From positions 1 to 53,800 of the forward strand of contig JAJBAV010000018.1 in assembly GCA_020532085.1 (NCBI GenBank): 53,800 nucleotides of DNA. Direction: 5' to 3'. The translations under genes and the position numbers were made by a program. Shown piece by piece: positions 1 through 53,800 of this stretch. The notes below the pieces were generated by a model. It made no database searches. It saw nothing but the letters and a program-made list of their open reading frames with translations, and was not told the origin of the DNA. Each line of letters starts with the position of its first letter. Within the stretch, counting starts at the first letter, position 1. This stretch comes from Candidatus Cloacimonadota bacterium (GTDB lineage Bacteria; Cloacimonadota; Cloacimonadia; Cloacimonadales; Cloacimonadaceae).

Positions 1-257
1 ATAGAGTGACAAAATATGAGCCTATCTATTTTGTCAAGAATTATTTGCAGATTTCAAAAACTACTTTTTGATCCTAAATGCTCTTACTTTTTCACCAGAC
101 CCTGAGGATTATGTGCAAAGGTCTTACTAGAGTTTACCTACCATAAATGAACTTGAGCCAAAAAAACTCCATCAAAAGACCTGGATTCCAGCCTGCGCTG
201 GGATGACGGTCCGGTTACCCGCCATAAATGATCTGAGCCAAAATAGGTCAGTTGGTG
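1..257. repeat. Dispersed repeat, partial copy, no gene
   Basis: No gene is supported in the first 313 bases. The stretch holds pieces of a repeat that is complete at 33835-34039: the end motif TGAACTTGAGCC at 148-159, a palindromic module at 181-207 (CTGGATTCCAGC then GCTGGGATGAC) and a second, degenerate end motif at 221-240 (CATAAATGATCTGAGCC). The inverted form of the other end (ATGAGCCTAT then TTTTGTCA) is near 16-36. The copy is rearranged relative to the complete unit. It is non-coding as far as can be seen. Confidence 0.6.
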
Positions 258-292
258 AAAAAAAAGGGGAAAACGCGGTGGCGCTTTCCCCT
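258..292 (-). terminator. Rho-independent terminator of gdhA
   Basis: Read on the minus strand, a stem of AGGGGAAA pairing with TTTTCCCCT, extended by GCG/CGC, encloses a short loop and is followed by eight T. It lies 20 bases downstream of the gdhA stop codon. Confidence 0.85.
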
Positions 293-313
293 ATGCCTTG
301 TGTGGCGTTTGGA

Positions 314-1645
314 TCAGATGAGTCCCTGATCCATCATGGCATTGGCCACTTTGATGAAGCCGGCGATGTTGGCGCCGCGAACGTAGTTCGTGAATTCACC
401 TTCCTTGCCGTAGTTGACGCACTGTGCATGGATGGCTTTCATGATGCCTTTGAGCTTTTCGTCCACCTCGTCGCGGGTCCAGGAAATGCGCATGGAGTTT
501 TGGGTCATTTCCAGGCCTGAGGTGGCCACTCCACCAGCGTTGGCGGCTTTTCCGGGCCCATAGAGGATCTTGGCGCCGAGGAAGACTTCCACGCCCTCAA
601 GGGTGGTGGGCATGTTCGCGCCTTCAGAAACGCAGAGGCAGCCGTTTTTGATGAGGGTTTTGGCCTCTTCGCCGTCGATCTCGTTCTGGGTGGCGCAGGG
701 CAGGGCGATCTGGCCGGGGATCGACCAGGGGCGTTGGCCCTCGTAATATTTCACGCCGAATTCATCCGCGTATTCCTTGATGCGGCCGCGGCGGATGTTT
801 TTGAGCTCCATCAGAAATTCCCATTTTTCGCCTTTGATGCCGTCCGGATCGTGGATGAAGCCGTCGGAATCGGAGGCGGTGACAGGGATGCCGCCCAGTT
901 GGTTCACTTTCTGGATGGCGAACTGGGCCACGTTTCCGGAGCCGGAGACGAGCACAGTTTTGCCCGCGATGGAATCCCCCTTGGTCTTGAGCATTTCATC
1001 GGCGAAATAGACGGTGCCGTAACCCGTGGCTTCCGGGCGGATGAGGCTGCCGCCCCATTCCAGGCCTTTGCCGGTGAGCACGCAGGTGACCTCGTTGGTG
1101 ATCTTTTTGAACATGCCGTACATGAAGCCGATCTCGCGTTTACCCACGCCGATGTCCCCGGCGGGAACGTCGGTGAACTGGCCGATGTGACGGTAAAGCT
1201 CCAGCATGAAGGAATGGCAGAAGCGCTGCACCTCTTCGTCGGAGCGGCCGCGGGGATTGAAGTCCGAGCCGCCTTTGGCGCCGCCCATGGGGAGGGTGGT
1301 AAGGCTGTTTTTGAAGATCTGTTCAAAACCGAGGAATTTGAGGATGCCCATGTTTACGCTGGGGTGAAAGCGGATCCCGCCCTTGTAGGGGCCGATGGCG
1401 CTGTTGAATTCGATGCGGTAGCCACGGTTTACCATCACCTCGCCGGTGTCGGTTTGCCAGGGCACACGAAAAATGATCACGCGCTCGGGCTCCACCAGCC
1501 GGTCGAGGATCTTTGCCTTGCGATATTGAGGGTTGGAATCGTAAACGTCCCAAATTGTCTCGACCACCTCGGTGACAGCCTGGATGAATTCGGGCTGATC
1601 CGCGTTTTTAGCAGAAACCTGATGTAGAAATTCGTGTTTTGTCAT
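314..1645 (-). CDS. gdhA: Glutamate dehydrogenase (hexameric type)
   Basis: Catalyses reversible oxidative deamination of glutamate to 2-oxoglutarate and ammonia in the cytoplasm. The start is ATG at 1645 because GGAGG sits 8 bases upstream; this gives 443 residues, the usual size of the small hexameric enzymes (an upstream in-frame start would add 20 residues and has no such site). Visible signatures are the substrate-binding GPYKGGIRFHP near residue 90, the catalytic lysine in PMGGAKGG (K124), PAGDIGVG near 161-168, and a nucleotide-binding GSGNVA near 235 followed by acidic S-D-S-D. One oddity is PAGDIGVGKREIG, where most homologues have GG instead of GK. The gene lies 122 bases downstream of the receiver/PEP-synthase-like pair and ends in a clear terminator. 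Coenzyme preference cannot be read safely. In an amino-acid-fermenting organism a catabolic role is likely (inference). Confidence 0.96.
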   Translation of the reverse strand: MTKHEFLHQVSAKNADQPEFIQAVTEVVETIWDVYDSNPQYRKAKILDRLVEPERVIIFRVPWQTDTGEVMVNRGYRIEFNSAIGPYKGGIRFHPSVNMGILKFLGFEQIFKNSLTTLPMGGAKGGSDFNPRGRSDEEVQRFCHSFMLELYRHIGQFTDVPAGDIGVGKREIGFMYGMFKKITNEVTCVLTGKGLEWGGSLIRPEATGYGTVYFADEMLKTKGDSIAGKTVLVSGSGNVAQFAIQKVNQLGGIPVTASDSDGFIHDPDGIKGEKWEFLMELKNIRRGRIKEYADEFGVKYYEGQRPWSIPGQIALPCATQNEIDGEEAKTLIKNGCLCVSEGANMPTTLEGVEVFLGAKILYGPGKAANAGGVATSGLEMTQNSMRISWTRDEVDEKLKGIMKAIHAQCVNYGKEGEFTNYVRGANIAGFIKVANAMMDQGLI

Positions 1646-1767
1646 ATTGCATACCTCCATGGTATAGATTTGAACACGCTTTTCATTTAAACTGGCAGCG
1701 CCCATGCTTTGGAAACGGCATTAAACCTGAGTTTATTGACCATTCACAGCTGAAAAGGCACATAGGA

Positions 1768-4710
1768 TCACTTAATTATGACGGCGTTCTTTCCGTCAAA
1801 CAAAAATTGCAGGTTACGGGGGGTTTTCTTCACCAGAAAGTAGTTACCCTCGTCCAGGGTGGGCAGCCCGAGCAGCCAGTCCCAGGCCAGAAAGTCGTTC
1901 ACAGCCTTCTCCCAGACGGTGAGATAACCCACGTTCATTGAGAAGAGGTTGTGAAAAAAATGCGATCCGTGGGAAGCCTCGATGGACATGTTTGGCAGCA
2001 CGACCTCCACGATGATCTGGGCGTTGCAGATCTGGCTCCAGTTCACAGGAATGCCCAGAAAGCGGTCGCTGGAGCCCCAGCGTCCGAGACCGATCAGCAC
2101 ATATTTGAGCCCTTGCTCGCGCATTTTTTGGTTCAGGGCATCCAGTTCGGCGGCCATTTCCTCGGTCTTGACGATGTCGAAGCGCTCGGGCGGGATGAAG
2201 ATGACCGTGTCCACCTCTTCAACGATGTCGCTGCCCAGGGCGTAGGAGGAATAGACCACCAGTTCGTCCTTTTTGGCAGCGAAGTTTTCCAGCGACTGGG
2301 AATAGTGGCGGATGTTAACGGCGATGGGGCGCACCTGGAGGAGGTGGAAACTGGCCAAACCGCTTTGGGGATCTACGTCGAAGGCGAATTCCATCTCGAT
2401 CTCGCAGCCCAGCACCTCGCGGCCCAGCAGCAGCAGGTCGCGGATGATGGGGGAGAGGGGGTATTCCGCGTAGTGGAGCAATTTGCGGTAGGTGACCACC
2501 CGCGGGCCCGGGATGTGGCGTCCGTCCTTGAATTCGCGGTTTTCGTAGTCCCAAACTGAGGAGAGCAGGCTGAGGTCGGTCTCGCAGAGTTTTTGGGTAA
2601 CGCGCACGCGGTCCAGGGAGGCGTTTTCGCCGCTGATCAGATCAAACTCGGTGAGGCTGGGCTGGATGGCGTAAAAATGGCGCTGGGCGGCCTCGACGAT
2701 GTCGATGGCGCGGAACATGTCGCGATTGGGGAAGCGGGGGCAAAAGGCGAAGGTGCGCTCGCGCTCCACGGCGGTTTTGCCCAGGCCGGTGGAGAGGGTA
2801 ACCACGCCGTCCTCGTGGGTCATGTTCGTGCCGGGGTAGAAATTGTAGGATTGGGCGACACCGGAGACAAGGGGGTAGAAATGCTCTCCGTGCAGCGAGC
2901 CGGCCACCTTCTGGATGATGACGGCCATCTTCTCCTCGCGGGCGGGGATGCGCAGCTTTTCGCGGTAAACCCGGGCGGACCGCTGATAGAGTGAGGACCA
3001 GACCAGCTTGACGGCCTGGGAGAGTTGATCGAGCCGCGTGGCGGGATCGGGATGGCTGTTCGGGATCAGATAGGTGCGGAAGACGCCGGCGAAAGGATTG
3101 GCGATGGAATCCTCCATGATGGAGGAGGAACGCACGGCCAGCGGAAAAGCGCCCTGGGCAATGATCCGCTCCAAAACTGGGATAACTGAGGCGGGCAGCC
3201 GGCAATCCAGAAACAGCCGGTCCACCTCGTCATCCGATAGGTTCTCTTCCTCGGGAATGCTGGCCAGGGTGGGATTGGCGGCCACAAAAGCGTCGAATAC
3301 CCCGGTGGCCAGAACCGCAGCGACGGGCACGCTGATCCGCACCTCGGGATATTTCTCGATGATATTGCTGTAGCGGTTCAGCACCACGTTCAGAAAGGCC
3401 AGGCCACGCCCCTTGCCGCCAATGGAGTCGTCGCCCACTTTGTAGATCAGGTTCAGGTTGAAATCGCTTTCCTCGTTCCAGTCCTGGATCTTCTCCCGGC
3501 GGCGGTAGGAGATGAGTGACTGGAAGGCTTCGCCCAGGCGTTCGCGCAGAACGTGGATCTCGTTGATCTCCTTAAACTTGTCCACATAGTTGGCCAGGGC
3601 GAGTTCCGCGTGGGTGCACAGCCAGTTGTGAATGTGGCCGTTGCGATAATGGTAGGCCAGGCTTTCGTCCGGGATCCCGGCCAGCTTGCGGGCAAGCCCG
3701 ATCAGGGATTCCGCTTCGCCCACCACGGTTTGGTCGGGCAGGCGGAAGATGAATTTGCCGAAACCGACTTCTTGCTCCAGCCAGCGGCGGAGGCGGTTTT
3801 TGAGGCCGGGGAGGTCCTTGTAGAGGAACTCGCCCTCGTTGCTGGTGACGATATCGTAATACTTGGGGTTAAAGCTTTGCAGCAGGAAAGGCAGATTGGG
3901 CCTGTCCTTGCGCACTTCCTGCAGGAGCTTGAGGCCGCCGTCGCGGAAAGACGAACCCATGTAGTGGTAATTGACGTTGCTGATGATGCCCACGATGAGG
4001 TCGGCGTAGCGGTGGTAGAAGTCCAGGGCGCTTTCGTAATCGTGCAGCAGCATCACGCGGGGACGGGCATTCATGTACAGCGATTTGTTCACGTCCTGGT
4101 GTTCGCGGCGGATCACGGCCTGGTTCAGCAGCAACACCTGTTCCTGCAGCAGCGGCAGGAACTGTGAGTAGTAGGGGATGAAAGTTTCCACCACCAGGAT
4201 CAGCGGCACCGGGAGCAGCTTCACGTCGTTGCCGATGTTGCGGATGAACTCCCACTGCTTGATGATGGCCAGCACCAGCTTGGAATCACCGTTCCAATAG
4301 AAGAAATCCTCCACTTCCTTGAGTTCGTCCAGGTGGTTTTCCACAAACATCAGGTCCTGCGGTGCGCCCATCAGGAAAAAGACCGGCAGTTCAGGATTGA
4401 AGGCCTTGATGCTCTTCACCAGTTCCAGCGAGATGGAGCGCATGGAGGCCAGGTGCACAATGATGAGGTCGATGCTCTCCAGTTCCAGAAGGCTCATGGT
4501 GCTGGCCAGCGAGGAGGAATGGTAGATGGCAGGCTGGGTGGTGAGGTTCATCAGGTGGAAATCCTCCTCCACATGCTCCGCCAGGAAGCCGTCGATCTCG
4601 AACACAAAAGAATCGTAAAGCGAGGCGATCATCAGAATGTGCCGCACCCGCGCGGGCATCATCTGATCCAGCTGTTCAAGCTCAAGGGACCAATAGTTCG
4701 AGGTGATCAT
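1768..4710 (-). CDS. Receiver + PEP/pyruvate-binding domain protein, paralogue 2
   Basis: A 980-residue cytoplasmic protein. The N-terminal ~370 residues resemble two response-regulator receiver folds. The middle is a PPDK_N-type ATP-grasp domain, with GGKGRGLAFLN near 430, AVRSSSIMEDS near 555 and the closing LLQVRPIAVN near 825. The family's phosphohistidine swivel and PEP-binding TIM barrel are absent; instead there is a ~130-residue C-terminal domain with IGLGRWGSSDRFLG and GSHFFHNL. It therefore cannot be an ordinary PEP synthase. In the second receiver-like domain the acidic residues are lost (VETF and SNVN instead of VEDS and SDVR). The start at 4710 follows AGGA at about 8 bases, and the gene begins 21 bases after the stop of its paralogue, so the two are cotranscribed. 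Similar proteins are usually named PEP synthase-like in FCB genomes; the function is unknown. Confidence 0.85.
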   Translation of the reverse strand: MITSNYWSLELEQLDQMMPARVRHILMIASLYDSFVFEIDGFLAEHVEEDFHLMNLTTQPAIYHSSSLASTMSLLELESIDLIIVHLASMRSISLELVKSIKAFNPELPVFFLMGAPQDLMFVENHLDELKEVEDFFYWNGDSKLVLAIIKQWEFIRNIGNDVKLLPVPLILVVETFIPYYSQFLPLLQEQVLLLNQAVIRREHQDVNKSLYMNARPRVMLLHDYESALDFYHRYADLIVGIISNVNYHYMGSSFRDGGLKLLQEVRKDRPNLPFLLQSFNPKYYDIVTSNEGEFLYKDLPGLKNRLRRWLEQEVGFGKFIFRLPDQTVVGEAESLIGLARKLAGIPDESLAYHYRNGHIHNWLCTHAELALANYVDKFKEINEIHVLRERLGEAFQSLISYRRREKIQDWNEESDFNLNLIYKVGDDSIGGKGRGLAFLNVVLNRYSNIIEKYPEVRISVPVAAVLATGVFDAFVAANPTLASIPEEENLSDDEVDRLFLDCRLPASVIPVLERIIAQGAFPLAVRSSSIMEDSIANPFAGVFRTYLIPNSHPDPATRLDQLSQAVKLVWSSLYQRSARVYREKLRIPAREEKMAVIIQKVAGSLHGEHFYPLVSGVAQSYNFYPGTNMTHEDGVVTLSTGLGKTAVERERTFAFCPRFPNRDMFRAIDIVEAAQRHFYAIQPSLTEFDLISGENASLDRVRVTQKLCETDLSLLSSVWDYENREFKDGRHIPGPRVVTYRKLLHYAEYPLSPIIRDLLLLGREVLGCEIEMEFAFDVDPQSGLASFHLLQVRPIAVNIRHYSQSLENFAAKKDELVVYSSYALGSDIVEEVDTVIFIPPERFDIVKTEEMAAELDALNQKMREQGLKYVLIGLGRWGSSDRFLGIPVNWSQICNAQIIVEVVLPNMSIEASHGSHFFHNLFSMNVGYLTVWEKAVNDFLAWDWLLGLPTLDEGNYFLVKKTPRNLQFLFDGKNAVIIK

Positions 4711-4731
4711 CGCGCCGTTTCCTGCCGCGGC

Positions 4732-7698
4732 TCACTTGTGGATCACGGCCAGCCCTGTCTTGCCGTCCATCCGCACCACCAGGGGGTGGTCGAACTGGAG
4801 ATGCACGAAAAAGTCACCGCGCTTGGCTTCCGGCTGCCGCAGCAGCCATTCCACGTCCACGAAATCCGTGCTGGAAACATATGGTATGGTGAAATAACCC
4901 ACGTTCATGGCCACCAGGTTGTGGAAGAAATGCGTCCCCTGAGAGGCTTCCACGATGAAATCGCGCAGACCAGTCTCCAGGATAACCTTGGCGCGGTTGA
5001 TCTGGGGCCAGCGCACCGGGATGCCCAAAAACTTGTCCCGCGAGCCCCAGCGCCCGGGGCCGATCAGGATGTAGCGTTTGCCCTGCTTCGCCATCGCGTC
5101 GTTGAAGCGCTCGATCTCCTGCTGCATTTCCACGGTGCGGATCTTGTCGAAGCGGCGCGGATCCAGATAGACCACGTCGGTGAGGTCGTTGATCACCCCG
5201 TTGCCCATGCCGTGTTCAGTGTACATCAGCAGCTCGCTTTTATCCAGGGTGGAGGCGTCGATGCGGTAGGCGTCTGTGTTCACGGAGAGAGGCCGCACCT
5301 GGAGGATGTAGAAGGTGGGTTTGCTGTTTTGGGTGTGATCGATGTCCAGATTGACCGCGAATTCTATCTCCACAGGGATGCCGAGAGCGATCTCGCCGAT
5401 CTCCAGGAGCTCTTCTATGATCCTGGCCAGTGGGAAATGGTGGTACTTGAGGATGCCGTTGAAGGTCAGCACCTTCAGGCCACGTTCTTCCAGGTTGTCG
5501 GTGAGGCGATAGTTCTCATAATCCCAAACCGAGGCCAGATAGCGCAATACGCCGTGCTTGTCGGCATCCCGGAGGTTCAGCTTGGCCAGGGTGATCTCCT
5601 CGCCCTGGGTGAGGTCAAAATCGTTGCGGGCCAGGTCCAAGGCGTAGAATTCCTTTTGGGCGGAGCGCACCATCTCGGTTTGGGGCAGCATTTCGGTTTC
5701 CGGATAGCGGGGGCAGAAGCGGAAATTGAGCTTGCCCTCAACCACGGATTTACCAAGGCCCAGGGCGATGTTCGCGATGCCGTCGGTGTGGAGCATGTAG
5801 CTGGTGGGATAGAAGTTGTAGGACTGGGCCACCCCGGAGATGTGGGGATAGTAATACTGATCACCCTTGAGGGTGCCCACGGTCTCCTGGATGATCACGG
5901 CCATCTTTTCCTCTTCCGCCTTGAAGTTCAGCGCTTCCAGGAAATTGCGCGCGTCGCTGAGGTAGACGCTGGCGAAAACCAGTTTGATGGCGTCCATGAG
6001 CTGGCGCAGGCGATACATCTTGTCCGGATGGTTGTTGGGAAGCATGAAGGTGCGGTAAACCCCGGCCAAAGGCTGGGCCTGGGAATCTTCCAGCAGGCTG
6101 GAGGAACGCACCGCGACGGGATAGTGGACGCCGTCCAGATAGATCTCGAGGCGCTTCACAAGTTGCTCGGAAAGCTGGCCCTGCACGAAGATGGCATCGA
6201 TCTCCTCATCGCTTTTGTCCTGCACCTCGTCCAGAATGTTGTTGGTCTCCACGAAGACGTCAAACTCGTTCGTGCCGATGATCGCGGTGCTGGGCAGGGA
6301 AATGCTGATGTTCTCGAATTTCTTCTCGAAATCCATGGTGCAGAGCAGGGCGTTCAGAAAAGCCAGCCCACGGCCTTTGCCGCCCAAAGAACCCTCGGCC
6401 ATCCTGATGATCTGGTTCAGCTCGGTGAGCGAAACAGCGTCAAAATTGATGATCTTGCCCCGGTTCTTGTCGATGCGCACCGTACGGAAGGTGTGGTGGA
6501 GGAATTTCCGCAGCTCGTCCTTGCTGGAGAAATCCTCGATCTTCATCGGCCGGATGCGTTTGGCGATCTGCACTTCACCGTGGGCGATCAGCCAGTTTGA
6601 AAAGTGGTTGAACTGGCTGTGAAAGACCACCGATTCCTCCGGCACTTTGAGGATCTTTTCCTCAAACTCGGCGATGTTGGCCGCTTCGTCGATGGCTTCG
6701 CCGGCGGCGTTGCGAAACACGAAATTGCCGAAGCCGAGGTTGTAAACCATGAAGTTGCGCAGGTTGGAGAGCATGCTTTTGGAGTTCTTGTTCAGGAAAT
6801 TGACTCCCAGTTCCTCGGCGTTGGCCTGGTTCACGTCTTCCGAGGATTGCAGGATCATGGGCAGGTCCTTGTTCGTCATCTTGATGTGGCGCAGCAGCTT
6901 CACCCCGGCCTGGGGATCCACCTCGCCCTTCACCTTGTAGCGCACGTCCGAGATCAGGCAGAGCAGATAATCCTTGTAGCGGTGATAGGCCTCGATCGCT
7001 TCTTCATAATCGTGGGCGAGGATCACCTTGGGGCGGATGCGCATCCTCAGGCGCTTGTTGATGTCGCTCACCTCCTCTTCGATCAGGCGCTGCGTCTGGC
7101 GCATGATCACGCTGTAAAGTGAGGGCAGGAACATCGAATAGTAATGCACGGAATCCTCCACCAGCAGGATCACGCGCACGAGGCCGTTGGCGGTGTCGAA
7201 ATCCACGTTCATGCGATCCTCGATCACCTTCACCATGGCCAAAAACAGCTTGGTGTCGCCGTTCCAGAGGAACACGTCGTCGATGTAGCGCTTGTCTTCG
7301 GGGTGGTTTTCCCAGATGATGTAGTCCGAGGCCACGTTCAGCAGCAGCAGCACGGGCAGGTCGGGATGGTGGGTTTTGATCTCCTTCGCCAGTTGGAAGG
7401 GGCCGATCTCGCCGATGCGCATCATGGTGATCACCAGGTCGTAGCTGTGCTCCTTCAGCTTTTCAATGGCGTCGGCCCCGGTGGGGACGCTGGTGATGCG
7501 GGGGGCGGTGGTGAGGTTCAGTTGCCGGTACTCACCGAAGATCTGTTCCGAAAGCCGGCCATCCTGCTCGAAGATGAAGGCGTCGTAAAATGTGGAAACC
7601 AGCAGTATGTCGCGCACCCGTTTCTGCATCAGTTGGTGAAATATGTCCTCTCCGAACTTGAACTTGTTATAATAGTAGTTGAGCTCTTCCATCTTCAT
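4732..7698 (-). CDS. Receiver + PEP/pyruvate-binding domain protein, paralogue 1
   Basis: A 988-residue protein, first gene of the tandem pair and clearly homologous end to end to the next one. It has a receiver-like region at about 25-130 lacking the phosphoacceptor, and a second receiver at about 180-330 that keeps VEDS, SDVR and the lysine in NKNS. The PPDK_N ATP-binding domain follows (GGKGRGLAFLN, VAVRSSSLLEDSQ, ILQVRPLSVN), and then the same non-standard C-terminal domain (IGPGRWGSRDKFLG, GTHFFHNL) in place of the swivel and PEP-binding domains. The start at 7698 is supported by GAGG 9 bases upstream; a second ATG two codons later is possible. By family knowledge the ATP-grasp domain could phosphorylate a protein or metabolite. 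Coupling this to a receiver suggests regulation of carbon or nitrogen flow with the neighbouring gdhA, which is inference. Confidence 0.87.
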   Translation of the reverse strand: MKMEELNYYYNKFKFGEDIFHQLMQKRVRDILLVSTFYDAFIFEQDGRLSEQIFGEYRQLNLTTAPRITSVPTGADAIEKLKEHSYDLVITMMRIGEIGPFQLAKEIKTHHPDLPVLLLLNVASDYIIWENHPEDKRYIDDVFLWNGDTKLFLAMVKVIEDRMNVDFDTANGLVRVILLVEDSVHYYSMFLPSLYSVIMRQTQRLIEEEVSDINKRLRMRIRPKVILAHDYEEAIEAYHRYKDYLLCLISDVRYKVKGEVDPQAGVKLLRHIKMTNKDLPMILQSSEDVNQANAEELGVNFLNKNSKSMLSNLRNFMVYNLGFGNFVFRNAAGEAIDEAANIAEFEEKILKVPEESVVFHSQFNHFSNWLIAHGEVQIAKRIRPMKIEDFSSKDELRKFLHHTFRTVRIDKNRGKIINFDAVSLTELNQIIRMAEGSLGGKGRGLAFLNALLCTMDFEKKFENISISLPSTAIIGTNEFDVFVETNNILDEVQDKSDEEIDAIFVQGQLSEQLVKRLEIYLDGVHYPVAVRSSSLLEDSQAQPLAGVYRTFMLPNNHPDKMYRLRQLMDAIKLVFASVYLSDARNFLEALNFKAEEEKMAVIIQETVGTLKGDQYYYPHISGVAQSYNFYPTSYMLHTDGIANIALGLGKSVVEGKLNFRFCPRYPETEMLPQTEMVRSAQKEFYALDLARNDFDLTQGEEITLAKLNLRDADKHGVLRYLASVWDYENYRLTDNLEERGLKVLTFNGILKYHHFPLARIIEELLEIGEIALGIPVEIEFAVNLDIDHTQNSKPTFYILQVRPLSVNTDAYRIDASTLDKSELLMYTEHGMGNGVINDLTDVVYLDPRRFDKIRTVEMQQEIERFNDAMAKQGKRYILIGPGRWGSRDKFLGIPVRWPQINRAKVILETGLRDFIVEASQGTHFFHNLVAMNVGYFTIPYVSSTDFVDVEWLLRQPEAKRGDFFVHLQFDHPLVVRMDGKTGLAVIHK

Positions 7699-8059
7699 TG
7701 GCGCGTACCTCAGTGGCTGAGAATGTGATATTTCACGTTTATGAATCAGCCAAAGATGTCAACAAAAAAAATGGCTTGGCCATCACGGAATATGTGGAGA
7801 ATTTTCATCACAGCGGGTCAAGTGGTTACATTGATGGTTTTTCCAAATCTGGGCAAGGGGCTGAATTGGATGATTGACAAGGATTTAAGGGAAGCCAATC
7901 AGGCCCAGCCACCGCCCCCGATCCTCTCTGCCCTCTCCCCGCTCTGTTGATTTTCAGCCCATGCCCCGTCGCGGGCATGGCCTGGACGTCGGTTGGGCGG
8001 GCACGGAACATCGAGGGGCGGGGAGGGGTAAGCTTTGTGAAGCCTGGACTTTGAGACAT
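7699..8059. other. Intergenic region without a gene
   Basis: No convincing gene or RNA is visible. It must contain the promoter of the minus-strand pair starting at 7698. A near-perfect palindrome (CCATGCCC and GGGCATGG around a 6-base loop, 7959-7980) has no T-run and so is not a typical terminator. Confidence 0.5.
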
Positions 8060-8092
8060 AAAAAGCAGCGGACGAAGGTCTCCGTCCGCTGC
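8060..8092 (-). terminator. Rho-independent terminator of the C25-like gene
   Basis: On the minus strand the 10-bp stem GCAGCGGACG / CGTCCGCTGC, with an 8-base loop, is followed by TTTTT. It lies 52 bases after the stop codon at 8145. Confidence 0.9.
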
Positions 8093-8144
8093 CATTAAGT
8101 TTGTGCCGGGGGGATCAGTTGCCCCCGGCTACATCAACTGAGGT

Positions 8145-11100
8145 TTATTTCATCAGGAGCATTCTGCGGGTCTGGCTGGCGCTGTTGGCTTCCAGTTTAT
8201 AGAGATACACTCCGGAACTCACAGACCGGCCGGCGTCGTCGAGGCCGTTCCAGACCACGCTGTGCTGGCCGCCGGGAAGCTCGCTGTCCACCAAGGTCCT
8301 GATCAGCTGGCCCTTGGTGTTGTAAACCGCCAGGCGGGCCTGTCCGCTTTTCGCCAGCGAGAAAGAGAGTGTGGTGCTGGGATTGAAGGGGTTGGGATAA
8401 TTCTGCTGCAGCGCGAAAGGCGCGATCACAGGATCATCCGCGTCCACGTAGCTATCCGTGGCCACTGTGGTGAATTTCACCGCCAGCCCTGCTTGCAGGG
8501 GGGCGGCCGTGGGCGGGTAGAAATTGCCGTGGGTGTAGGCCAGACCAACTGTCTGGGAGTGGTTTTCGATGCCCACGGTGCAATAGTTGGTGGTGGTGCC
8601 GGGGTTGTCCACGGTGTGATACTGGATCACGATGTCGCCGTCGCGGTCCGGCTGGGGGAGGAGGATGATCTGGAATTTCTCGAGGGAGGCGTTGTCCAGC
8701 AGGTCGATGTTATACTGGTTATAGGCGTCGTTCCACTGCACGATGTAGCGGTTGTTGGCCGTGTCGTACCAGCGGATGAGGCGCATGTTGTTGAAGATGC
8801 CGGCGCCCAGGCTGTCTACGCCTGTTTTCATTCCTTTCAGGTCGTCCCAGTAGCCTGCGATCATGGCGTAGGGTCCCAGCGCGGCCGGGATGTAGTGGTT
8901 GTAAAAATCAGTCATGTCGGTGGGCAGCAGCGAGATCCAGCCGTTGGAGCACATGGTCACATGGTTGTAGTCGCGGCCGTAGAACCGGAAGTTGAAAGGC
9001 AGGTCCACCGTGAGTGAACCGTCGTCCATTACCTCCCAAACGGTTCCCTGCCCGCCCAGGGCGGGATCGGTCTCGATCCATTCGTATATGGGGGCTTGGG
9101 GAAAGCCGGTGTCGGTGCTGTCGTAGGCGAAATAGCCGTATGCATCAGGACCGGTGGGGGAAGTTGTGGCCGGAGTGCCGGCCGTGAGGTGGTAAAAGGT
9201 GGTGTTGGTATATCCGTTGGCATTCACCACCAGCTTCATGGGCAGGTTGCGGCCGTGCCAGGCCTCGGCTCCCACGGTGATGTCCAGGCTGAAGGTCTTG
9301 GTCTCGCCGGGGCCGAAATTGCCGAGGTTCACGGTGCCGCCGCTGACAAAGCTAGCCGCGCCGGTGAGGGATATGCACTGCCCGAGGGCATCGCTGAGGG
9401 GGAAGGAACTGGTGTTCATCACCTGGAATTCCACGCTGGAGGTACCGCCAATGGCGATGGTCCCCGTAGCTCCCAGGATGGTGAATTCCGCGCCGCCGCC
9501 GTACATCTGGAACTGCTGGTCCAGGTCCGCTGCGTCGCTCTGGAGGCTGAAGCTGATATTGCGGCGGGGAATGATGTCCGCGTGGCCGGTGATGTTGAAA
9601 CTGATGGTATGGGTCCCGCCCGCGGCAAGGTTGAAGGGGCTGTGGCTGTAGTCCACGGTCGCGAAGTCCTCCGCGCTGAGGGAAAGGTCGCTCACGGTGA
9701 CGGGCGCCGCGGTGAAGTTCTTCAGAGTGATCTCACCGTTGAAAACGTTGTTAGGGATCAGGGTCTGCTGTTCTGCACTGTTGGCGGTAATGCCGATGCC
9801 GGCGGGTCCGCTGGGAGTGAGCGTGCGCACCAGGGGCAGGAAATTATCCTGGGAAACCGTGAGGATCAGGTCTCCGCTGGCTTCGGGATCGATCGGCAGG
9901 ATGGCAAAGCCGTCTTTCACCTGGGCGTGGCTGAAGTCCGTTCCGTTGCGGGTTCCGGTTACCAGCGCGCCATTGTTGGCCGGGGCGTTGACGCGGATGT
10001 GGGAAGCGCTGGGGGAGAAGGCAAGCCCGCCTTCGATCACGCTTTCCGGGATGCTGTCCGGCACCAGCACCCACATCTTGAGGCTGGGATCGGCTTGGAG
10101 GTTGTAAACGTGGTAATAGAAGGCCACATACTGGTTGGGGCCGATGTCGTTGGGGAAATTCTTGTAAAGTTCGATCTTGCCCATCAGCACGCTGGAGGCG
10201 AAGCCGCGCACCCCGTAGTCGAAAATGCTGCGGAAAGAGCCGCTGGAGATGGAGTTGTTCAGCCGGGTCTTGGTGTGTAGATCGCTGGGACCCACAAAGG
10301 CCACGCAGCCGTTGGGCTGGGCCACGCTGCCCATGCGCATCCATTTTTCGCCGAAACTGGGGTTCACCGGGTTGGCGAAGTCGCCGGTGTTGCAGACGAT
10401 GGAAAAGACCACCGGCATGCGGGGTCCGTTCACCGTGGAGTTGAGGTCCGGATTGTGAAAGGAAGGATAATGCCAGCCGTTGGCGTCACCCCAGCCGCGG
10501 TAGCTGATGAACTGCACGCCCTGGTTGATGGCGGCGGTAATGTCCGGGGTGCCGGGATAGGTGGGAGGATAGAAAACGGTGTCCACCGCGGCGTAACCGT
10601 GGTCCAGCATTTTGTCGCGCAGCCAGCGGGACATCTGCACCGGCGTGATCGGCCTGAGGCCGCCTTCCGCGTAGTTTCCGGCTACTGTCAGGCCCCGGGT
10701 CATCCAGGTGGTGTTGTTCATGAACGGCGCGCGTTCGTAGCTCACGGTTTTACTGGCCATGGTCAGAAATTCCGAGATGTCGTTGAAAGACAGCCTGCCC
10801 ACCAGCATCTCCGGGAAGTAGTCGTCGCCTTCCAGCAGGGTGTACTGATGGTCGTCGGCGTCGTTCTCGGCATATTCCGGAGAGGGATAAAACGCCGTGG
10901 GGATGGTGTAGGAGCCCTGTCCGGTCACGTCGCCCAGCAGCAGCAGATAATCGCATTGATACTGCTGATAGTGGTTCTGGATGAAATTTCGGTAGTCGGT
11001 GAGGGAAGTTCCGGTCTCGCTGGGATAAGCCACGTAGACGTCGAAACCCTGCTGGCGTTTCCACTGCACGAAGTCGGTCTGGTAATTGGCCAGGTTGGCG

Positions 11101-11654
11101 TGGCTGAGGATCAGCATCCTGGGCCGGGCCACGGGCAGGTCGCGCAGATAGGAGGTGTCGAAGTTGTCCGCCAGTACCCTGTAGGCGTCGATGAAAGCGG
11201 GGGAGACGCTTTGGGGGATGTCCAGGGGCTGCTGGCCGGTCAAAGAAAATTCAGCGTTAGCGAGGGTGCGGATCCTCTCTCCGTCGTCGATCTGGGTTTG
11301 GATGAGCACGGTGAAGCCCCGCATCTCGCGGAAGCTGAAGCTGTTGCCGACGCTCAGGGCGTCCAGGCCGCGGTTCTGCTCGGTGTACAGGAAATTCCCG
11401 CCGCGGTCGAAAACGTTCCATTCCAGGTTCTGCACGCTCAGTTCAACGCTTTGGAAGGGCAGGGCGTAGGTGCGGGACAGCAGCGTGGTTTCCGGAAATT
11501 CGGGATCGCTGATCTCGCTGGCGTTCTGGGGGGCCGATCGCAGGCCCTTCAGGCGCGCGTCAACCCCGGTGGCGGTGGTCTGGCAGATGTCCCCAACAGC
11601 CGCGTAAAGCAGGCTCAGGGACAGCATTATCACTATCAAAAGGTAATTTCTCAT
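8145..11654 (-). CDS. Secreted gingipain-like (peptidase C25) protein with C-terminal sorting domain
   Basis: A 1169-residue exported protein. ATG at 11654 is chosen because GGGAGG lies 6 bases upstream and a signal peptide starts there (MRNYLLIVIMLSLSLLYAA). Residues ~185-490 match the C25 fold: YLLLLGDV near 236, a GDDYFPEMLVGRLS segment near 275-290, and PVVFSIVCNTGDF with the presumed nucleophile C421. Where gingipains have the catalytic His-Gly, this protein reads YRGWGDANGWH (His at 395), so activity is uncertain. Several Ig-like or beta-sandwich domains follow (~560-1060). The last ~90 residues are a FlgD-like sorting domain (NYPNPFNPSTTLSF ... GVYLYKLEA ... RRMLLMK), the type exported by type IX or related systems. 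It is monocistronic with its own terminator. Confidence 0.88.
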   Translation of the reverse strand: MRNYLLIVIMLSLSLLYAAVGDICQTTATGVDARLKGLRSAPQNASEISDPEFPETTLLSRTYALPFQSVELSVQNLEWNVFDRGGNFLYTEQNRGLDALSVGNSFSFREMRGFTVLIQTQIDDGERIRTLANAEFSLTGQQPLDIPQSVSPAFIDAYRVLADNFDTSYLRDLPVARPRMLILSHANLANYQTDFVQWKRQQGFDVYVAYPSETGTSLTDYRNFIQNHYQQYQCDYLLLLGDVTGQGSYTIPTAFYPSPEYAENDADDHQYTLLEGDDYFPEMLVGRLSFNDISEFLTMASKTVSYERAPFMNNTTWMTRGLTVAGNYAEGGLRPITPVQMSRWLRDKMLDHGYAAVDTVFYPPTYPGTPDITAAINQGVQFISYRGWGDANGWHYPSFHNPDLNSTVNGPRMPVVFSIVCNTGDFANPVNPSFGEKWMRMGSVAQPNGCVAFVGPSDLHTKTRLNNSISSGSFRSIFDYGVRGFASSVLMGKIELYKNFPNDIGPNQYVAFYYHVYNLQADPSLKMWVLVPDSIPESVIEGGLAFSPSASHIRVNAPANNGALVTGTRNGTDFSHAQVKDGFAILPIDPEASGDLILTVSQDNFLPLVRTLTPSGPAGIGITANSAEQQTLIPNNVFNGEITLKNFTAAPVTVSDLSLSAEDFATVDYSHSPFNLAAGGTHTISFNITGHADIIPRRNISFSLQSDAADLDQQFQMYGGGAEFTILGATGTIAIGGTSSVEFQVMNTSSFPLSDALGQCISLTGAASFVSGGTVNLGNFGPGETKTFSLDITVGAEAWHGRNLPMKLVVNANGYTNTTFYHLTAGTPATTSPTGPDAYGYFAYDSTDTGFPQAPIYEWIETDPALGGQGTVWEVMDDGSLTVDLPFNFRFYGRDYNHVTMCSNGWISLLPTDMTDFYNHYIPAALGPYAMIAGYWDDLKGMKTGVDSLGAGIFNNMRLIRWYDTANNRYIVQWNDAYNQYNIDLLDNASLEKFQIILLPQPDRDGDIVIQYHTVDNPGTTTNYCTVGIENHSQTVGLAYTHGNFYPPTAAPLQAGLAVKFTTVATDSYVDADDPVIAPFALQQNYPNPFNPSTTLSFSLAKSGQARLAVYNTKGQLIRTLVDSELPGGQHSVVWNGLDDAGRSVSSGVYLYKLEANSASQTRRMLLMK

Positions 11655-11787
11655 CGGTATCCTCCCATGATACTGACCCCCTTGGTATGCAAATTTCATT
11701 CCGTAAATTCGCCGGGCTTGATATTTGGGTGACGTTTGGAAAGTTTCTTGCTTCGGTTATAATTTCCTAAAAAAGAAACCTGGACGG

Positions 11788-12702
11788 ATGATGAACAGAT
11801 CACTCAGATTGACCCTGCTGCCGCTGCTGGCCGCCATCGCGCTTTTCAGCTGCGGGACAAACACCCCGCTGGTGCCGCCGGAAGACGATGCCATTCTCAA
11901 TTTCGGCACCGATGCTTCCCTTGAGATCGTCACCTGGAATCTGCGCACGTTCCCGCTGGACACCGCCAGCATCCAAACCATTGCCCAGATCATACCGCAG
12001 ATGAAAGCAGACGTCATCGCCTTCCAGGAGATCATGGACTACACCGCTTTCAACGAACTCGCCAGCCTCATCCCGAACTACTCCGCCCATATCTACACCG
12101 CCACCAACACCTATCGCCTGGCCTTTCTTTACGACACCCGCGTGATCCAGGTCAACGACGCCTACACCATCTTCGAAGGCGACACCAATCCCTTTCCGCG
12201 CGCGCCTTACATATTGGACTTCGATTTTCAGGGGCAAAACTTCAAGGTGATCAACAACCATCTCAAAGCTTACGGCAACAACCATATAGATGAAACCGAC
12301 CCCTGGGACGAGGAATACCGCCGTCGCCTGGCCTGCCAGATGCTGGACCAGCATATCACGCAAAACCTGCCCAACGAGAAGGTGATCGTGGTGGGCGACA
12401 TGAACGACCAGATCGCCGAACCGCCGGAATACAACGTCTTCCAGGTCTTTCTGGATAAACCTGGGGAGTATCGCTTCGCGGACATGCCCATCGCCCTGGC
12501 CCCCACCTACAACAACGTTTCCTACCCTTCCTACGTTTCGCATATCGACCACATCATGGTCACCAACGAACTTTTCAGCGCCCTCGACGCTGCCGACAGC
12601 GTCTGCCGGGTGATCCGGGTGGATGAATACATGGGCAACTGGCAAAACTACTCCGACCAGATCTCCGATCACCGGCCCTTGGGGGTGAAACTCTTTTTCT
12701 AA
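11788..12702 (+). CDS. Endonuclease/exonuclease/phosphatase-family lipoprotein
   Basis: A 304-residue lipoprotein of the DNase I-like metal-dependent phosphoesterase superfamily. The signal peptide ends in ALFSC, a slightly atypical lipobox. Superfamily motifs appear in order: VTWNLRTFP, DVIAFQEI (metal-binding Glu), NNHLKAYGNN, VVGDMND and the C-terminal SDHRPLGV catalytic His. The substrate could be nucleic acid, a sugar phosphate or a lipid; the sequence does not decide. Two adjacent ATG codons (11788 and 11791) are possible starts, and neither has a strong ribosome-binding site. It is divergent from the C25-like gene with a 133-base shared upstream region, and no terminator is evident downstream. 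Confidence 0.85.
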   Translation: MMNRSLRLTLLPLLAAIALFSCGTNTPLVPPEDDAILNFGTDASLEIVTWNLRTFPLDTASIQTIAQIIPQMKADVIAFQEIMDYTAFNELASLIPNYSAHIYTATNTYRLAFLYDTRVIQVNDAYTIFEGDTNPFPRAPYILDFDFQGQNFKVINNHLKAYGNNHIDETDPWDEEYRRRLACQMLDQHITQNLPNEKVIVVGDMNDQIAEPPEYNVFQVFLDKPGEYRFADMPIALAPTYNNVSYPSYVSHIDHIMVTNELFSALDAADSVCRVIRVDEYMGNWQNYSDQISDHRPLGVKLFF

Positions 12703-12856
12703 CCCAGATCTGGGGAGAACAGATCAACGTCCCTGGAAGGGTGTAGCAGCGATGGAACAGAGCGACGCAGGAGCATCGACTACAGCAGAACATCCCCCAC
12801 CCTTTCCTAAACCTACGTCATTCCGGACGCAGATGCTTCAGCGCTGGAGATCCGTC

Positions 12857-13016
12857 AGGGTCCTCGCCGGACAACCTGTTGGCCGATGGGGTGATTCGAA
12901 TCCAGCCCTTGCGGGAATAGCCCATCCCAGACACAGGCGAATGCGGGGTCTATCCAGACGCGGTCTGCATCGACACCTTCCCAGGGCATTACCCGGGTCG
13001 TCTGGATTCCGGGTCC
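12857..13016 (+). repeat. Dispersed repeat family B, copy 1
   Basis: About 160 bases also found at 26022-26135 (same orientation, roughly 90% alike over the 3' 110 bases) and inverted at 27461-27572 (sharing both ends but lacking the middle). Markers are GGTCCTCGCCGGACAAC at the 5' side, GCGGGAATAGCC, and the 3' part GGGCATTACCCGG with CTGGATTCCGGGTC. The surrounding 12703-13229 has no supported gene. It also has a small GGCGGG-type hairpin near 13157-13190. Confidence 0.75.
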
Positions 13017-13229
13017 CCGGCATTAAAACGCCTACCCGGAAGGACATGCCTAATCTTGGTGGTAAAGGACTCACTTGGTTGATCTGTGAAGTCCTGAAAT
13101 CACCGCCCCCTTTGCCTCTTCCCATTCACTTCCCATTAGCCTCCCCCTAACTTCCCGCCTGTTAGGCGGGAACTAAGCGGGAGGCGGGCAAGGGGCGAAC
13201 GGGAGGGGAAAAAGGGCCAATCCAGAGCC

Positions 13230-13260
13230 AAAAAAGGGAGGCCCCGGCAAGCGGGGCCTC
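13230..13260 (-). terminator. Rho-independent terminator of the lysC-guaD-secreted protein run
   Basis: On the minus strand GAGGCCCCG pairs with CGGGGCCTC around a 5-base loop and is followed by TTTTTT after two C's. It is 34 bases downstream of the stop at 13294. Confidence 0.88.
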
Positions 13261-13293
13261 TGGCAGAAAGGGTTCTGCTTTATCAGGCAGGGG

Positions 13294-16200
13294 TCATTTC
13301 ATCAGAACCATGCGTTTGGTCTGCGTTTGCGAACCGTTGCTGAGGCGGTAGTGATAGATGCCGGAGGAAACGCCGCGACCGCTGGCGTCGGTGCCGTCCC
13401 AGACAACGATGTGGCTGCCTTTCTCCAAGTGTCCGCTGGCCAGGGTTTTCACTTTCTGGCCGCGCAGGTTGAAGATCTCCAGAGTGTGGGACTTGGAGGG
13501 GTCACCGATCTGGAAACCGATGCTGGTGCTGGGATTGAAGGGGTTGGGATGGTTCTGCAGCAGCCGGAATGCTTCCAAGCCTGGCACCACGGGATCGAGG
13601 TTGGCCACGGTGGCGTTGGAAAGCCTTTGCGCGTAGAGGCCCAGGATCTCGGTCTTGCCGCTGGAGCGTCCGTCCGCCCAGAGAGCGTAGGCGTCGTTGC
13701 CGTGGGTCACAATGAGTGGATTGTACTGCATTTTCCCGGCGTCGGTGAGCACATCGCCCAAAGGCGAGACCTGCACGAAGGTGCCGTCGGACTTGATGTA
13801 TTTGTAATAGATGTCGGATTCGATATCATAGTAGTCCGCCCAGGCGATCACCATGCCGCCGTTGTCGAAGCGGGCGAGGGTGGGATTGGACTGGGTGCTG
13901 TCTTTCTGCACCACGAAATTGCCGAGGTCGCCCCAGAGGGGTGATCCGGCCAGGGAATACTTCTGGGCGATGATGTCGTGCATGCCGTTGATGTTTTCGC
14001 ACCAGGCGAAGACGATCTCGTTTCTGAAGCCGTCTTTGTCCACCAGGGTGGGTTTTTCCTGTTCGCGCCCGTAATCGGCCAGATTCACTCCGAGCGGTTC
14101 CCAGAGGCGTTCTCCGGCAGTGGAGAGATGCTGTCCGTAATAGTTTTGGATGAAGTCGCCACGCCCGTCCTGCCACATCACGAAGATGCCCTGATCGGTC
14201 TTGGCGGTAATCGGAAAACGCTGGGCGGTATCGTAATTGGAGTGAGTGGAGGCAAGCTGTCCGGCTGTGGGCCAGCCGGTGGCGGCGCTGCCGTCCGGGC
14301 CCAGCTTTTTCACATAAACGCTCTGGGTGAAATCGGAAGGCTTGAAGCGCTGCCAGGAGTAATAGTTTTCCTTGAGGTCGGTGATCACGCATTCGTCGTT
14401 CAGTTCAGCGCCCGTGAGGGTGCTCACCATCACGCCGTCCGCGCCCCACTGCTTCTGGCCGTTCTGGATCATCTGGCCGTACACGTGGTAGCGGTAACTG
14501 GCGCCGACCTGGTCGTAGTTCGACCAGCCGACGTAGAAATTGCCGTCCAGATAGCTGATGCGGGGGTCTTTCTGGCTGAGGGGGTCCATGTCCGTGAGTT
14601 CCATGCCGGTGTCGCCCCAAAGCCTGTTTCCGTTGGGATCCAGCAACTGGAGGTAGATCTTGGGGTTGGGGTTGCGGTTGTCTTCCCAGGCTACGGCGAT
14701 ATGTCCGTCTGGAGAGACCACCGCGCTGGGTGTGAGCTGGTTGTAGCCGGTGGACAGGGTCACGGGGCGGCCGTTGGGTTCCAGGGCCACGCTGCCGTCG
14801 GGATTGAGGATTTGGAAATAGATCTGGTAGCCGAGGTTGGCGAAGCGGGTGTCCTGCCAGAGGATCACGGTGTCGTTGGCCCGGGGCAGGATCAGATAGT
14901 TGTCCAGCGGGGTGTCGCCGCTGAGACCCCAGAAAACTTCCTCGCCGTTGTTGGCCAGTTGGGGGGTGCCGGCGGAATTGTAAACTTGGAAGTTGATGCC
15001 CACGCTGCCGTTGCGGATGTCCATCCAGTTGATGAAGACGTTGCCGTTGGCCACTTTCACCAAACCGCTGTTCTGCTGGTTGGGGGCGGTGCAGACGGGC
15101 TTGCCGTTGGCTTCCCAGAGGGAGGTTCCAGAGGCGGAAAGATGTTGGGCGTAAATGTCGTCATTGGGCGTGTTGCCGTTGCGCAGGTCATCCCAAACAA
15201 CGTAGCAGCCGCCGTTTCCGTCGGAAGCCATGCGAGGCCCGCTTTGGGCGAAATCCGCGACGCTGAGGGGCACACCATTCGCGCCCCAAAGCAAGTTTCC
15301 GGCCGCGCCGACCTTCTGCGCGTAGAGGTCCGTATACTGGTCGTCCAGGTCCTTGTCCTCCCAGATGATGATGGCAGCGTTGTCGCTGGTGGCCACTATC
15401 CTGGGGTTTAGCTGCTGGGTGAAGCCGGGGGAGCCGGAATCTCCGTAAACCACGAAGGGATCGGTCCAGAGCAGCTGCCCGGCCAGGTTCACCTTCTGAG
15501 CGTAGATGTCTGGATCAGTGTTGCGCTGATCCTGCCAAGTGAACATGAATTCCCCGCCGGTGAGGGTGGCCATGCGGACCTTGCTTTGGCTGCCGGTGGC
15601 GTCGGAAAGCACCACCAGCTGAGGCCAGGCCATGCTTCCGTCGGGATTGAAGCGTTTGAGGAAAATGTCTTCCGCGCCCACGTAGCTGTGGGTGTAGGCG
15701 ATCATCAGGCCGCCCTGTCCGTCCGGCAGCATGGTGTTTTGTTCCTCGTCGCCGGTGCCGTTGGCGATGGGAATGCCGTTTAGGGCCCAGACGGGATTTC
15801 CGGAGGCGTCGAGCCGCTGTCCGTAAAGGTCTTTGCTGGGGTTGCGGGAATCCGACCAAACGATGTAAGCGCCGCCGGCGTTGTCCGGCTCCATGTTCAG
15901 CGCGATCTGCACTTCAACGGCCGTGCAGACGGGTTTTCCGCCCGCGGGCCAGAGCAACTGGCCGTTGGTGTCGATCTTCTGGGCGTAAACGTTGCCGTCC
16001 AAGTCGTCCGAAAAGTCGATCCAGGCGATGATGAAATGGTTGTCCGAGGTCATGGTGATCACGGGGTCTTCCTGGCGGTCCGGCTTGCCGTCGATCAGCA
16101 GGGGCTCGCCCCAGACCATGTTTCCGGCCGCGTCAACCTTTTGCGCCCAAAGGTCACGCTCGCCCAGCTTGGTGTCGGACCAAACGTAGATGGCGCTGCC

Positions 16201-16338
16201 GTCGGCGGTTTGCGTTCCGGTGCGGAACCATTCGATGTTCACTCCCTGGCGGATGGGAACGGCGTCGTTCCAAACCAGGGAAGCGGGCAGCGTAATAATG
16301 AATCCCAGTAACAGGATGATCAGGACTGCATTTTTCAC
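13294..16338 (-). CDS. Large secreted repeat (beta-propeller-like) protein with sorting domain
   Basis: A 1014-residue exported protein. The start is taken as GTG at 16338: AAGGAG lies 6 bases upstream and a clean signal peptide follows (KNAVLIILLLGFIITLPAS). The body consists of about sixteen repeats of 50-60 residues, each with a W-x-D/E-x-R signature followed by D-I/L-Y-A-Q-K and G-x-x-x-W (for example WQDQRNTDPDIYAQKV and WEDNRNPNPKIYLQLL). This is typical of beta-propeller blades, enough for two eight-bladed propellers (inference). The last ~85 residues are the FlgD-like sorting domain (NHPNPFNPSTSIGFQ ... GIYHYRLSNG ... KRMVLMK), nearly identical at its tip to that of the C25-like protein. 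It starts 91 bases after guaD and may be read from the same transcript or its own promoter. Ligand unknown. Confidence 0.85.
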   Translation of the reverse strand: MKNAVLIILLLGFIITLPASLVWNDAVPIRQGVNIEWFRTGTQTADGSAIYVWSDTKLGERDLWAQKVDAAGNMVWGEPLLIDGKPDRQEDPVITMTSDNHFIIAWIDFSDDLDGNVYAQKIDTNGQLLWPAGGKPVCTAVEVQIALNMEPDNAGGAYIVWSDSRNPSKDLYGQRLDASGNPVWALNGIPIANGTGDEEQNTMLPDGQGGLMIAYTHSYVGAEDIFLKRFNPDGSMAWPQLVVLSDATGSQSKVRMATLTGGEFMFTWQDQRNTDPDIYAQKVNLAGQLLWTDPFVVYGDSGSPGFTQQLNPRIVATSDNAAIIIWEDKDLDDQYTDLYAQKVGAAGNLLWGANGVPLSVADFAQSGPRMASDGNGGCYVVWDDLRNGNTPNDDIYAQHLSASGTSLWEANGKPVCTAPNQQNSGLVKVANGNVFINWMDIRNGSVGINFQVYNSAGTPQLANNGEEVFWGLSGDTPLDNYLILPRANDTVILWQDTRFANLGYQIYFQILNPDGSVALEPNGRPVTLSTGYNQLTPSAVVSPDGHIAVAWEDNRNPNPKIYLQLLDPNGNRLWGDTGMELTDMDPLSQKDPRISYLDGNFYVGWSNYDQVGASYRYHVYGQMIQNGQKQWGADGVMVSTLTGAELNDECVITDLKENYYSWQRFKPSDFTQSVYVKKLGPDGSAATGWPTAGQLASTHSNYDTAQRFPITAKTDQGIFVMWQDGRGDFIQNYYGQHLSTAGERLWEPLGVNLADYGREQEKPTLVDKDGFRNEIVFAWCENINGMHDIIAQKYSLAGSPLWGDLGNFVVQKDSTQSNPTLARFDNGGMVIAWADYYDIESDIYYKYIKSDGTFVQVSPLGDVLTDAGKMQYNPLIVTHGNDAYALWADGRSSGKTEILGLYAQRLSNATVANLDPVVPGLEAFRLLQNHPNPFNPSTSIGFQIGDPSKSHTLEIFNLRGQKVKTLASGHLEKGSHIVVWDGTDASGRGVSSGIYHYRLSNGSQTQTKRMVLMK

Positions 16339-16428
16339 GTGTCTCTCCTTGCTTGATGCTAAAATTATGAGTGGCCCCAGCGGGACCCGTTCTTGCAGAT
16401 GAGGTTCAGTTTTGTCAATACAATGCAA

Positions 16429-17658
16429 TTATGGTTCCAACCGGCGGAAAACTGTCCTGCCCGCGATCACGGTTTCCTCCACCGGCCACTCGTGGCCCCA
16501 GAAGCAGAGCGCCGAGAGCAGTTCCTCATCGGGGACGGCGGTGGCGAGAAGCTTGAGGAAGCAGAGGTCGGCTGACTTGCCGGGCTCCAGGCTGCCGATC
16601 TTGTCGTCCAGGCCCAGCAGGCTGGCATTGCCCAGGGTGAGGTGGTGGAAGAGCCGTTCGGGCTTGAGGGAGTGCGCGCTTTGGCGGAAATTGGCCAGCT
16701 TGGCGTGATAGAGCATGTGCAGGGTGGTGCCGGCCGCCACGTCGCTGCCAATGCCAATTTGCAACTTTTTGGCGCTTAGCGCGGGATAGTTGAATTCACC
16801 GCTCTTCAGGAAAAAGTTGGAATCGGGGCAGTGGGCGATCTTGCAGCCGTGGGAGGCCAGAATATCTAGTTCAGCCGCATCCAGGTGGATGGCGTGGGCG
16901 AGAATGGTTCTTTCTGTGAGCATTCCCAGCTTTTCATAGATCCGGGTGTAGGACTCCGCGCCGAAAAGCTCGAGCACCTGCTCGATCTCATGGCGGTTCT
17001 CCGAAAGATGGGTCTGGATCCAGGCGCCTTGCTGGGAGGCGAATCCAGCTGTTTGGGACATCAGTTCCGCGGAGCAGTAAAGCGCGAAACGCGGGGTGAA
17101 GATATAGTCCAACAGAGGGTTTCGGCCATGCCAGCACTCATACATGTCCACCGAGCGGGAGTAGGCGTAATCCGTGGTTTGGATAAGCTCCGGAGGGCTT
17201 TTGCGGTCCATCATGGTCATGCCGATCAAGGCTCTGGCGCCAGCTTGCGCGGCGCTGGCGAAGGCTATGTCGCAGGCTTCCGCGAAAGGCGCGGTGTAGA
17301 TCACGGCCGTGGTGGTGCCGGCGGCGAAGAGGGCCTGGAAAAACTCGTCGGAGAGGGCCTGGGCGTAGGCGGGATCAGCCGAGCGGGCCTCCTCGGGGAA
17401 AACGTGGCGTTCCAGCCAGCTCAGCAAAGAGGGTTCGTAGGCGCCTCGGATGCGGTATTGGGAAAGATGCACGTGCACGTCGATGAGGCCGGGCAGGCAA
17501 AGCAGGTCGCGGCGGTCCTCGCAATCGTTGTCCTGGGCTGGATCGAAGCGGCGGATGAAAGCAATTCCGGCTTCATCCCAGGCGATCACGTGGTCCCGGT
17601 AGATCACGGCGGCGTCCGGGGTGAGCGGAGTGAGCAGCTTGGTCCTAATCTTGCGCAT
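16429..17658 (-). CDS. guaD: Guanine deaminase (amidohydrolase family)
   Basis: Predicted to hydrolyse guanine to xanthine and ammonia in the cytoplasm. The protein has 409 residues, slightly shorter than typical (430-455). Metal and catalytic residues of the amidohydrolase fold are in place: VHVHLSQY (H62, H64), QTHLSEN (H217, catalytic E220), LAHAIHL (H255) and IGSDVAAG (D306). The guanine-deaminase hallmarks WLERHVFPEE and HCPDSNFFLKSG are also present, which favour guanine over chlorohydrolase or TRZ substrates. ATG at 17658 overlaps the end of the FG-GAP gene by 14 bases; the in-frame extension further upstream lies inside that gene and is not used. In this probably amino-acid- and purine-scavenging organism it would salvage or degrade guanine (inference). 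Confidence 0.88.
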   Translation of the reverse strand: MRKIRTKLLTPLTPDAAVIYRDHVIAWDEAGIAFIRRFDPAQDNDCEDRRDLLCLPGLIDVHVHLSQYRIRGAYEPSLLSWLERHVFPEEARSADPAYAQALSDEFFQALFAAGTTTAVIYTAPFAEACDIAFASAAQAGARALIGMTMMDRKSPPELIQTTDYAYSRSVDMYECWHGRNPLLDYIFTPRFALYCSAELMSQTAGFASQQGAWIQTHLSENRHEIEQVLELFGAESYTRIYEKLGMLTERTILAHAIHLDAAELDILASHGCKIAHCPDSNFFLKSGEFNYPALSAKKLQIGIGSDVAAGTTLHMLYHAKLANFRQSAHSLKPERLFHHLTLGNASLLGLDDKIGSLEPGKSADLCFLKLLATAVPDEELLSALCFWGHEWPVEETVIAGRTVFRRLEP

Positions 17659-20317
17659 GGTTGATCTTCCTGATGGAGACGATCTCAGCCCCGCCCAGGC
17701 CGAAATGCAGTTCCTGGCTGCTTTGGGAGGTGGTGCCCTTGGCGGAGCTGAGCTCACGGACCAGGCTGTATTCGCTGCCGTCGAGTCGTCTCAGCTTTAT
17801 TTCCACCCGGGTTCCGAAAGCAGGGGAGTTCGGATATTGGGAAAACTTCGCTGGATCGGTTAGCAGCAGCACTTCGCCGCTTTTCCAGACGGGTTTTACG
17901 AAGAGCGAGTGGAATCCGTTGTGGCCGCGGTTGAAGAGGATCTTCGTGCCGTTGCCGCTGCCCACCACCAGATCGGTGAAGCCGTCCCGGTCCAGGTCCG
18001 CGGTGGCGTTGCCCCAACCGTTGAAGACCCTCGCTCCGGCCAGGAAGGTCACGTCGGTGAAAGTGCCGTCGCCGTTGTTTTTATAGAGGTAGGAGCGGTC
18101 GTTTTGGTAAACGGAGGTGATGAAGAGGTCCAGCCAGCCGTCGTTGTCGGCATCCAGCCAAAGGGGATCGGAGTGCAGTTCATCGTAAGTGATGCCCGCT
18201 TCCCGCGTCACATCAGTGAATTGCCAGTGCCAGAGGGTGTCGGCTCCGATCACCTTGCAGGCCCAGCCATCGTTGCGCAGCAACTGGCTCACGTCCGAGA
18301 TGTCGATGTAGCGGGGATGGGCCAGGTTGGCGACGAAGAGGTCGAGGTCGCCGTCGTTGTCGTAGTCGCCCCAGTCGGCACCGATGCTGTGGCCGTACCA
18401 GCCATCCTTGCAGCGTCCGCTCAGTCCGTCCCGCGCGGCCACGTCCAGATATAGGCTGTCGGCATGGTCCCAGCAGAAATTGCGGGTGAGGCGGTAGTTG
18501 GTTACCAGAATCTCCTGTTCGCCGTCGTTGTCATAATCCGCGGGGGCCACGCCCCGTCCCGCCAGACCCGGGTTCCTTGTGTAGTCGGGTGTTCGGAAGC
18601 CCAGTTCCACGCTTTTATCGCTAAAGTAGCCGCCGTCGTTTTGCCAGAAGAAGTCGGGATAGCCGGCCTGGACCTGCCAGGTCTCGTAGTTGGCGGCGTA
18701 GAGCGAGGGATAGCCTGTGTCGCCGGTTTTGACCCAGGCGGCACCTTCGGTGGGATGGCGGTCATCGATGTCGCCGGCGCGCTCGTTCACCTTCACGAAG
18801 CGGCTGCCTTCCTGATTCTTCATCAGGGCATCGCCGAGGCCCTCGGAGTTGTGGGAAATGGCCACGAAATCCAGCCAGCCGTCGAGGTTGAAATCGGCCC
18901 AGAGCCCGCCGTTGGAGCTCAACTGGCTGATGTTCACGGAATCGCTCACGGCCACGAAATCCTGCCCCTGTTCGTTGCGGTAGAGGGAGTTGCCATTGAA
19001 GAGCAGATCGCCGTAGCCGTCGTTGTTGTAATCGCCGATGGCCACCCGAGTGTAACGCTTGTCCGGGAAAGGATGTTCCTCGAAAATGGCACCCCGGTAG
19101 CCGGCCAGGGAACGCGCCCAGGTCATCAGATCGGCTTTCACACCCAACCTTGAGCGCAGCTGATCCAGGGCTGTGAGGCAGGCCTCGTCGTACTTTCGGC
19201 GCGGTGATCCCAGCATCAGCGACCGGGTGAAGCTCCGGGCTGCCCGCAGGAGAAAGAAATCCTGGTCCGGGAGCGCTTCGATCCGCCCCTGCCAATAGCT
19301 GATTTCCGCCAGGTCACCCCGGTCGTTGTTCGCGAACGAGAGCGCCTGGATTTCGTTGAGCAACTGCTGCAAAGCGGGACCGGGAGACGGCAGCAGCGCG
19401 ATGAGCCCTGCTTCGTCGCCGAAGAGGTTCTGAACGGCCAGCAGCGAGAAGTATTCAGCCTTGAGCCGGGTGAAGCGCAGCCGGGTGTACCATTCCTCCG
19501 GAGTGTGGAAATCATAAAGCACCCGCACACGTTCTTCGTGGGAATAGTCGTTCAGGGCGGAATCGAGCATGAAGGCCACCTGGTTGAGCAGCAGGGCATT
19601 GTCCGGCCGGGAACGCCTGTAGGCGGGGCTGAGCATGTAGATGGCGGAAATGTAAAGATGCAGGTCGGACTGGAATCCCTTTTCCTGAATGAGGGCGTCC
19701 ATGGCATCAAAATTGCCGGCGCCGGAGAGATGATAAAGTTTGTAGTAGTAGGCCACCTGGCCCCATTCGGAGAGGGGAAAGTCGCGCTCGAAGGTGTCGA
19801 TGAGGGCCAAAGCCAGCGAGTCGGAGCTTTCCACGCTGATCCGGTCGATCGCCTCCCGGGCCAGGTCCTCGATCACTGGATTGTAGCCGCGAACGTGGCG
19901 CAACTCCTGCATGAAATCCTCGTCCGAGGTCCCATACAGAAAGTGGTCCAACACGATCTGCTCGTCTGGGGAACTGAATTCCTCCACCAATTGCTGCCGC
20001 ACTTTCTCGAAGGTGGCGTTGTCCACCCTGGTCTGATCGGCGACCCGTAACCAGGCCAGCGCGTCTTCCAAAGAGTGGTGCCCCAGCGCCAGCCGCTCGC
20101 GGCAGCGCAGTTCCAATTCCGGCAAGTCAGCCCGGAGCGAGTGTTCCAGCGCAAGGCGGACCTCGGTTTCCGGTCCGGCCAGCAGTTCCTCAATTTTGTT
20201 GGCGTGGTTTTGCAGTGTCGCGAAGTTTTCGGTGTCGAGCAGCCACGCGAAATCTTCAGTGCTGATGGCCCCAAGCCCTGTGGCAATCAACAGGGTAAGG
20301 ATCAGAAGGTTTTTCAT
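17645..20317 (-). CDS. Exported FG-GAP/VCBS repeat protein with ASPIC/UnbV domain
   Basis: An 890-residue exported protein with a signal peptide (MKNLLILTLLIATGLGAIS). Residues ~25-430 are mostly helical and resemble no family I can name. Residues ~440-790 hold FG-GAP repeats with calcium-loop motifs (DYNNDGYGD, DFNLDGWLD, DYDNDGEQE, DYDNDGDLD, DADNDGWLD, DLDRDGFTD). The C-terminus (FGTRVEIKLR ... SSQELHFGLGGAE) is an ASPIC/UnbV domain. By family knowledge it is a surface or periplasmic protein, often carbohydrate- or calcium-binding. ATG at 20317 overlaps the hslO stop as ATGA, with GGGAGA upstream, so translation is probably coupled. No C-terminal sorting domain is present, unlike the two other large secreted proteins here. 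Confidence 0.85.
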   Translation of the reverse strand: MKNLLILTLLIATGLGAISTEDFAWLLDTENFATLQNHANKIEELLAGPETEVRLALEHSLRADLPELELRCRERLALGHHSLEDALAWLRVADQTRVDNATFEKVRQQLVEEFSSPDEQIVLDHFLYGTSDEDFMQELRHVRGYNPVIEDLAREAIDRISVESSDSLALALIDTFERDFPLSEWGQVAYYYKLYHLSGAGNFDAMDALIQEKGFQSDLHLYISAIYMLSPAYRRSRPDNALLLNQVAFMLDSALNDYSHEERVRVLYDFHTPEEWYTRLRFTRLKAEYFSLLAVQNLFGDEAGLIALLPSPGPALQQLLNEIQALSFANNDRGDLAEISYWQGRIEALPDQDFFLLRAARSFTRSLMLGSPRRKYDEACLTALDQLRSRLGVKADLMTWARSLAGYRGAIFEEHPFPDKRYTRVAIGDYNNDGYGDLLFNGNSLYRNEQGQDFVAVSDSVNISQLSSNGGLWADFNLDGWLDFVAISHNSEGLGDALMKNQEGSRFVKVNERAGDIDDRHPTEGAAWVKTGDTGYPSLYAANYETWQVQAGYPDFFWQNDGGYFSDKSVELGFRTPDYTRNPGLAGRGVAPADYDNDGEQEILVTNYRLTRNFCWDHADSLYLDVAARDGLSGRCKDGWYGHSIGADWGDYDNDGDLDLFVANLAHPRYIDISDVSQLLRNDGWACKVIGADTLWHWQFTDVTREAGITYDELHSDPLWLDADNDGWLDLFITSVYQNDRSYLYKNNGDGTFTDVTFLAGARVFNGWGNATADLDRDGFTDLVVGSGNGTKILFNRGHNGFHSLFVKPVWKSGEVLLLTDPAKFSQYPNSPAFGTRVEIKLRRLDGSEYSLVRELSSAKGTTSQSSQELHFGLGGAEIVSIRKINHAQD

Positions 20318-21192
20318 GGCTTCTCCCTTAAAGCTGCGATCAGGGCGTTGATGTCCTGCGCGCTGAAGTGGTAGGTGGCGTTGCAGAAATGGCATTGGGG
20401 ATCGATGCCCTCCTGCATGGTGGAGAGCTCTTGTTCCCCCAGCAGCAGCAGGGCGCGTTCGAAGCGGTCCCTCGAGCAGTTGCAGTTGTAGCGGATGGAA
20501 CCAGCCGGAGTGAGCTCGAGCTCGCTTTCCTTCACCACAAAGCGTTTGAGGATATCCGGCAGCGCCAGCCCCATGTCCATGAGGTCCGAAACGTTGGGCG
20601 TCTTGTTCAAGGCGGCGATCAGTTCGTCGGCCAGCCTGAGATCGGCATCCGGCAGCTGCTGGATGATGAACCCCCCGGAAGCCCGAACAGAAGCGGTTTT
20701 ATCGATCAATACGCCGAGGTTGACAACAGAAGGGATCTGCTCCGATTGGTCGAAATAGTGCGCCAGGTTGAGGGCCAGTTCGCCTGCGGAGAGGGCTGTG
20801 GTGCCAGTCGCCGGTTTTTTGTTCGGATAGCTGCGGATCACGCTCAGGGTACCGTTTCCCAAAGCCCGCACAGGGAAAAGGTTGGCTTCGTTTTCCTCCA
20901 GCCAGAGCCGGGGCTCGAAAGCGTAGCCGCGCAGATCGCCGCCGCCGGAGCAGATCATCAGGGCGCCTTTCAGAGGCCCGTCCCCGTCCACTCGCAGCGA
21001 AACCTCGCCTTCGGGCAGCTTGAGGTCCAGGCTCAGCATCGCCGCGGCGGAGATCATTTTGCCCAGCAGCAGCGTGTTGATCGGTGAAAGATCGTGCAGG
21101 TCGCGCAGCGTTTGCGCCGTTTGGGTGGATGATACCGCCAGCACCCGGAACTGTCCTGAAAAAGCGGTTCCCCGCCAAAGTTGGTCATTCAT
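20314..21192 (-). CDS. hslO: Hsp33 redox-regulated chaperone
   Basis: A 292-residue cytoplasmic holdase that is activated by oxidation. The four zinc-binding cysteines of the redox switch are present as C237-x-C239 and C267-x-x-C270 near the C-terminus. The N-terminal core (INTLLLGKMISAAAMLS, a glycine-rich strand GEVSLRVDGDGPLKG) fits the family. ATG at 21192 overlaps the end of the SpoIID-like gene by 8 bases; a TTG seven codons upstream is less likely. It lies in an unusual context, between a peptidoglycan-type protein and an exported FG-GAP protein. Confidence 0.93.
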   Translation of the reverse strand: MNDQLWRGTAFSGQFRVLAVSSTQTAQTLRDLHDLSPINTLLLGKMISAAAMLSLDLKLPEGEVSLRVDGDGPLKGALMICSGGGDLRGYAFEPRLWLEENEANLFPVRALGNGTLSVIRSYPNKKPATGTTALSAGELALNLAHYFDQSEQIPSVVNLGVLIDKTASVRASGGFIIQQLPDADLRLADELIAALNKTPNVSDLMDMGLALPDILKRFVVKESELELTPAGSIRYNCNCSRDRFERALLLLGEQELSTMQEGIDPQCHFCNATYHFSAQDINALIAALREKP

Positions 21193-22693
21193 GTCGCATC
21201 CAGTTTGTGCCAATTTCCGTGCCCGGATAATAGTGAAACAGGATCTGCCGGTAATCCTCGCCGGAGCGGGCCTTCCTCAAAGCCCCCACCTGGCACATAC
21301 CCACGCCGTGTCCCGAGCCGCGGCCTTTGATGGAAACCGTTCCCAAAGGATAGATGACCACCCCGCCGTTGTCGGCCAGCACAAAGCCGCCCTCAATGAA
21401 GAAGAAGGATGATTTGGCACCGCCAAAGGCCTGGCGGATCTTGTATTCACTGGTGTAGCGCACGGCCTTCTCGCCGTAAAAGGTGATGTCCGTGATCCGC
21501 CCCGAGCTACCGCGGCGGTTGATCACCAGATGTTCGATATCGGACAAGCCCACGTTTTTGGCCAGCTCCCTGCGGCCCAATTGCTTGATCCAGGCGGAAG
21601 CAGAGGCTTCCCAGGCGCTACCGCCCGTTTTGGATCCAGCCACCGAGATCCAGCGCCTCGCGTCCACTTCGGCCGATAGATTGTAACCGGCAGCCGCTTC
21701 ATCGCACAGCACTCCGCTGAGGTGGGGGAGGGAAGCGCCGTCCCAGATGGCCTTGGAGGAATCGGTCCTGCCCCCGCAGCAGCTGTGGTAGGTGGCGTCG
21801 GCGATACGGCCTTCACGGATGAGGATCTCACCCGCGGTGTCTGTTGCTGCGGCCCGGACCCTTTCATTCTGCAGGTGCTTGCCCTTGTAAACCTGGCAGT
21901 GGGTTGTGTTGCAGAGGTCGTAGCCGTCCTTTTTATGGCGGTTGCTTAGCAGCAGGCTCACGGCGTGGGTCCTGGCCGCCACGGCCTGGGCTTTCATCGC
22001 CTCCAGAGGCGCGCTGCTGCCGATCTCGTTGGCGATCACCCCGGCCACGTAATCTTCCAGAGGCAACAAATGAGTGAGCACCAGCCTGCCTTCCACGCAT
22101 TTCAGCAGGAACTCGCCGTCGTAACCCAGCTTGCCTCCGTCCAGCAGGAGGGGATCCGCGGAACTGAAACGCAGCGGCGTTTCCAGGTATTGAACCGCTC
22201 CCCTGGCCCCAGTCACCCGGACCGTGGCGTGAGTAAGCGGAATGCTCAGGACCTGCTTTTCGCTGATCCCGGCCAACCGGGCGTATTTCTGCGCTGTGGC
22301 CTTGTCCGGGAAGATTTGTTCCGAATAGACCAGGTTTTCCCGCCGGATCACCAGGCTGGAATCCTCCCAAGCAAAGGCCTCCCGTAAAACACCTTCGGAA
22401 TCATCGTTCCAGGGTTCGCAGCTTTCCAGCCAACTCCATCCGGAAAGGGAGGCGCCGCTCTCCAATGTGATCCGGACGGGGGTTTGAATGCCGCGTGAAA
22501 GCGGGAAGTCCCGTTCGGAAAGGTTCACGTCCACAGGGACCCCGCTGGCGGGATCCAGATCAATACTGGCCCCGGAGCAGAGCAACACCTCAATGTACAG
22601 TTGCCCGTCCTGATACTCAGCGCTGTTCAGTCCCGCCCCATAAACAGCCAGAACTATCGCAAGCAAAGCTTTAACTATTAGACCATATTTCAT
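21185..22693 (-). CDS. SpoIID/LytB-domain protein
   Basis: A 502-residue exported protein with an N-terminal signal sequence (KALLAIVLAVYGAGLNSA). The SpoIID core is unmistakable: LPLEDYVAGVIANEIGSSAP, MKAQAVAARTHA, CQVYKG, ATYHSCCGG and, near the C-terminus, GRGSGHGVGMCQVGALRKA. SpoIID proteins are lytic transglycosylases acting on denuded peptidoglycan. Here, in an apparently non-sporulating Gram-negative, it probably acts in cell-wall remodelling or division (inference). It starts 15 bases after the metG stop without a strong ribosome-binding site, so translation may depend on metG. Confidence 0.9.
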   Translation of the reverse strand: MKYGLIVKALLAIVLAVYGAGLNSAEYQDGQLYIEVLLCSGASIDLDPASGVPVDVNLSERDFPLSRGIQTPVRITLESGASLSGWSWLESCEPWNDDSEGVLREAFAWEDSSLVIRRENLVYSEQIFPDKATAQKYARLAGISEKQVLSIPLTHATVRVTGARGAVQYLETPLRFSSADPLLLDGGKLGYDGEFLLKCVEGRLVLTHLLPLEDYVAGVIANEIGSSAPLEAMKAQAVAARTHAVSLLLSNRHKKDGYDLCNTTHCQVYKGKHLQNERVRAAATDTAGEILIREGRIADATYHSCCGGRTDSSKAIWDGASLPHLSGVLCDEAAAGYNLSAEVDARRWISVAGSKTGGSAWEASASAWIKQLGRRELAKNVGLSDIEHLVINRRGSSGRITDITFYGEKAVRYTSEYKIRQAFGGAKSSFFFIEGGFVLADNGGVVIYPLGTVSIKGRGSGHGVGMCQVGALRKARSGEDYRQILFHYYPGTEIGTNWMRHE

Positions 22694-22708
22694 CGATATG
22701 TATTGTAT

Positions 22709-24724
22709 TTACTTAACCACCGATCCTGGCGGACAAGCTTTGGCGGGATGGACCAGCAACAGGGTGTCCGGGGTGTTCACAGCCAGCACCATGCCTTGCG
22801 AAACGATCCCGCGGATGGTGCGGGGCTCCAGGTTCACCAGCATCAGCACCTGTTTGCCGGTAACGTCAGCGGCCTTGTAGTGTTCGGCGATGCCGGCCAC
22901 CAGTTCCCGCTGTTCACTGCCGAGGTCCACCTTCAGATGCAGCAGCTTGTCGGTCTTGGGCACCGGAGCGGCCTCCAGCACTGTGGCCACGCGAATGTCC
23001 AGGCGGGAGAAATCATCGTAAGTGATCTGGGCCTTGATGGGTTCGGATGTTTCGGGCATGCCGGCCTGAGCGGCCTTCTGATGCAGGAGGGCGATCTCGG
23101 CCTCGATCTGGGCGTCGTCCAGCTTGGCAAAGAGGGGTTTGGTATCCCGCAGGGTGTAATCCGCGCCAAGGTCCGGCTGTTCCCATTTCGCCAGGGGTTC
23201 CAGGCCCATCATGCCGCGCAGGCGGTCCATGGCGGAGGGCAGGATGGGGAAGAGGGCCACGGAGACCAACCGCAGCAGGGTGAGGCAGGTCCAGAGTGTT
23301 TCTTTCACCGTCTCGGGATCGGTCTTGATCTCCGCCCAAGGCTTGCGTTCATCGAAGAAGCGGTTGCCCAGGCGGGCGATATCCATCACCAGGCGGGTAT
23401 TGGCTTTCACCTGATAGTCCTGATAGCCGGCGTTGATCTGCCGGAAAACGGTGAAAGCCTCATCCAAAAGGGCCTGGGCGGAGGCACTGAGCTGGGGATG
23501 GGCGATCTTGCCGTCAAAGTTCTTGCCCGCGAAGGCGAAGACGCGGTTGGCCAGGTTGCCCAGCACGTTGTTGAGTTCGCCGTTCACCTTCAGCTGGAAA
23601 TCGCGGAAGGAGAAATCGCTGTCGCCCTTTTCCGGAGCGATGCAGGCCAGATAGTAGCGCAGGTATTCGGCGGGGAACCTTTCCACGATCTCGTCCACCC
23701 AGATGGCCCAGTTGCGGCTGGTGGAGAGTTTTTTCCCTTCCAGGTTCAGGAATTCGTTGGCAGGGATGTCGTAGGGCAGGCAGTAGCTTTGGTTTTGCCC
23801 CATCAGCACTGCGGGCCAGATGAGGGCGTGGAAGATGATGTTGTCTTTGCCGATGAAGTGGACCAGCCTGGTTTCGGGATCAAGCCAGTAATCCTTCCAA
23901 CGGTCCGGTTGGCCGCTGCGTTCGGCCCATTCCACGGTGGATGAGATGTAGCCGATGGGGGCTTCGAACCACACGTAGAGAACCTTGTCACCGGCGTCGG
24001 CCAGAGGCACTGGCACGCCCCAGCTGAGGTCGCGGGTGATGGGGCGCTCCACCAGTCCCTGTTCCAGCAGGTTGAGCATGAAATTGCGGACGTTTTCCTT
24101 CCAATAGTCCTTTTTGGCGATCCAGCGTTCCAGATGGGTCGAAAAGTCGTTCAGCTGCAGGTACCAGTGGGTGGTTTCGCGGATCACCGGCTGGTTTCCG
24201 CAGATCTTGCAGCGGGGCTCAACGAGGGTGGTGGTCTCGTAGATCTGGCCGCAGGCGTCGCACTGGTCTCCGCGGGCGCCGGGGTCCCCGCAGCGGGGGC
24301 AGGTGCCTTCCACATAGCGGTCCGGCAAAAAACGTTTGTCGTGCTCGCAATAGAATTGCCGGGTCACGCGCGGGATCACGTGCCCTTTGTCGTAGAGGGC
24401 GCTGAAGAAATCCTGCGAAAGCTGGTAGTGGGCGGGCCGGGAGGTCCCGGAGAAGTTGTCGAAATCGATCTCCAGCGCGGCGAAGGCGGCCTTGATCGAT
24501 TCATGGTAGCGTTTCACCACCTCGGCGGGACTCACGCCTTCCTGGTCGGCGGAAATGGAGATCGGGGTGCCGTGTTCGTCCGTGCCGCAGATGTAGATCA
24601 CATCCTCGTGATGCAGTTTCAGCCAGCGGACGAAGATGTCCGCCGGAAGATAGGCCCCGGCCACATGGCCGATGTGGAGTTTGCCGTTGGCGTAGGGAAG
24701 GGCGCTGGTTACCAGATATCTCAT
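22709..24724 (-). CDS. metG: Methionyl-tRNA synthetase with C-terminal tRNA-binding domain
   Basis: A 671-residue cytoplasmic enzyme charging tRNA-Met. It shows the HIGH motif at residues 17-20, a zinc knuckle with two cysteine pairs (CPRC and CDAC at about 142-158, then CKIC near 172), and KLSTSR as the KMSKS-type loop. The last ~110 residues form an EMAPII/Trbp111-like OB-fold (DFSRLDIRVATVLEA ... LEPRTIRGIVSQGM) that aids dimerisation and tRNA binding. ATG overlaps the lysC stop as ATGA. Confidence 0.97.
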   Translation of the reverse strand: MRYLVTSALPYANGKLHIGHVAGAYLPADIFVRWLKLHHEDVIYICGTDEHGTPISISADQEGVSPAEVVKRYHESIKAAFAALEIDFDNFSGTSRPAHYQLSQDFFSALYDKGHVIPRVTRQFYCEHDKRFLPDRYVEGTCPRCGDPGARGDQCDACGQIYETTTLVEPRCKICGNQPVIRETTHWYLQLNDFSTHLERWIAKKDYWKENVRNFMLNLLEQGLVERPITRDLSWGVPVPLADAGDKVLYVWFEAPIGYISSTVEWAERSGQPDRWKDYWLDPETRLVHFIGKDNIIFHALIWPAVLMGQNQSYCLPYDIPANEFLNLEGKKLSTSRNWAIWVDEIVERFPAEYLRYYLACIAPEKGDSDFSFRDFQLKVNGELNNVLGNLANRVFAFAGKNFDGKIAHPQLSASAQALLDEAFTVFRQINAGYQDYQVKANTRLVMDIARLGNRFFDERKPWAEIKTDPETVKETLWTCLTLLRLVSVALFPILPSAMDRLRGMMGLEPLAKWEQPDLGADYTLRDTKPLFAKLDDAQIEAEIALLHQKAAQAGMPETSEPIKAQITYDDFSRLDIRVATVLEAAPVPKTDKLLHLKVDLGSEQRELVAGIAEHYKAADVTGKQVLMLVNLEPRTIRGIVSQGMVLAVNTPDTLLLVHPAKACPPGSVVK

Positions 24725-25896
24725 TTTCCCTCTCCAATGAAGGCCTGATGGAGCTTCAGGACGCAGGGGCGCACCTGATCCGAGGGCAGCAGCAGTTCGA
24801 TGGTCATGTCGCTGTGCTGGACGCGGCGGAGACCGAAGGGGGCGCAGAGTTCCAGCGTGCGGGCCAGCCAGCCGGGATCGAGGTTGATGCCCAGACCCAC
24901 CAGGGTCACATAGCCCAGGCCTGCTTCGCGGGTGAGGGCTTCCACCGCGTGTTGCTGCAGCAGATACTCCGCTTCGCCCCGGTATTTTTCCTCGATCATC
25001 AGTTCGATGCTGTGGTCGCCCACCGCGTATTTGAAGATCTCGTTGGTCCAGGCCTGCAGCAGCGGCGTCAGTTTGGCGTCGCGGGCCAGTTCCAGGCGGA
25101 TCAGGTTTTCCTTGTGCGCGATGGCCGTGATCTTGCGTTCTTCCATCATCTCTTCCTTGCTTGCTTTTTCTGTGTGGATTAGGGTCCCGGGCGCGAAAGT
25201 GAAGGAACTTTTCACCTCCACGGGGATCTGGTATTTGCTGGCGAATTCCACGGCCCGGGGATGCAACACCTTGGAGCCGCTGTAGGCCAAAGCCAGCATC
25301 TGGGCATAGCCGATCCGTTTCAGCAGGCGGGCGTTCGGCACCACCCGGGGATCGGCGGTGTAAACCCCGTCCACGTCGGTGAAGATCTCGCAGCGCCCGG
25401 CCTGCAGGTAACAGGCCAAAGCCACCGCCGAGGTGTCCGATCCGCCCCGGCCCAGGGTGGTGATCTCCTTTGCCTGGCTAACGCCCTGAAACCCGGCCAC
25501 GATCACGATCTTGCCGCCGCCCAACTCCTGGTTGATGCGAAAGGCGTTCACGTTCAGGATGCGGGCGTTGCCGTGCTGGTTGTCCGTGATGATCCCGCTC
25601 TGAGAACCGGTGAACGAGATGGAGCCGAAGCCTTCCTTCTGCAAAGCCAGCGAAAGCAGCGACATGCTGATCCTCTCGCCTGCGGTTAGCAGCATGTCCA
25701 ATTCGCGCCGGGAGGGATGCTCGGAAATGCCGTGGGCCAGCTGCATCAGTTCGTCCGTGGTCTTGGCCATGGCTGAAACCACCAGCACCAGCGAATCTTC
25801 CGGACGCTTTTGCTGCGCTATCCTGCGGGCGATGTTCTGGATCAGGGCGGTGCTGCCCACGGAAGTACCGCCAAATTTTTTAACGATTATTGACAT
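24721..25896 (-). CDS. lysC: Aspartate kinase
   Basis: Phosphorylates aspartate, the first step to lysine, methionine and threonine. It is a monofunctional enzyme of 391 residues with KFGGTSVG at the N-terminus, GRGGSDTSAVALA and DVDGVYTADPR in the kinase domain, and a C-terminal ACT region (~270-391), which in the family mediates feedback inhibition. ATG at 25896 is preferred over an upstream TTG; GGTGA lies 6 bases before it. A TTGACA at 25929-25934 (minus strand) could be the -35 box of this run, but the -10 is weak. First gene of the minus-strand run lysC-metG-spoIID-hslO-FG-GAP-guaD. Confidence 0.95.
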   Translation of the reverse strand: MSIIVKKFGGTSVGSTALIQNIARRIAQQKRPEDSLVLVVSAMAKTTDELMQLAHGISEHPSRRELDMLLTAGERISMSLLSLALQKEGFGSISFTGSQSGIITDNQHGNARILNVNAFRINQELGGGKIVIVAGFQGVSQAKEITTLGRGGSDTSAVALACYLQAGRCEIFTDVDGVYTADPRVVPNARLLKRIGYAQMLALAYSGSKVLHPRAVEFASKYQIPVEVKSSFTFAPGTLIHTEKASKEEMMEERKITAIAHKENLIRLELARDAKLTPLLQAWTNEIFKYAVGDHSIELMIEEKYRGEAEYLLQQHAVEALTREAGLGYVTLVGLGINLDPGWLARTLELCAPFGLRRVQHSDMTIELLLPSDQVRPCVLKLHQAFIGEGK

Positions 25897-26021
25897 AGAC
25901 AATCACCAAAATCTCTTTGGAAACCTTTTGTCAAGACTTTTTCTGGGCTGACCGCCTCATCCGCCCGTCCCGAACGCGCGTCTTACCAAAGCGGAACGCT
26001 TCCCGCGCGAAAAGAAGGGAT

Positions 26022-26135
26022 GCAGCCTTGGCAGGAATAGCCCACCCAGACACAGGCCAATGCGGGATCGATCCAGACGCAGTATGCATCGACACCCTCC
26101 CAGGGCATTACCCGGAACGTCTGGATTCCGGGTCC
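26022..26135 (+). repeat. Dispersed repeat family B, copy 2
   Basis: Matches the 3' two thirds of the copy at 12857-13016 (AGGAATAGCCCA, CCCAGACACAGG, ATGCATCGACACC, GGGCATTACCCGG, CTGGATTCCGGGTC). It lies upstream of lysC in a gene-free stretch (25897-26344). The remainder of that stretch is pyrimidine-rich with repeated CTGTTCA/CTGTTGA words near 26250-26275 and no supported gene. Confidence 0.75.
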
Positions 26136-26344
26136 GACTGCGTCGTCCCGGAATGACTTAGCTGACGGGTTTTCAAATTGAACAGCCCGGGACAGCGTTA
26201 CACTCTTTCAACTTATCACCCTAACACCTTTTCACGCTTAAAGACCCTGTTCATCTGTTCACCTGTTGATCTGTTCCACCCTGCCGCGCCGTCAGCCTTG
26301 TCTCTTCATCCCCTTTTCCTCCAGATCGTGCTGCCGGAGGCGCG

Positions 26345-26965
26345 TCAGGTCTTTATCTTGAACAGGTGCTTGAAGTGGTTGGGGCCGGAAAAGTAGACCA
26401 GGCCAAGGTCTTTCACATGCCAGGATTCCAGGTGGTCCACCGTGTCGCCATCGGTGTAGGTGGCGTAGAGTTTCAGGCCGGTCATGGTGCCTTTGTAGGT
26501 ATCCACCGGCACGTTCCGCTTCATCTTGAAGTCCGCCGTGAATGTCTTTTTCACCAGCACGGAGGTGTATTTGCCTTCCCAGTGCCAATTGAAGGTGTTC
26601 ACATCGTTGATCTTCAGCGGAAACGCCGGCATGCGGGGTTTCACGTGGAAGGTGAGCGGAATGGGGAAGAGGTTCGATTTAACGTCGATGCGCACCAGAT
26701 AGATCCAGTCGCCGTCGACCTTGTAATAATACTTGGTGTGGCGAACGCTGCGGGTGTCCAGATAAAAGTCCCAGCCTGCTTTCTTGCTGTCTTTGGGCAG
26801 GATGCAGGTGACCACCTGGGTAAAGGTCTTATCGCCTTCCTGGGTCCTATAATCCCAGCGCAGCTGACTCCACCAGGGGTAATACTGGGCCAGGGAGATC
26901 TTCTCGCCGCCGGCCGCCGCAGCCGCGGCCAGGAAAACCAACAGGATCAGAAGCGCTTTGTTCAT
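26345..26965 (-). CDS. Exported protein of unknown function
   Basis: A 206-residue protein with a signal peptide (MNKALLILLVFLAAAAAAGG). The mature part is beta-rich and aromatic, with alternating strands such as KYYYKVDGDWIYLVRIDVK and a charged C-terminus (KHLFKIKT). It vaguely resembles periplasmic beta-barrel-like proteins of the DUF3108 kind, but I cannot assign it. ATG at 26965 is used; the codon two before it is TTG and lacks support. It stands alone between repeat-rich regions and is preceded by a 1.3-kb stretch without genes. Host-like base composition argues that it is native. Confidence 0.7.
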   Translation of the reverse strand: MNKALLILLVFLAAAAAAGGEKISLAQYYPWWSQLRWDYRTQEGDKTFTQVVTCILPKDSKKAGWDFYLDTRSVRHTKYYYKVDGDWIYLVRIDVKSNLFPIPLTFHVKPRMPAFPLKINDVNTFNWHWEGKYTSVLVKKTFTADFKMKRNVPVDTYKGTMTGLKLYATYTDGDTVDHLESWHVKDLGLVYFSGPNHFKHLFKIKT

Positions 26966-27460
26966 CCGCAATTACCACGGCATGGAAAAAAACTCGCCAG
27001 CCCCGTTTCCGCCGGATATCTTGCCCAGAGCTGTTCTCCGCGTACGGGGAAGCAAGCGGGCAACCGATCATCATGTCCGTATTTATTCTTGTTCATGTCA
27101 TTCCCGGATTTATGAACTTAAAAAAAGCACGCTCGCGGCATGGTTTTATTCTGTCAAGATTTCTTTTTTTCCATGTCGGCAAGGGGATCCAGGCCAACCC
27201 CCGCCCAGCCTCAAACCACTGTAATTCCGAACGCAGGAAAACAATCCAGTCTGTCGGGGGCATTGGCCTCACAGGGAGCGACTCCAACGCTCACATCACC
27301 GGATCGCCAGTATCATGAATCAATCCTTACTCATTACAGAATAAGAGAATAAGCTTGACACTAATTTTGGCTGTTTTGCAAACCGAGTGGGTTGCGAGAT
27401 CGGCTGGATGCAGATCTTTCAATTGCCTTTACGCTCTCCGTTGTTCCGGGTGGTGAAGCC
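26966..27460. other. Intergenic region without a gene
   Basis: No gene, RNA or long repeat is supported in this part of the 1.3-kb gap. It must include the promoter for the exported protein at 26965, but I see no convincing -35/-10 pair. Confidence 0.45.
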
Positions 27461-27572
27461 AGACCCGGAATCCAGACGGTCCGGGTAATGCCCTCCTGGA
27501 CTGGCTATTCCCGCAAGGGCTGGATCCGTTTCACCCCACCGGCCTACAAGTTGTCCGGCGAGGACCCCGACG
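27461..27572 (-). repeat. Dispersed repeat family B, copy 3 (inverted, internally deleted)
   Basis: Read on the minus strand it begins with GGGGTCCTCGCCGGACAAC and ends with GGCATTACCCGG and CTGGATTCCGGGTC, as in copy 1. The middle ~50 bases (the CAGACACAGG to GACACC part) are missing. Confidence 0.7.
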
Positions 27573-27677
27573 TCTCTTCCCGCCAGAGGCGCTCCGTTCC
27601 GGAATGGCGTGGGTTTGGGTCCGGTGAATGAGGGTTCTGCTGTAGTCGATGCTCCTGCGTCGCTCGACTCCAGCTAC

Positions 27678-27825
27678 GTCATGCCAGCGCAGTCTGGCAT
27701 CCGGTTCTTTTAACGGGGTGGCGTGGCCGTGGCGCAGCATGCCAATGCTGCGTTTTGGCTTTTCGCAGGATCGGCATCCTGCGCTACGGGGCTGTCCGTC
27801 ATGCCAGCGCAAGCTGGCATCCAGG
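27678..27825. repeat. Dispersed palindromic repeat family A, internal modules
   Basis: Two hairpin modules GTCATGCCAGCG...CTGGCATCC (27678-27704 and 27798-27825) flank a 61-base module (27728-27788) made of two hairpins, GCGCAGCAT...ATGCTGCG and CGCAGGATCGGCATCCTGCG. The 61-base module recurs inverted at 33896-33956, where it is likewise flanked by GTCATCCCAGCG-type modules. This copy lacks the TGAACTTGAGCC ends. Confidence 0.75.
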
Positions 27826-27895
27826 TCTTTCTGGATCCCGGAGTCCGGGATGACATTGACCGGAACAGAGGATTCTGTGAATATGCGGTAATCAG

Positions 27896-27940
27896 TTCAA
27901 TCAATTCTATCAATTCTATCAATTCCTTATACACGGCCCC
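27896..27940 (-). repeat. Inverted arm of the nonamer repeat structure
   Basis: Reverse complement reads GGCCGTGTATA, then GGAATTGATAG and further AATTGATAG units, matching the first ~36 bases of the two tandem copies at 28118 and 28181 in opposite orientation. Confidence 0.75.
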
Positions 27941-27961
27941 TTTTCAACCTCTCCGTCCAGG

Positions 27962-28078
27962 ACCGGGATGATGGATATCTAATATACTGGTGTATATATA
28001 CATATGTATAATATATACTAAATTAGTAGGTATTAGTAGTTATATAGGTATATATATGTAATATAGTGTCTTGCGTCC
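27962..28078. other. AT-rich core between inverted repeats
   Basis: About 115 bases made almost only of A and T with alternating TATATA, TACATATGTA and TTAGTAG words, set in a GC-rich chromosome between oppositely oriented copies of the nonamer repeat. No coding capacity and no DnaA-box cluster was recognised. It may extrude as a hairpin or unwind easily. Confidence 0.5.
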
Positions 28079-28117
28079 AGGTTTTACCATTACCCTCCCA
28101 AAAACGACAGCCGGGGC

Positions 28118-28232
28118 GGCCGTGTATAGGGAATTGATAGAATTGATAGAATTCATAGAATTCATAGCCTAGAAAAAAGGGGCCGTGTATAGGGAATTGA
28201 TAGAATTGATAGAATTCATAGAATTCATAGCC
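28118..28232 (+). repeat. Tandem duplication of a 52-base nonamer-repeat unit
   Basis: Two identical 52-base units (28118-28169 and 28181-28232, period 63) start with GGCCGTGTATAGG and continue with four 9-base words: AATTGATAG twice, then AATTCATAG twice, ending GCC. The linker between them and the sequence after the second copy (AAAAAAGGGGCCG) is also shared, so the duplication includes part of the adjacent terminator. Confidence 0.85.
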
Positions 28233-28233
28233 C

Positions 28234-28262
28234 AAAAAAGGGGCCGCTTTTGGCAGCCCCTT
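28234..28262 (-). terminator. Rho-independent terminator downstream of the broken gene
   Basis: On the minus strand AAGGGGC pairs with GCCCCTT around TGCCAAAAGCG and runs into TTTTT. It follows the stop codon at 28291-28293 by 28 bases. Confidence 0.75.
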
Positions 28263-28290
28263 ATCTCCGTAACGGTCAGTTGATGTCCAC

Positions 28291-28680
28291 TTACTCCAAG
28301 GCGGGATTGAGGTAACACTTCACGCTGACCCTGTTCATGTAACCGATCTCGTCCTTATGGCAGAGTGTCGCCTGCTTTTCCACCAAGCTCTCCACGCACT
28401 TGCGGAAGACCCGCTAGGGCAGGCGGGATTTGCAGAGCAGGCGGGAATGCTCCAGTCCCGGCTCCGGCGCCTTTTGGAGGTTCTTCAGCAGGTGGCGTTC
28501 CTCATCCAGCTTGCTGCCCTCGGTAAGCTGCTTCAAAGAGGCCTGCTCCTCATCCCTTTGAAACATATGAACGGATGAAAAAACCGGGTTGTAGGGAAAA
28601 ATGCTCCCAAACCGGGAAGCGTGAGGACCCAGGAAAGGGCTGGATGCTGGAATTGAGCGCTTCATGTTTTTTCCGCGCAT
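28291..28680 (-). pseudogene. Small gene interrupted by an in-frame TAG
   Basis: From an ATG near 28680 (or the internal ATG near 28566, starting MFQRDEEQASLKQL) the frame reads a charged, helical peptide to a TAG at 28414-28416. It then continues in the same frame for exactly 40 more protein-like residues (RVFRKCVESLVEKQ..., ...DEIGYMNRVSVKCYLNP) to a TAA at 28291, followed by a proper terminator. The continuous reading frame on both sides of one stop, and the terminator, suggest a recently inactivated gene of about 90-130 residues. I do not recognise the family. An alternative is a chance open frame. Confidence 0.5.
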
Positions 28681-28968
28681 CCATGTTTTCTCATATGCTC
28701 GTTTATTGGGGTATGTTTACCAGCGCGAATATGTTCCCCGCATCGCCCCCGAATGATCGCCGCACAGCAGGCGGGGATCTACCGGGGGAGGGAATTTCGG
28801 AAAGAGAATAGGGATGAACAGGATGACCTGGATAAAGGCAGTCGCATCCACTCCATTTGATAATGAGAAAAAAAATCAACATCCACCAATACACGCTTCA
28901 GAAAAGATTTACAGGCAGCATCCACCTCGTTTCCGAAAGGCCAATTGGAGCAAAAAGCAAAAAAAATC
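28681..28968. other. Intergenic region without a gene
   Basis: No gene or RNA is supported between the broken gene and the GntR promoter. A-rich runs near 28861-28966 precede the promoter. Confidence 0.45.
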
Positions 28969-28997
28969 TTGACAGGAATGTGGTAGTGTAATACTTG
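28969..28997 (+). promoter_or_regulatory. Candidate promoter of the gntR-ABC operon
   Basis: TTGACA at 28969-28974 is followed by AATACT at 28990-28995 (15-base spacer) or TACTTG at 28992-28997 (17-base spacer). It lies about 50 bases upstream of the regulator start, after an A-rich tract. Confidence 0.5.
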
Positions 28998-29006
28998 GCT
29001 ACATCG

Positions 29007-29024
29007 CTACGGTGATACTACGGT
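29007..29024 (+). promoter_or_regulatory. Direct repeat, candidate operator of the GntR regulator
   Basis: CTACGGT occurs twice, at 29007-29013 and 29018-29024, 11 bases apart start to start (one helical turn), between the promoter and the start codon. This position suits autorepression by the adjacent GntR protein (inference). Confidence 0.5.
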
Positions 29025-29046
29025 AAATAACGTTACAGAGGTGGTT

Positions 29047-29421
29047 ATGAAGATATTCAACGGCGACACGCCGATCTACCTGCAGCTGCGAGCCCACATC
29101 GAGGAGTTGATCCTGGAAGGGACGCTGGCCGAAGAGGCGCAGATCCACTCCCTGAGAGTGATGGCCAGCGAGTACGGGCTGAATCCCATCACGGTGGGCA
29201 ACGCCCTCAGCCTTCTGGTGGAGGAAGGCGTGCTGGAGAAAAAGCGGGGGGTGGGGATGTTTGTGGCCCCTGGCGCGAGGGAACTGATCATCAGTGCCCG
29301 CGGAAAAGATTTCATCACGGACAGCCTGGAGCCGGTGCTGCGCAAAGCCCGGCAGTTGGAGCTGCCCAAAGCACAGATCATGCAAAGCTTAAACACGATA
29401 TATGGAGGAAAGGATGAGTGA
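29047..29421 (+). CDS. GntR-family regulator, YtrA type
   Basis: A 124-residue repressor-type protein: an N-terminal winged helix (PIYLQLRAHIEELILEGTL, MASEYGLNPITVGNALSLL, GVLEKKRGVGMFV) with a short helical tail instead of a ligand-binding domain, as in the YtrA subfamily. ATG at 29047 is preferred to the GTG two codons earlier, which falls inside the ribosome-binding site GAGG. It overlaps the ABC ATPase gene by 8 bases; YtrA-type regulators typically control the exporter in their own operon, often in response to cell-envelope antibiotics (family knowledge). Confidence 0.92.
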   Translation: MKIFNGDTPIYLQLRAHIEELILEGTLAEEAQIHSLRVMASEYGLNPITVGNALSLLVEEGVLEKKRGVGMFVAPGARELIISARGKDFITDSLEPVLRKARQLELPKAQIMQSLNTIYGGKDE

Positions 29422-30271
29422 ATTCATCTACCAAACCAACAACCTGAGCAAGTACTACGGCAAGTTCAAAGCCCTGGACGATGTAAATCTGAACCTGGGC
29501 AGCGGCCGGATCATCGGTTTGCTGGGCAAGAACGGAGCGGGAAAATCCACCCTGATGCGCTGTCTGCTGGGTTTTCTGAACCACGAGGGCAGCGTGAAGC
29601 TGGGGGAGAGGGAGATCAAACACCGGGACCACCGCGTGTTTGAGGAAGTGGCCTTCATCCCGGACGTGAGTGGATTGGACGACCGCCTCACCGTGCGCCA
29701 GACCATCGACTACATCCGGGGTGTGAATCCCCGCTGGAACGACGGACGGGCCCAGAAGCTGCTCGCCATCAGCAACCTGCCCCCGAAGTTCAAGGTGGGC
29801 AAACTTTCCAAAGGCATGAAAACGAAGCTCTACCTGTTGATCACGCTGTCGCTGGATGTGAGGTTCCTGCTGCTTGACGAACCCACCCTGGGTCTGGACA
29901 TCGCCTTCCGCAAGGAGTTTTTCAACACCATCCTGGGCGAGTTCTTCGACGAGAGCAAGACCATCCTCATCTCCACCCATCAGGCGGAGGAGGTGGAGGA
30001 CCTGCTGCAGGAAGTGATCTTCATCGACCGCGGGAGGATCCTGCTGCACGAAGATATGGAAAGCCTGAAAAGCCGGCTGCGGGTGGTCACCCTGCCCAGC
30101 GACCGGGAGCCCGAGATCCTCAACTACAAACCCCGCCTGGTTTCCCACACCCTGGGAATGACCAGCGCGGTGCTGGATTCCGAGGTGGACATCCCCGGCG
30201 CCGGCTACAACCGGGCCAATCTCGCGGACCTTTTCCTGTCCGTGGTGGGAGGAACAGATGAAACAGTGTAA
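29414..30271 (+). CDS. ABC transporter ATP-binding protein
   Basis: A 285-residue ATPase subunit of an ABC-2 type exporter. It has Walker A GLLGKNGAGKST, a signature LSKGM (a variant of LSGGQ found in this subfamily), Walker B FLLLDEPT and the H-loop STHQAEEV. ATG at 29414 has GGAGG 5 bases upstream, within the end of the gntR gene; translation is probably coupled. The C-terminal ~70 residues are an accessory region. Substrate unknown; a peptide, antibiotic or lipid is possible. Confidence 0.93.
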   Translation: MSEFIYQTNNLSKYYGKFKALDDVNLNLGSGRIIGLLGKNGAGKSTLMRCLLGFLNHEGSVKLGEREIKHRDHRVFEEVAFIPDVSGLDDRLTVRQTIDYIRGVNPRWNDGRAQKLLAISNLPPKFKVGKLSKGMKTKLYLLITLSLDVRFLLLDEPTLGLDIAFRKEFFNTILGEFFDESKTILISTHQAEEVEDLLQEVIFIDRGRILLHEDMESLKSRLRVVTLPSDREPEILNYKPRLVSHTLGMTSAVLDSEVDIPGAGYNRANLADLFLSVVGGTDETV

Positions 30272-31112
30272 AGCTCTTTTAAAAAAAGAATGGGACACCA
30301 ACTGGGCGGGGGTCCTGATCCCGCTGTGGATAACCGGCGGAGTGTACGTTACCGCCCTGATCGGCTGGATCATCAGCCTGATCCGGGGGCACGATCTGGG
30401 CGCGCTGATGCAGGTTTCTGGAATGCCCGCAGGTTATGACGCCTTCATGCTGTATGGAACGGCGGCCGCCATCACCACCTTGCTGGGCTTTGTTTCCTTG
30501 CTCAGCGCGGCTGGTTTGGCGGATAGCGTGATCAACGGCGGCTTCAAGCGCCGCTGCGAGATCCTGCACTTTTCCCAGCCGGTCTCATTTCTGAAGATCG
30601 CCGGCAGCAAGTTCCTGCTTGTAAGCCTGGCAGTGATCCTGTTGTTCGGCGTCCTGTCGCTGCTGAACGCGGTTGTGATCACGGCAGTGGGCCGCCAGAT
30701 GTTTTCCGGGGAATTCCACTACGGCCTCACGGGCTGGCTGCAATCCTTTGTTGGCGGCAGCCTCACGATCCTGTTCGTGGGTTCGCTGGCCTGGCTGTTC
30801 GCGGGCGTTTTCAAACGCAAGTCTTTCCTGATGGGGCTTCTGGTGCTGCTGGCCATCGAGGTGGTGATCGGCGTGCTGAACTACACCACCGGCTGGCGCA
30901 TTCCCTCGCTGTTCGAGTTTCTGGGCAGGATGGTGGCCCTGAAGGTGGAGATCGATCCATCTGTTGGCGTGCTGGAAGCGCCCGATGTCCAAGCTGTGAT
31001 CAGCAGGGGCTGGGATACGATCCTTTCCTGGACTTCGGCGCTCAAGCTGGCTCTCAGCGCGGTTTTCACCGTGGCCGGGGCCTGGCTTTACAAGTTTAGG
31101 GAGCTAAGCTGA
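30258..31112 (+). CDS. ABC-2 type permease subunit
   Basis: A 284-residue inner-membrane protein with about six hydrophobic segments (for example near residues 20-40, 60-80, 110-135, 155-180, 185-205 and 260-280). It begins 14 bases before the end of the ATPase gene and completes the regulator-ATPase-permease operon. Its sequence is not diagnostic of a substrate. Confidence 0.85.
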   Translation: MKQCKALLKKEWDTNWAGVLIPLWITGGVYVTALIGWIISLIRGHDLGALMQVSGMPAGYDAFMLYGTAAAITTLLGFVSLLSAAGLADSVINGGFKRRCEILHFSQPVSFLKIAGSKFLLVSLAVILLFGVLSLLNAVVITAVGRQMFSGEFHYGLTGWLQSFVGGSLTILFVGSLAWLFAGVFKRKSFLMGLLVLLAIEVVIGVLNYTTGWRIPSLFEFLGRMVALKVEIDPSVGVLEAPDVQAVISRGWDTILSWTSALKLALSAVFTVAGAWLYKFRELS

Positions 31113-31124
31113 AGATGATTTATA

Positions 31125-31153
31125 TTGACAAAAAAGCCACAACTGAAAATGAA
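31125..31153 (+). promoter_or_regulatory. Possible promoter of the sppA fusion gene
   Basis: TTGACA at 31125-31130 and AATGAA at 31148-31153 are 17 bases apart, 117 bases upstream of the start codon. The -10 is poor, so this is tentative. Confidence 0.3.
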
Positions 31154-31269
31154 ATGCCAAGGCCGGGAATCGCTCCCGGGCTGGAATTCCGGACCATGGA
31201 AAGCCGCACTGAAGGCAGACCGGAACGGGCCGGAAACATTCAGATCATTCTGTTCACCGAGGAGGATGA

Positions 31270-33735
31270 ATGAAACATATCCTGGGGAGCCTGTTGCTCC
31301 TTCTCTCTCTACCCGCGATCGTTTGCGCCCAAACACCCGCGTGGCAAGACCTTGACCTCACCGGGCTGGATCATCCCACCGCCAGCATCGACAACCTCTT
31401 CATCCCGCTGGCCAATCCCTCCCTGCTGGGAACCGGCCACGCCAGCGGACTGGGCTGGGCCCACACGCTCGCCGACTGGAAATTCCGCCAGCACTACTGG
31501 ATCTTCGCCAATCTGGACAACCTCAGCTACACCTATGAATACACCAAGGATGGGGCCGACAACGGCATGAATTTCCACACCCTGGCCCTGGGCACCGAAA
31601 TGCTGCCCCGGAACATTCTGCCAAACCTCTACCTGGGCACGCATTACCGCTGGGCCAACGGCGACATCGGCCACGGCGACTGGCGCAGCGCCCTCACCTA
31701 CAGGCCCCACGGCTCAACCTCTCTGGCCCTCCGGCTGGACAACCCCTATCAACAATCCCCGGCCTACCACGCCGGCGCGGCGCTGAGGCCCCTGGCCTTT
31801 GTTAAAGGGATCAGGGACGAGCGATTGGAACTGAGCGCGGATATCGATTACGACAAGGACGGCGGCAGCGGCTACGGGTTCAACGACCTCGTGGTAGGCG
31901 CTCACACCAGGATAGTGGATGGCCTGAACATCGGCGCTTCCTACAATCTGGACAAGCAAACCGCCTGGATGAACTTCAGCCTCAGCCTCGGCAAGACCGA
32001 CCTCGGCGCCATCGCCACCGGAAAATCCGCCACCGATCACATCAGTGTGCCCTACATCCATTTCACGGACAACGTGTTCCGCCCCTTCCTGGGCCTGCGC
32101 GGCACAAACTGGTACGCGATGAAGCTGGGAGGGGAGATCAAGACCTACGCCGGACCGCAATACAGTTTCGGCAAGATCAGGATCATGGACGACCAGAGCA
32201 AAAGCATAGAAAGCGTGATCGCCGACATCAACCGGGCCAAAGACGATCCCTCCGTGCACGGCATCCTGCTCAAGAATCCTTCTTTTTCCACTTCCTACGC
32301 CCTGCTGCAGGAACTCACCGCCGCCTTCCAGGAATTCAAGGCCGCCGACAAGAACGTCGTCTTTTATTTCGACAATATAGGCAACGCCGGCTACATCTTC
32401 GCCGCCTCCATCGCCGACGCCATCTATCTAAATCCGCTGGGAGCGGTGGACCTGCGCGGCCTTTCCACCACCAGCCCCTACTTCAAGGAATTGCTGGACA
32501 GCCTGGGCGTGGAGGTGATGAACTTCCGCAGCCACAAATACAAAAACGCCGGCAACATGTTTTCCGAAACTGAGATGACCGCGGCCGAGCGTGAGGTTTA
32601 CGATTCCCTGCTGCAGAGCATCTACGACCAGATGGCAGCCGCCATGAACGCGGGACGGGGCGACAAACTGAAAAGCTCCGTGCAGGAAACCATCGACGCC
32701 GGTCCTTACTACCTGGCCTCAGACGCCCTCGCGGCGGGCCTGGTGGACAAGGTGATCTATGAAGACGAACTCAACAAGCTGCTGAAGGACGAATTCAGCT
32801 TTGCCGGAACCCAGGGCAGCGTTCCCCAATATATCGATCATAGCTGGAGCCAGCCCCGCGAGAACCTCATTGCCGTGATCTACGCCCAGGGCAACATCGT
32901 GATGGGCAAAGGCGAGCCCGGCTTCGTGATCGCCCACGAAAACACGGTGAAACTGATTCGCGCCGCGCGGAAAAACCCCATGTACAAAGGCATCATCCTG
33001 CGCGTGGACAGCGGCGGCGGCTCGGCCCAGGCCTCGGACATCATCCTGCGTGAACTCCAACTGGCCCAAAGCGAAAACAAGAAGCCCGTGGTGGTCTCCA
33101 TGGCCGGCGTGGCCGGTTCCGGCGGCTATTACATCGCCTGCGGGGCGGACCGCATCGTGGCCGAGCCTGCCACCATCACCGGCTCCATCGGGGTGATCGG
33201 GCTCTCGTTCGCCTTGCCGAAGCTCTACGACAAGCTCGGCGTGAACTGGTCCACTGTGAAGAAAGGCGCCAACGCCGATGTCGGAGCCACCCACCGCTAT
33301 TGGAGCGAGGAAGAGCAAAGCCGGATGTCCGGATACATTGAAGCCGTTTACGAAGATTTCGTGAGGAAAGTGGACGCCGGACGCGACGGTTTGGATTACG
33401 ACCAGGTGCACGCCATCGCCCAGGGTCGCGTCTGGACCGGCGAACAGGCCTTGGAGAACGGGCTTGTGGACGCGCTTGGCGGCCTCGACACCGCTGTGGA
33501 GGAAATGCGCGAACTCACCGGCATCAAAGGCCACATCAAGCTTGTGGACGCCACCACCTCCCAGGCGGGCGTGCAGATCAAACTCCAGGGAAATCCCCTC
33601 GGAACGTCCCTGCGGAATGCCGCCCTGGACGAATTTCTGGGAGACTATATCCGCGTTTATGAACTCTGGCGTGATTTCGGCGATGGTGAAGCGCTGATGC
33701 TCACCCCGCTGGAACTTGATGACATTCAGTTCTGA
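31270..33735 (+). CDS. sppA: Beta-barrel-like domain fused to signal peptide peptidase SppA
   Basis: An 821-residue exported protein. After a signal peptide (ILGSLLLLLSLPAIVCA), residues ~24-290 are amphipathic strands typical of an outer-membrane barrel or FadL/PorV-like protein. Residues ~300-800 are a duplicated SppA core of the 67-kDa type. The catalytic lysine should be K425 in HKYKNAG, and the serine S617 in GVAGSGGYYIACGA; RVDSGGG near 580 and ITGSIGVIG are also present. Classical SppA is anchored in the inner membrane by an N-terminal helix and clears cleaved signal peptides. Here the barrel-like part replaces that anchor, suggesting an outer-membrane or periplasmic protease (inference). 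GGAGG lies 4 bases before the ATG. Confidence 0.9.
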   Translation: MKHILGSLLLLLSLPAIVCAQTPAWQDLDLTGLDHPTASIDNLFIPLANPSLLGTGHASGLGWAHTLADWKFRQHYWIFANLDNLSYTYEYTKDGADNGMNFHTLALGTEMLPRNILPNLYLGTHYRWANGDIGHGDWRSALTYRPHGSTSLALRLDNPYQQSPAYHAGAALRPLAFVKGIRDERLELSADIDYDKDGGSGYGFNDLVVGAHTRIVDGLNIGASYNLDKQTAWMNFSLSLGKTDLGAIATGKSATDHISVPYIHFTDNVFRPFLGLRGTNWYAMKLGGEIKTYAGPQYSFGKIRIMDDQSKSIESVIADINRAKDDPSVHGILLKNPSFSTSYALLQELTAAFQEFKAADKNVVFYFDNIGNAGYIFAASIADAIYLNPLGAVDLRGLSTTSPYFKELLDSLGVEVMNFRSHKYKNAGNMFSETEMTAAEREVYDSLLQSIYDQMAAAMNAGRGDKLKSSVQETIDAGPYYLASDALAAGLVDKVIYEDELNKLLKDEFSFAGTQGSVPQYIDHSWSQPRENLIAVIYAQGNIVMGKGEPGFVIAHENTVKLIRAARKNPMYKGIILRVDSGGGSAQASDIILRELQLAQSENKKPVVVSMAGVAGSGGYYIACGADRIVAEPATITGSIGVIGLSFALPKLYDKLGVNWSTVKKGANADVGATHRYWSEEEQSRMSGYIEAVYEDFVRKVDAGRDGLDYDQVHAIAQGRVWTGEQALENGLVDALGGLDTAVEEMRELTGIKGHIKLVDATTSQAGVQIKLQGNPLGTSLRNAALDEFLGDYIRVYELWRDFGDGEALMLTPLELDDIQF

Positions 33736-33761
33736 CTCTAAAAAATCTGCATACATCAGAA

Positions 33762-33795
33762 GGGCCCGGGATCAACACCCGGGCCCATTTCTTTG
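33762..33795 (+). terminator. Rho-independent terminator of sppA
   Basis: A 9-bp GC stem GGGCCCGGG / CCCGGGCCC with a 7-base loop is followed by ATTTCTTT. It lies 27 bases after the stop codon. Confidence 0.8.
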
Positions 33796-33834
33796 GGGCT
33801 TGATGTCAAACCAGGTGGATTGGGTGACAAAATA

Positions 33835-34039
33835 GGCTCATGTTCAAATAGAGTGGGTCCGTCATCCCAGCGTAGGCTGGGATCCAGAAAAGCCCCGTGG
33901 CGCAGGATTCCGATCCTGCAAAAAGCCAAAAAGCAGCATTGGCATGCTGCGCTACGAACCCGATAAAAGACCTGGATTCCAGCCTGCGCTGGAATGACGG
34001 ATAGGGTACTAGAGTTTACCCACCATAAATGAACTTGAG
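33835..34039. repeat. MITE-like dispersed repeat, complete unit of family A
   Basis: A 205-base unit bounded by inverted ends GGCTCATGTTCA (33835-33846) and TGAACTTGAGCC (34028-34039; one mismatch). Inside are two oppositely placed palindromic modules (33861-33886 and 33972-33998) flanking a 61-base double-hairpin module (33896-33956) shared with 27728-27788. It has no coding capacity. It fills the gap between the sppA terminator and trmL. Parts also occur at 1-240. Confidence 0.8.
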
Positions 34040-34096
34040 CCACAAAATATTCCCAGCTGGAGTTTGTTTCCCCTGGCTCACGCCGCCAGATCTGGC

Positions 34097-34576
34097 TCAG
34101 CCCCGGGGACAGCCGATCTGGCGCAGCGCTTCGAACAAGACTATGGCGACGGCGTTGGAAAGGTTCAGCGAGCGGATTTGGGGGTGCATGGGTATGGTCA
34201 GGGTTTGTGAGGGGTAAGCCTCCAGAAGTGTTCGCGGCAGGCCGCGCGATTCGGGACCAAAGACCAGAAAATCGCCCGGTTGATAGCGCGCGTCCAGATA
34301 GCTGCGCCGGGCTTTGGTGCTGCAGAGCCAGATCCTCTCCGGTGGGCAGAGGAGGGGGATCTCCTCCCAATCCTTGTGCAGCCTCAGTTCCAGGTGTTCC
34401 CAATAATCCAACCCGGCCCGTTTGAGCGCCTTGTCCGTGAGCAGGAATTTGCAGGGCTGGATGAGGTGCAGAGTGGCTCCGGTGCCCACGCAGAGCCTGC
34501 CGATGTTACCGGTGTTGGCCGGTATTTCCGGTTCATACAGAACCACGTTCAGGTCCACTGGCGGCAGGGACAGCAT
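34097..34576 (-). CDS. trmL: tRNA (cytidine/uridine-2'-O)-methyltransferase TrmL
   Basis: A 159-residue SPOUT-fold enzyme that 2'-O-methylates the wobble nucleotide 34 of certain tRNA-Leu species. The family's motifs are visible: LYEPEIPANTGNIGR at the N-terminus, FGPESRGLP in the middle, and IPMHPQIRSLNLSNAVAIV, which forms the SAM-binding knot. Length is typical. It starts 2 bases after the ThiB-like gene ends, as last gene of the long minus-strand run. Confidence 0.92.
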   Translation of the reverse strand: MLSLPPVDLNVVLYEPEIPANTGNIGRLCVGTGATLHLIQPCKFLLTDKALKRAGLDYWEHLELRLHKDWEEIPLLCPPERIWLCSTKARRSYLDARYQPGDFLVFGPESRGLPRTLLEAYPSQTLTIPMHPQIRSLNLSNAVAIVLFEALRQIGCPRG

Positions 34577-34578
34577 CT

Positions 34579-35649
34579 TCAGAGGCCGGGGAGGCTTTTG
34601 ATCAGGCGATCCCAGTTTTCCAGCCAGAGGGGCAGGTTTTGGGCTGCTTCATACCTATCCAGGCGGCTGTTGACGCTGTAAACGCTCCAGGGCACACGGG
34701 CAAAGCCTCTCGGCAGGGGGGTGCGTCCGTTCACGGGCAGCATGGCCAGCTTGAACATCACAAATTGCTGGGTTTCCGCGGAGATCAGATGGCGCAGGAA
34801 AAGCAGGGCGGTGGCGCGGTTGGCGGCGCCTTTGCACAGGGCGGCGTATTCGGTGTGGCGAAACGATCCTTCCTGGGGGATCACAGCCTGGATGTGGCTT
34901 TCGGAGGGGTAAAACTCGCTGATCCAGGCCGGAACAGAGTTGTAGCCGATCATCAGGCCGCAATCTCCCTTCCGCAGAGCGTTCAAGGCTTCATGATGGT
35001 CGGCATAGAGATGGCGGACATTTTTACGGAAGCTATTCCAAAGCTGCTCGTATCCGCGCTCTCCAAACAGGGCCACGGTCCAGAGCAGGGAAGCGCGGCC
35101 CAGGCCGGTGGCGGAGGGATCGCAGAGGGCCAGTTGGTTGAAATAGCGCGCGTCCTGGAGTTCGCCAAAAGACCGGGGCGGGTCCGGAAATTTACGGGTG
35201 TCGCAGATGAAGCTCAGATTGGCGCTGGCGTAGGGGATGAGGCGCTGGTCCGGGTCGCGGGGGATCTCGTGGCTGATTTCCGAGAGCGCGATCTCCGGTA
35301 GGGCGGCAAAGGGATCCAGGATGGTGTCGGAGATGGCGAACGAGCTGTCCAGCCCCAGCACGAGGTCGGCATTGGCCAGGCTGTCGGACACGCTGAGGGA
35401 ATCCATCAGTGAGATCAGGTCCGGGAAGATCACCACGTTCAGAGCGGTGTTGTTTTTGGCCCCGAAGTCCTTGAGGACGGCAGCCTCGAAGCCGGAGGAG
35501 CGGATGTGCTGCAGGGCGAAGATGGTCAGAGAGCTGGTCGGGGCGGGTTTTTCCGCTTTCGGTTCAGGTTTGGGCTTGCAATCTCCGCAGGCCAGCAGCA
35601 AAGCGAGCGTGACCGCGGTGGCGGCGGGGATCAGCTTGCGTGCTTGCAT
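34579..35649 (-). CDS. ThiB-like solute-binding lipoprotein
   Basis: A 356-residue lipoprotein (lipobox ALLLAC, then a Pro/Lys/Glu-rich linker) of the thiamine/ABC periplasmic binding family. Supporting segments are LVLGLDSS, LIPYASANLSFICDT, DPSATGLGRASLLWTVALFG, YNSVPAWISEFYPSESHIQAVIPQEGSF and LRHLISAETQQFVMFKLAMLPV, in the order seen in TbpA/ThiB. ATG at 35649 shares one base with the preceding stop codon. No ThiP permease or ThiQ ATPase is adjacent and no TPP riboswitch was seen, so the solute is uncertain. Thiamine or a related cation is the best guess. Confidence 0.8.
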   Translation of the reverse strand: MQARKLIPAATAVTLALLLACGDCKPKPEPKAEKPAPTSSLTIFALQHIRSSGFEAAVLKDFGAKNNTALNVVIFPDLISLMDSLSVSDSLANADLVLGLDSSFAISDTILDPFAALPEIALSEISHEIPRDPDQRLIPYASANLSFICDTRKFPDPPRSFGELQDARYFNQLALCDPSATGLGRASLLWTVALFGERGYEQLWNSFRKNVRHLYADHHEALNALRKGDCGLMIGYNSVPAWISEFYPSESHIQAVIPQEGSFRHTEYAALCKGAANRATALLFLRHLISAETQQFVMFKLAMLPVNGRTPLPRGFARVPWSVYSVNSRLDRYEAAQNLPLWLENWDRLIKSLPGL

Positions 35650-36398
35650 CACACGCTGCCCAAGATCACGAAAGCCACGATGAAATCCATCACCAGCACC
35701 CACACGGCGCTATAGACCACGGTTAGCATGGTGCTGCGTCCCACGCCCTCGGCGCCGCCTCTGGTGCGGTCGCCAAAAAAACAGGCCAGGGAAGTGATCA
35801 CGAAGCCGAACACGATCGCTTTCACGATGCCGCTCAGCAGATCGAAGGTTTGAAAGTAGCTGCGGATGTTGTTGAAAAAAGTGTGGTAGTGGATGCCGTT
35901 GCGCAGCCAGTTGAAAAACCAAGCGCTGCCGATGCCGACCACGTTGGCGAAGATGGTGAGCAGGGGAAAGGCCACCACGCCGGCCGCGATGCGGGGCAGG
36001 TAGAGAAATTCCTCGGGTTCCACACTCATGCTGCTGAGGGCATCCAGTTGCTCGCTAACCCTCATGGAGCCTATCTCCGCGGCTATGGCAGCCCCCACCT
36101 TGCCGGTCATCACCAGGGCCGTGAGCACCGGCGCCAGCTCGATCATGGTGGATTTGCTGATCAATACACTGAAGAGGTGGTCCGGAATGTAGCCGCGTCC
36201 CTGATAGACAAGCTGCAGCGCGGTCACGAGGCCGGTGAAGGAAGAGGTGAGGGCGATCAGCGGCAGGGAATCCACGCCGATGCGCTTGATCTGGATTACA
36301 AGTTCCTGACGCCTTTTGCCCAGATGAGGCAGGCGTTTCAGCACCCTGCCGTTGAAGATGGTGAAAGCGCCCACACCGGCCAGGAAATCAAGTTTCAT
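35649..36398 (-). CDS. MlaE-family ABC transporter permease
   Basis: A 249-residue integral membrane protein of the MlaE/TrgD1 permease family, which moves phospholipids or sterols between membranes together with an MlaF ATPase and MlaD MCE protein. Diagnostic stretches are LIALTSSFTGLVTALQ, ELAPVLTALVMTGKVGAAIAAEIGSM and DALSSMSVEPEEFLYLPRI. Neither the ATPase nor an MCE-domain partner is in the neighbourhood. It overlaps the end of dnaB by 11 bases. Confidence 0.92.
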   Translation of the reverse strand: MKLDFLAGVGAFTIFNGRVLKRLPHLGKRRQELVIQIKRIGVDSLPLIALTSSFTGLVTALQLVYQGRGYIPDHLFSVLISKSTMIELAPVLTALVMTGKVGAAIAAEIGSMRVSEQLDALSSMSVEPEEFLYLPRIAAGVVAFPLLTIFANVVGIGSAWFFNWLRNGIHYHTFFNNIRSYFQTFDLLSGIVKAIVFGFVITSLACFFGDRTRGGAEGVGRSTMLTVVYSAVWVLVMDFIVAFVILGSV

Positions 36399-37767
36399 GC
36401 GCAGTGTCGATGCTGCGGAAGAGGGTGTATTCCTTTACAAAGCCGAGGTCAACCGAGCCTGTGGAGCCATGGCGGTTTTTTCCCACGATCACTTCCGCGA
36501 CGCCGGGTTTTTCCGATTTCTCGCCGAAGTAATAATCGTCCCGGTAGATGAACATCACCAGGTCGGCGTCCTGTTCGATGGCTCCGGACTCACGCAGGTC
36601 AGCCAGGCGGGGGCGTTTTTCCTCGCGGGTTTCCAGCATGCGGTTGAGCTGGGATAGGGCCACCACCGGGATCTTCATGTCCTTGGCCAGGATCTTCAGC
36701 GCGCGTGAGATCTCCGAGATCTCCTGCTGGCGGCTGTCGCGGTCCTTGGGCAGGGTCATCAGCTGCAGATAGTCGATGATGACCAGGTCGATGCCTCCGG
36801 CGTCGGCGGCCAGACGCCGCGTTTTCGCGCGGATGTCCAGAGGGGTGTTGGTGCCGGATTCGTCTATGTAGATGGGTTTCGCGGAGAGCACTTCGGAGGC
36901 CTGCATGATGCGGATGAGCTTTTCCTCGTTCATCCCGTAACCCTTGAGCATGGCGTCCATGTTCACTTCTGAAGCGCTGCTGAACATGCGCATGATCACT
37001 TCGTCGGCGGCCATTTCCATGGTGAAGATGGCCACTGTTTTACCCATGTTCACCGCGGCGTGGGAAGCGATGTTCAGGGCCAAGGATGTTTTGCCCATGG
37101 CGGGGCGCGCGGCTATGATGATGAACTGGCCTGGCCGGAACCCGCCGGTGAGGCGGTCCAGGTCGCCGTAGCCGCTGGGAACGCCCACCACCGGGATCTT
37201 CGAGGTGGCGATGGCGTCGATGGTCTTCAGCACCTCGTGGCTGATCTCGTCGAAACGCTGGAAACCCTGATGGTGAGGGAGTTCGGCTATTCTGAAGATC
37301 TCCTGCTCGGCCTCGTCGACGATGTCCTTCACGGATTTGGGCGAGCTGTAGCAGGATTCGATGATGCCGTTGCAGGCCACGATCAGATGCCGCAGCAGGG
37401 CTTTCTCGGTGAGGATGTTCAGGTGGTAGTCGAAGTTGGCACTCGAGACCACAAAGTCGGCCAGATCGTTGATATAGGGTATTCCCCCGGCCTTTTCGAG
37501 GGTGTTGTTGCGCTCCATGCGGCTGGCCAGGGTTACGGGGTCGGTTTCCACGCCTTCGTTGAAAAGCTCGCAGATGGCGCGGAAGACCAGCTTGTTGGCG
37601 GCACGGGAAAAATATTCTTCCTTGATGGTTTCGATGCCTTTGCTCACCATGCTGGAATCGATGATCATGGCCGAAAGCACTCCGGCTTCGGCGTTCACGT
37701 CGGTGGGCAGGGCGCGGTCGGAGATCTGAGTGACGTCTTTGGGGGCGGGATCCGCTTTCTTAGCCAT
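36388..37767 (-). CDS. dnaB: Replicative DNA helicase DnaB
   Basis: A 459-residue hexameric helicase at the replication fork. The N-terminal domain (~20-120) contains LPTDVNAEAGVLSAMI; the RecA-like C-terminal domain has Walker A ARPAMGKTSLALN, Walker B region IDLVIIDYLQLM, VVALSQLNR and the arginine-finger segment RESGAIEQDADLVMF. It is full length with no intein. It overlaps coaD by 8 bases. Confidence 0.97.
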   Translation of the reverse strand: MAKKADPAPKDVTQISDRALPTDVNAEAGVLSAMIIDSSMVSKGIETIKEEYFSRAANKLVFRAICELFNEGVETDPVTLASRMERNNTLEKAGGIPYINDLADFVVSSANFDYHLNILTEKALLRHLIVACNGIIESCYSSPKSVKDIVDEAEQEIFRIAELPHHQGFQRFDEISHEVLKTIDAIATSKIPVVGVPSGYGDLDRLTGGFRPGQFIIIAARPAMGKTSLALNIASHAAVNMGKTVAIFTMEMAADEVIMRMFSSASEVNMDAMLKGYGMNEEKLIRIMQASEVLSAKPIYIDESGTNTPLDIRAKTRRLAADAGGIDLVIIDYLQLMTLPKDRDSRQQEISEISRALKILAKDMKIPVVALSQLNRMLETREEKRPRLADLRESGAIEQDADLVMFIYRDDYYFGEKSEKPGVAEVIVGKNRHGSTGSVDLGFVKEYTLFRSIDTAHET

Positions 37768-38245
37768 CTTTCAGCTTTTCCGAGAGGGCTTGGGCCACAT
37801 TTTCCGGCACGAAATCCTTGAGTTCGGAGCCAAGCTCTGCCAGCTGGCGGATCATGGAAGATGAGAGGTACATGTAGCGCAGGCTGGGCACCAGAAACAG
37901 GGTTTCAATGGCGGGATCGAGCTTGGTGTTCGTAAGGGCCAGGGCCAGCTCGTACTCAAAATCCGAAACGGCGCGCAAGCCGCGGATCATCACCCGGCAA
38001 TCCTGCCCGCGGGCGAACTCCACCGCCAGGCCTTCAAAACCCCGCACCTCCACGTTGGGAATGTGTTTCACAGCCTCCGAGCACAGCCGGATGCGCTCTT
38101 CCAGGCCAAACAGGTTTTCCTTGCCCGTGTAGCCCGCCACGGCCAGGATCACCCGATCAAAGAGTTTGGCGGCCTTTTCCAAGATGTTCACATGGCCCAG
38201 GGTGATGGGGTCGAAAGTTCCGGGATAGATGGCTTTGCTGATCAT
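37760..38245 (-). CDS. coaD: Phosphopantetheine adenylyltransferase
   Basis: A 161-residue enzyme making dephospho-CoA from 4'-phosphopantetheine and ATP. It has YPGTFDPITLGH, MIRGLRAVSDFEYELALA and the C-terminal SSSMIRQLAELG (ISSTMVRE-type). ATG overlaps the upstream stop as ATGA. It is the second coenzyme A step in this minus-strand block, with panC and panD farther upstream. Confidence 0.97.
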   Translation of the reverse strand: MISKAIYPGTFDPITLGHVNILEKAAKLFDRVILAVAGYTGKENLFGLEERIRLCSEAVKHIPNVEVRGFEGLAVEFARGQDCRVMIRGLRAVSDFEYELALALTNTKLDPAIETLFLVPSLRYMYLSSSMIRQLAELGSELKDFVPENVAQALSEKLKDG

Positions 38246-39474
38246 GACGCGTTCACCCGGCGGCGCAGTTTCTCGATGTCCTTGATCTCCTTGGGGATCT
38301 TGGCGGAAAGCACTTTGGAGCCGGTTTTGGTAACCAGCACGTCGTCTTCGATGCGCACGCCGAGGCTTTCCTCCGGAAGGTAGAGCCCGGGCTCGACGGT
38401 GATCACGTTGCCCTCTTCCAGAGCGGCTTCGCGGCCGCCGAGGTCGTGGGTGTCCATGCCCAGAAAGTGGCTCACGCCGTGCATGTAATATCTGCCCACC
38501 TGGTCCTCGGAATCGATCAGGCCCAAGGAGATCAGTCCCCGCGCCAGTCCCTTTTTGGTAATGTCGTTAAGTTCGGATAGCGTCACCCCGGGCTTCACGG
38601 CCGCGATCACCTCTTTCTGCACCTCCAGCACCAGGCTGTAGATCTGCTTTTGGCGCGCGGTGAACTTCCGGCCGCTGGGGAAACAGCGGGTGATGTCGGC
38701 GCTGTAGCCGTTGCAGTCGGCGCCCACGTCCATCAGCACCAGTTCATTTTCGCCCACCCGGCAGTTGTTCTTTTCGTAGTGAAGGGTGGCGGCGTTGATC
38801 CCGGCGGCGATGATGGGTGAAAAACCCCAGGCCTGGAGCCCGCTTACCTGCATGCGGTAAAAGAGGGTGGCTTCCAGCTCGTATTCCATCATGCCTGCCG
38901 TGGCGGAACCCACGATGTCTTCGATGCCCTGGCCGGTGATGTCGATGGCCTTCTGCAGCTGCTTCACCTCCCAGGCATCCTTGAGCTTGCGCAGCGGGGC
39001 GATGAGGTCGTTCAGCTGGTTGATCTGGATCTGCGGATGGCGGTCGCGCACGGGCTGCAGCATGTGCATGGCCAGGGTGGGCGGCTGGTTCAGGCCGGCG
39101 AAGCCGAGGTTGGCATGGATCACCTGCATGAAGGGACACATCGCGGAAAGGGTGGGGTAAAACTCGTCCAGATAGCGCACGCGCTGGATCCCGCTGATCC
39201 CCGTGGCTTCCTTCGCGTCCAGTTTTTCGCCTTCCCAGACAATGCGTTCGGGATCGCTGCGTTCGATGAAGAGCATCTCGTTGAAGCGACCGCCAAATTT
39301 GCCCGCCACATAGATCAGTTCAGGATGGTTGAGCCCAGTGAGGTAAAGGAAATTTTTGTCCTGGCTAAACTTTTGCAGTTTGCCTTGGGTATTGGCAAAG
39401 ACAATAACGTGTTCGCCGTCGGAAAGGAGTGCGGCCAGGCGTTCCCGGCGCGGCGCTGTGATTTCAGCAGTCAT
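38242..39474 (-). CDS. pepP: M24 aminopeptidase (Xaa-Pro aminopeptidase, PepP-like)
   Basis: A 410-residue cytoplasmic metallopeptidase removing N-terminal residues before proline. It has an N-terminal creatinase-like domain (FSQDKNFLYLTGL) and a pita-bread catalytic domain with metal ligands in LMDVGADCNGYSADITR (two Asp), GVSHFLGMDTHD (His), TVEPGLYL (Glu) and VRIEDDVLVT (Glu). AGGAAG precedes the ATG. Confidence 0.92.
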   Translation of the reverse strand: MTAEITAPRRERLAALLSDGEHVIVFANTQGKLQKFSQDKNFLYLTGLNHPELIYVAGKFGGRFNEMLFIERSDPERIVWEGEKLDAKEATGISGIQRVRYLDEFYPTLSAMCPFMQVIHANLGFAGLNQPPTLAMHMLQPVRDRHPQIQINQLNDLIAPLRKLKDAWEVKQLQKAIDITGQGIEDIVGSATAGMMEYELEATLFYRMQVSGLQAWGFSPIIAAGINAATLHYEKNNCRVGENELVLMDVGADCNGYSADITRCFPSGRKFTARQKQIYSLVLEVQKEVIAAVKPGVTLSELNDITKKGLARGLISLGLIDSEDQVGRYYMHGVSHFLGMDTHDLGGREAALEEGNVITVEPGLYLPEESLGVRIEDDVLVTKTGSKVLSAKIPKEIKDIEKLRRRVNAS

Positions 39475-39488
39475 GGTTCTTCCTTGTT

Positions 39489-40079
39489 CTAATTGTCTGA
39501 GGGCTGGTCCAGGGAGGCGTTTTTGGCGTCGCCTTCCCTGCCAAACTCATAAAAGTTCAGGCTTTGGGTCTGATTGGCAGTCACGGCGATGCCGTATTTG
39601 TAATATTCGCGGTAGTCCGCATCCACCAGCTTCAGGTCCCAGGTACCTTCTGTAACGGTCCAGATGGTGGTCTGGCCGGGGTTTAGGACGCCGGCGAGGT
39701 CGTTCGGGCCCCAGTCGAGATCGCCGGTGGGGGAGATATAGACCTCGGCAATGGCCAGCGCGGCATCGTTGGCAAAGGCGATGGCGCCGCCGGAGGGGAG
39801 CACGTCCACGGTGGAGATTAGCCCCGGGCGCACGGTCTGCTCCACCGCGTCGGCAAAAACGTAGTTGCCGATGTAGCTCACGCTGAGGATGGCGGTTTCT
39901 TTGTAAAACAGCGACCAGTTCGACCAGCCGCTGATCTTGCGCGGTTCCGAATTGGCCACGCTCACCCAGATCTCGTCAGCGCTGCGGTTGCGGATCCTCA
40001 GCTCGCCTTCCGCGGCCACGCAGGCCAGCACCGGCAGCACCAAGGCCAGCAGTAGCAACAGCAGCAGCCCGCGTTTCAT
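39489..40079 (-). CDS. Putative lipoprotein of unknown function
   Basis: A 196-residue protein with a long hydrophobic N-terminus ending in PVLAC, which could be a lipobox, or else a cleavable signal peptide. The mature part is beta-rich ([60 protein letters not shown]) and ends in an acidic, disordered tail. I do not recognise a family. It sits 12 bases after clpX and before the M24 peptidase, so it is cotranscribed with protein quality-control genes. Confidence 0.75.
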
Positions 40080-40091
40080 CGCCAGGGCCCA

Positions 40092-41336
40092 TCAACTGGT
40101 CCCGGCCGCTTTCCTGCGGGCGGAACTGCCGGTGAAGGTGTATTCGGGTGAAATGCCTTTGCTCACCACGTCCGCGCTGATTTTGCAGCCACGCAGCTTT
40201 TCCATGTCCGGAATGTCGTACATGATCTTCAGCATGAACTTTTCCATGATGGCCCGCAAGCCGCGCGCGCCGGCTTTTTGCTTGATGGCGATGCTGGCGA
40301 TCTCGCGCAGGGCGTCGGGGTCGAATTCCAGGTCCACGCCGTCCATCTGGAAGTACTTCTTGTACTGGCTGCAGATGGCGTTCTTGGGCTGGGTGAGGAT
40401 GTCCACCAGCGCTTCTTCGCTGAGTTCGTGCAGGGTGCAGAGCACTGGCATGCGGCCGATCAGTTCGGGGATCAGCCCGTATTTCAGCAGATCGTGGGAG
40501 ACGGTCTGGTCAAAAATGTTGTAGTCTTCAGTCACCCGGCCCAGCTTGACGTCAAAGCCGATAGCCTTGGTGTCCAGGCGTTCCTTGATGATCTTTTCCA
40601 GGCCGAAGAAGGCCCCGCCGGCGATGAAGAGGATGTTTTTGGTGTCCATCTCGATGAAGTCCTGCTGCGGGTGTTTGCGCCCGCCTTTGGGCGGAACGTT
40701 CACCTTGGTGCCTTCCAGGATCTTCAGCAAAGCCTGCTGCACGCCTTCGCCGGAGACGTCGCGGGTGATCGAGGGCGTTTCGGATTTGCGGCTGATCTTG
40801 TCGATCTCGTCGATGTAAACGATGCCGCGCTCGGCTTTGGCCACGTCATAATCCGCGGCTTGGAGCAGGCGCACCAGGATGTTTTCCACGTCTTCGCCCA
40901 CATAGCCGGCTTCAGTGAGGGTGGTGGCGTCGGAAATGGCAAAAGGCACTTTCAGATAGTTGGCCAGGGTCTGCGCGATCAGGGTCTTGCCGCAGCCCGT
41001 GGGGCCGATCATCATGATGTTGCTCTTCTCCAGCTCGATGGAGTCGTTCCTCTCCTGGCGGAAGATGCGTTTGTAATGGTTGTAAACCGCCACGGAGATG
41101 ATCATTTTGGCCTGTTCCTGGCCGATCACGTACTGGTCCAGATAGCTCTTGATCTCGCTGGGCCGGGGCAGGTCGGTCACCTCTTCCGTGGTCTCCGGAA
41201 CGCTGGTCACCACAATGTTGTGGCACATGGCGATGCATTCGTCGCAGATGTTTCCCGCGATCCCGCGGATCAGGGTTTTCACCTCGAGCTCGTTTCTGCC
41301 GCAGAATGAGCAGCTCAGGTTCTTGAACTTATCCAA
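40092..41336 (-). CDS. clpX: ATP-dependent Clp protease unfoldase ClpX
   Basis: A 414-residue AAA+ unfoldase. It has the N-terminal zinc finger (CSFCG ... CDEC), Walker A GPTGCGKT, pore loop GYVGED, Walker [10 protein letters not shown], the RKH loop within [10 protein letters not shown], the ClpP-docking IGF loop (AIGFD) and sensor 2 GARGLRAI. The start codon is TTG at 41336, chosen because AGGAGG lies 5-6 bases upstream and the sequence [13 protein letters not shown] follows directly. A TTG start may lower its translation relative to clpP. Confidence 0.96.
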
Positions 41337-41410
41337 GAAATCCTCCTGGTTTATTGGTCGGATTGGATGCCGCTGGGGTCATCTATTGCTTTGCCTCAAA
41401 TCCCGTCAAG

Positions 41411-41991
<581 letters not shown>

Positions 41992-41995
<4 letters not shown>

Positions 41996-43296
41996 ACCTC
42001 TTCCTCCTCGGTTTCCTGCGAAACCTCAAACTCGGTGTTTTCAGGCTGCTCCGGTTCCGGCTCCGGCTCCACAAATGTGCAGGTGGCGGCGATCCCGCGC
42101 AGGATGTGATAGTTCAGCGCGCCTTCGCGAAAGTCCTCTCCGGCGATCTTTTCCTCGTTGTGTTCGCGGTAAGCGGCGGGATTGGTGTCTTCCAGGATGG
42201 CTTTGTGTTCTATGTAGGCGTCGCTCATCTCATCACTGAATTCCACTCCACTCTGTTTTTGCAGCGCGGCCAGAAGGTACATGCTGGCCATGTCCTGCAT
42301 CACCTTTTCGATCACGTATTGCTGCAGTAAATGCCGGTATTTCTCGTCGTAGTTTTCCAGCTCCTGGGCCACGATGTATTGCAGGGTTTTTTTGGGCAGG
42401 GGAAACTGGTTGTCGTGGTAAAGTTTGGCCAGGATGGCGGAGTTTTCGCCGTCGAAGTTGCTGTGCTCGATCCTGGCTTTCATGTCTTCCGCGATCTTGG
42501 CCCGCATTTCCGCCAGGTCGGCAAAGTCCATGTCTTTGGCAAATTCGTCGTCAATGGCCGGCACCACGTTGCGGGTGATGGCGCTCACTTCAAAGCTGCA
42601 GGCGTACATTTTGTCATCCTCCACAGCCAGTTCGCTGTCGTGGGGCAGCAGCATGGCCACTGTTTTGCCATCCACTTCCGCCTCGACCTTCTCGCCGGTG
42701 CGGACACCCACGAACTGTCCGGGAAAATTCTCCACCTCCTCGTCGCCGGCGTAAAGCGCTGTTTCGCGGGTATGCCCGGCGCCGTTTTGTTCAAAGATCA
42801 GGTGGCCCTTCACCATGTCCCCGGCTATGGACAACTCCACGTCCTGGACGGTGGCGTGCTCGGTGCTGAGGTTCTGGATGAATTTCTCCACCTCCTCTTC
42901 CAGCACCAGAGGCTGGAAGGGCACCTGCAGATGGTCCAGCTGCCTGAATTCCACCGGCGGTTCATGCTCGATCTCCAGGGTGATCTTCATCTCTGATCCC
43001 TGCTGCCATTCGATCTCTTTCACTTCCGGATAGAGCAGGAAGCGGATCTCATGCTCCCGCGCGGCTTCGCCAAAAGCTTCGTCCACGAAGTCCTTCTCGA
43101 AATAGTCCTTGATCCTGTCGCCGTGCAGCCTGATAACCATGCTCAGCGGGGCCTTGCCCTTGCGGAATCCCGGCACTTCCAGCGATTTGGCCGCTTTCCG
43201 CAGATATTTCTGGTAGGCCGCGTCCACCCTTTCGGTTTCCACGGTGAGAACTATCTCTTTGGTGGTCGGGTCGATCTGTTTGAATTCTGTTTGCAC
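41992..43296 (-). CDS. tig: Trigger factor
   Basis: A 434-residue ribosome-associated chaperone. The N-terminal ribosome-binding domain contains [14 protein letters not shown] (the signature loop); a central FKBP-like domain at ~150-240 is divergent and may lack prolyl isomerase activity; the rest is the helical chaperone arm and an acidic tail rich in Glu. Start is GTG at 43296 with AGGAG 5 bases upstream. Confidence 0.93.
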
Positions 43297-43314
43297 TTTG
43301 TCTCCTGAATGTTA

Positions 43315-43400
43315 TGGTGCGAAAGAGGGGACTCGAACCCCTACGGGATCACCCCACTGGATCCTAAGTCCAGCGCGTCTGCCAATTCCGCCACTTTCGC
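43315..43400 (-). tRNA. tRNA-Leu (anticodon UAG)
   Basis: On the minus strand a 7-bp acceptor stem GCGAAAG / CTTTCGC, an anticodon stem CTGGA / TCCAG around the loop CTTAGGA (anticodon TAG at 43364-43366), a variable arm typical of class II tRNA, and a T-arm GGGGTTCGAGTCCCC are present. The 3' CCA is encoded (43315-43317). It lies just upstream of tig. Confidence 0.95.
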
Positions 43401-43465
43401 GGGTGATATCTGGAATGTATATATGGTAAGCTTGATGGGTCAAGTTTTTGCGGCCCGTCCGGCTG

Positions 43466-44308
43466 TCAAGCTGGTAGTGAAGAATTGTCTATCAGCCTGG
43501 TGTTGCCGATCTTCACGGCCAGCAGCAGGCGGGAATTCTGGTCCACCGGGTCCGCGTCGGCCAGGGTGTCGGAGTCCACGATCTTGATGTAGTCTATCTT
43601 TCCGCCGGCTTCCAGCACAATTCTTTCCGCTTCCGCCAGCAGTTCCCGGCTGTCCCTGATGCCCCTGGCGACCATCGCCCGCACCTGTTTCCAGGCCTGG
43701 CTAAGGCATCGGGCGCGGACGCGTTCCTCCGGGCTCAAAAACACGTTGCGCGAACTCAGGGCCAGCCCGTCGTCCTCGCGCACGATGGGGCAGCGCGCGA
43801 TGCGCGTTTCGCTGTTCAGGTCCTGCAGCATGCGCTCCAGCACCACGATCTGCTGAAAATCCTTCAGGCCCATGAACATCAGATCCGGCTTCACGATCTG
43901 GGTGAGTTTCAGCACCACGGTGGCCACTCCCCGGAAATGTCCGGGCCGGCTGGCCCCGCAGAGTACGTTTGCAAGGCCCTCCACTTCCACCCAGGTGCGA
44001 TACCCCGGGGGATACATCTGCGCGTCGTCCGGAAAGAAAACCAGGTCGGTCCTGTGCCGGGCCAGCAGTTCCAGATCGCCTTCCAGGTCGCGCGGATATC
44101 TGCCCAGGTCCTCCTGGGGACCGAACTGGGCGGGGTTCACATAGATGGATACGACACTCAGATCGGTCTCAACCGCGCACCTTTCCACCAGGGAAAGATG
44201 GCCCCGGTGCAGCGCGCCCATCGTGGGCACAAAACCCACCCTCAGGTCCCCTCTGATCTCAGCCAGGGCCTGGCGCAGTTCCGCCACCGTCTGGCAAACA
44301 CGCATCAT
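43466..44308 (-). CDS. panC: Pantothenate synthetase
   Basis: A 280-residue enzyme joining pantoate and beta-alanine with ATP. Motifs: PTMGALHRGHLSLV (HIGH-type), YVNPAQFGPQEDLGRYPR, FMGLKDFQQ and VREDDGLALSSRN (KMSKS-type). The first of two ATG codons overlaps the panD stop as ATGA. No panB is in the window. Confidence 0.96.
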   Translation of the reverse strand: MMRVCQTVAELRQALAEIRGDLRVGFVPTMGALHRGHLSLVERCAVETDLSVVSIYVNPAQFGPQEDLGRYPRDLEGDLELLARHRTDLVFFPDDAQMYPPGYRTWVEVEGLANVLCGASRPGHFRGVATVVLKLTQIVKPDLMFMGLKDFQQIVVLERMLQDLNSETRIARCPIVREDDGLALSSRNVFLSPEERVRARCLSQAWKQVRAMVARGIRDSRELLAEAERIVLEAGGKIDYIKIVDSDTLADADPVDQNSRLLLAVKIGNTRLIDNSSLPA

Positions 44309-44655
44309 TTAACCGGTTCGTTGCCCTCACCCAAAATGATGATCCTGGGCTGGTAAGTTTCCATCTCCGCTTCGTCCATCAGGCCGTAGTTGACTACGAT
44401 GATCCTGTCGCCAGTATGCACCATGCGGGCCGCGGCGCCGTTGATGCTGATCTTGCGGCTGCCGGGTGCCGCGGCGATGATGTAGGTGGAAAATCTCGCT
44501 CCGTTGTTCACGTCCCAGATCTCCACGCGCTCATGCTCGTGCATGCCGCTCAGTTTCAGCAGCTCGCTGTCTATCTGGATGCTGGCGTTGTAGTTCAGAT
44601 CGCACTCGGTAACCGTGGCCCGGTGCAGCTTGGAAAGCAGTTTATACCTGAGCAT
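44305..44655 (-). CDS. panD: Aspartate 1-decarboxylase (precursor)
   Basis: A 116-residue pyruvoyl enzyme making beta-alanine for PanC. The start at 44655 is set by AGGAG 7 bases upstream and gives the usual N-terminus MLRYKLLSKLHRATVTE. It retains K9, the precursor S25, and STY near residue 58. The residue before the self-cleavage serine is Ala (A24-S25, in NYNASIQID) rather than the usual Gly. It is the first gene of the pan pair. A TTGACA at 44709-44714 (minus strand) could be its -35 box. Confidence 0.95.
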   Translation of the reverse strand: MLRYKLLSKLHRATVTECDLNYNASIQIDSELLKLSGMHEHERVEIWDVNNGARFSTYIIAAAPGSRKISINGAAARMVHTGDRIIVVNYGLMDEAEMETYQPRIIILGEGNEPVK

Positions 44656-44728
44656 TTTTATACTCCTCATATGTTTGTGATAATCCCAAAAAAAACAGAC
44701 TGCTAATATGTCAATGATTTTCCTTGTC

Positions 44729-44774
44729 CGCCGGGCAACGCGATGCTACTTTAGTTGTCTTCCCGGCGCTTTTT
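44729..44774 (+). terminator. Terminator-like hairpin, orphan
   Basis: CGCCGGG (44729-44735) can pair with CCCGGCG (44762-44768), helped by CAAC/GTTG inside, and is followed by CTTTTT on the plus strand. No plus-strand gene lies upstream, so its role is unclear. It ends 8 bases before the putative left end of the mobile element. Confidence 0.35.
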
Positions 44775-44781
44775 CAGCCCC

Positions 44782-44934
44782 TGTATAAACTGACACCCAA
44801 AGCTGCAAGTTGTGACACAAGGGGAAAGTGGGGATAAGGCTTTATGTGGTGGTGAGTTGCGATGGACTGGTTATGGAAATGTCCAAGCGCTGATTTGGAC
44901 GTATTTGGACTGTTTGCTGACACTATTACTGCAA
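44782..44934 (+). repeat. Putative left end with transposase-binding-type repeats
   Basis: CTGACAC followed by CTGCAA occurs at 44790-44808 and again at 44917-44934; TGTGACACAA lies at 44811-44820. Terminal TGT plus spaced TGACA-like repeats is the usual design of Mu/Tn7-superfamily ends (family knowledge). The exact terminus is inferred. Confidence 0.45.
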
Positions 44935-44954
44935 ATTAGCGAGGCGTTTGGACA
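44880..44954 (+). promoter_or_regulatory. TCCAAGCG-type sites left of the repressor
   Basis: TGTCCAAGCG at 44880-44889, the degenerate inverted TTTGGAC at 44894-44900 and 44904-44910, and CGTTTGGACA at 44945-44954 (reverse complement with one mismatch). They belong to the same motif family as those in the early gene. Confidence 0.55.
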
Positions 44955-44993
44955 AGCTTTGGAAAGAGCAGTTGGGAAATCGGAACTTTGAAA

Positions 44994-45749
44994 TTAGAAA
45001 AACCGCAATTGGAGTGCGATTGTGCCGATCAGGAAAGCTCCGTAATTCCAATCCGAGTCTAAAACAAGAACCGGATAGTCTATATTAAATGGTTGGAGGA
45101 CAATCTGTTGCCTGCGGTGATCGATCTGCACCTTCTTGATGGTGAGACCATCGTCAGTCCTTACAACTGCAATTTTACCATCAGCATTTTCCCAGCTCAG
45201 ATCACTCTTGATGACCACGATGTCCTGATGCTGGATCACGGGCTCCATGCTTCTGCCATTTACTTGAAAGACAGTGTATTGCTTGGGGTTGCCGGTCAGG
45301 AATGAGACTGGTAATTGGATCTGCCCCACCTGACTCCACTCGTCTTTGATCTCCATCGGCGGTCCGGCAGCTATCTCTCCAACTATGGGAAAGGTGATAG
45401 ATCTAGTGGGATCGAAGTCCTGATTGGTGATAGGGTGCAGGATTGGAGAGATTATGGTGGGGATTGAGCTGTCTGGATTGGTTGGGGGTGTAGGTGCCTG
45501 GATGGATTGGATGAGCTCTTGAAACTCATCTTTGGCATGCATGGAGCCGTTTCCTGTAAAGAGCCAGTGGATGTTGATCTGATCTTTGGAGAGTGCTTCT
45601 AAGAACTCCGGATCGGGATATCTCTCGTTTAGCTTGTAGCGGGAAAGCGAGGCACGGGAGATGCCATACTTAGTGGCAAACTGGTAATCCTTGAGTCGCA
45701 TGGCCTTAATCACCAAGCTAAGGCGTTGTCCGATAGTCGGTTTATTCAT
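44994..45749 (-). CDS. LexA/CI-like self-cleaving repressor
   Basis: A 251-residue repressor: an N-terminal XRE-type helix-turn-helix (~5-60; TIGQRLSLVIKAMRLK, YGISRASLSRYKLNER), a linker rich in Pro/Ser/Thr, and a C-terminal S24 peptidase domain. The cleavage site is probably A128-G129 (GEIAAGPP), the serine S167 in NGRSMEPV and the lysine K205 in LTIKKV. Such repressors are inactivated after DNA damage by RecA-stimulated self-cleavage (family knowledge). Start at 45749 is chosen over an ATG four codons earlier because GGAG lies 6 bases before it. It faces away from the transposition genes, as the c repressor does in Mu. Confidence 0.92.
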   Translation of the reverse strand: MNKPTIGQRLSLVIKAMRLKDYQFATKYGISRASLSRYKLNERYPDPEFLEALSKDQINIHWLFTGNGSMHAKDEFQELIQSIQAPTPPTNPDSSIPTIISPILHPITNQDFDPTRSITFPIVGEIAAGPPMEIKDEWSQVGQIQLPVSFLTGNPKQYTVFQVNGRSMEPVIQHQDIVVIKSDLSWENADGKIAVVRTDDGLTIKKVQIDHRRQQIVLQPFNIDYPVLVLDSDWNYGAFLIGTIALQLRFF

Positions 45750-45947
45750 CGTGAACTCCATGTAGAAACTTTGCTATTGACTATATCCGCATGGCTGCAA
45801 GATTAGTTCCAGATGCCATTCTGCTGCAAGGCGGTTTGGAGTCAATACTAAAGATTATAGTGTGACCCAGGTGGAATATAAAGTATTGCCGGAGAATGCG
45901 TAAGAAAGCTGGCAAACTCGCAGAAAAGACTTCCCAAGGTTCTGCGC

Positions 45948-45974
45948 TTGTAGTTCTTAGCACCCTACTAAATA
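45948..45974 (+). promoter_or_regulatory. Candidate early promoter of the transposition operon
   Basis: TTGTAG (45948-45953) and TAAATA (45969-45974) with a 15-base spacer lie just upstream of the early gene. The 240-base region between the divergent repressor and early genes must hold both promoters. Confidence 0.35.
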
Positions 45975-45991
45975 CATAAGAGAGGTGTAGA

Positions 45992-46564
45992 ATGACTACC
46001 AAGAAACAACGCCAAGCGGAAGTGCAGAAACGGGTGAATCAGGGCAATGTCCAAGCGGGTACCCCTGTCCAAGCGGGGGTAGGCATGAGGCTTAACTCAT
46101 TGATAACTATGATGAGAGGCCAAAATGTCCAAGCGCTTGAGCTCATTTTTCAAGATTCCCGGCTGAAAGGTCCAAGCGGGTCGCAGTATTTGAAGGATTT
46201 GGACATGGACATTAATGTGGATTTGATCTGGTTACCCATCGACAGGGTTGCCATGTTGCTGAACAAAAATCTGAAGACGATCAGAAGAATGGTCGATGCC
46301 GGGAAGCTGACCGCGCTCAAGCATCAGATCCCCACCAAGAACGGAGCCACGATCAAGACCTTTGTTCTGGCAACAGAGGAGATCATTCAGGCTGAGTATG
46401 ACAGATTCAGAGACAGCTTGCGCAAACCGGAGCTCTACTTTGAGGAAGAGATCGGTTTAGGTGAGCATGGCTACTCCAGCGTTTTCCTGGTCTATTACGA
46501 GAGCGGTAAGGATCTGGCTTCTAAGGTTAGCGAGAAAGCAGGAGGTTCAGATGTTTCCCTATAG
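45992..46564 (+). CDS. Early helix-turn-helix protein of the mobile element
   Basis: A 190-residue protein whose middle (IDRVAMLLNKNLKTIRRMVDAGKLTA, residues ~80-110, quoted in parts as DRVAMLLNKNLKTIRRMV) resembles an excisionase/MerR-type helix-turn-helix. The N-terminal 60 residues are low-complexity; their coding sequence carries four TCCAAGCG sites. It occupies the place of ner in Mu and overlaps the transposase start by 14 bases. It might be a regulator or an accessory DNA-binding subunit of the transposase (inference). Confidence 0.75.
   Translation: MTTKKQRQAEVQKRVNQGNVQAGTPVQAGVGMRLNSLITMMRGQNVQALELIFQDSRLKGPSGSQYLKDLDMDINVDLIWLPIDRVAMLLNKNLKTIRRMVDAGKLTALKHQIPTKNGATIKTFVLATEEIIQAEYDRFRDSLRKPELYFEEEIGLGEHGYSSVFLVYYESGKDLASKVSEKAGGSDVSL
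46048..46178 (+). promoter_or_regulatory. Cluster of TGTCCAAGCG sites inside the early gene
   Basis: Exact TGTCCAAGCG at 46048-46057, 46066-46075 and 46126-46135, and GGTCCAAGCG at 46169-46178. The first three encode VQA in one frame; the fourth is read in another frame as GPS, so the DNA word rather than the peptide is conserved. Confidence 0.65.
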
Positions 46565-49109
46565 CGGCAGACCGACTGAGGAGTTCCTGAGAGAGTATCG
46601 CAGTAAACTGAATGAACTGCAAGAACTGATGGAAAGCCAGGGACTAAAGCTGGAGATCAAGAGCGGTGGCAGATGTAAAGTAGCTCCAGAGGTAAAGGCT
46701 GGAATAGGCAAAGTTAGTGGTGAAGGTGATACGTCTGTCGATTATAGCTTCCTGCTCGGCTACCGCCAGCAGTACAATGCCAAGGCCAAAGATGATAGTT
46801 CAGAAGACGATCTGGAGTCAGAGACCGTCTATGAGACCTATGAAGACAATCTGGAGTTCGAGCGTAAACTCACCCTAATCCACGAAGCCAAGGAAAATGG
46901 TGTAGTGATCGACTTCGGCAGTGACTTTCTCGATCTGGCTCCGGTGGAAGAGGAAAGGCTGTTATACAGTGATGAAGCTCAACTCTACGGCAGGTTCTGC
47001 CAGGAAGTGATTCGCAGAGTATATGGAGCTGAGTCCAAAGTATTAGCTTGGAAACGGATCACCAGTGACTATAACGGCAAGAGACTGGTGCCGGAGCTCT
47101 ACAATCTCAAGGGACCCCGAAAAGAGCGGGCACTGCGAGAGTGGTTACGCGTTTACCATGAGACCAATCTGGATATGTATGCCCTGATCCATAAGAGCAA
47201 GGGCAAGTACAAAGAACGCAAGATCAGCTATCAGGAACAGCAGTATCTGCTGCACCTGCTGCTCAATCCCAATCGCATCAAAATCGGCTCTGCCATCACC
47301 AACCTCAAACAGATGAGCAGAAACAAAATAATAGAATCCGAAACCAATGAACGGACGCTTAGACGCTGGTGCGAGGAATGGGCTGCCAGGCATCCGGCAG
47401 AGTGGCATCAGGCCAGGGATGGCAGCAAGTATGTTTCTGAGCGGATAATCAAGTCTATCCGCAGAGACGATAGTACTCTCAAGGTAGGTGAAGTTTGGGT
47501 GGCAGATGGACATACCCTCTCCTTCGATATCCTCAATCCCCAGACCGGCAGAGCCCAACGCATGACGATGATCATGGTGATGGACTGGGCAAGTAGGTAT
47601 CCGGTGGGAGCCTCACTCGCCTTCACTGAAGATAGCCAGCATATCCTCACTGCCTTCCGTAATGGCTTTATCAACTGCGCCCAGATCGCAGATAACAATA
47701 GCGGAACGATGGCAGTGCTACCAAAGTATGTCTATCTGGATAACGGCAAAGCCTTCCGAGCCAAACTCTTTCATGAGAAATGGGAAGAGCATGATCTGAA
47801 CAAAGAACTGGGTGGCATCTTTCCCAGACTCAATATCGGAGTAAGATTCGCCGAGAGCTACAATGCCAAAGCCAAGATCATCGAACGCTTCTTCAAGACC
47901 TTCCAGGAGCAGTTTGAGCGGTTCATCACTACCTTTAGAGGCGCATCGATTGACGACAAGCCATCTGTGCTGAATCGCAATGAAGTCTGGGCAAAGAAGA
48001 TCTATACCGGTAAGCCACCTACCATTGAAGAGACAATGCAGATGATCGCCTTCTATGTGAGATTCTGTTATGGAGAGACACCGCATAGCTCACTCAACAG
48101 ACGCACACCCTATGAGGTCTTCAGTGCTGCCAGGATAGCCGAGAGTCGCCAGATAGAGATCTCCAGGCTCAACTTCCTGATGATGGCGATGGAACGCAAG
48201 AATATCCGCGCGGAGGGTATCAGGTTGGATAAAAAGGTCTACTGGCACCGGGAACTTGTTAATCATGTGGGACAGCCCTGTATCATCAGGTTCGATTACA
48301 GCGATGCCAGGTGGATCGTGGTCTATGACAAGAACGATGTCTTCATCTGCCAGGCTGCACTAAGAAAGACGCAGCATCCCTTCATTGAAGTCTCGATGGA
48401 CAAGGCAGTCTCGCATAAGGAACTGAACAAGGAATACAAAGAGATCAAGGGTCTTAGACGAGAGAAAGAACGCAGTGCCAAGAAGTGGGTGATCAACTCG
48501 CAGAAGGCTGTCGATAAGATACTGAGCAACTCCCCATCTAAGCAGGAGAAGTTTGAGGATCAGGGTGCCAGAGCGCTCTTCAGCAGTCCTTCCATGCTGG
48601 AAGCACCACCTAAGGATAGTGACGAGATCATCGAGGAGATGACCAGAAAGATGATGATGAGACAGCCCAAACATCCGGATATGCTGAGTCCGGAAGAACG
48701 GGAGAAGCTTGATGCGGAAGAGAAGGAGAGATTGGCAGAGCAGGAGAGGGATAGGATAATCCTCAAGGAAATCAAAGAATCGTTCGACCGTATAGGGCTC
48801 GAATACCAGACTAGTAATGATAAGCCTCCCCTGGAGTTTGCGATCGGCTTCAGCCAAACAGCCAGAGAGTACTACAAAGCTCAACAAAGAGCCCAGGTTG
48901 AACAAGAAGCATCAGATGAAGCACCCACTGCCACCGCAACAAAAGATGCCACAGGTATAGAATCTGAAGATCATGATCCAGCGGAAAAGATCTCCAACCC
49001 AGCAGAATTGCCTGATGATAAGCAATCACAGGATGAGGCCAAGAATGGGCAGTCACCATTCGCACACCTCTCCAGAGCGGAACTCCTCAAACGCATCGGG
49101 ATAAATTAG
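46551..49109 (+). CDS. DDE transposase, MuA/TniA type
   Basis: An 852-residue transposase. The N-terminal ~300 residues are DNA-binding, followed by an integrase-core (RNase H-like) domain with D319 in VADGH, D397 in YLDNGK and E445 in KIIERFF, and a Mu-type C-terminal beta-barrel (~600-660). The last ~200 residues are charged and helical with a run rich in Glu and Lys, probably contacting the AAA ATPase as in Mu. ATG at 46551 with GGAGG 5 bases upstream is chosen; a longer in-frame extension lies inside the previous gene. Its GC content is visibly lower than that of the housekeeping block. Confidence 0.93.
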   Translation: MFPYSGRPTEEFLREYRSKLNELQELMESQGLKLEIKSGGRCKVAPEVKAGIGKVSGEGDTSVDYSFLLGYRQQYNAKAKDDSSEDDLESETVYETYEDNLEFERKLTLIHEAKENGVVIDFGSDFLDLAPVEEERLLYSDEAQLYGRFCQEVIRRVYGAESKVLAWKRITSDYNGKRLVPELYNLKGPRKERALREWLRVYHETNLDMYALIHKSKGKYKERKISYQEQQYLLHLLLNPNRIKIGSAITNLKQMSRNKIIESETNERTLRRWCEEWAARHPAEWHQARDGSKYVSERIIKSIRRDDSTLKVGEVWVADGHTLSFDILNPQTGRAQRMTMIMVMDWASRYPVGASLAFTEDSQHILTAFRNGFINCAQIADNNSGTMAVLPKYVYLDNGKAFRAKLFHEKWEEHDLNKELGGIFPRLNIGVRFAESYNAKAKIIERFFKTFQEQFERFITTFRGASIDDKPSVLNRNEVWAKKIYTGKPPTIEETMQMIAFYVRFCYGETPHSSLNRRTPYEVFSAARIAESRQIEISRLNFLMMAMERKNIRAEGIRLDKKVYWHRELVNHVGQPCIIRFDYSDARWIVVYDKNDVFICQAALRKTQHPFIEVSMDKAVSHKELNKEYKEIKGLRREKERSAKKWVINSQKAVDKILSNSPSKQEKFEDQGARALFSSPSMLEAPPKDSDEIIEEMTRKMMMRQPKHPDMLSPEEREKLDAEEKERLAEQERDRIILKEIKESFDRIGLEYQTSNDKPPLEFAIGFSQTAREYYKAQQRAQVEQEASDEAPTATATKDATGIESEDHDPAEKISNPAELPDDKQSQDEAKNGQSPFAHLSRAELLKRIGIN

Positions 49110-49118
49110 GAGGATAAC

Positions 49119-49829
49119 ATGAAACAGGGAACACTCGTCAGAACGCAGAACGTGATAGCCGCAGACAAATGCATCGAATACCTGCTAACCAGACCTAAGC
49201 TGGAGATGGTGGGGCTTGGATTGCTGTATGGCAGACCAGGCCCGGGAAAGACCACCTATGCGAGTCGGATTGCTTTCAGTAAGGGCTATCTATATGTCCG
49301 GCTGGAGGCAACTACCACTCCCAAGGCTTTCGCATCCAAGCTGCTCTTAGCCTTATACAAGAGATTTGGCATGGGAGAATACATCCCCTACGGAACAGCC
49401 AATGACCTCTTCATGATGTGTATAACCCTTCTGGAGGATCACAAGGATACGATCATAGTTGTTGATGAAATTGACTACGCCTTCCGACACCCACAGCTCT
49501 TGGGAGCGATCAGGGATATCGTGGATGTGACCACAGCGATAGTGATCCTGGTCGGAATGCAGAATGCCAAGGATAAACTCAATCAGATCAACGAGTATTA
49601 CTTCGATAGATGCAATTTCTTCTATGAGTTCCAAGACCTACCCAAGAAGGACATTGCAGAACTATGCAGTGAGGTTTTGGAGATCAAGTTCCATTCTGAC
49701 ATAGTCGACTATGTCCACTTCCACTCTTGCGGTAATGTCCGCAAAGCCATGAAGCTCATCCGCTCTGTGGAAGAGATAGGCAGATACAAGAACCTTGAAC
49801 TGGTTACCCAAGCCGATCTGGATGACTGA
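49119..49829 (+). CDS. MuB/TniB-like AAA ATPase
   Basis: A 236-residue ATPase that in related elements binds target DNA and activates the transposase. Walker A is GRPGPGKTT (residues 38-46), Walker B IIVVDEID (112-119), and a GNVRKAM segment near 205 resembles sensor 2. It lacks the N-terminal helix-turn-helix of MuB and is closer in size to TniB/IstB-type proteins. It starts 9 bases after the transposase gene with GGAGG upstream. Confidence 0.9.
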   Translation: MKQGTLVRTQNVIAADKCIEYLLTRPKLEMVGLGLLYGRPGPGKTTYASRIAFSKGYLYVRLEATTTPKAFASKLLLALYKRFGMGEYIPYGTANDLFMMCITLLEDHKDTIIVVDEIDYAFRHPQLLGAIRDIVDVTTAIVILVGMQNAKDKLNQINEYYFDRCNFFYEFQDLPKKDIAELCSEVLEIKFHSDIVDYVHFHSCGNVRKAMKLIRSVEEIGRYKNLELVTQADLDD

Positions 49830-49836
49830 GGATAAC

Positions 49837-50340
49837 ATGACAGACAAAGAACTGATCCTCAACTTCGTCAGCCAATATGACCGCCCATTCAATGCAGAAC
49901 TTATAGCCAAACTGACCAGTGTAAGCAGAGAAGCAATAGAAATGCTACTGCCTGAACTACTCCAAAGCCAAGCGATCAAGCAGATAGAAGATAGTCCTCC
50001 TATCTACGTCCGAGCCAACCGCTACCAAGCCAGGATCGGCTATCAGCATTATAAAGGCTGGACTTTCAGCATAACAGATGCTCACAGGCTACTGGAGATC
50101 CTGGAACAAGGCAGATTCAAGTCCATCCGAGATATTGCAGAAGCAATTGGCAAATCCAGACAGTGGGTCTATATCTATCTTGAGGCTCTGGCATCGATAG
50201 AGGTTGTAGACCTAAGGAAGCACATTTATGTGGTTATCTCCCGCCAAAACGTGCCCAAAATCGGTAGAAAAGTCCAGAAAGGTATCCTGGGTCAACTCAG
50301 GAATTTGAATAAAATGGGGTGGTATAGATTATTGGAGTAA
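49837..50340 (+). CDS. Helix-turn-helix protein of the mobile element
   Basis: A 167-residue protein with two possible winged-helix units: near the N-terminus (ELIAKLTSVSREAIEMLLPELL) and in the middle (SIRDIAEAIGKSRQWVYIYLEAL). Start at 49837 follows GAGG 5 bases upstream; the gene begins 7 bases after the ATPase. It is last of the rightward operon. Its role is unknown; regulation or target/end recognition are possible. Confidence 0.75.
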   Translation: MTDKELILNFVSQYDRPFNAELIAKLTSVSREAIEMLLPELLQSQAIKQIEDSPPIYVRANRYQARIGYQHYKGWTFSITDAHRLLEILEQGRFKSIRDIAEAIGKSRQWVYIYLEALASIEVVDLRKHIYVVISRQNVPKIGRKVQKGILGQLRNLNKMGWYRLLE

Positions 50341-50513
50341 AATTTGGATTCGGGTACGCTGATAATAGTGTGTCAGCCGAGTAGCTTTTCAACAGTAATC
50401 TCCGAAGTGAATTGATCAAGTAAATCTTTCGTTCCGGAGTCAAACAGCGAATCGTTACCACGCTATACGCGTCATTAGAATTATAGAAATAATTATGAAT
50501 CCAACCTTTATCC

Positions 50514-51176
50514 TCATAATATAATGGCCAATGCAATAGCCACTATGGCTGCAAGTGTCAAAGCATAATTTATCATCAATACCCGTTTTATACTTGCGTT
50601 AGTAGCTTCGAGTGCATCAATTATTCCTCTTAGAGTTATCTCAAGTTTTTCAGAAACAGTTTTAGCTGCTGAGTCGAGCTTGATGGATATCTTTTGATCC
50701 AGTTCCATAAGTCTGCTTTCAAATCCGGTTATCAATGTACTTGAGTTGGTATTCCAGGTTTCGTAACTTTCATTCAATTGAGTTACAAACGTATCGATCT
50801 TCTTTGAAGTGTCTTCCGCAATCTCGTTCAGATCAACCCCAAGGCTGGTCATGGTCACCTTAAAGGAGGCTAAGATATCTTTAAAGGTTTCTATCTTTTC
50901 TGCCAATTCAGCGGTGTTCTCAGATTGCTCCTTGGTAAAATCCTCATATTGGTTGGTTAGATCATCAAGGTTATGGGAAATAAATACTCGGTATTCATTT
51001 ACCGAATTTGTGATTTGGTCATTAAGGGCAGCAAGTTGGTTTATTTTGTCCTGCTGTCCATCCAATTGGGCCCGAAGAGATCCGGATGTACCCTCAAGTT
51101 CTTCGATGTTGTTTTTGATTTTGTTAATAAGAGTGGATAGACTGCCTGCAAATTCTTGTACATCCTTGTTTTCCAT
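50514..51176 (-). CDS. Coiled-coil protein with C-terminal membrane anchor
   Basis: A 220-residue protein, nearly all predicted coiled coil (repeated heptads such as LSTLINKIKNNIEELEG, LAEKIETFKDILASF, MELDQKISIKLDSAAKT), ending in one hydrophobic helix (VLMINYALTLAAIVAIALAI), so it is tail-anchored. ATG at 51176 with GGAG 6 bases upstream starts one base after the RecQ-like stop, so the two are translated together; the longer frame upstream lies within that gene. No enzymatic motif is seen. In paired defence systems such membrane coiled-coil proteins often act as effector or sensor (family knowledge, applied here only as inference). Confidence 0.8.
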   Translation of the reverse strand: MENKDVQEFAGSLSTLINKIKNNIEELEGTSGSLRAQLDGQQDKINQLAALNDQITNSVNEYRVFISHNLDDLTNQYEDFTKEQSENTAELAEKIETFKDILASFKVTMTSLGVDLNEIAEDTSKKIDTFVTQLNESYETWNTNSSTLITGFESRLMELDQKISIKLDSAAKTVSEKLEITLRGIIDALEATNASIKRVLMINYALTLAAIVAIALAIIL

Positions 51177-51177
51177 G

Positions 51178-53793
51178 TTAATCTCCTTTAACTGTTTTCG
51201 AGATGGACTGGGTTGCACTGGCCAAATAGGCCAGCGTTTCAAGATTATTGAAATCATATCCGGTTGTCTGATGAAGGTGGTTTTCAAAATCCGGCATTTC
51301 TTCACTAACACTATGCCAAAATGTCCCCAGAAGTGCCTTGAATTCTTTGAAACCAAGCAGTTCACTTCTGCTTTCCAAATACAGGGATACACCCTTTAGC
51401 AGCTCTTTCGTGCCTTGATTGAACTCCAATGTCTTTTTCTTGGAGATGATGATATTGGTGAACGCATTTAGAATATGAAGGCTGTAATTGTTTGGATTGT
51501 CGTTCAGAAGCCTTATACACGCACCACGAAGTTCCTTGCAATTAGGGATTAGGCCACCGGCATCATTCTTTACGATGTCGATAAACAGGGTTATAATATC
51601 TTCACTTTGCACTTTGCCCCGTTCTGTGGCATTGGTAAGGGAAGCCTCTCTTCCGTCCGGGGTGAAGTAATTATCCCGGAAGTATTTGGAACTGAAATAC
51701 ACATCGATGTATTCACGAAAATTTTCCGAAAGAGGATCCGAATCCTGATTATCCAGTCCATAGCGGCAAGCAAAATCCATGTCCGAGATGGCTTGTTCTC
51801 TCTTCTTTTTTATATAGTTATGCTCAAACTCAATGTAATATCTTATCAGATCGCTGTAGTTTGGCTTATCCTTGTTTTTGAAGAACTCATCTACCATTAT
51901 CTGCGCTTTTTTCTCAGTAAAGTACCTCATCAGATAGTTTTTCATGGTTGTTGTCAATGATTCCCTTTCCTTTGGGGTTATGGTCAGCCGGTAAACTGTT
52001 GATTTGCGATATTCTATCGTATAATCATCAATTACACCAACCAAAGCAAGCCTGTAGATGATCTTACCAAAGACAGTCTTGTTTTTTCTTTTACCAACCC
52101 CAATGTATTCTGTATATGAACTATCGTCCGAATCTACTTCGATCACAAAATCCCGTTTACGACCCTTGTCCCGTAAACAGTCGTTGATTGACTTATTCTC
52201 GGTTTTATCTTTGTAATTTAGTATCTTCTTAGTAAGTTCAAGCTCCCGTTGAACCTCAAGGTAGTTATTATCGTGTAGATACCTTGGTACTTCCATATCC
52301 AGATCTGAATACATCAGGTATGCCAGCGCGAGCTTCCTGTCTCGGCCTATGCGCCCAGTCTCCTGCGAGAAACCTTCTATCGAACCAGGAAAGTTCAAAT
52401 GCACGCTGAAACGGATGTTGGGCTTATTGAAACCCATACCGAAAGCTTTGGTCGCGACCATCAGGTTGATCCTGTTCTCCTTGTATAAACGTTGATAGTC
52501 CTCCATGCTGCTATCTTTGAAGTCTGATTCCAAACCTCCCCTATAATAGCCTGGTTTGATGTTCCTTTCGATTTGAAGCTCCCTCGCCAGAAACTCATAA
52601 GTTCCGGTAACTGGATTATCAGTTTTCTGACCAACCTTTGTGCTAACTCCCAGTACACCAGTGGCATGGGGGCAGAACACTATGATTCCTGTCTCATCGT
52701 TAAGTTTTATACCGGTATTGCCATTAATCAGGAAGTTCTTGCTTTCCTGACCCAAGGTTCTGTTGACACTATTTATATCCTCAATCAAGCGATCATTTAA
52801 CAGACTGAGGAGTTCTTGTCTCTTGGCCAATTTAATCGACTCAATTTTTTTACCGTCTTCTGTGTTTTTTTTGGCTGAAAACCTGATGAATTTATAGACT
52901 ATCTCATCCCGTTTGAGGGAAAGTGCTTTTTCTACTTGGATTGGTTTTTGGGATTTGATTTCCAACTCAGCTTGGACGTCGGTCAGAACATCAAAAGAGG
53001 CGGTTGCAGTAAGCCCGATGACCGTGATATCTCCGGCATCAAAGGGTTTGCAAAACCTATTGGCATTAGCTGCCAGGCTCAGATAGCTGGGCCGAAAGTC
53101 GTGGCCCCATTCAGAAACACAATGGGCTTCGTCAACCACGAAATAGTTAAAATAGTTATCTTCAGCGGCCATGTCCATCAATGCGTTGCGAAACTCCTGG
53201 ATCTGCATTCTTTCGGGTGAGATCAAGGTAAACAAGCTTTGCCCCGATAGCATTTTGAACTCTGCGGTCGCTTTATCAGCCTTGCTCTTATCAGAATTGA
53301 TGTAGACGGAATCTATCCCCAGCATCAGCATTTCGTCATATTGGTCCTTCATCAGGGACTTGATGGGCTCGATAACCAGGGCGAAGCCCGGCTGCATGAG
53401 AGCACTCAGTTGGTAGATGAGCGATTTTCCCCCGCCGGTTGGCAGCAGGCCAATCACAGAATCAAGTCTGAGGGCATGCCTCAGAATATCTAGCTGACCT
53501 TCAATGAACTTCTTTTTACGGAATAAAGTACGCAGGAAATACGTGAGAGAATACGTCGAAGCCTGGTCATATGCTTCTTCACTTACGTCATAGAGCCTGG
53601 AATATTTGATCAACTCCCTAGAATAGTACTTCCTCTGGTATTGATCATCATTTTTTGACCAATCCTGCCTGGTTAGGTAGCGTCTCAAAGGTTGGTGTAA
53701 AATAGGTAACGGCAGATGAAGAAAAAGGTTGAGCCAGATCCCGCTCTTTGTTTTGATGGTTTTGACAAAACTAACAGACAAGGAGACGATCAT
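51178..53793 (-). CDS. RecQ-like superfamily 2 helicase with long unknown C-terminus
   Basis: An 871-residue helicase. Motif [10 protein letters not shown] (~116-125), motif [18 protein letters not shown] (231-246, including the RecQ-specific aromatic loop), motif III GLTATA and motif [13 protein letters not shown] (~487) define the RecQ family. There is an insertion of ~80 residues between motifs III and IV. After residue ~510 there is no zinc-binding cysteine cluster and no HRDC domain; instead ~360 residues of charged helical sequence that I cannot assign. It is therefore not the housekeeping RecQ. The start at 53793 has an in-frame TGA two codons upstream; the ribosome-binding site is outside the window. 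Low GC compared with the chromosome suggests transfer. Confidence 0.85.
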
Positions 53794-53800
53794 GACTCAA

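Follow-up and report, generated by a model that had tools for sequence, protein, structure and literature searches.

A ten-letter DNA word repeated at the left end and within the first early gene of a Mu-like element of Cloacimonadota, a candidate binding site for the wHTH protein that the element encodes

Why does one 10-letter word occur on both sides of a repressor gene and again inside the first early gene of a Candidatus Cloacimonadota bacterium, and which protein reads it? The window, i.e. the whole stretch of 53,800 nucleotides analysed here, contains all six copies of TGTCCAAGCG that the first-pass annotation had claimed, among them one with a mismatch at 46169 and one inverted at 44945 (Table 1). 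The reading frames were confirmed as well, namely VQA at three intragenic copies (in the contexts NVQAG, PVQAG and NVQAL) and GPS at 46169 (GPSG). In relatives, this fourth intragenic site is mostly TGTCCAAGCG or TGTCCAAGTG, and the G at its first position in the window is a local change. A genome-wide count of the exact word gave only seven copies in 2.81 Mb, four of them inside 1.3 kb, which rules out an abundant genomic motif. At least four exact copies within 1,299 bp have a Poisson probability of about 1.5e-13. If one mismatch is tolerated, the window holds 13 matches versus 4.4 expected, and the special feature is therefore the local cluster only.

The cluster sits in a Mu-like element whose close relatives were found in Candidatus Cloacimonadota genomes. 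Its genes are arranged in the order S24 repressor, small wHTH gene, DDE transposase, TniB/MuB-like ATPase and HTH protein. As in the Mu family, a transposase with a Mu-type C-terminal domain is accompanied by a MuB/TniB-like ATPase, and both ends, with their repeated transposase-type sites, could be defined. The right-end data stem from relatives only, as the window's own right end falls beyond the contig. The left edge is abrupt at about 44784-44791 in an alignment of 10 relatives with different flanks, and the block of the first end site, L1, was also found in about 30 further elements. The second site, L2, is located between the two left-end words. Six relatives have in common a right end of about 165 bp with the tip TTTGCAGTTTTCGTTGTCAC, which resembles the inverted left tip and follows a tandem array of similar sites. 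By eye, CATAT, a possible 5-bp target duplication, was visible on both flanks in G001, and none in G022 or G012. Judged by their sequence, the constant TGACA..CTGCAA sites are likely the transposase sites, and their motif is distinct from the word. The word is absent from the right ends of relatives and was consequently rejected as a transposase end site.

Three further features of the non-coding parts are conserved. The direct pair of TTTGGACGTTTTTGGACG near the left end has its units 10 bp apart and is common to the left ends of every word class. Between the repressor gene and the small gene, TTGAC and GTCAA face each other at a distance of 63–65 bp in nearly all of 17 elements checked; the exceptions are L103, which is without GTCAA in the tested stretch, and L079 with a gap of 74 bp. 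Promoter-like spacing surrounds this pair in many elements, the promoter scan being weak in the window itself, and the pair likely represents the -35 elements of the early and repressor promoters. Upstream of the small gene, a leader block (AAAGGACTTCCCAAG..GTAGCACCC, 45920-45966 of the window) is conserved across word classes and may act in regulation, as RNA or as DNA.

Table 1. Features of the Mu-like element in the window, with positions in the whole stretch.
Feature	Position	Strand	Evidence or remark
Left tip TATAAAC with L1, a transposase-type end site, TGACACCCAAAGCTGCAAG (44791-44809)	44784..44810	+	sharp homology start
Word copy 1, TGTCCAAGCG	44880..44889	+	left end; kept by all window-clade elements, bar a single-base change in L048
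Direct pair TTTGGACG/TTTGGACT	44894..44910	+	found with every word class; distinct from the word
Candidate second transposase-type end site L2, TGACACTATTACTGCAA	44918..44934	+	same pattern as L1 and right-end array
Word copy 2, inverted, one mismatch, TGTCCAAACG	44945..44954	-	left end; invariant among window-clade elements
S24/HTH_3 repressor	44994..45761	-	Pfam PF00717 1.3e-17, HTH_3 1.7e-4; phrog_4 transcriptional repressor 7e-30
Face-to-face TTGAC (45777) and GTCAA (45841), 64 bp apart	45777..45845	.	no word copies here
Small early gene: array-bearing disordered linker, then wHTH domain (46214-46417)	45992..46564	+	AF2; HTH_17 in 30/34 relatives
Word copy 3, exact TGTCCAAGCG	46048..46057	+	intragenic, VQA frame
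Word copy 4, exact TGTCCAAGCG	46066..46075	+	intragenic
Word copy 5, exact TGTCCAAGCG	46126..46135	+	intragenic
Word copy 6, one mismatch, GGTCCAAGCG	46169..46178	+	intragenic, another frame (GPS)
Degenerate inverted word copy, TGTCCAAATC	46196..46205	-	intragenic; beyond the copies of the first-pass annotation
Mu-family DDE transposase	46551..49109	+	Mu-transpos_C 1.6e-14; phrog_310 transposase 1e-75
TniB/MuB-like AAA ATPase	49119..49829	+	AAA_22 3e-12, TniB 1.8e-5; phrog_296 DNA transposition protein 1e-21
HTH protein of 168 aa	49834..50340	+	last core-operon gene

Close relatives were compared for conservation of the sites versus the peptide. About nine elements keep position and spacing, with the left pair 65 bp apart and then 18, 60 and 43 bp between the intragenic copies. 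In the intragenic part, 4 of 40 positions are variable within the words versus 91 of 200 outside. The difference holds for third codon positions, which vary at 1/15 in the words and at 36/65 outside (P = 5e-4). The open reading frames of relatives carry words on both strands, and switches of the word accompany changes of the peptide; in one relative, L077, eight identical words were retained at the expense of the peptide. These data bear out the earlier claim that selection is on the DNA.

The word recurs in about 35 relatives as one to three left-end and 4–11 intragenic copies, often on both strands, the left-end counts covering those of 35 tabulated elements whose left end was in sequence. 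The promoter gap between repressor and small gene is free of word copies in 34 of the 35. Most of the further elements have a transposase with 46–60% identity and show the same layout with a different word. The versions found are TGTCCAAGCG, forms ending in -GTG and -GTCC, TGTCACAGTG, TGTCACACCG and TGTCAAAGTG, which differ even inside one genome; distant relatives use TGTCCAAGTG, TGTCCAAGTCC, TGTCACAGTG, TGTCACAGAG, TGTCACACCG and TGTCAAAGTG. The left-end word equals the element's own array word in 29 of 31 elements, compared to 0 of 38 matches with coexisting elements of a different class in the same genome. The shuffle P value for this comparison takes no account of how the elements are related. 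As several words coexist in one genome, a host factor cannot explain the word, and a host-factor site was ruled out. The array is patchy in relatives at 38–48% identity and was not found in those at 30–36%. In the window's own genome, the more distant element L108 (contig C28) has a different intragenic array with ten copies of GTGCGGAACC, read as AEPECGTKS peptide repeats. The same genome also holds two remnant left ends with no evident element adjoining, L057 (C9:51441), in which homology ends at about the first word, and L059 (C1:207950).

The small early protein consists of a variable linker followed by a confidently predicted wHTH fold (AF2 pLDDT of 94 for the wHTH and below 50 for residues 1-35). 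The protein is separate from the transposase and does not represent its N-terminus. With the wHTH fragment, the nearest folds in Foldseek include BldC, P2 Cox (probability 1.00) and Pukovnik Xis (0.98), the latter two being weak matches (E 0.04–0.1, TM about 0.5). The Pfam match to Phage_Cox is likewise weak, and Foldseek with the full small protein was uninformative.

The word co-varies with the recognition helix of this protein, which reads KTxRR with TGTCC words and RTxWR with TG[TG]CA words. Residues 95 and 98 (K/R versus R/W) are split perfectly by TGTCC versus TGTCA words in 36 elements. On viral contigs with readable arrays, 15/15 KTxRR proteins go with TGTCC words and 20/20 RTxWR proteins with TG[TG]CA words (L259, whose sequence stops before the array, was left out of this count). 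No column of TniB or of the HTH protein downstream is disjoint between elements with TGTCC and those with TGTCA words; in the repressor, two columns split with one side uniform, both of them outside its recognition helix. The classes of the word require seven changes on the wHTH tree and nine on the repressor tree, with a minimum of six. Overall, the word tracks the wHTH better than the repressor, transposase, TniB or downstream HTH protein. On the tree, the deep TGTCC/TG[TG]CA split arose only once, and the HTH residues of the repressor differ across it as well, so that this node cannot separate wHTH from repressor. The data contain few independent word switches, and array and wHTH co-vary partly because they are co-inherited within one gene. 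Residue 112 (Q with GTG) was considered as specificity residue for the 3' end of the word and dropped, being perfect in the first set and broken by L249. The outlying RTxWR protein of L237 with its TGTCA word was rejected as an independent switch since the tree allows only one change, and is neutral.

We favour the reading in which the word is recognised by the wHTH that the element itself encodes, a Xis/Cox-like protein using enhancer-like intragenic sites, and not a repressor operator, with a probability of roughly 0.6. The wHTH protein would bind the left-end copies, beside and between L1 and L2, and also the cluster within the gene that encodes it, some 1.2 kb deeper into the element. It would bridge or wrap both places and so shape the left end of a transposition complex, in the manner of the Mu enhancer. 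When accumulating, it would probably damp its own operon. Its N-terminal part would serve as a tolerant linker, the codons of which are bent to preserve the DNA sites. The sites, their conservation, their joint change and their co-variation with the recognition helix of the wHTH were observed; both the binding itself and an enhancer-like assembly rather than regulation only are deduced. The bipartite layout of left-end copies and intragenic array, repeated in about 35 elements, argues for this reading, together with the agreement of left-end and array words, the co-variation with the helix, the case of L077, the fold and the conserved third codon positions. The site spacings, which differ from the 10–11 bp of Xis/Cox sites, argue against it, as do the old word at the left end of L077 and the elements that keep the words without a wHTH.

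Alternatively, the words could be operators of the S24 repressor, which would loop over its own gene and block early transcription downstream of the promoter. The two clusters flank the repressor gene, and the repressor's HTH residues differ between TGTCC and TGTCA elements. However, the promoter gap is devoid of copies, as mentioned, and holds the conserved TTGAC/GTCAA pair instead; moreover, the word changes more often on the repressor tree than on the wHTH tree. The element L077 is informative here. Compared with L082 and L095, it has the same single-base C-to-A change in 8 of 8 array copies, in both orientations. The encoded peptide is altered by it from C to F, T to K and V to L (CD becomes FD, VTV becomes VKV/L), and the recognition helix changes from WRY to WRR. 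L077 and L082 have almost the same repressor (99/97 support, path about 0.03), yet every array word differs. Thus, L077 separates repressor and wHTH as candidates. Its left-end copies still carry the old word. The same pair of WRR and TGTCAAAG was found in L242, a close relative of L077 and not an independent case. Since the words are in addition kept in elements without a repressor, we consider an operator function unlikely.

Eight such elements, which have neither repressor nor wHTH, keep the left-end words and the array (L083, L087, L088, L089, L091, L093, L094 and L098). Four of them (L091, L093, L094 and L098) carry the array as a fusion with the transposase reading frame, and L089, from the same genome as L077, has six copies of the new-type word. 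Under the wHTH reading, these elements would need help in trans. They fit a use of the words in trans by a full element, or could be decaying.

A role of the wHTH in autoregulation alone, by road-block or feedback as for Apl/Cox and without any part in transposition, appears improbable to us. The sites do lie in its own gene downstream of the early promoter, and Cox-like proteins come from the first early gene and regulate it (PMC7498355). The left-end copies, however, adjoin the transposase sites about 0.9 kb from the early promoter, where they have no obvious regulatory use, and they are retained in elements lacking the repressor. That the transposase, TniB or the HTH protein downstream binds the word is very doubtful. 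Every element has these proteins, even where repressor and wHTH are missing, and the left-end copies are next to transposase sites; against this, the transposase sites of both ends follow a different motif, which is constant, neither TniB nor the HTH protein has a column that splits the two classes, and the TniB of L073 is 75% identical to that of the window although the word is different. Selection for peptide repeats (VQA, CPSP, CDT/VTV) can practically be dismissed by the concerted change in L077 and the conserved third codon positions: three window copies do have one frame in common and the array of TGTCCAAGTCC elements reads as CPSP repeats, but the left ends, which are non-coding, have words too, copies are found on either strand and in a second reading frame, silent positions hardly vary, the linker has low predicted order, and L077 preserves word identity despite drastic residue changes.

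A tentative extension of the wHTH reading, to which we give rather less than even odds, is that the word acts as an element-specific address, a private wHTH/word pair by which an element would assemble its own ends and no others. A single genome contains many elements side by side, and their transposase end sites would be nearly interchangeable. A switch of address would require array copies, left-end copies and recognition helix to change together; L077, with the array switched and the left end not yet, and L089, with all copies switched and no wHTH of its own, might be snapshots of such a switch. If the wHTH reading is true, an enhancer-like recombination site lies wholly within the coding sequence of the protein that uses it, and the elements offer a natural series of co-evolved protein/DNA pairs as a test bed for changes of wHTH specificity. 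It would also bear on what Mu-like elements need a third site for, be it assembly, regulation or self-recognition among coexisting elements.

The first-pass annotation had likened the sites to the operator/internal enhancer of Mu, bound by both repressor and transposase. The position agrees, as the array (46048-46205) lies about 1.25 kb from the tip between repressor and transposase. The dual binding was not supported, given that the end sites differ, the promoter gap is almost always empty and the word tracks the wHTH better. In Mu, domain I-alpha of MuA binds the enhancer, a third site by which the ends are scaffolded (PMC3562280). Like the Mu enhancer (operator O1-O2), the array is an internal cis site near the left end, between a leftward repressor and a rightward transposition operon, in an element with DDE transposase and AAA ATPase that has transposable-phage relatives, and its likely binder is a wHTH-type protein. 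By analogy, it may be a Mu-type transpositional enhancer stimulating transposition in cis. In contrast to Mu, the sites are inside the first early ORF and not in the intergenic gap, the word is also present at the left end and varies from element to element. The wHTH forms a polypeptide by itself and not an N-terminal domain of the transposase; the Mu-type family HTH_Tnp_Mu_1 was not among the families listed. In Mu, the sites are also operators of the repressor, whose DNA-binding domain is homologous to that of the transposase; here, the repressor (HTH_3/S24) belongs to another family than the wHTH.

Apl and Cox are wHTH proteins from the first gene that bind repeated sites at the recombination end and elsewhere (PMC7498355). 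BldC (noted in PMC9938897), P2 Cox and Pukovnik Xis bind repeated sites cooperatively, which is cited here as support at the level of the fold. The window protein resembles Xis, Cox and Apl (P2 Cox, 186 Apl, Pukovnik Xis) and BldC in its small wHTH fold, which may be of the Xis/Cox type, in being encoded by the first gene of the early operon and in having candidate sites at the recombination end plus elsewhere. It differs from Xis/Cox/Apl in its partner, a DDE transposase and not a tyrosine integrase (there is no integrase among the core operon genes), in its extra C-terminal domain and array-bearing linker, and in the weak E-values. The spacing of 18/60/43 bp does not correspond to one helical turn as for Xis/Cox, and orientations are mixed in other elements. 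The window system is therefore a member of neither the Mu enhancers nor the Xis/Cox systems. CvkR, a MerR-type repressor of type V-K CAST transposons that binds a palindrome in promoters (PMC9938897), is likewise a wHTH regulator encoded by its own transposon, which belongs to the Tn7/Mu superfamily; here, in contrast, the word is non-palindromic and occurs in left end and coding sequence, with none in the promoter gap. A literature search on internal activation sequences and Cloacimonadota transposons returned nothing on this system.

Downstream of the core operon, the window element carries cargo, namely a coiled-coil protein with no clear family match (50514-51392) and a DpdF/RecQ-like helicase (51178-53793, PADLOC DpdF 6e-77). 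Its relatives carry 20–25 kb of cargo with defence-type genes (L043 8315-17414 and L064; L054/L069), including type I restriction, Hma methylase/ATPase, GmrSD, a type II methyltransferase and a UvrD helicase; restriction, methylation and other defence families were identified among the largest cargo proteins sampled in G022 and G018 of the window clade. Phage structural genes were sought with PHROGs, as the Mu portal family PF06074 gave no match anywhere, controls included. Viral contigs of about 32 kb (L251/L311-L313 and L233/L314-L315) combine the transposition module with portal, protease and tape-measure genes and are likely Mu-like transposable phages of Cloacimonadota.

Follow-up and report, generated by a model that had tools for sequence, protein, structure and literature searches.

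The right end of the window, as we call the whole stretch of 53,800 nucleotides analysed here, raises the question of whether its two adjoining genes, one for a RecQ-like helicase and one for a coiled-coil protein, constitute an anti-phage or plasmid-exclusion system. The motor gene had been read as an open reading frame of 871 aa (51178–53793, minus strand) with RecQ motifs and a TAA stop, and the sequence confirmed that a gap of 1 base separates it from the gene for the 220-residue protein (Table 1). The claim of a RecQ-type motor also held, since the RecQ motifs could be aligned and the open reading frame scored 231.4, above the cut-off of 219.8, with the RecQ subfamily model TIGR00614; three of six full-length relatives were slightly under that cut-off (213.7, 213.7 and 218.3). 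Pfam matches above the cut-off in the motor were confined to DEAD, Helicase_C and ResIII. The scores with the models for housekeeping RecQ equivalogs stayed far under the cut-offs, at 263.3 for TIGR01389 (cut-off 640.2) and 209.3 for PRK11057 (cut-off 1015), and the six relatives were likewise under the TIGR01389 cut-off (237.8–267.6). A structure model of the motor (mean pLDDT 57) aligned to RecQ cores, the best with Z 19.7 and rmsd 5.7 over 379 aligned residues.

Table 1. Positions of the gene pair, its parts and the neighbouring transposable module in the window
Feature	Position	Strand	Basis or remark
Separate Mu/Tni-like transposable module	44784..50331	+	context, outside the pair; right end not defined
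S24 repressor	44994-45761	-	Mu/Tni-like module
DDE transposase	46461-49109	+	Mu/Tni-like module
AAA/TniB-like ATPase	49119-49829	+	Mu/Tni-like module
Winged-helix protein	49795-50340	+	Mu/Tni-like module
Tail-anchored coiled-coil partner, 220 aa	50514..51176	-	ORF plus heptad and hydrophobicity analysis
Predicted single C-terminal transmembrane segment of partner, residues 202-220	50517..50573	-	mean Kyte-Doolittle 2.48
Native rest of motor gene, ~832 aa plus stop	51178..53675	-	carries the RecQ-type helicase core plus the C-terminal region peculiar to the family; lacks its N-terminal part
C-terminal region, profile A3	51181..52107	-	predicted helix and beta-hairpin, then all-helical; low-confidence model
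Ribosome-binding site of partner, AAAGGAG	51183..51189	-	read from sequence; lies within the motor gene, at its 3′ end
Helicase motif VI (QETGRIGR)	52342..52365	-	alignment
Helicase motif II (DEAH) and RecQ aromatic-rich loop (SEWGHDFR)	53092..53133	-	alignment
Helicase motif I (Walker)	53422..53451	-	alignment
Insertion sequence end, codons 1-39 of the 871-aa reading frame	53676..53800	-	recurrence near other contig ends

Careful examination of the 5′ end of the motor gene revealed that it is not native. The contig stops at 53800, and codons 1–39 of the 871-aa reading frame fall in the final ~125 bases. Seven other contig ends in this genome have a copy of bases 53676–53800 close by. A related end motif (type B) is present at seven sites, all but one of which are contig ends, and two A/B end pairs share an 8-base duplication, the pair offsets differing by one base. 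The recurrent ends and 8-base duplications suggest that codons 1–39 come from an insertion sequence and that the native start is missing; position 53793, lying within this recurrent end, was therefore rejected as the gene start. Judged by sequence, the motor gene is thus very probably truncated by an insertion sequence. The disruption is read from one side only, because a search of the rest of the genome assembly, run without a positive control, did not recover the missing front half. The end sequence suggested IS256 as the family; since the genome's single PF00872 match was not linked to it, the element is left unassigned. A search around the sole internal type B site (contig C25) showed no complete copy of the element.

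The native remainder of the motor is 53% identical, over residues 13–829, to a homologue in genome G045 with an open frame of 1,365 aa. Intact relatives, 1,153–1,737 aa long, begin with a front part, continue with the RecQ motor and finish with a C-terminal region peculiar to the family. Some loci include a third gene, either DUF1848 or DprA, as in the E. coli type, where DprA, motor and partner form an operon; the member in Haliscomenobacter has two genes. The preliminary description of an intact two-gene unit was accordingly abandoned. The window copy, which lacks the front part, is probably either non-functional or a helicase plus tether only; because it is truncated, it is of little value in itself.

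The C-terminal region had been described as lacking the domains of ordinary RecQ proteins, and at the level of sequence the open reading frame had no Pfam match to RQC or HRDC listed up to E = 1. The region was represented by a profile (A3) built from nine rows, with five columns invariant across all of them (R19, R103, G195, R199 and L213); the window sequence is one of these rows, so that its match to A3 is by construction. It is also present on a RecQ-type motor in sequences outside the A3 rows, namely those of G026, G114, G118, G119 and four viral contigs. The HMM and structure searches proposed in the preliminary description were run with this region and gave no convincing match: 1) a PDB profile search reached a best E of only 0.038, 2) the structure model (mean pLDDT 66) gave a best Foldseek E of 0.41 against the PDB and 0.036 against a viral library, and 3) the best VIA match was a TPR protein (Z 6.8, rmsd 4.2, 124 aligned). 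The helix and beta-hairpin predicted at low confidence would be compatible with a remote RQC-like winged helix. By sequence, the view that this is not a housekeeping RecQ tail is supported.

The partner was found to be, as proposed, a 220-residue coiled coil with one predicted C-terminal membrane helix, having a heptad signal of z 8.3 versus shuffles and hydrophobic residues 202–220; a search of this protein against plasmids gave no match. Among 16 partners measured, 15 have a single predicted membrane helix at the extreme C-terminus, with heptad z from 2.3 to 17; this set contains one of the near-identical G118/G119 copies (G118 was dropped) and leaves out G060, where the contig ends inside the gene. 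The exception, at L076, has no transmembrane segment, and the membrane is therefore not obligatory for the family.

Expected co-conservation of the two genes was also found. In every unbroken family locus with the gene end visible, a coiled-coil gene lies directly behind the motor gene, at a spacing of -17 to +26 bases except in Salinibacter (+102). At 11 viral loci, a partner, scored by reading, was present in 4/4 with the C-terminal region and 0/7 without it (Fisher p 0.003); by the stricter count of a predicted C-terminal transmembrane segment in the next same-strand open reading frame, the figures were 3/4 and 0/8, one ordinary RecQ having been added. These results leave little doubt that the family exists and that motor and partner are paired. 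Within the phylum, 9 of the 124 genomes carry it, and the E. coli type occurs in 7 of 5,426 E. coli genomes, a count made with E. coli-type DNA that would miss divergent types; copies also occur on plasmids and viral contigs. All seven E. coli genomes and three of eight enterobacterial plasmid records were opened at the locus. An E. coli version of the pair exists that is amenable to testing. A scan of 84,980 species genomes returned one locus, with an ordinary-looking RecQ, and is uninformative on spread because the patterns used were lineage-specific; single-protein scans of viral contigs returned no relative.

The front part supplies a probable enzymatic activity. Of 15 relatives, a set that includes G060 and leaves out G056, whose contig starts inside the gene, 13 have a restriction-type nuclease motif (DF...E-x-D-[GE]...H), recognized by pattern in 10 and by eye in 3; Pfam DUF559 scored above the cut-off in Rhodothermus, E. 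coli, L075 and G026. Three relatives have a methyltransferase-like front, a weak match (best Pfam E 0.0073, under the cut-off; best PDB profile E 0.053). G045 and G037, the closest in sequence with the front in view, have no nuclease motif and carry the methyltransferase-like domain together with an upstream DUF1848 gene, a family for which our open-access literature search found no paper. In Rhodothermus there is a second, divergent pair, a motor read by eye as UvrD-like (no Pfam or PADLOC match) with a tail-anchored coiled coil; the ends of the two Rhodothermus motors are alike over 80 residues (4e-7), as are the first 80 residues of their partners (4e-7), which indicates a docking module, on the basis of one plasmid type.

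In the scheme that we infer for the intact system, from docking and membrane topology to substrate, order of events and anti-phage effect, the last ~20 residues of the partner would sit in the inner membrane, and its coiled coil would extend into the cytoplasm and grip the helical region at the C-terminus of the motor. The motor would act on foreign DNA close to the membrane or on an intermediate of repair or replication; its RecQ-type core would unwind this substrate, and the front enzyme would cut or modify it, by a restriction-type nuclease mostly and by the methyltransferase-like domain in the two closest relatives; the enterobacterial branch would add a DprA/phosphoribosyltransferase (PRTase) module of toxin-antitoxin type. 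Membrane tethering of the motor seems fairly probable, and interception of incoming DNA, as opposed to an abortive response, is proposed tentatively. It is rather doubtful that these proteins exemplify a general class of membrane-leashed nucleic-acid motors with interchangeable helicases, mostly RecQ-type SF2 and in Rhodothermus UvrD-like SF1, that share a C-terminal docking tail fitting into the N-terminus of a tail-anchored coiled coil; were this so, a helicase-nuclease or helicase-methyltransferase would stand at the inner membrane face, where phage or plasmid DNA enters.

The same parts could serve abortive infection, with the motor sensing phage replication or damage to DNA and the tail-anchored protein as a membrane-damaging effector on release, a reading that we consider unlikely. 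There are precedents for a helicase sensor that works with a separate effector, as with HamB of Hachiman (PMC12278908), and insertion sequences break 2 of the 7 E. coli copies as well as the window copy, as expected if the activity were costly. However, the partner is shaped like a tether, being coiled coil for most of its length and ending in one helix; the L076 partner lacks even this helix, and most motors carry a nuclease motif of their own.

In the enterobacterial branch, a ShosA-like DprA gene lies directly upstream of the motor gene, which it overlaps in E. coli (ShosA-like, 6.7e-68), and the front of the E. coli motor contains HAD and ShosT-like PRTase stretches (ShosT-like, 1.4e-7). 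Such an arrangement would suit a toxin-antitoxin system in the style of RqlHI, PsyrTA or ShosTA, in which a genotoxic motor is restrained by the protein encoded upstream, which would be DprA in enterobacteria and the DUF1848 protein in the closest relatives, and freed on infection; RqlI restrains the genotoxicity of RqlH (PMC4670107). We regard it as quite improbable for the family, since no DprA or PRTase was seen outside the enterobacterial branch, the PRTase is C-terminal in RqlH but lies in the N-terminal half of the motor in that branch, and the gene upstream in the window lies beyond the contig end.

Whether the family has a defence role at all was approached through its surroundings. 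Type I restriction-modification genes are near all three E. coli chromosomal copies and MZA near two of the three, and HsdM, CARF-RtcR, an IetA-like gene and DrmA are each near one copy. Overall, defence genes (type I restriction, MZA, DrmA, CARF, DprA) adjoin several loci, not all; PADLOC, applied to ten chosen proteins near five loci and with no matched random control, matched four and left six without a match. The flanks of G037, G026, G114, G118, G119 and the viral loci appeared ordinary by eye, and an integrase precedes L075. The defence reading draws support from the several relatives that adjoin known defence genes, and the ordinary flanks count against it. A DNA-repair or plasmid-maintenance helicase that happens to sit in variable regions would account for the RecQ core, the copies on plasmids and viral contigs and the five loci with ordinary-looking flanks, but the patchy spread, the nuclease front and the recurrent defence neighbours at other loci make this explanation improbable. 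That the motor is the DpdF of a divergent Dpd system is very improbable. The PADLOC DpdF models are its top matches (best 5.8e-77 for the window reading frame; PDLC02868, at 374 bits, spanning residues 471–1471 of the E. coli relative), but the NCBIfam DpdF model, with a cut-off of 550, gave 156.6 for the window reading frame and 132.8–148.5 for six full-length relatives, and no Dpd gene was present by name in the annotated neighbourhoods read. A defence role is likely, and we favour, with some reserve, the reading that the window locus is a broken copy from a family of helicase-nucleases that act in defence and are held at the inner membrane.

The pair had also been placed beside or on a mobile element, with a base composition distinct from that of the host block. 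The latter is correct: GC is 0.53–0.62 over most of the left 44 kb of the window versus 0.41–0.42 over the pair, and third-position GC is 0.79–0.81 in host genes (n=3), 0.59–0.60 in genes of the Mu-like module (n=3), 0.50 in the helicase and 0.39 in the partner. The adjoining module is real, but its homology in seven loci of other genomes ends at 50310–50339, so that a location of the pair on a mobile element is unsupported, and we rejected the claim that the Mu-like element demonstrably carries the pair. Window positions 44001–53800 contain no inverted copy of the module's left end at up to 6 mismatches in 20, and no target duplication was seen in its flanks.

The locus could not at first be matched to a named system, and it agrees with none of those tested, but the E. 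coli relative is filed under a PADLOC "DpdF" model. The likeness to Dpd lies in the helicase core and the first rank of these models, whereas the NCBIfam score is far under the cut-off and annotated relatives have no Dpd partners by name, the window showing one side only. Zorya combines a membrane coiled coil with a nucleic-acid enzyme, and a weak ZorA match (7.1e-5) falls on the coiled-coil part of the partner, which, however, has one terminal helix and no MotA/TolQ-like channel. ShosTA is not known to contain a helicase, and the resemblance of the E. coli operon to it, through its ShosA-like DprA and ShosT-like stretch, is confined to the enterobacterial branch. As in RqlHI and PsyrTA, a RecQ-like motor adjoins a DprA-type gene in that branch, and PADLOC PsyrT matches the window core (1.2e-61); RqlH has its PRTase at the C-terminus (PMC4670107), whereas the family has there a mostly helical region followed by the tail-anchored coiled-coil gene, and no PRTase match was found in the window reading frame, whose C-terminus is complete. 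Druantia III DruE-DruH is described (PMC13192584) as a helicase-nuclease acting on DNA intermediates, DruE being a YprA-like helicase; the window differs in giving a weak, motif-only match (2.7e-4). Hachiman HamAB is a two-gene helicase system (PMC12278908) in which nuclease and helicase are separate proteins, and no Ham model was among the PADLOC matches of either protein up to E 0.1. The pairing is unnamed in Pfam, NCBIfam, PADLOC and PHROGs, and searches of an open-access library showed no paper describing it. Should the proposed scheme hold, it would provide an example, open to direct testing, of immunity linked to the place where DNA enters, and would connect DprA/PRTase toxin-antitoxin systems with helicase-nucleases. 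Helicase-nuclease defence is already known; the feature without a name in these libraries is the constant partnership with a tail-anchored coiled coil across distant bacteria, plasmids and viral contigs.

The RecQ-type motor ORF and the coiled-coil partner ORF, regarded in the preliminary description as a two-gene unit of the shape expected of an anti-phage or plasmid-exclusion system, were both present as claimed and separated by 1 base, with the ribosome-binding site of the partner lying within the 3' end of the motor ORF. The pair was also conserved elsewhere, a small coiled-coil ORF being located behind the motor in every unbroken family locus in which the end of the motor gene was visible. 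The loci were those of the window, genomes G045, G037, G056, G093, G114, G118, G119 and G026, Haliscomenobacter, Salinibacter, two Rhodothermus plasmids, the enterobacterial records opened and four viral contigs. A single hydrophobic segment, whose end lay 0-13 residues before the C-terminus, was found in 15 of the 16 partners measured; the remaining one, encoded by a 206-kb viral contig (L076), was a coiled coil with no membrane segment. Since eight partners had 10-21% sequence identity to that of the window, the shape of the partner is conserved, not its letters. A viral scan used as control revealed 11 RecQ-like loci, with a coiled-coil gene in 4/4 of those containing the family-specific C-terminal region and in 0/7 of those lacking it. 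The profile of this region, built from 9 sequences including that of the window, matched 9 genomes out of 124 in the phylum (four were new, the others having supplied five of the sequences in the profile), and 6 of the 106 genomes of the order, counting that of the window, matched the motor at E 1e-60 or better.

Coordinates of the features discussed
Feature	Locus	Position	Strand
panD junction	window	44725-44784	
panD junction, sister genomes	L122, L123		
Mu-like element	window	44784-50331	
Partner ORF (220 aa)	window	50514-51176	-
Motor ORF	window	51178-53793	-
Contig-end repeat	window	53676-53800	
Split E. coli motor copy	L125	8381-9078	
Split E. coli motor copy	L056	8969-9949	
DUF1848 gene 5' of motor	L023	15911-16954	
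DUF1848 gene 5' of motor	L024	1479-2483	
Second Rhodothermus pair, oppositely oriented and adjoining the first	L029 (plasmid pRHOM17201)	12080-14927	-
Viral partner without membrane segment	L076	8325-8783	

The start site proposed for the motor could not be retained. Contig C18 is the entire window and terminates at 53800, and the motor protein, when searched against its own genome, gave eight matches besides itself, of which one was a different helicase aligned at motor residues 430-510 and seven covered only parts of residues 1-108, all within 125 bases of contig ends. The terminal DNA of the window had seven further near-contig-end copies in this genome at 99-100% identity, one match being 109 bases. 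Searching the genome for the end motif of this repeat with three mismatches allowed revealed 15 sites. Eight, among them the window copy, were of type A; the other seven were of type B, with six at contig ends and one internal to contig C25. Two A/B pairs, C52/C43 and C6/C3, each had 8 flanking bases in common, as would be expected if a single insertion sequence had supplied both ends. Because the end repeats recur and the A/B pairs share these bases, codons 1-39 of the motor ORF are insertion-sequence DNA; the native motor start is therefore absent, and the window holds a broken member of the family. No type B site of the genome had a flank matching the window copy, which means that the contig pairing with it is either absent or different. 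The 832 native residues were 53% identical to G045 across residues 13-829, within a 1,365-aa open frame, and complete relatives at the loci inspected had 1,153 to 1,737 aa. Such damage has parallels, as insertion sequences (IS1B and IS5) split 2 of the 7 E. coli motor copies, both of which retained the coiled-coil gene alongside. Damage of this kind is compatible with a costly activity, and with simple decay as well.

Assignment of the pair to the Mu-like element did not hold either. Close copies of this compact Mu/Tni-like module, which encodes an S24 repressor, a transposase, an ATPase and a winged-helix protein, were found with unrelated flanks at seven loci in other genomes. The alignments stopped at 50310-50339 and, except for two copies that had no left end, began at window 44779-44784; the left end TATAAACTGACACCC was common to the five complete copies and the window. 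A profile search found the C-terminal region in 0/7 of these genomes. In sister genomes G018 and G020, an apparent 16S rRNA gene starts, by eye, within about 0.7 kb past panD, where the contigs end, and neither the Mu-like element nor the pair was located between panD and that gene. Given this empty interval, the rightmost 9 kb of the window is most simply an insertion, perhaps made in more than one step.

Alignment showed the RecQ motifs and aromatic loop in the motor core, and the front ends differed between relatives. A restriction-type nuclease motif was present in the front part of 13/15 relatives (a pattern search gave 10, and G114, L073 and L074 were read by eye), with one extra residue ahead of the histidine in L073, and Pfam DUF559 was above cut-off in four. 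A weak methyltransferase-like stretch (best Pfam E 0.0073) was noticed in G045, G037 and L073, the last having it together with the nuclease motif, and the E. coli front had HAD and PRTase stretches. G045 (52% identity) and G037 (37%), the nearest in sequence among relatives with the front in view, had no nuclease motif there; G026, of the same genus as the window, carried the nuclease (DUF559, 7.6e-9) and a topoisomerase-type zinc ribbon. Immediately upstream of the motor in G045 and G037 was a DUF1848 gene (7.4e-94 and 2.4e-94), for which no mention was found in the open-access literature searched. The PADLOC model RTasDUF1848 (DRT) matched the G045 protein (4.6e-42).

A Rhodothermus plasmid carried a second pair, consisting of a motor that was UvrD-like by eye but matched nothing in Pfam or PADLOC, and a tail-anchored coiled-coil protein of 184 aa. 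The 80 end residues of the two Rhodothermus motors were 33% identical, as were the 80 starting residues of the two partners (each 4e-7, E for a single comparison); coiled coils give spurious matches, a caution that does not apply to the motor tails, which are free of coiled coil. These likenesses indicate that motor tail and partner head travel together though the motor core differs, a hint of docking.

Defence genes were found near several relatives. PADLOC identified HsdM (G045), a CARF-RtcR protein (G056), an IetA-like protein (G093) and DrmA (Haliscomenobacter), with no match for 6 of the 10 neighbour proteins tested, and record annotations indicated type I restriction genes (Salinibacter, Raoultella) and a CARF protein (Rhodothermus). 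The E. coli type of motor was rare, being found in 7 of 5,426 E. coli genomes; type I restriction was near all three chromosomal copies, two of which also had an MZA system nearby, and the gene immediately 5' of the motor was a ShosA-like DprA (6.7e-68). The flanks of G037, G026, G114, G118 and G119, ordinary by eye, count against a defence context. The preliminary description had a real finding behind it, apart from the start site and the element, and the family makes a good candidate for a type of defence that has no name yet and in which a helicase would be tethered to the membrane.

Novelty of the pair is provisional: no description of it was found among the open-access papers listed. PHROG 33220 (1,558 positions, function unassigned in PHROGs) matched the window motor core at 3.3e-65 and L075, a related locus, at 1.9e-133 over residues 3-834. 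The window ORF and six full-length relatives widely missed the equivalog cut-offs of housekeeping RecQ and DpdF. DpdF models nevertheless ranked first in PADLOC, and PDLC02868, one of these models, spanned a thousand residues in the relative from E. coli; annotation tools may therefore file the motor family under DpdF. RqlHI, PsyrTA and ShosTA (for RqlH, PMC4670107 and PMC9122126) have further parts in common only with the enterobacterial branch.
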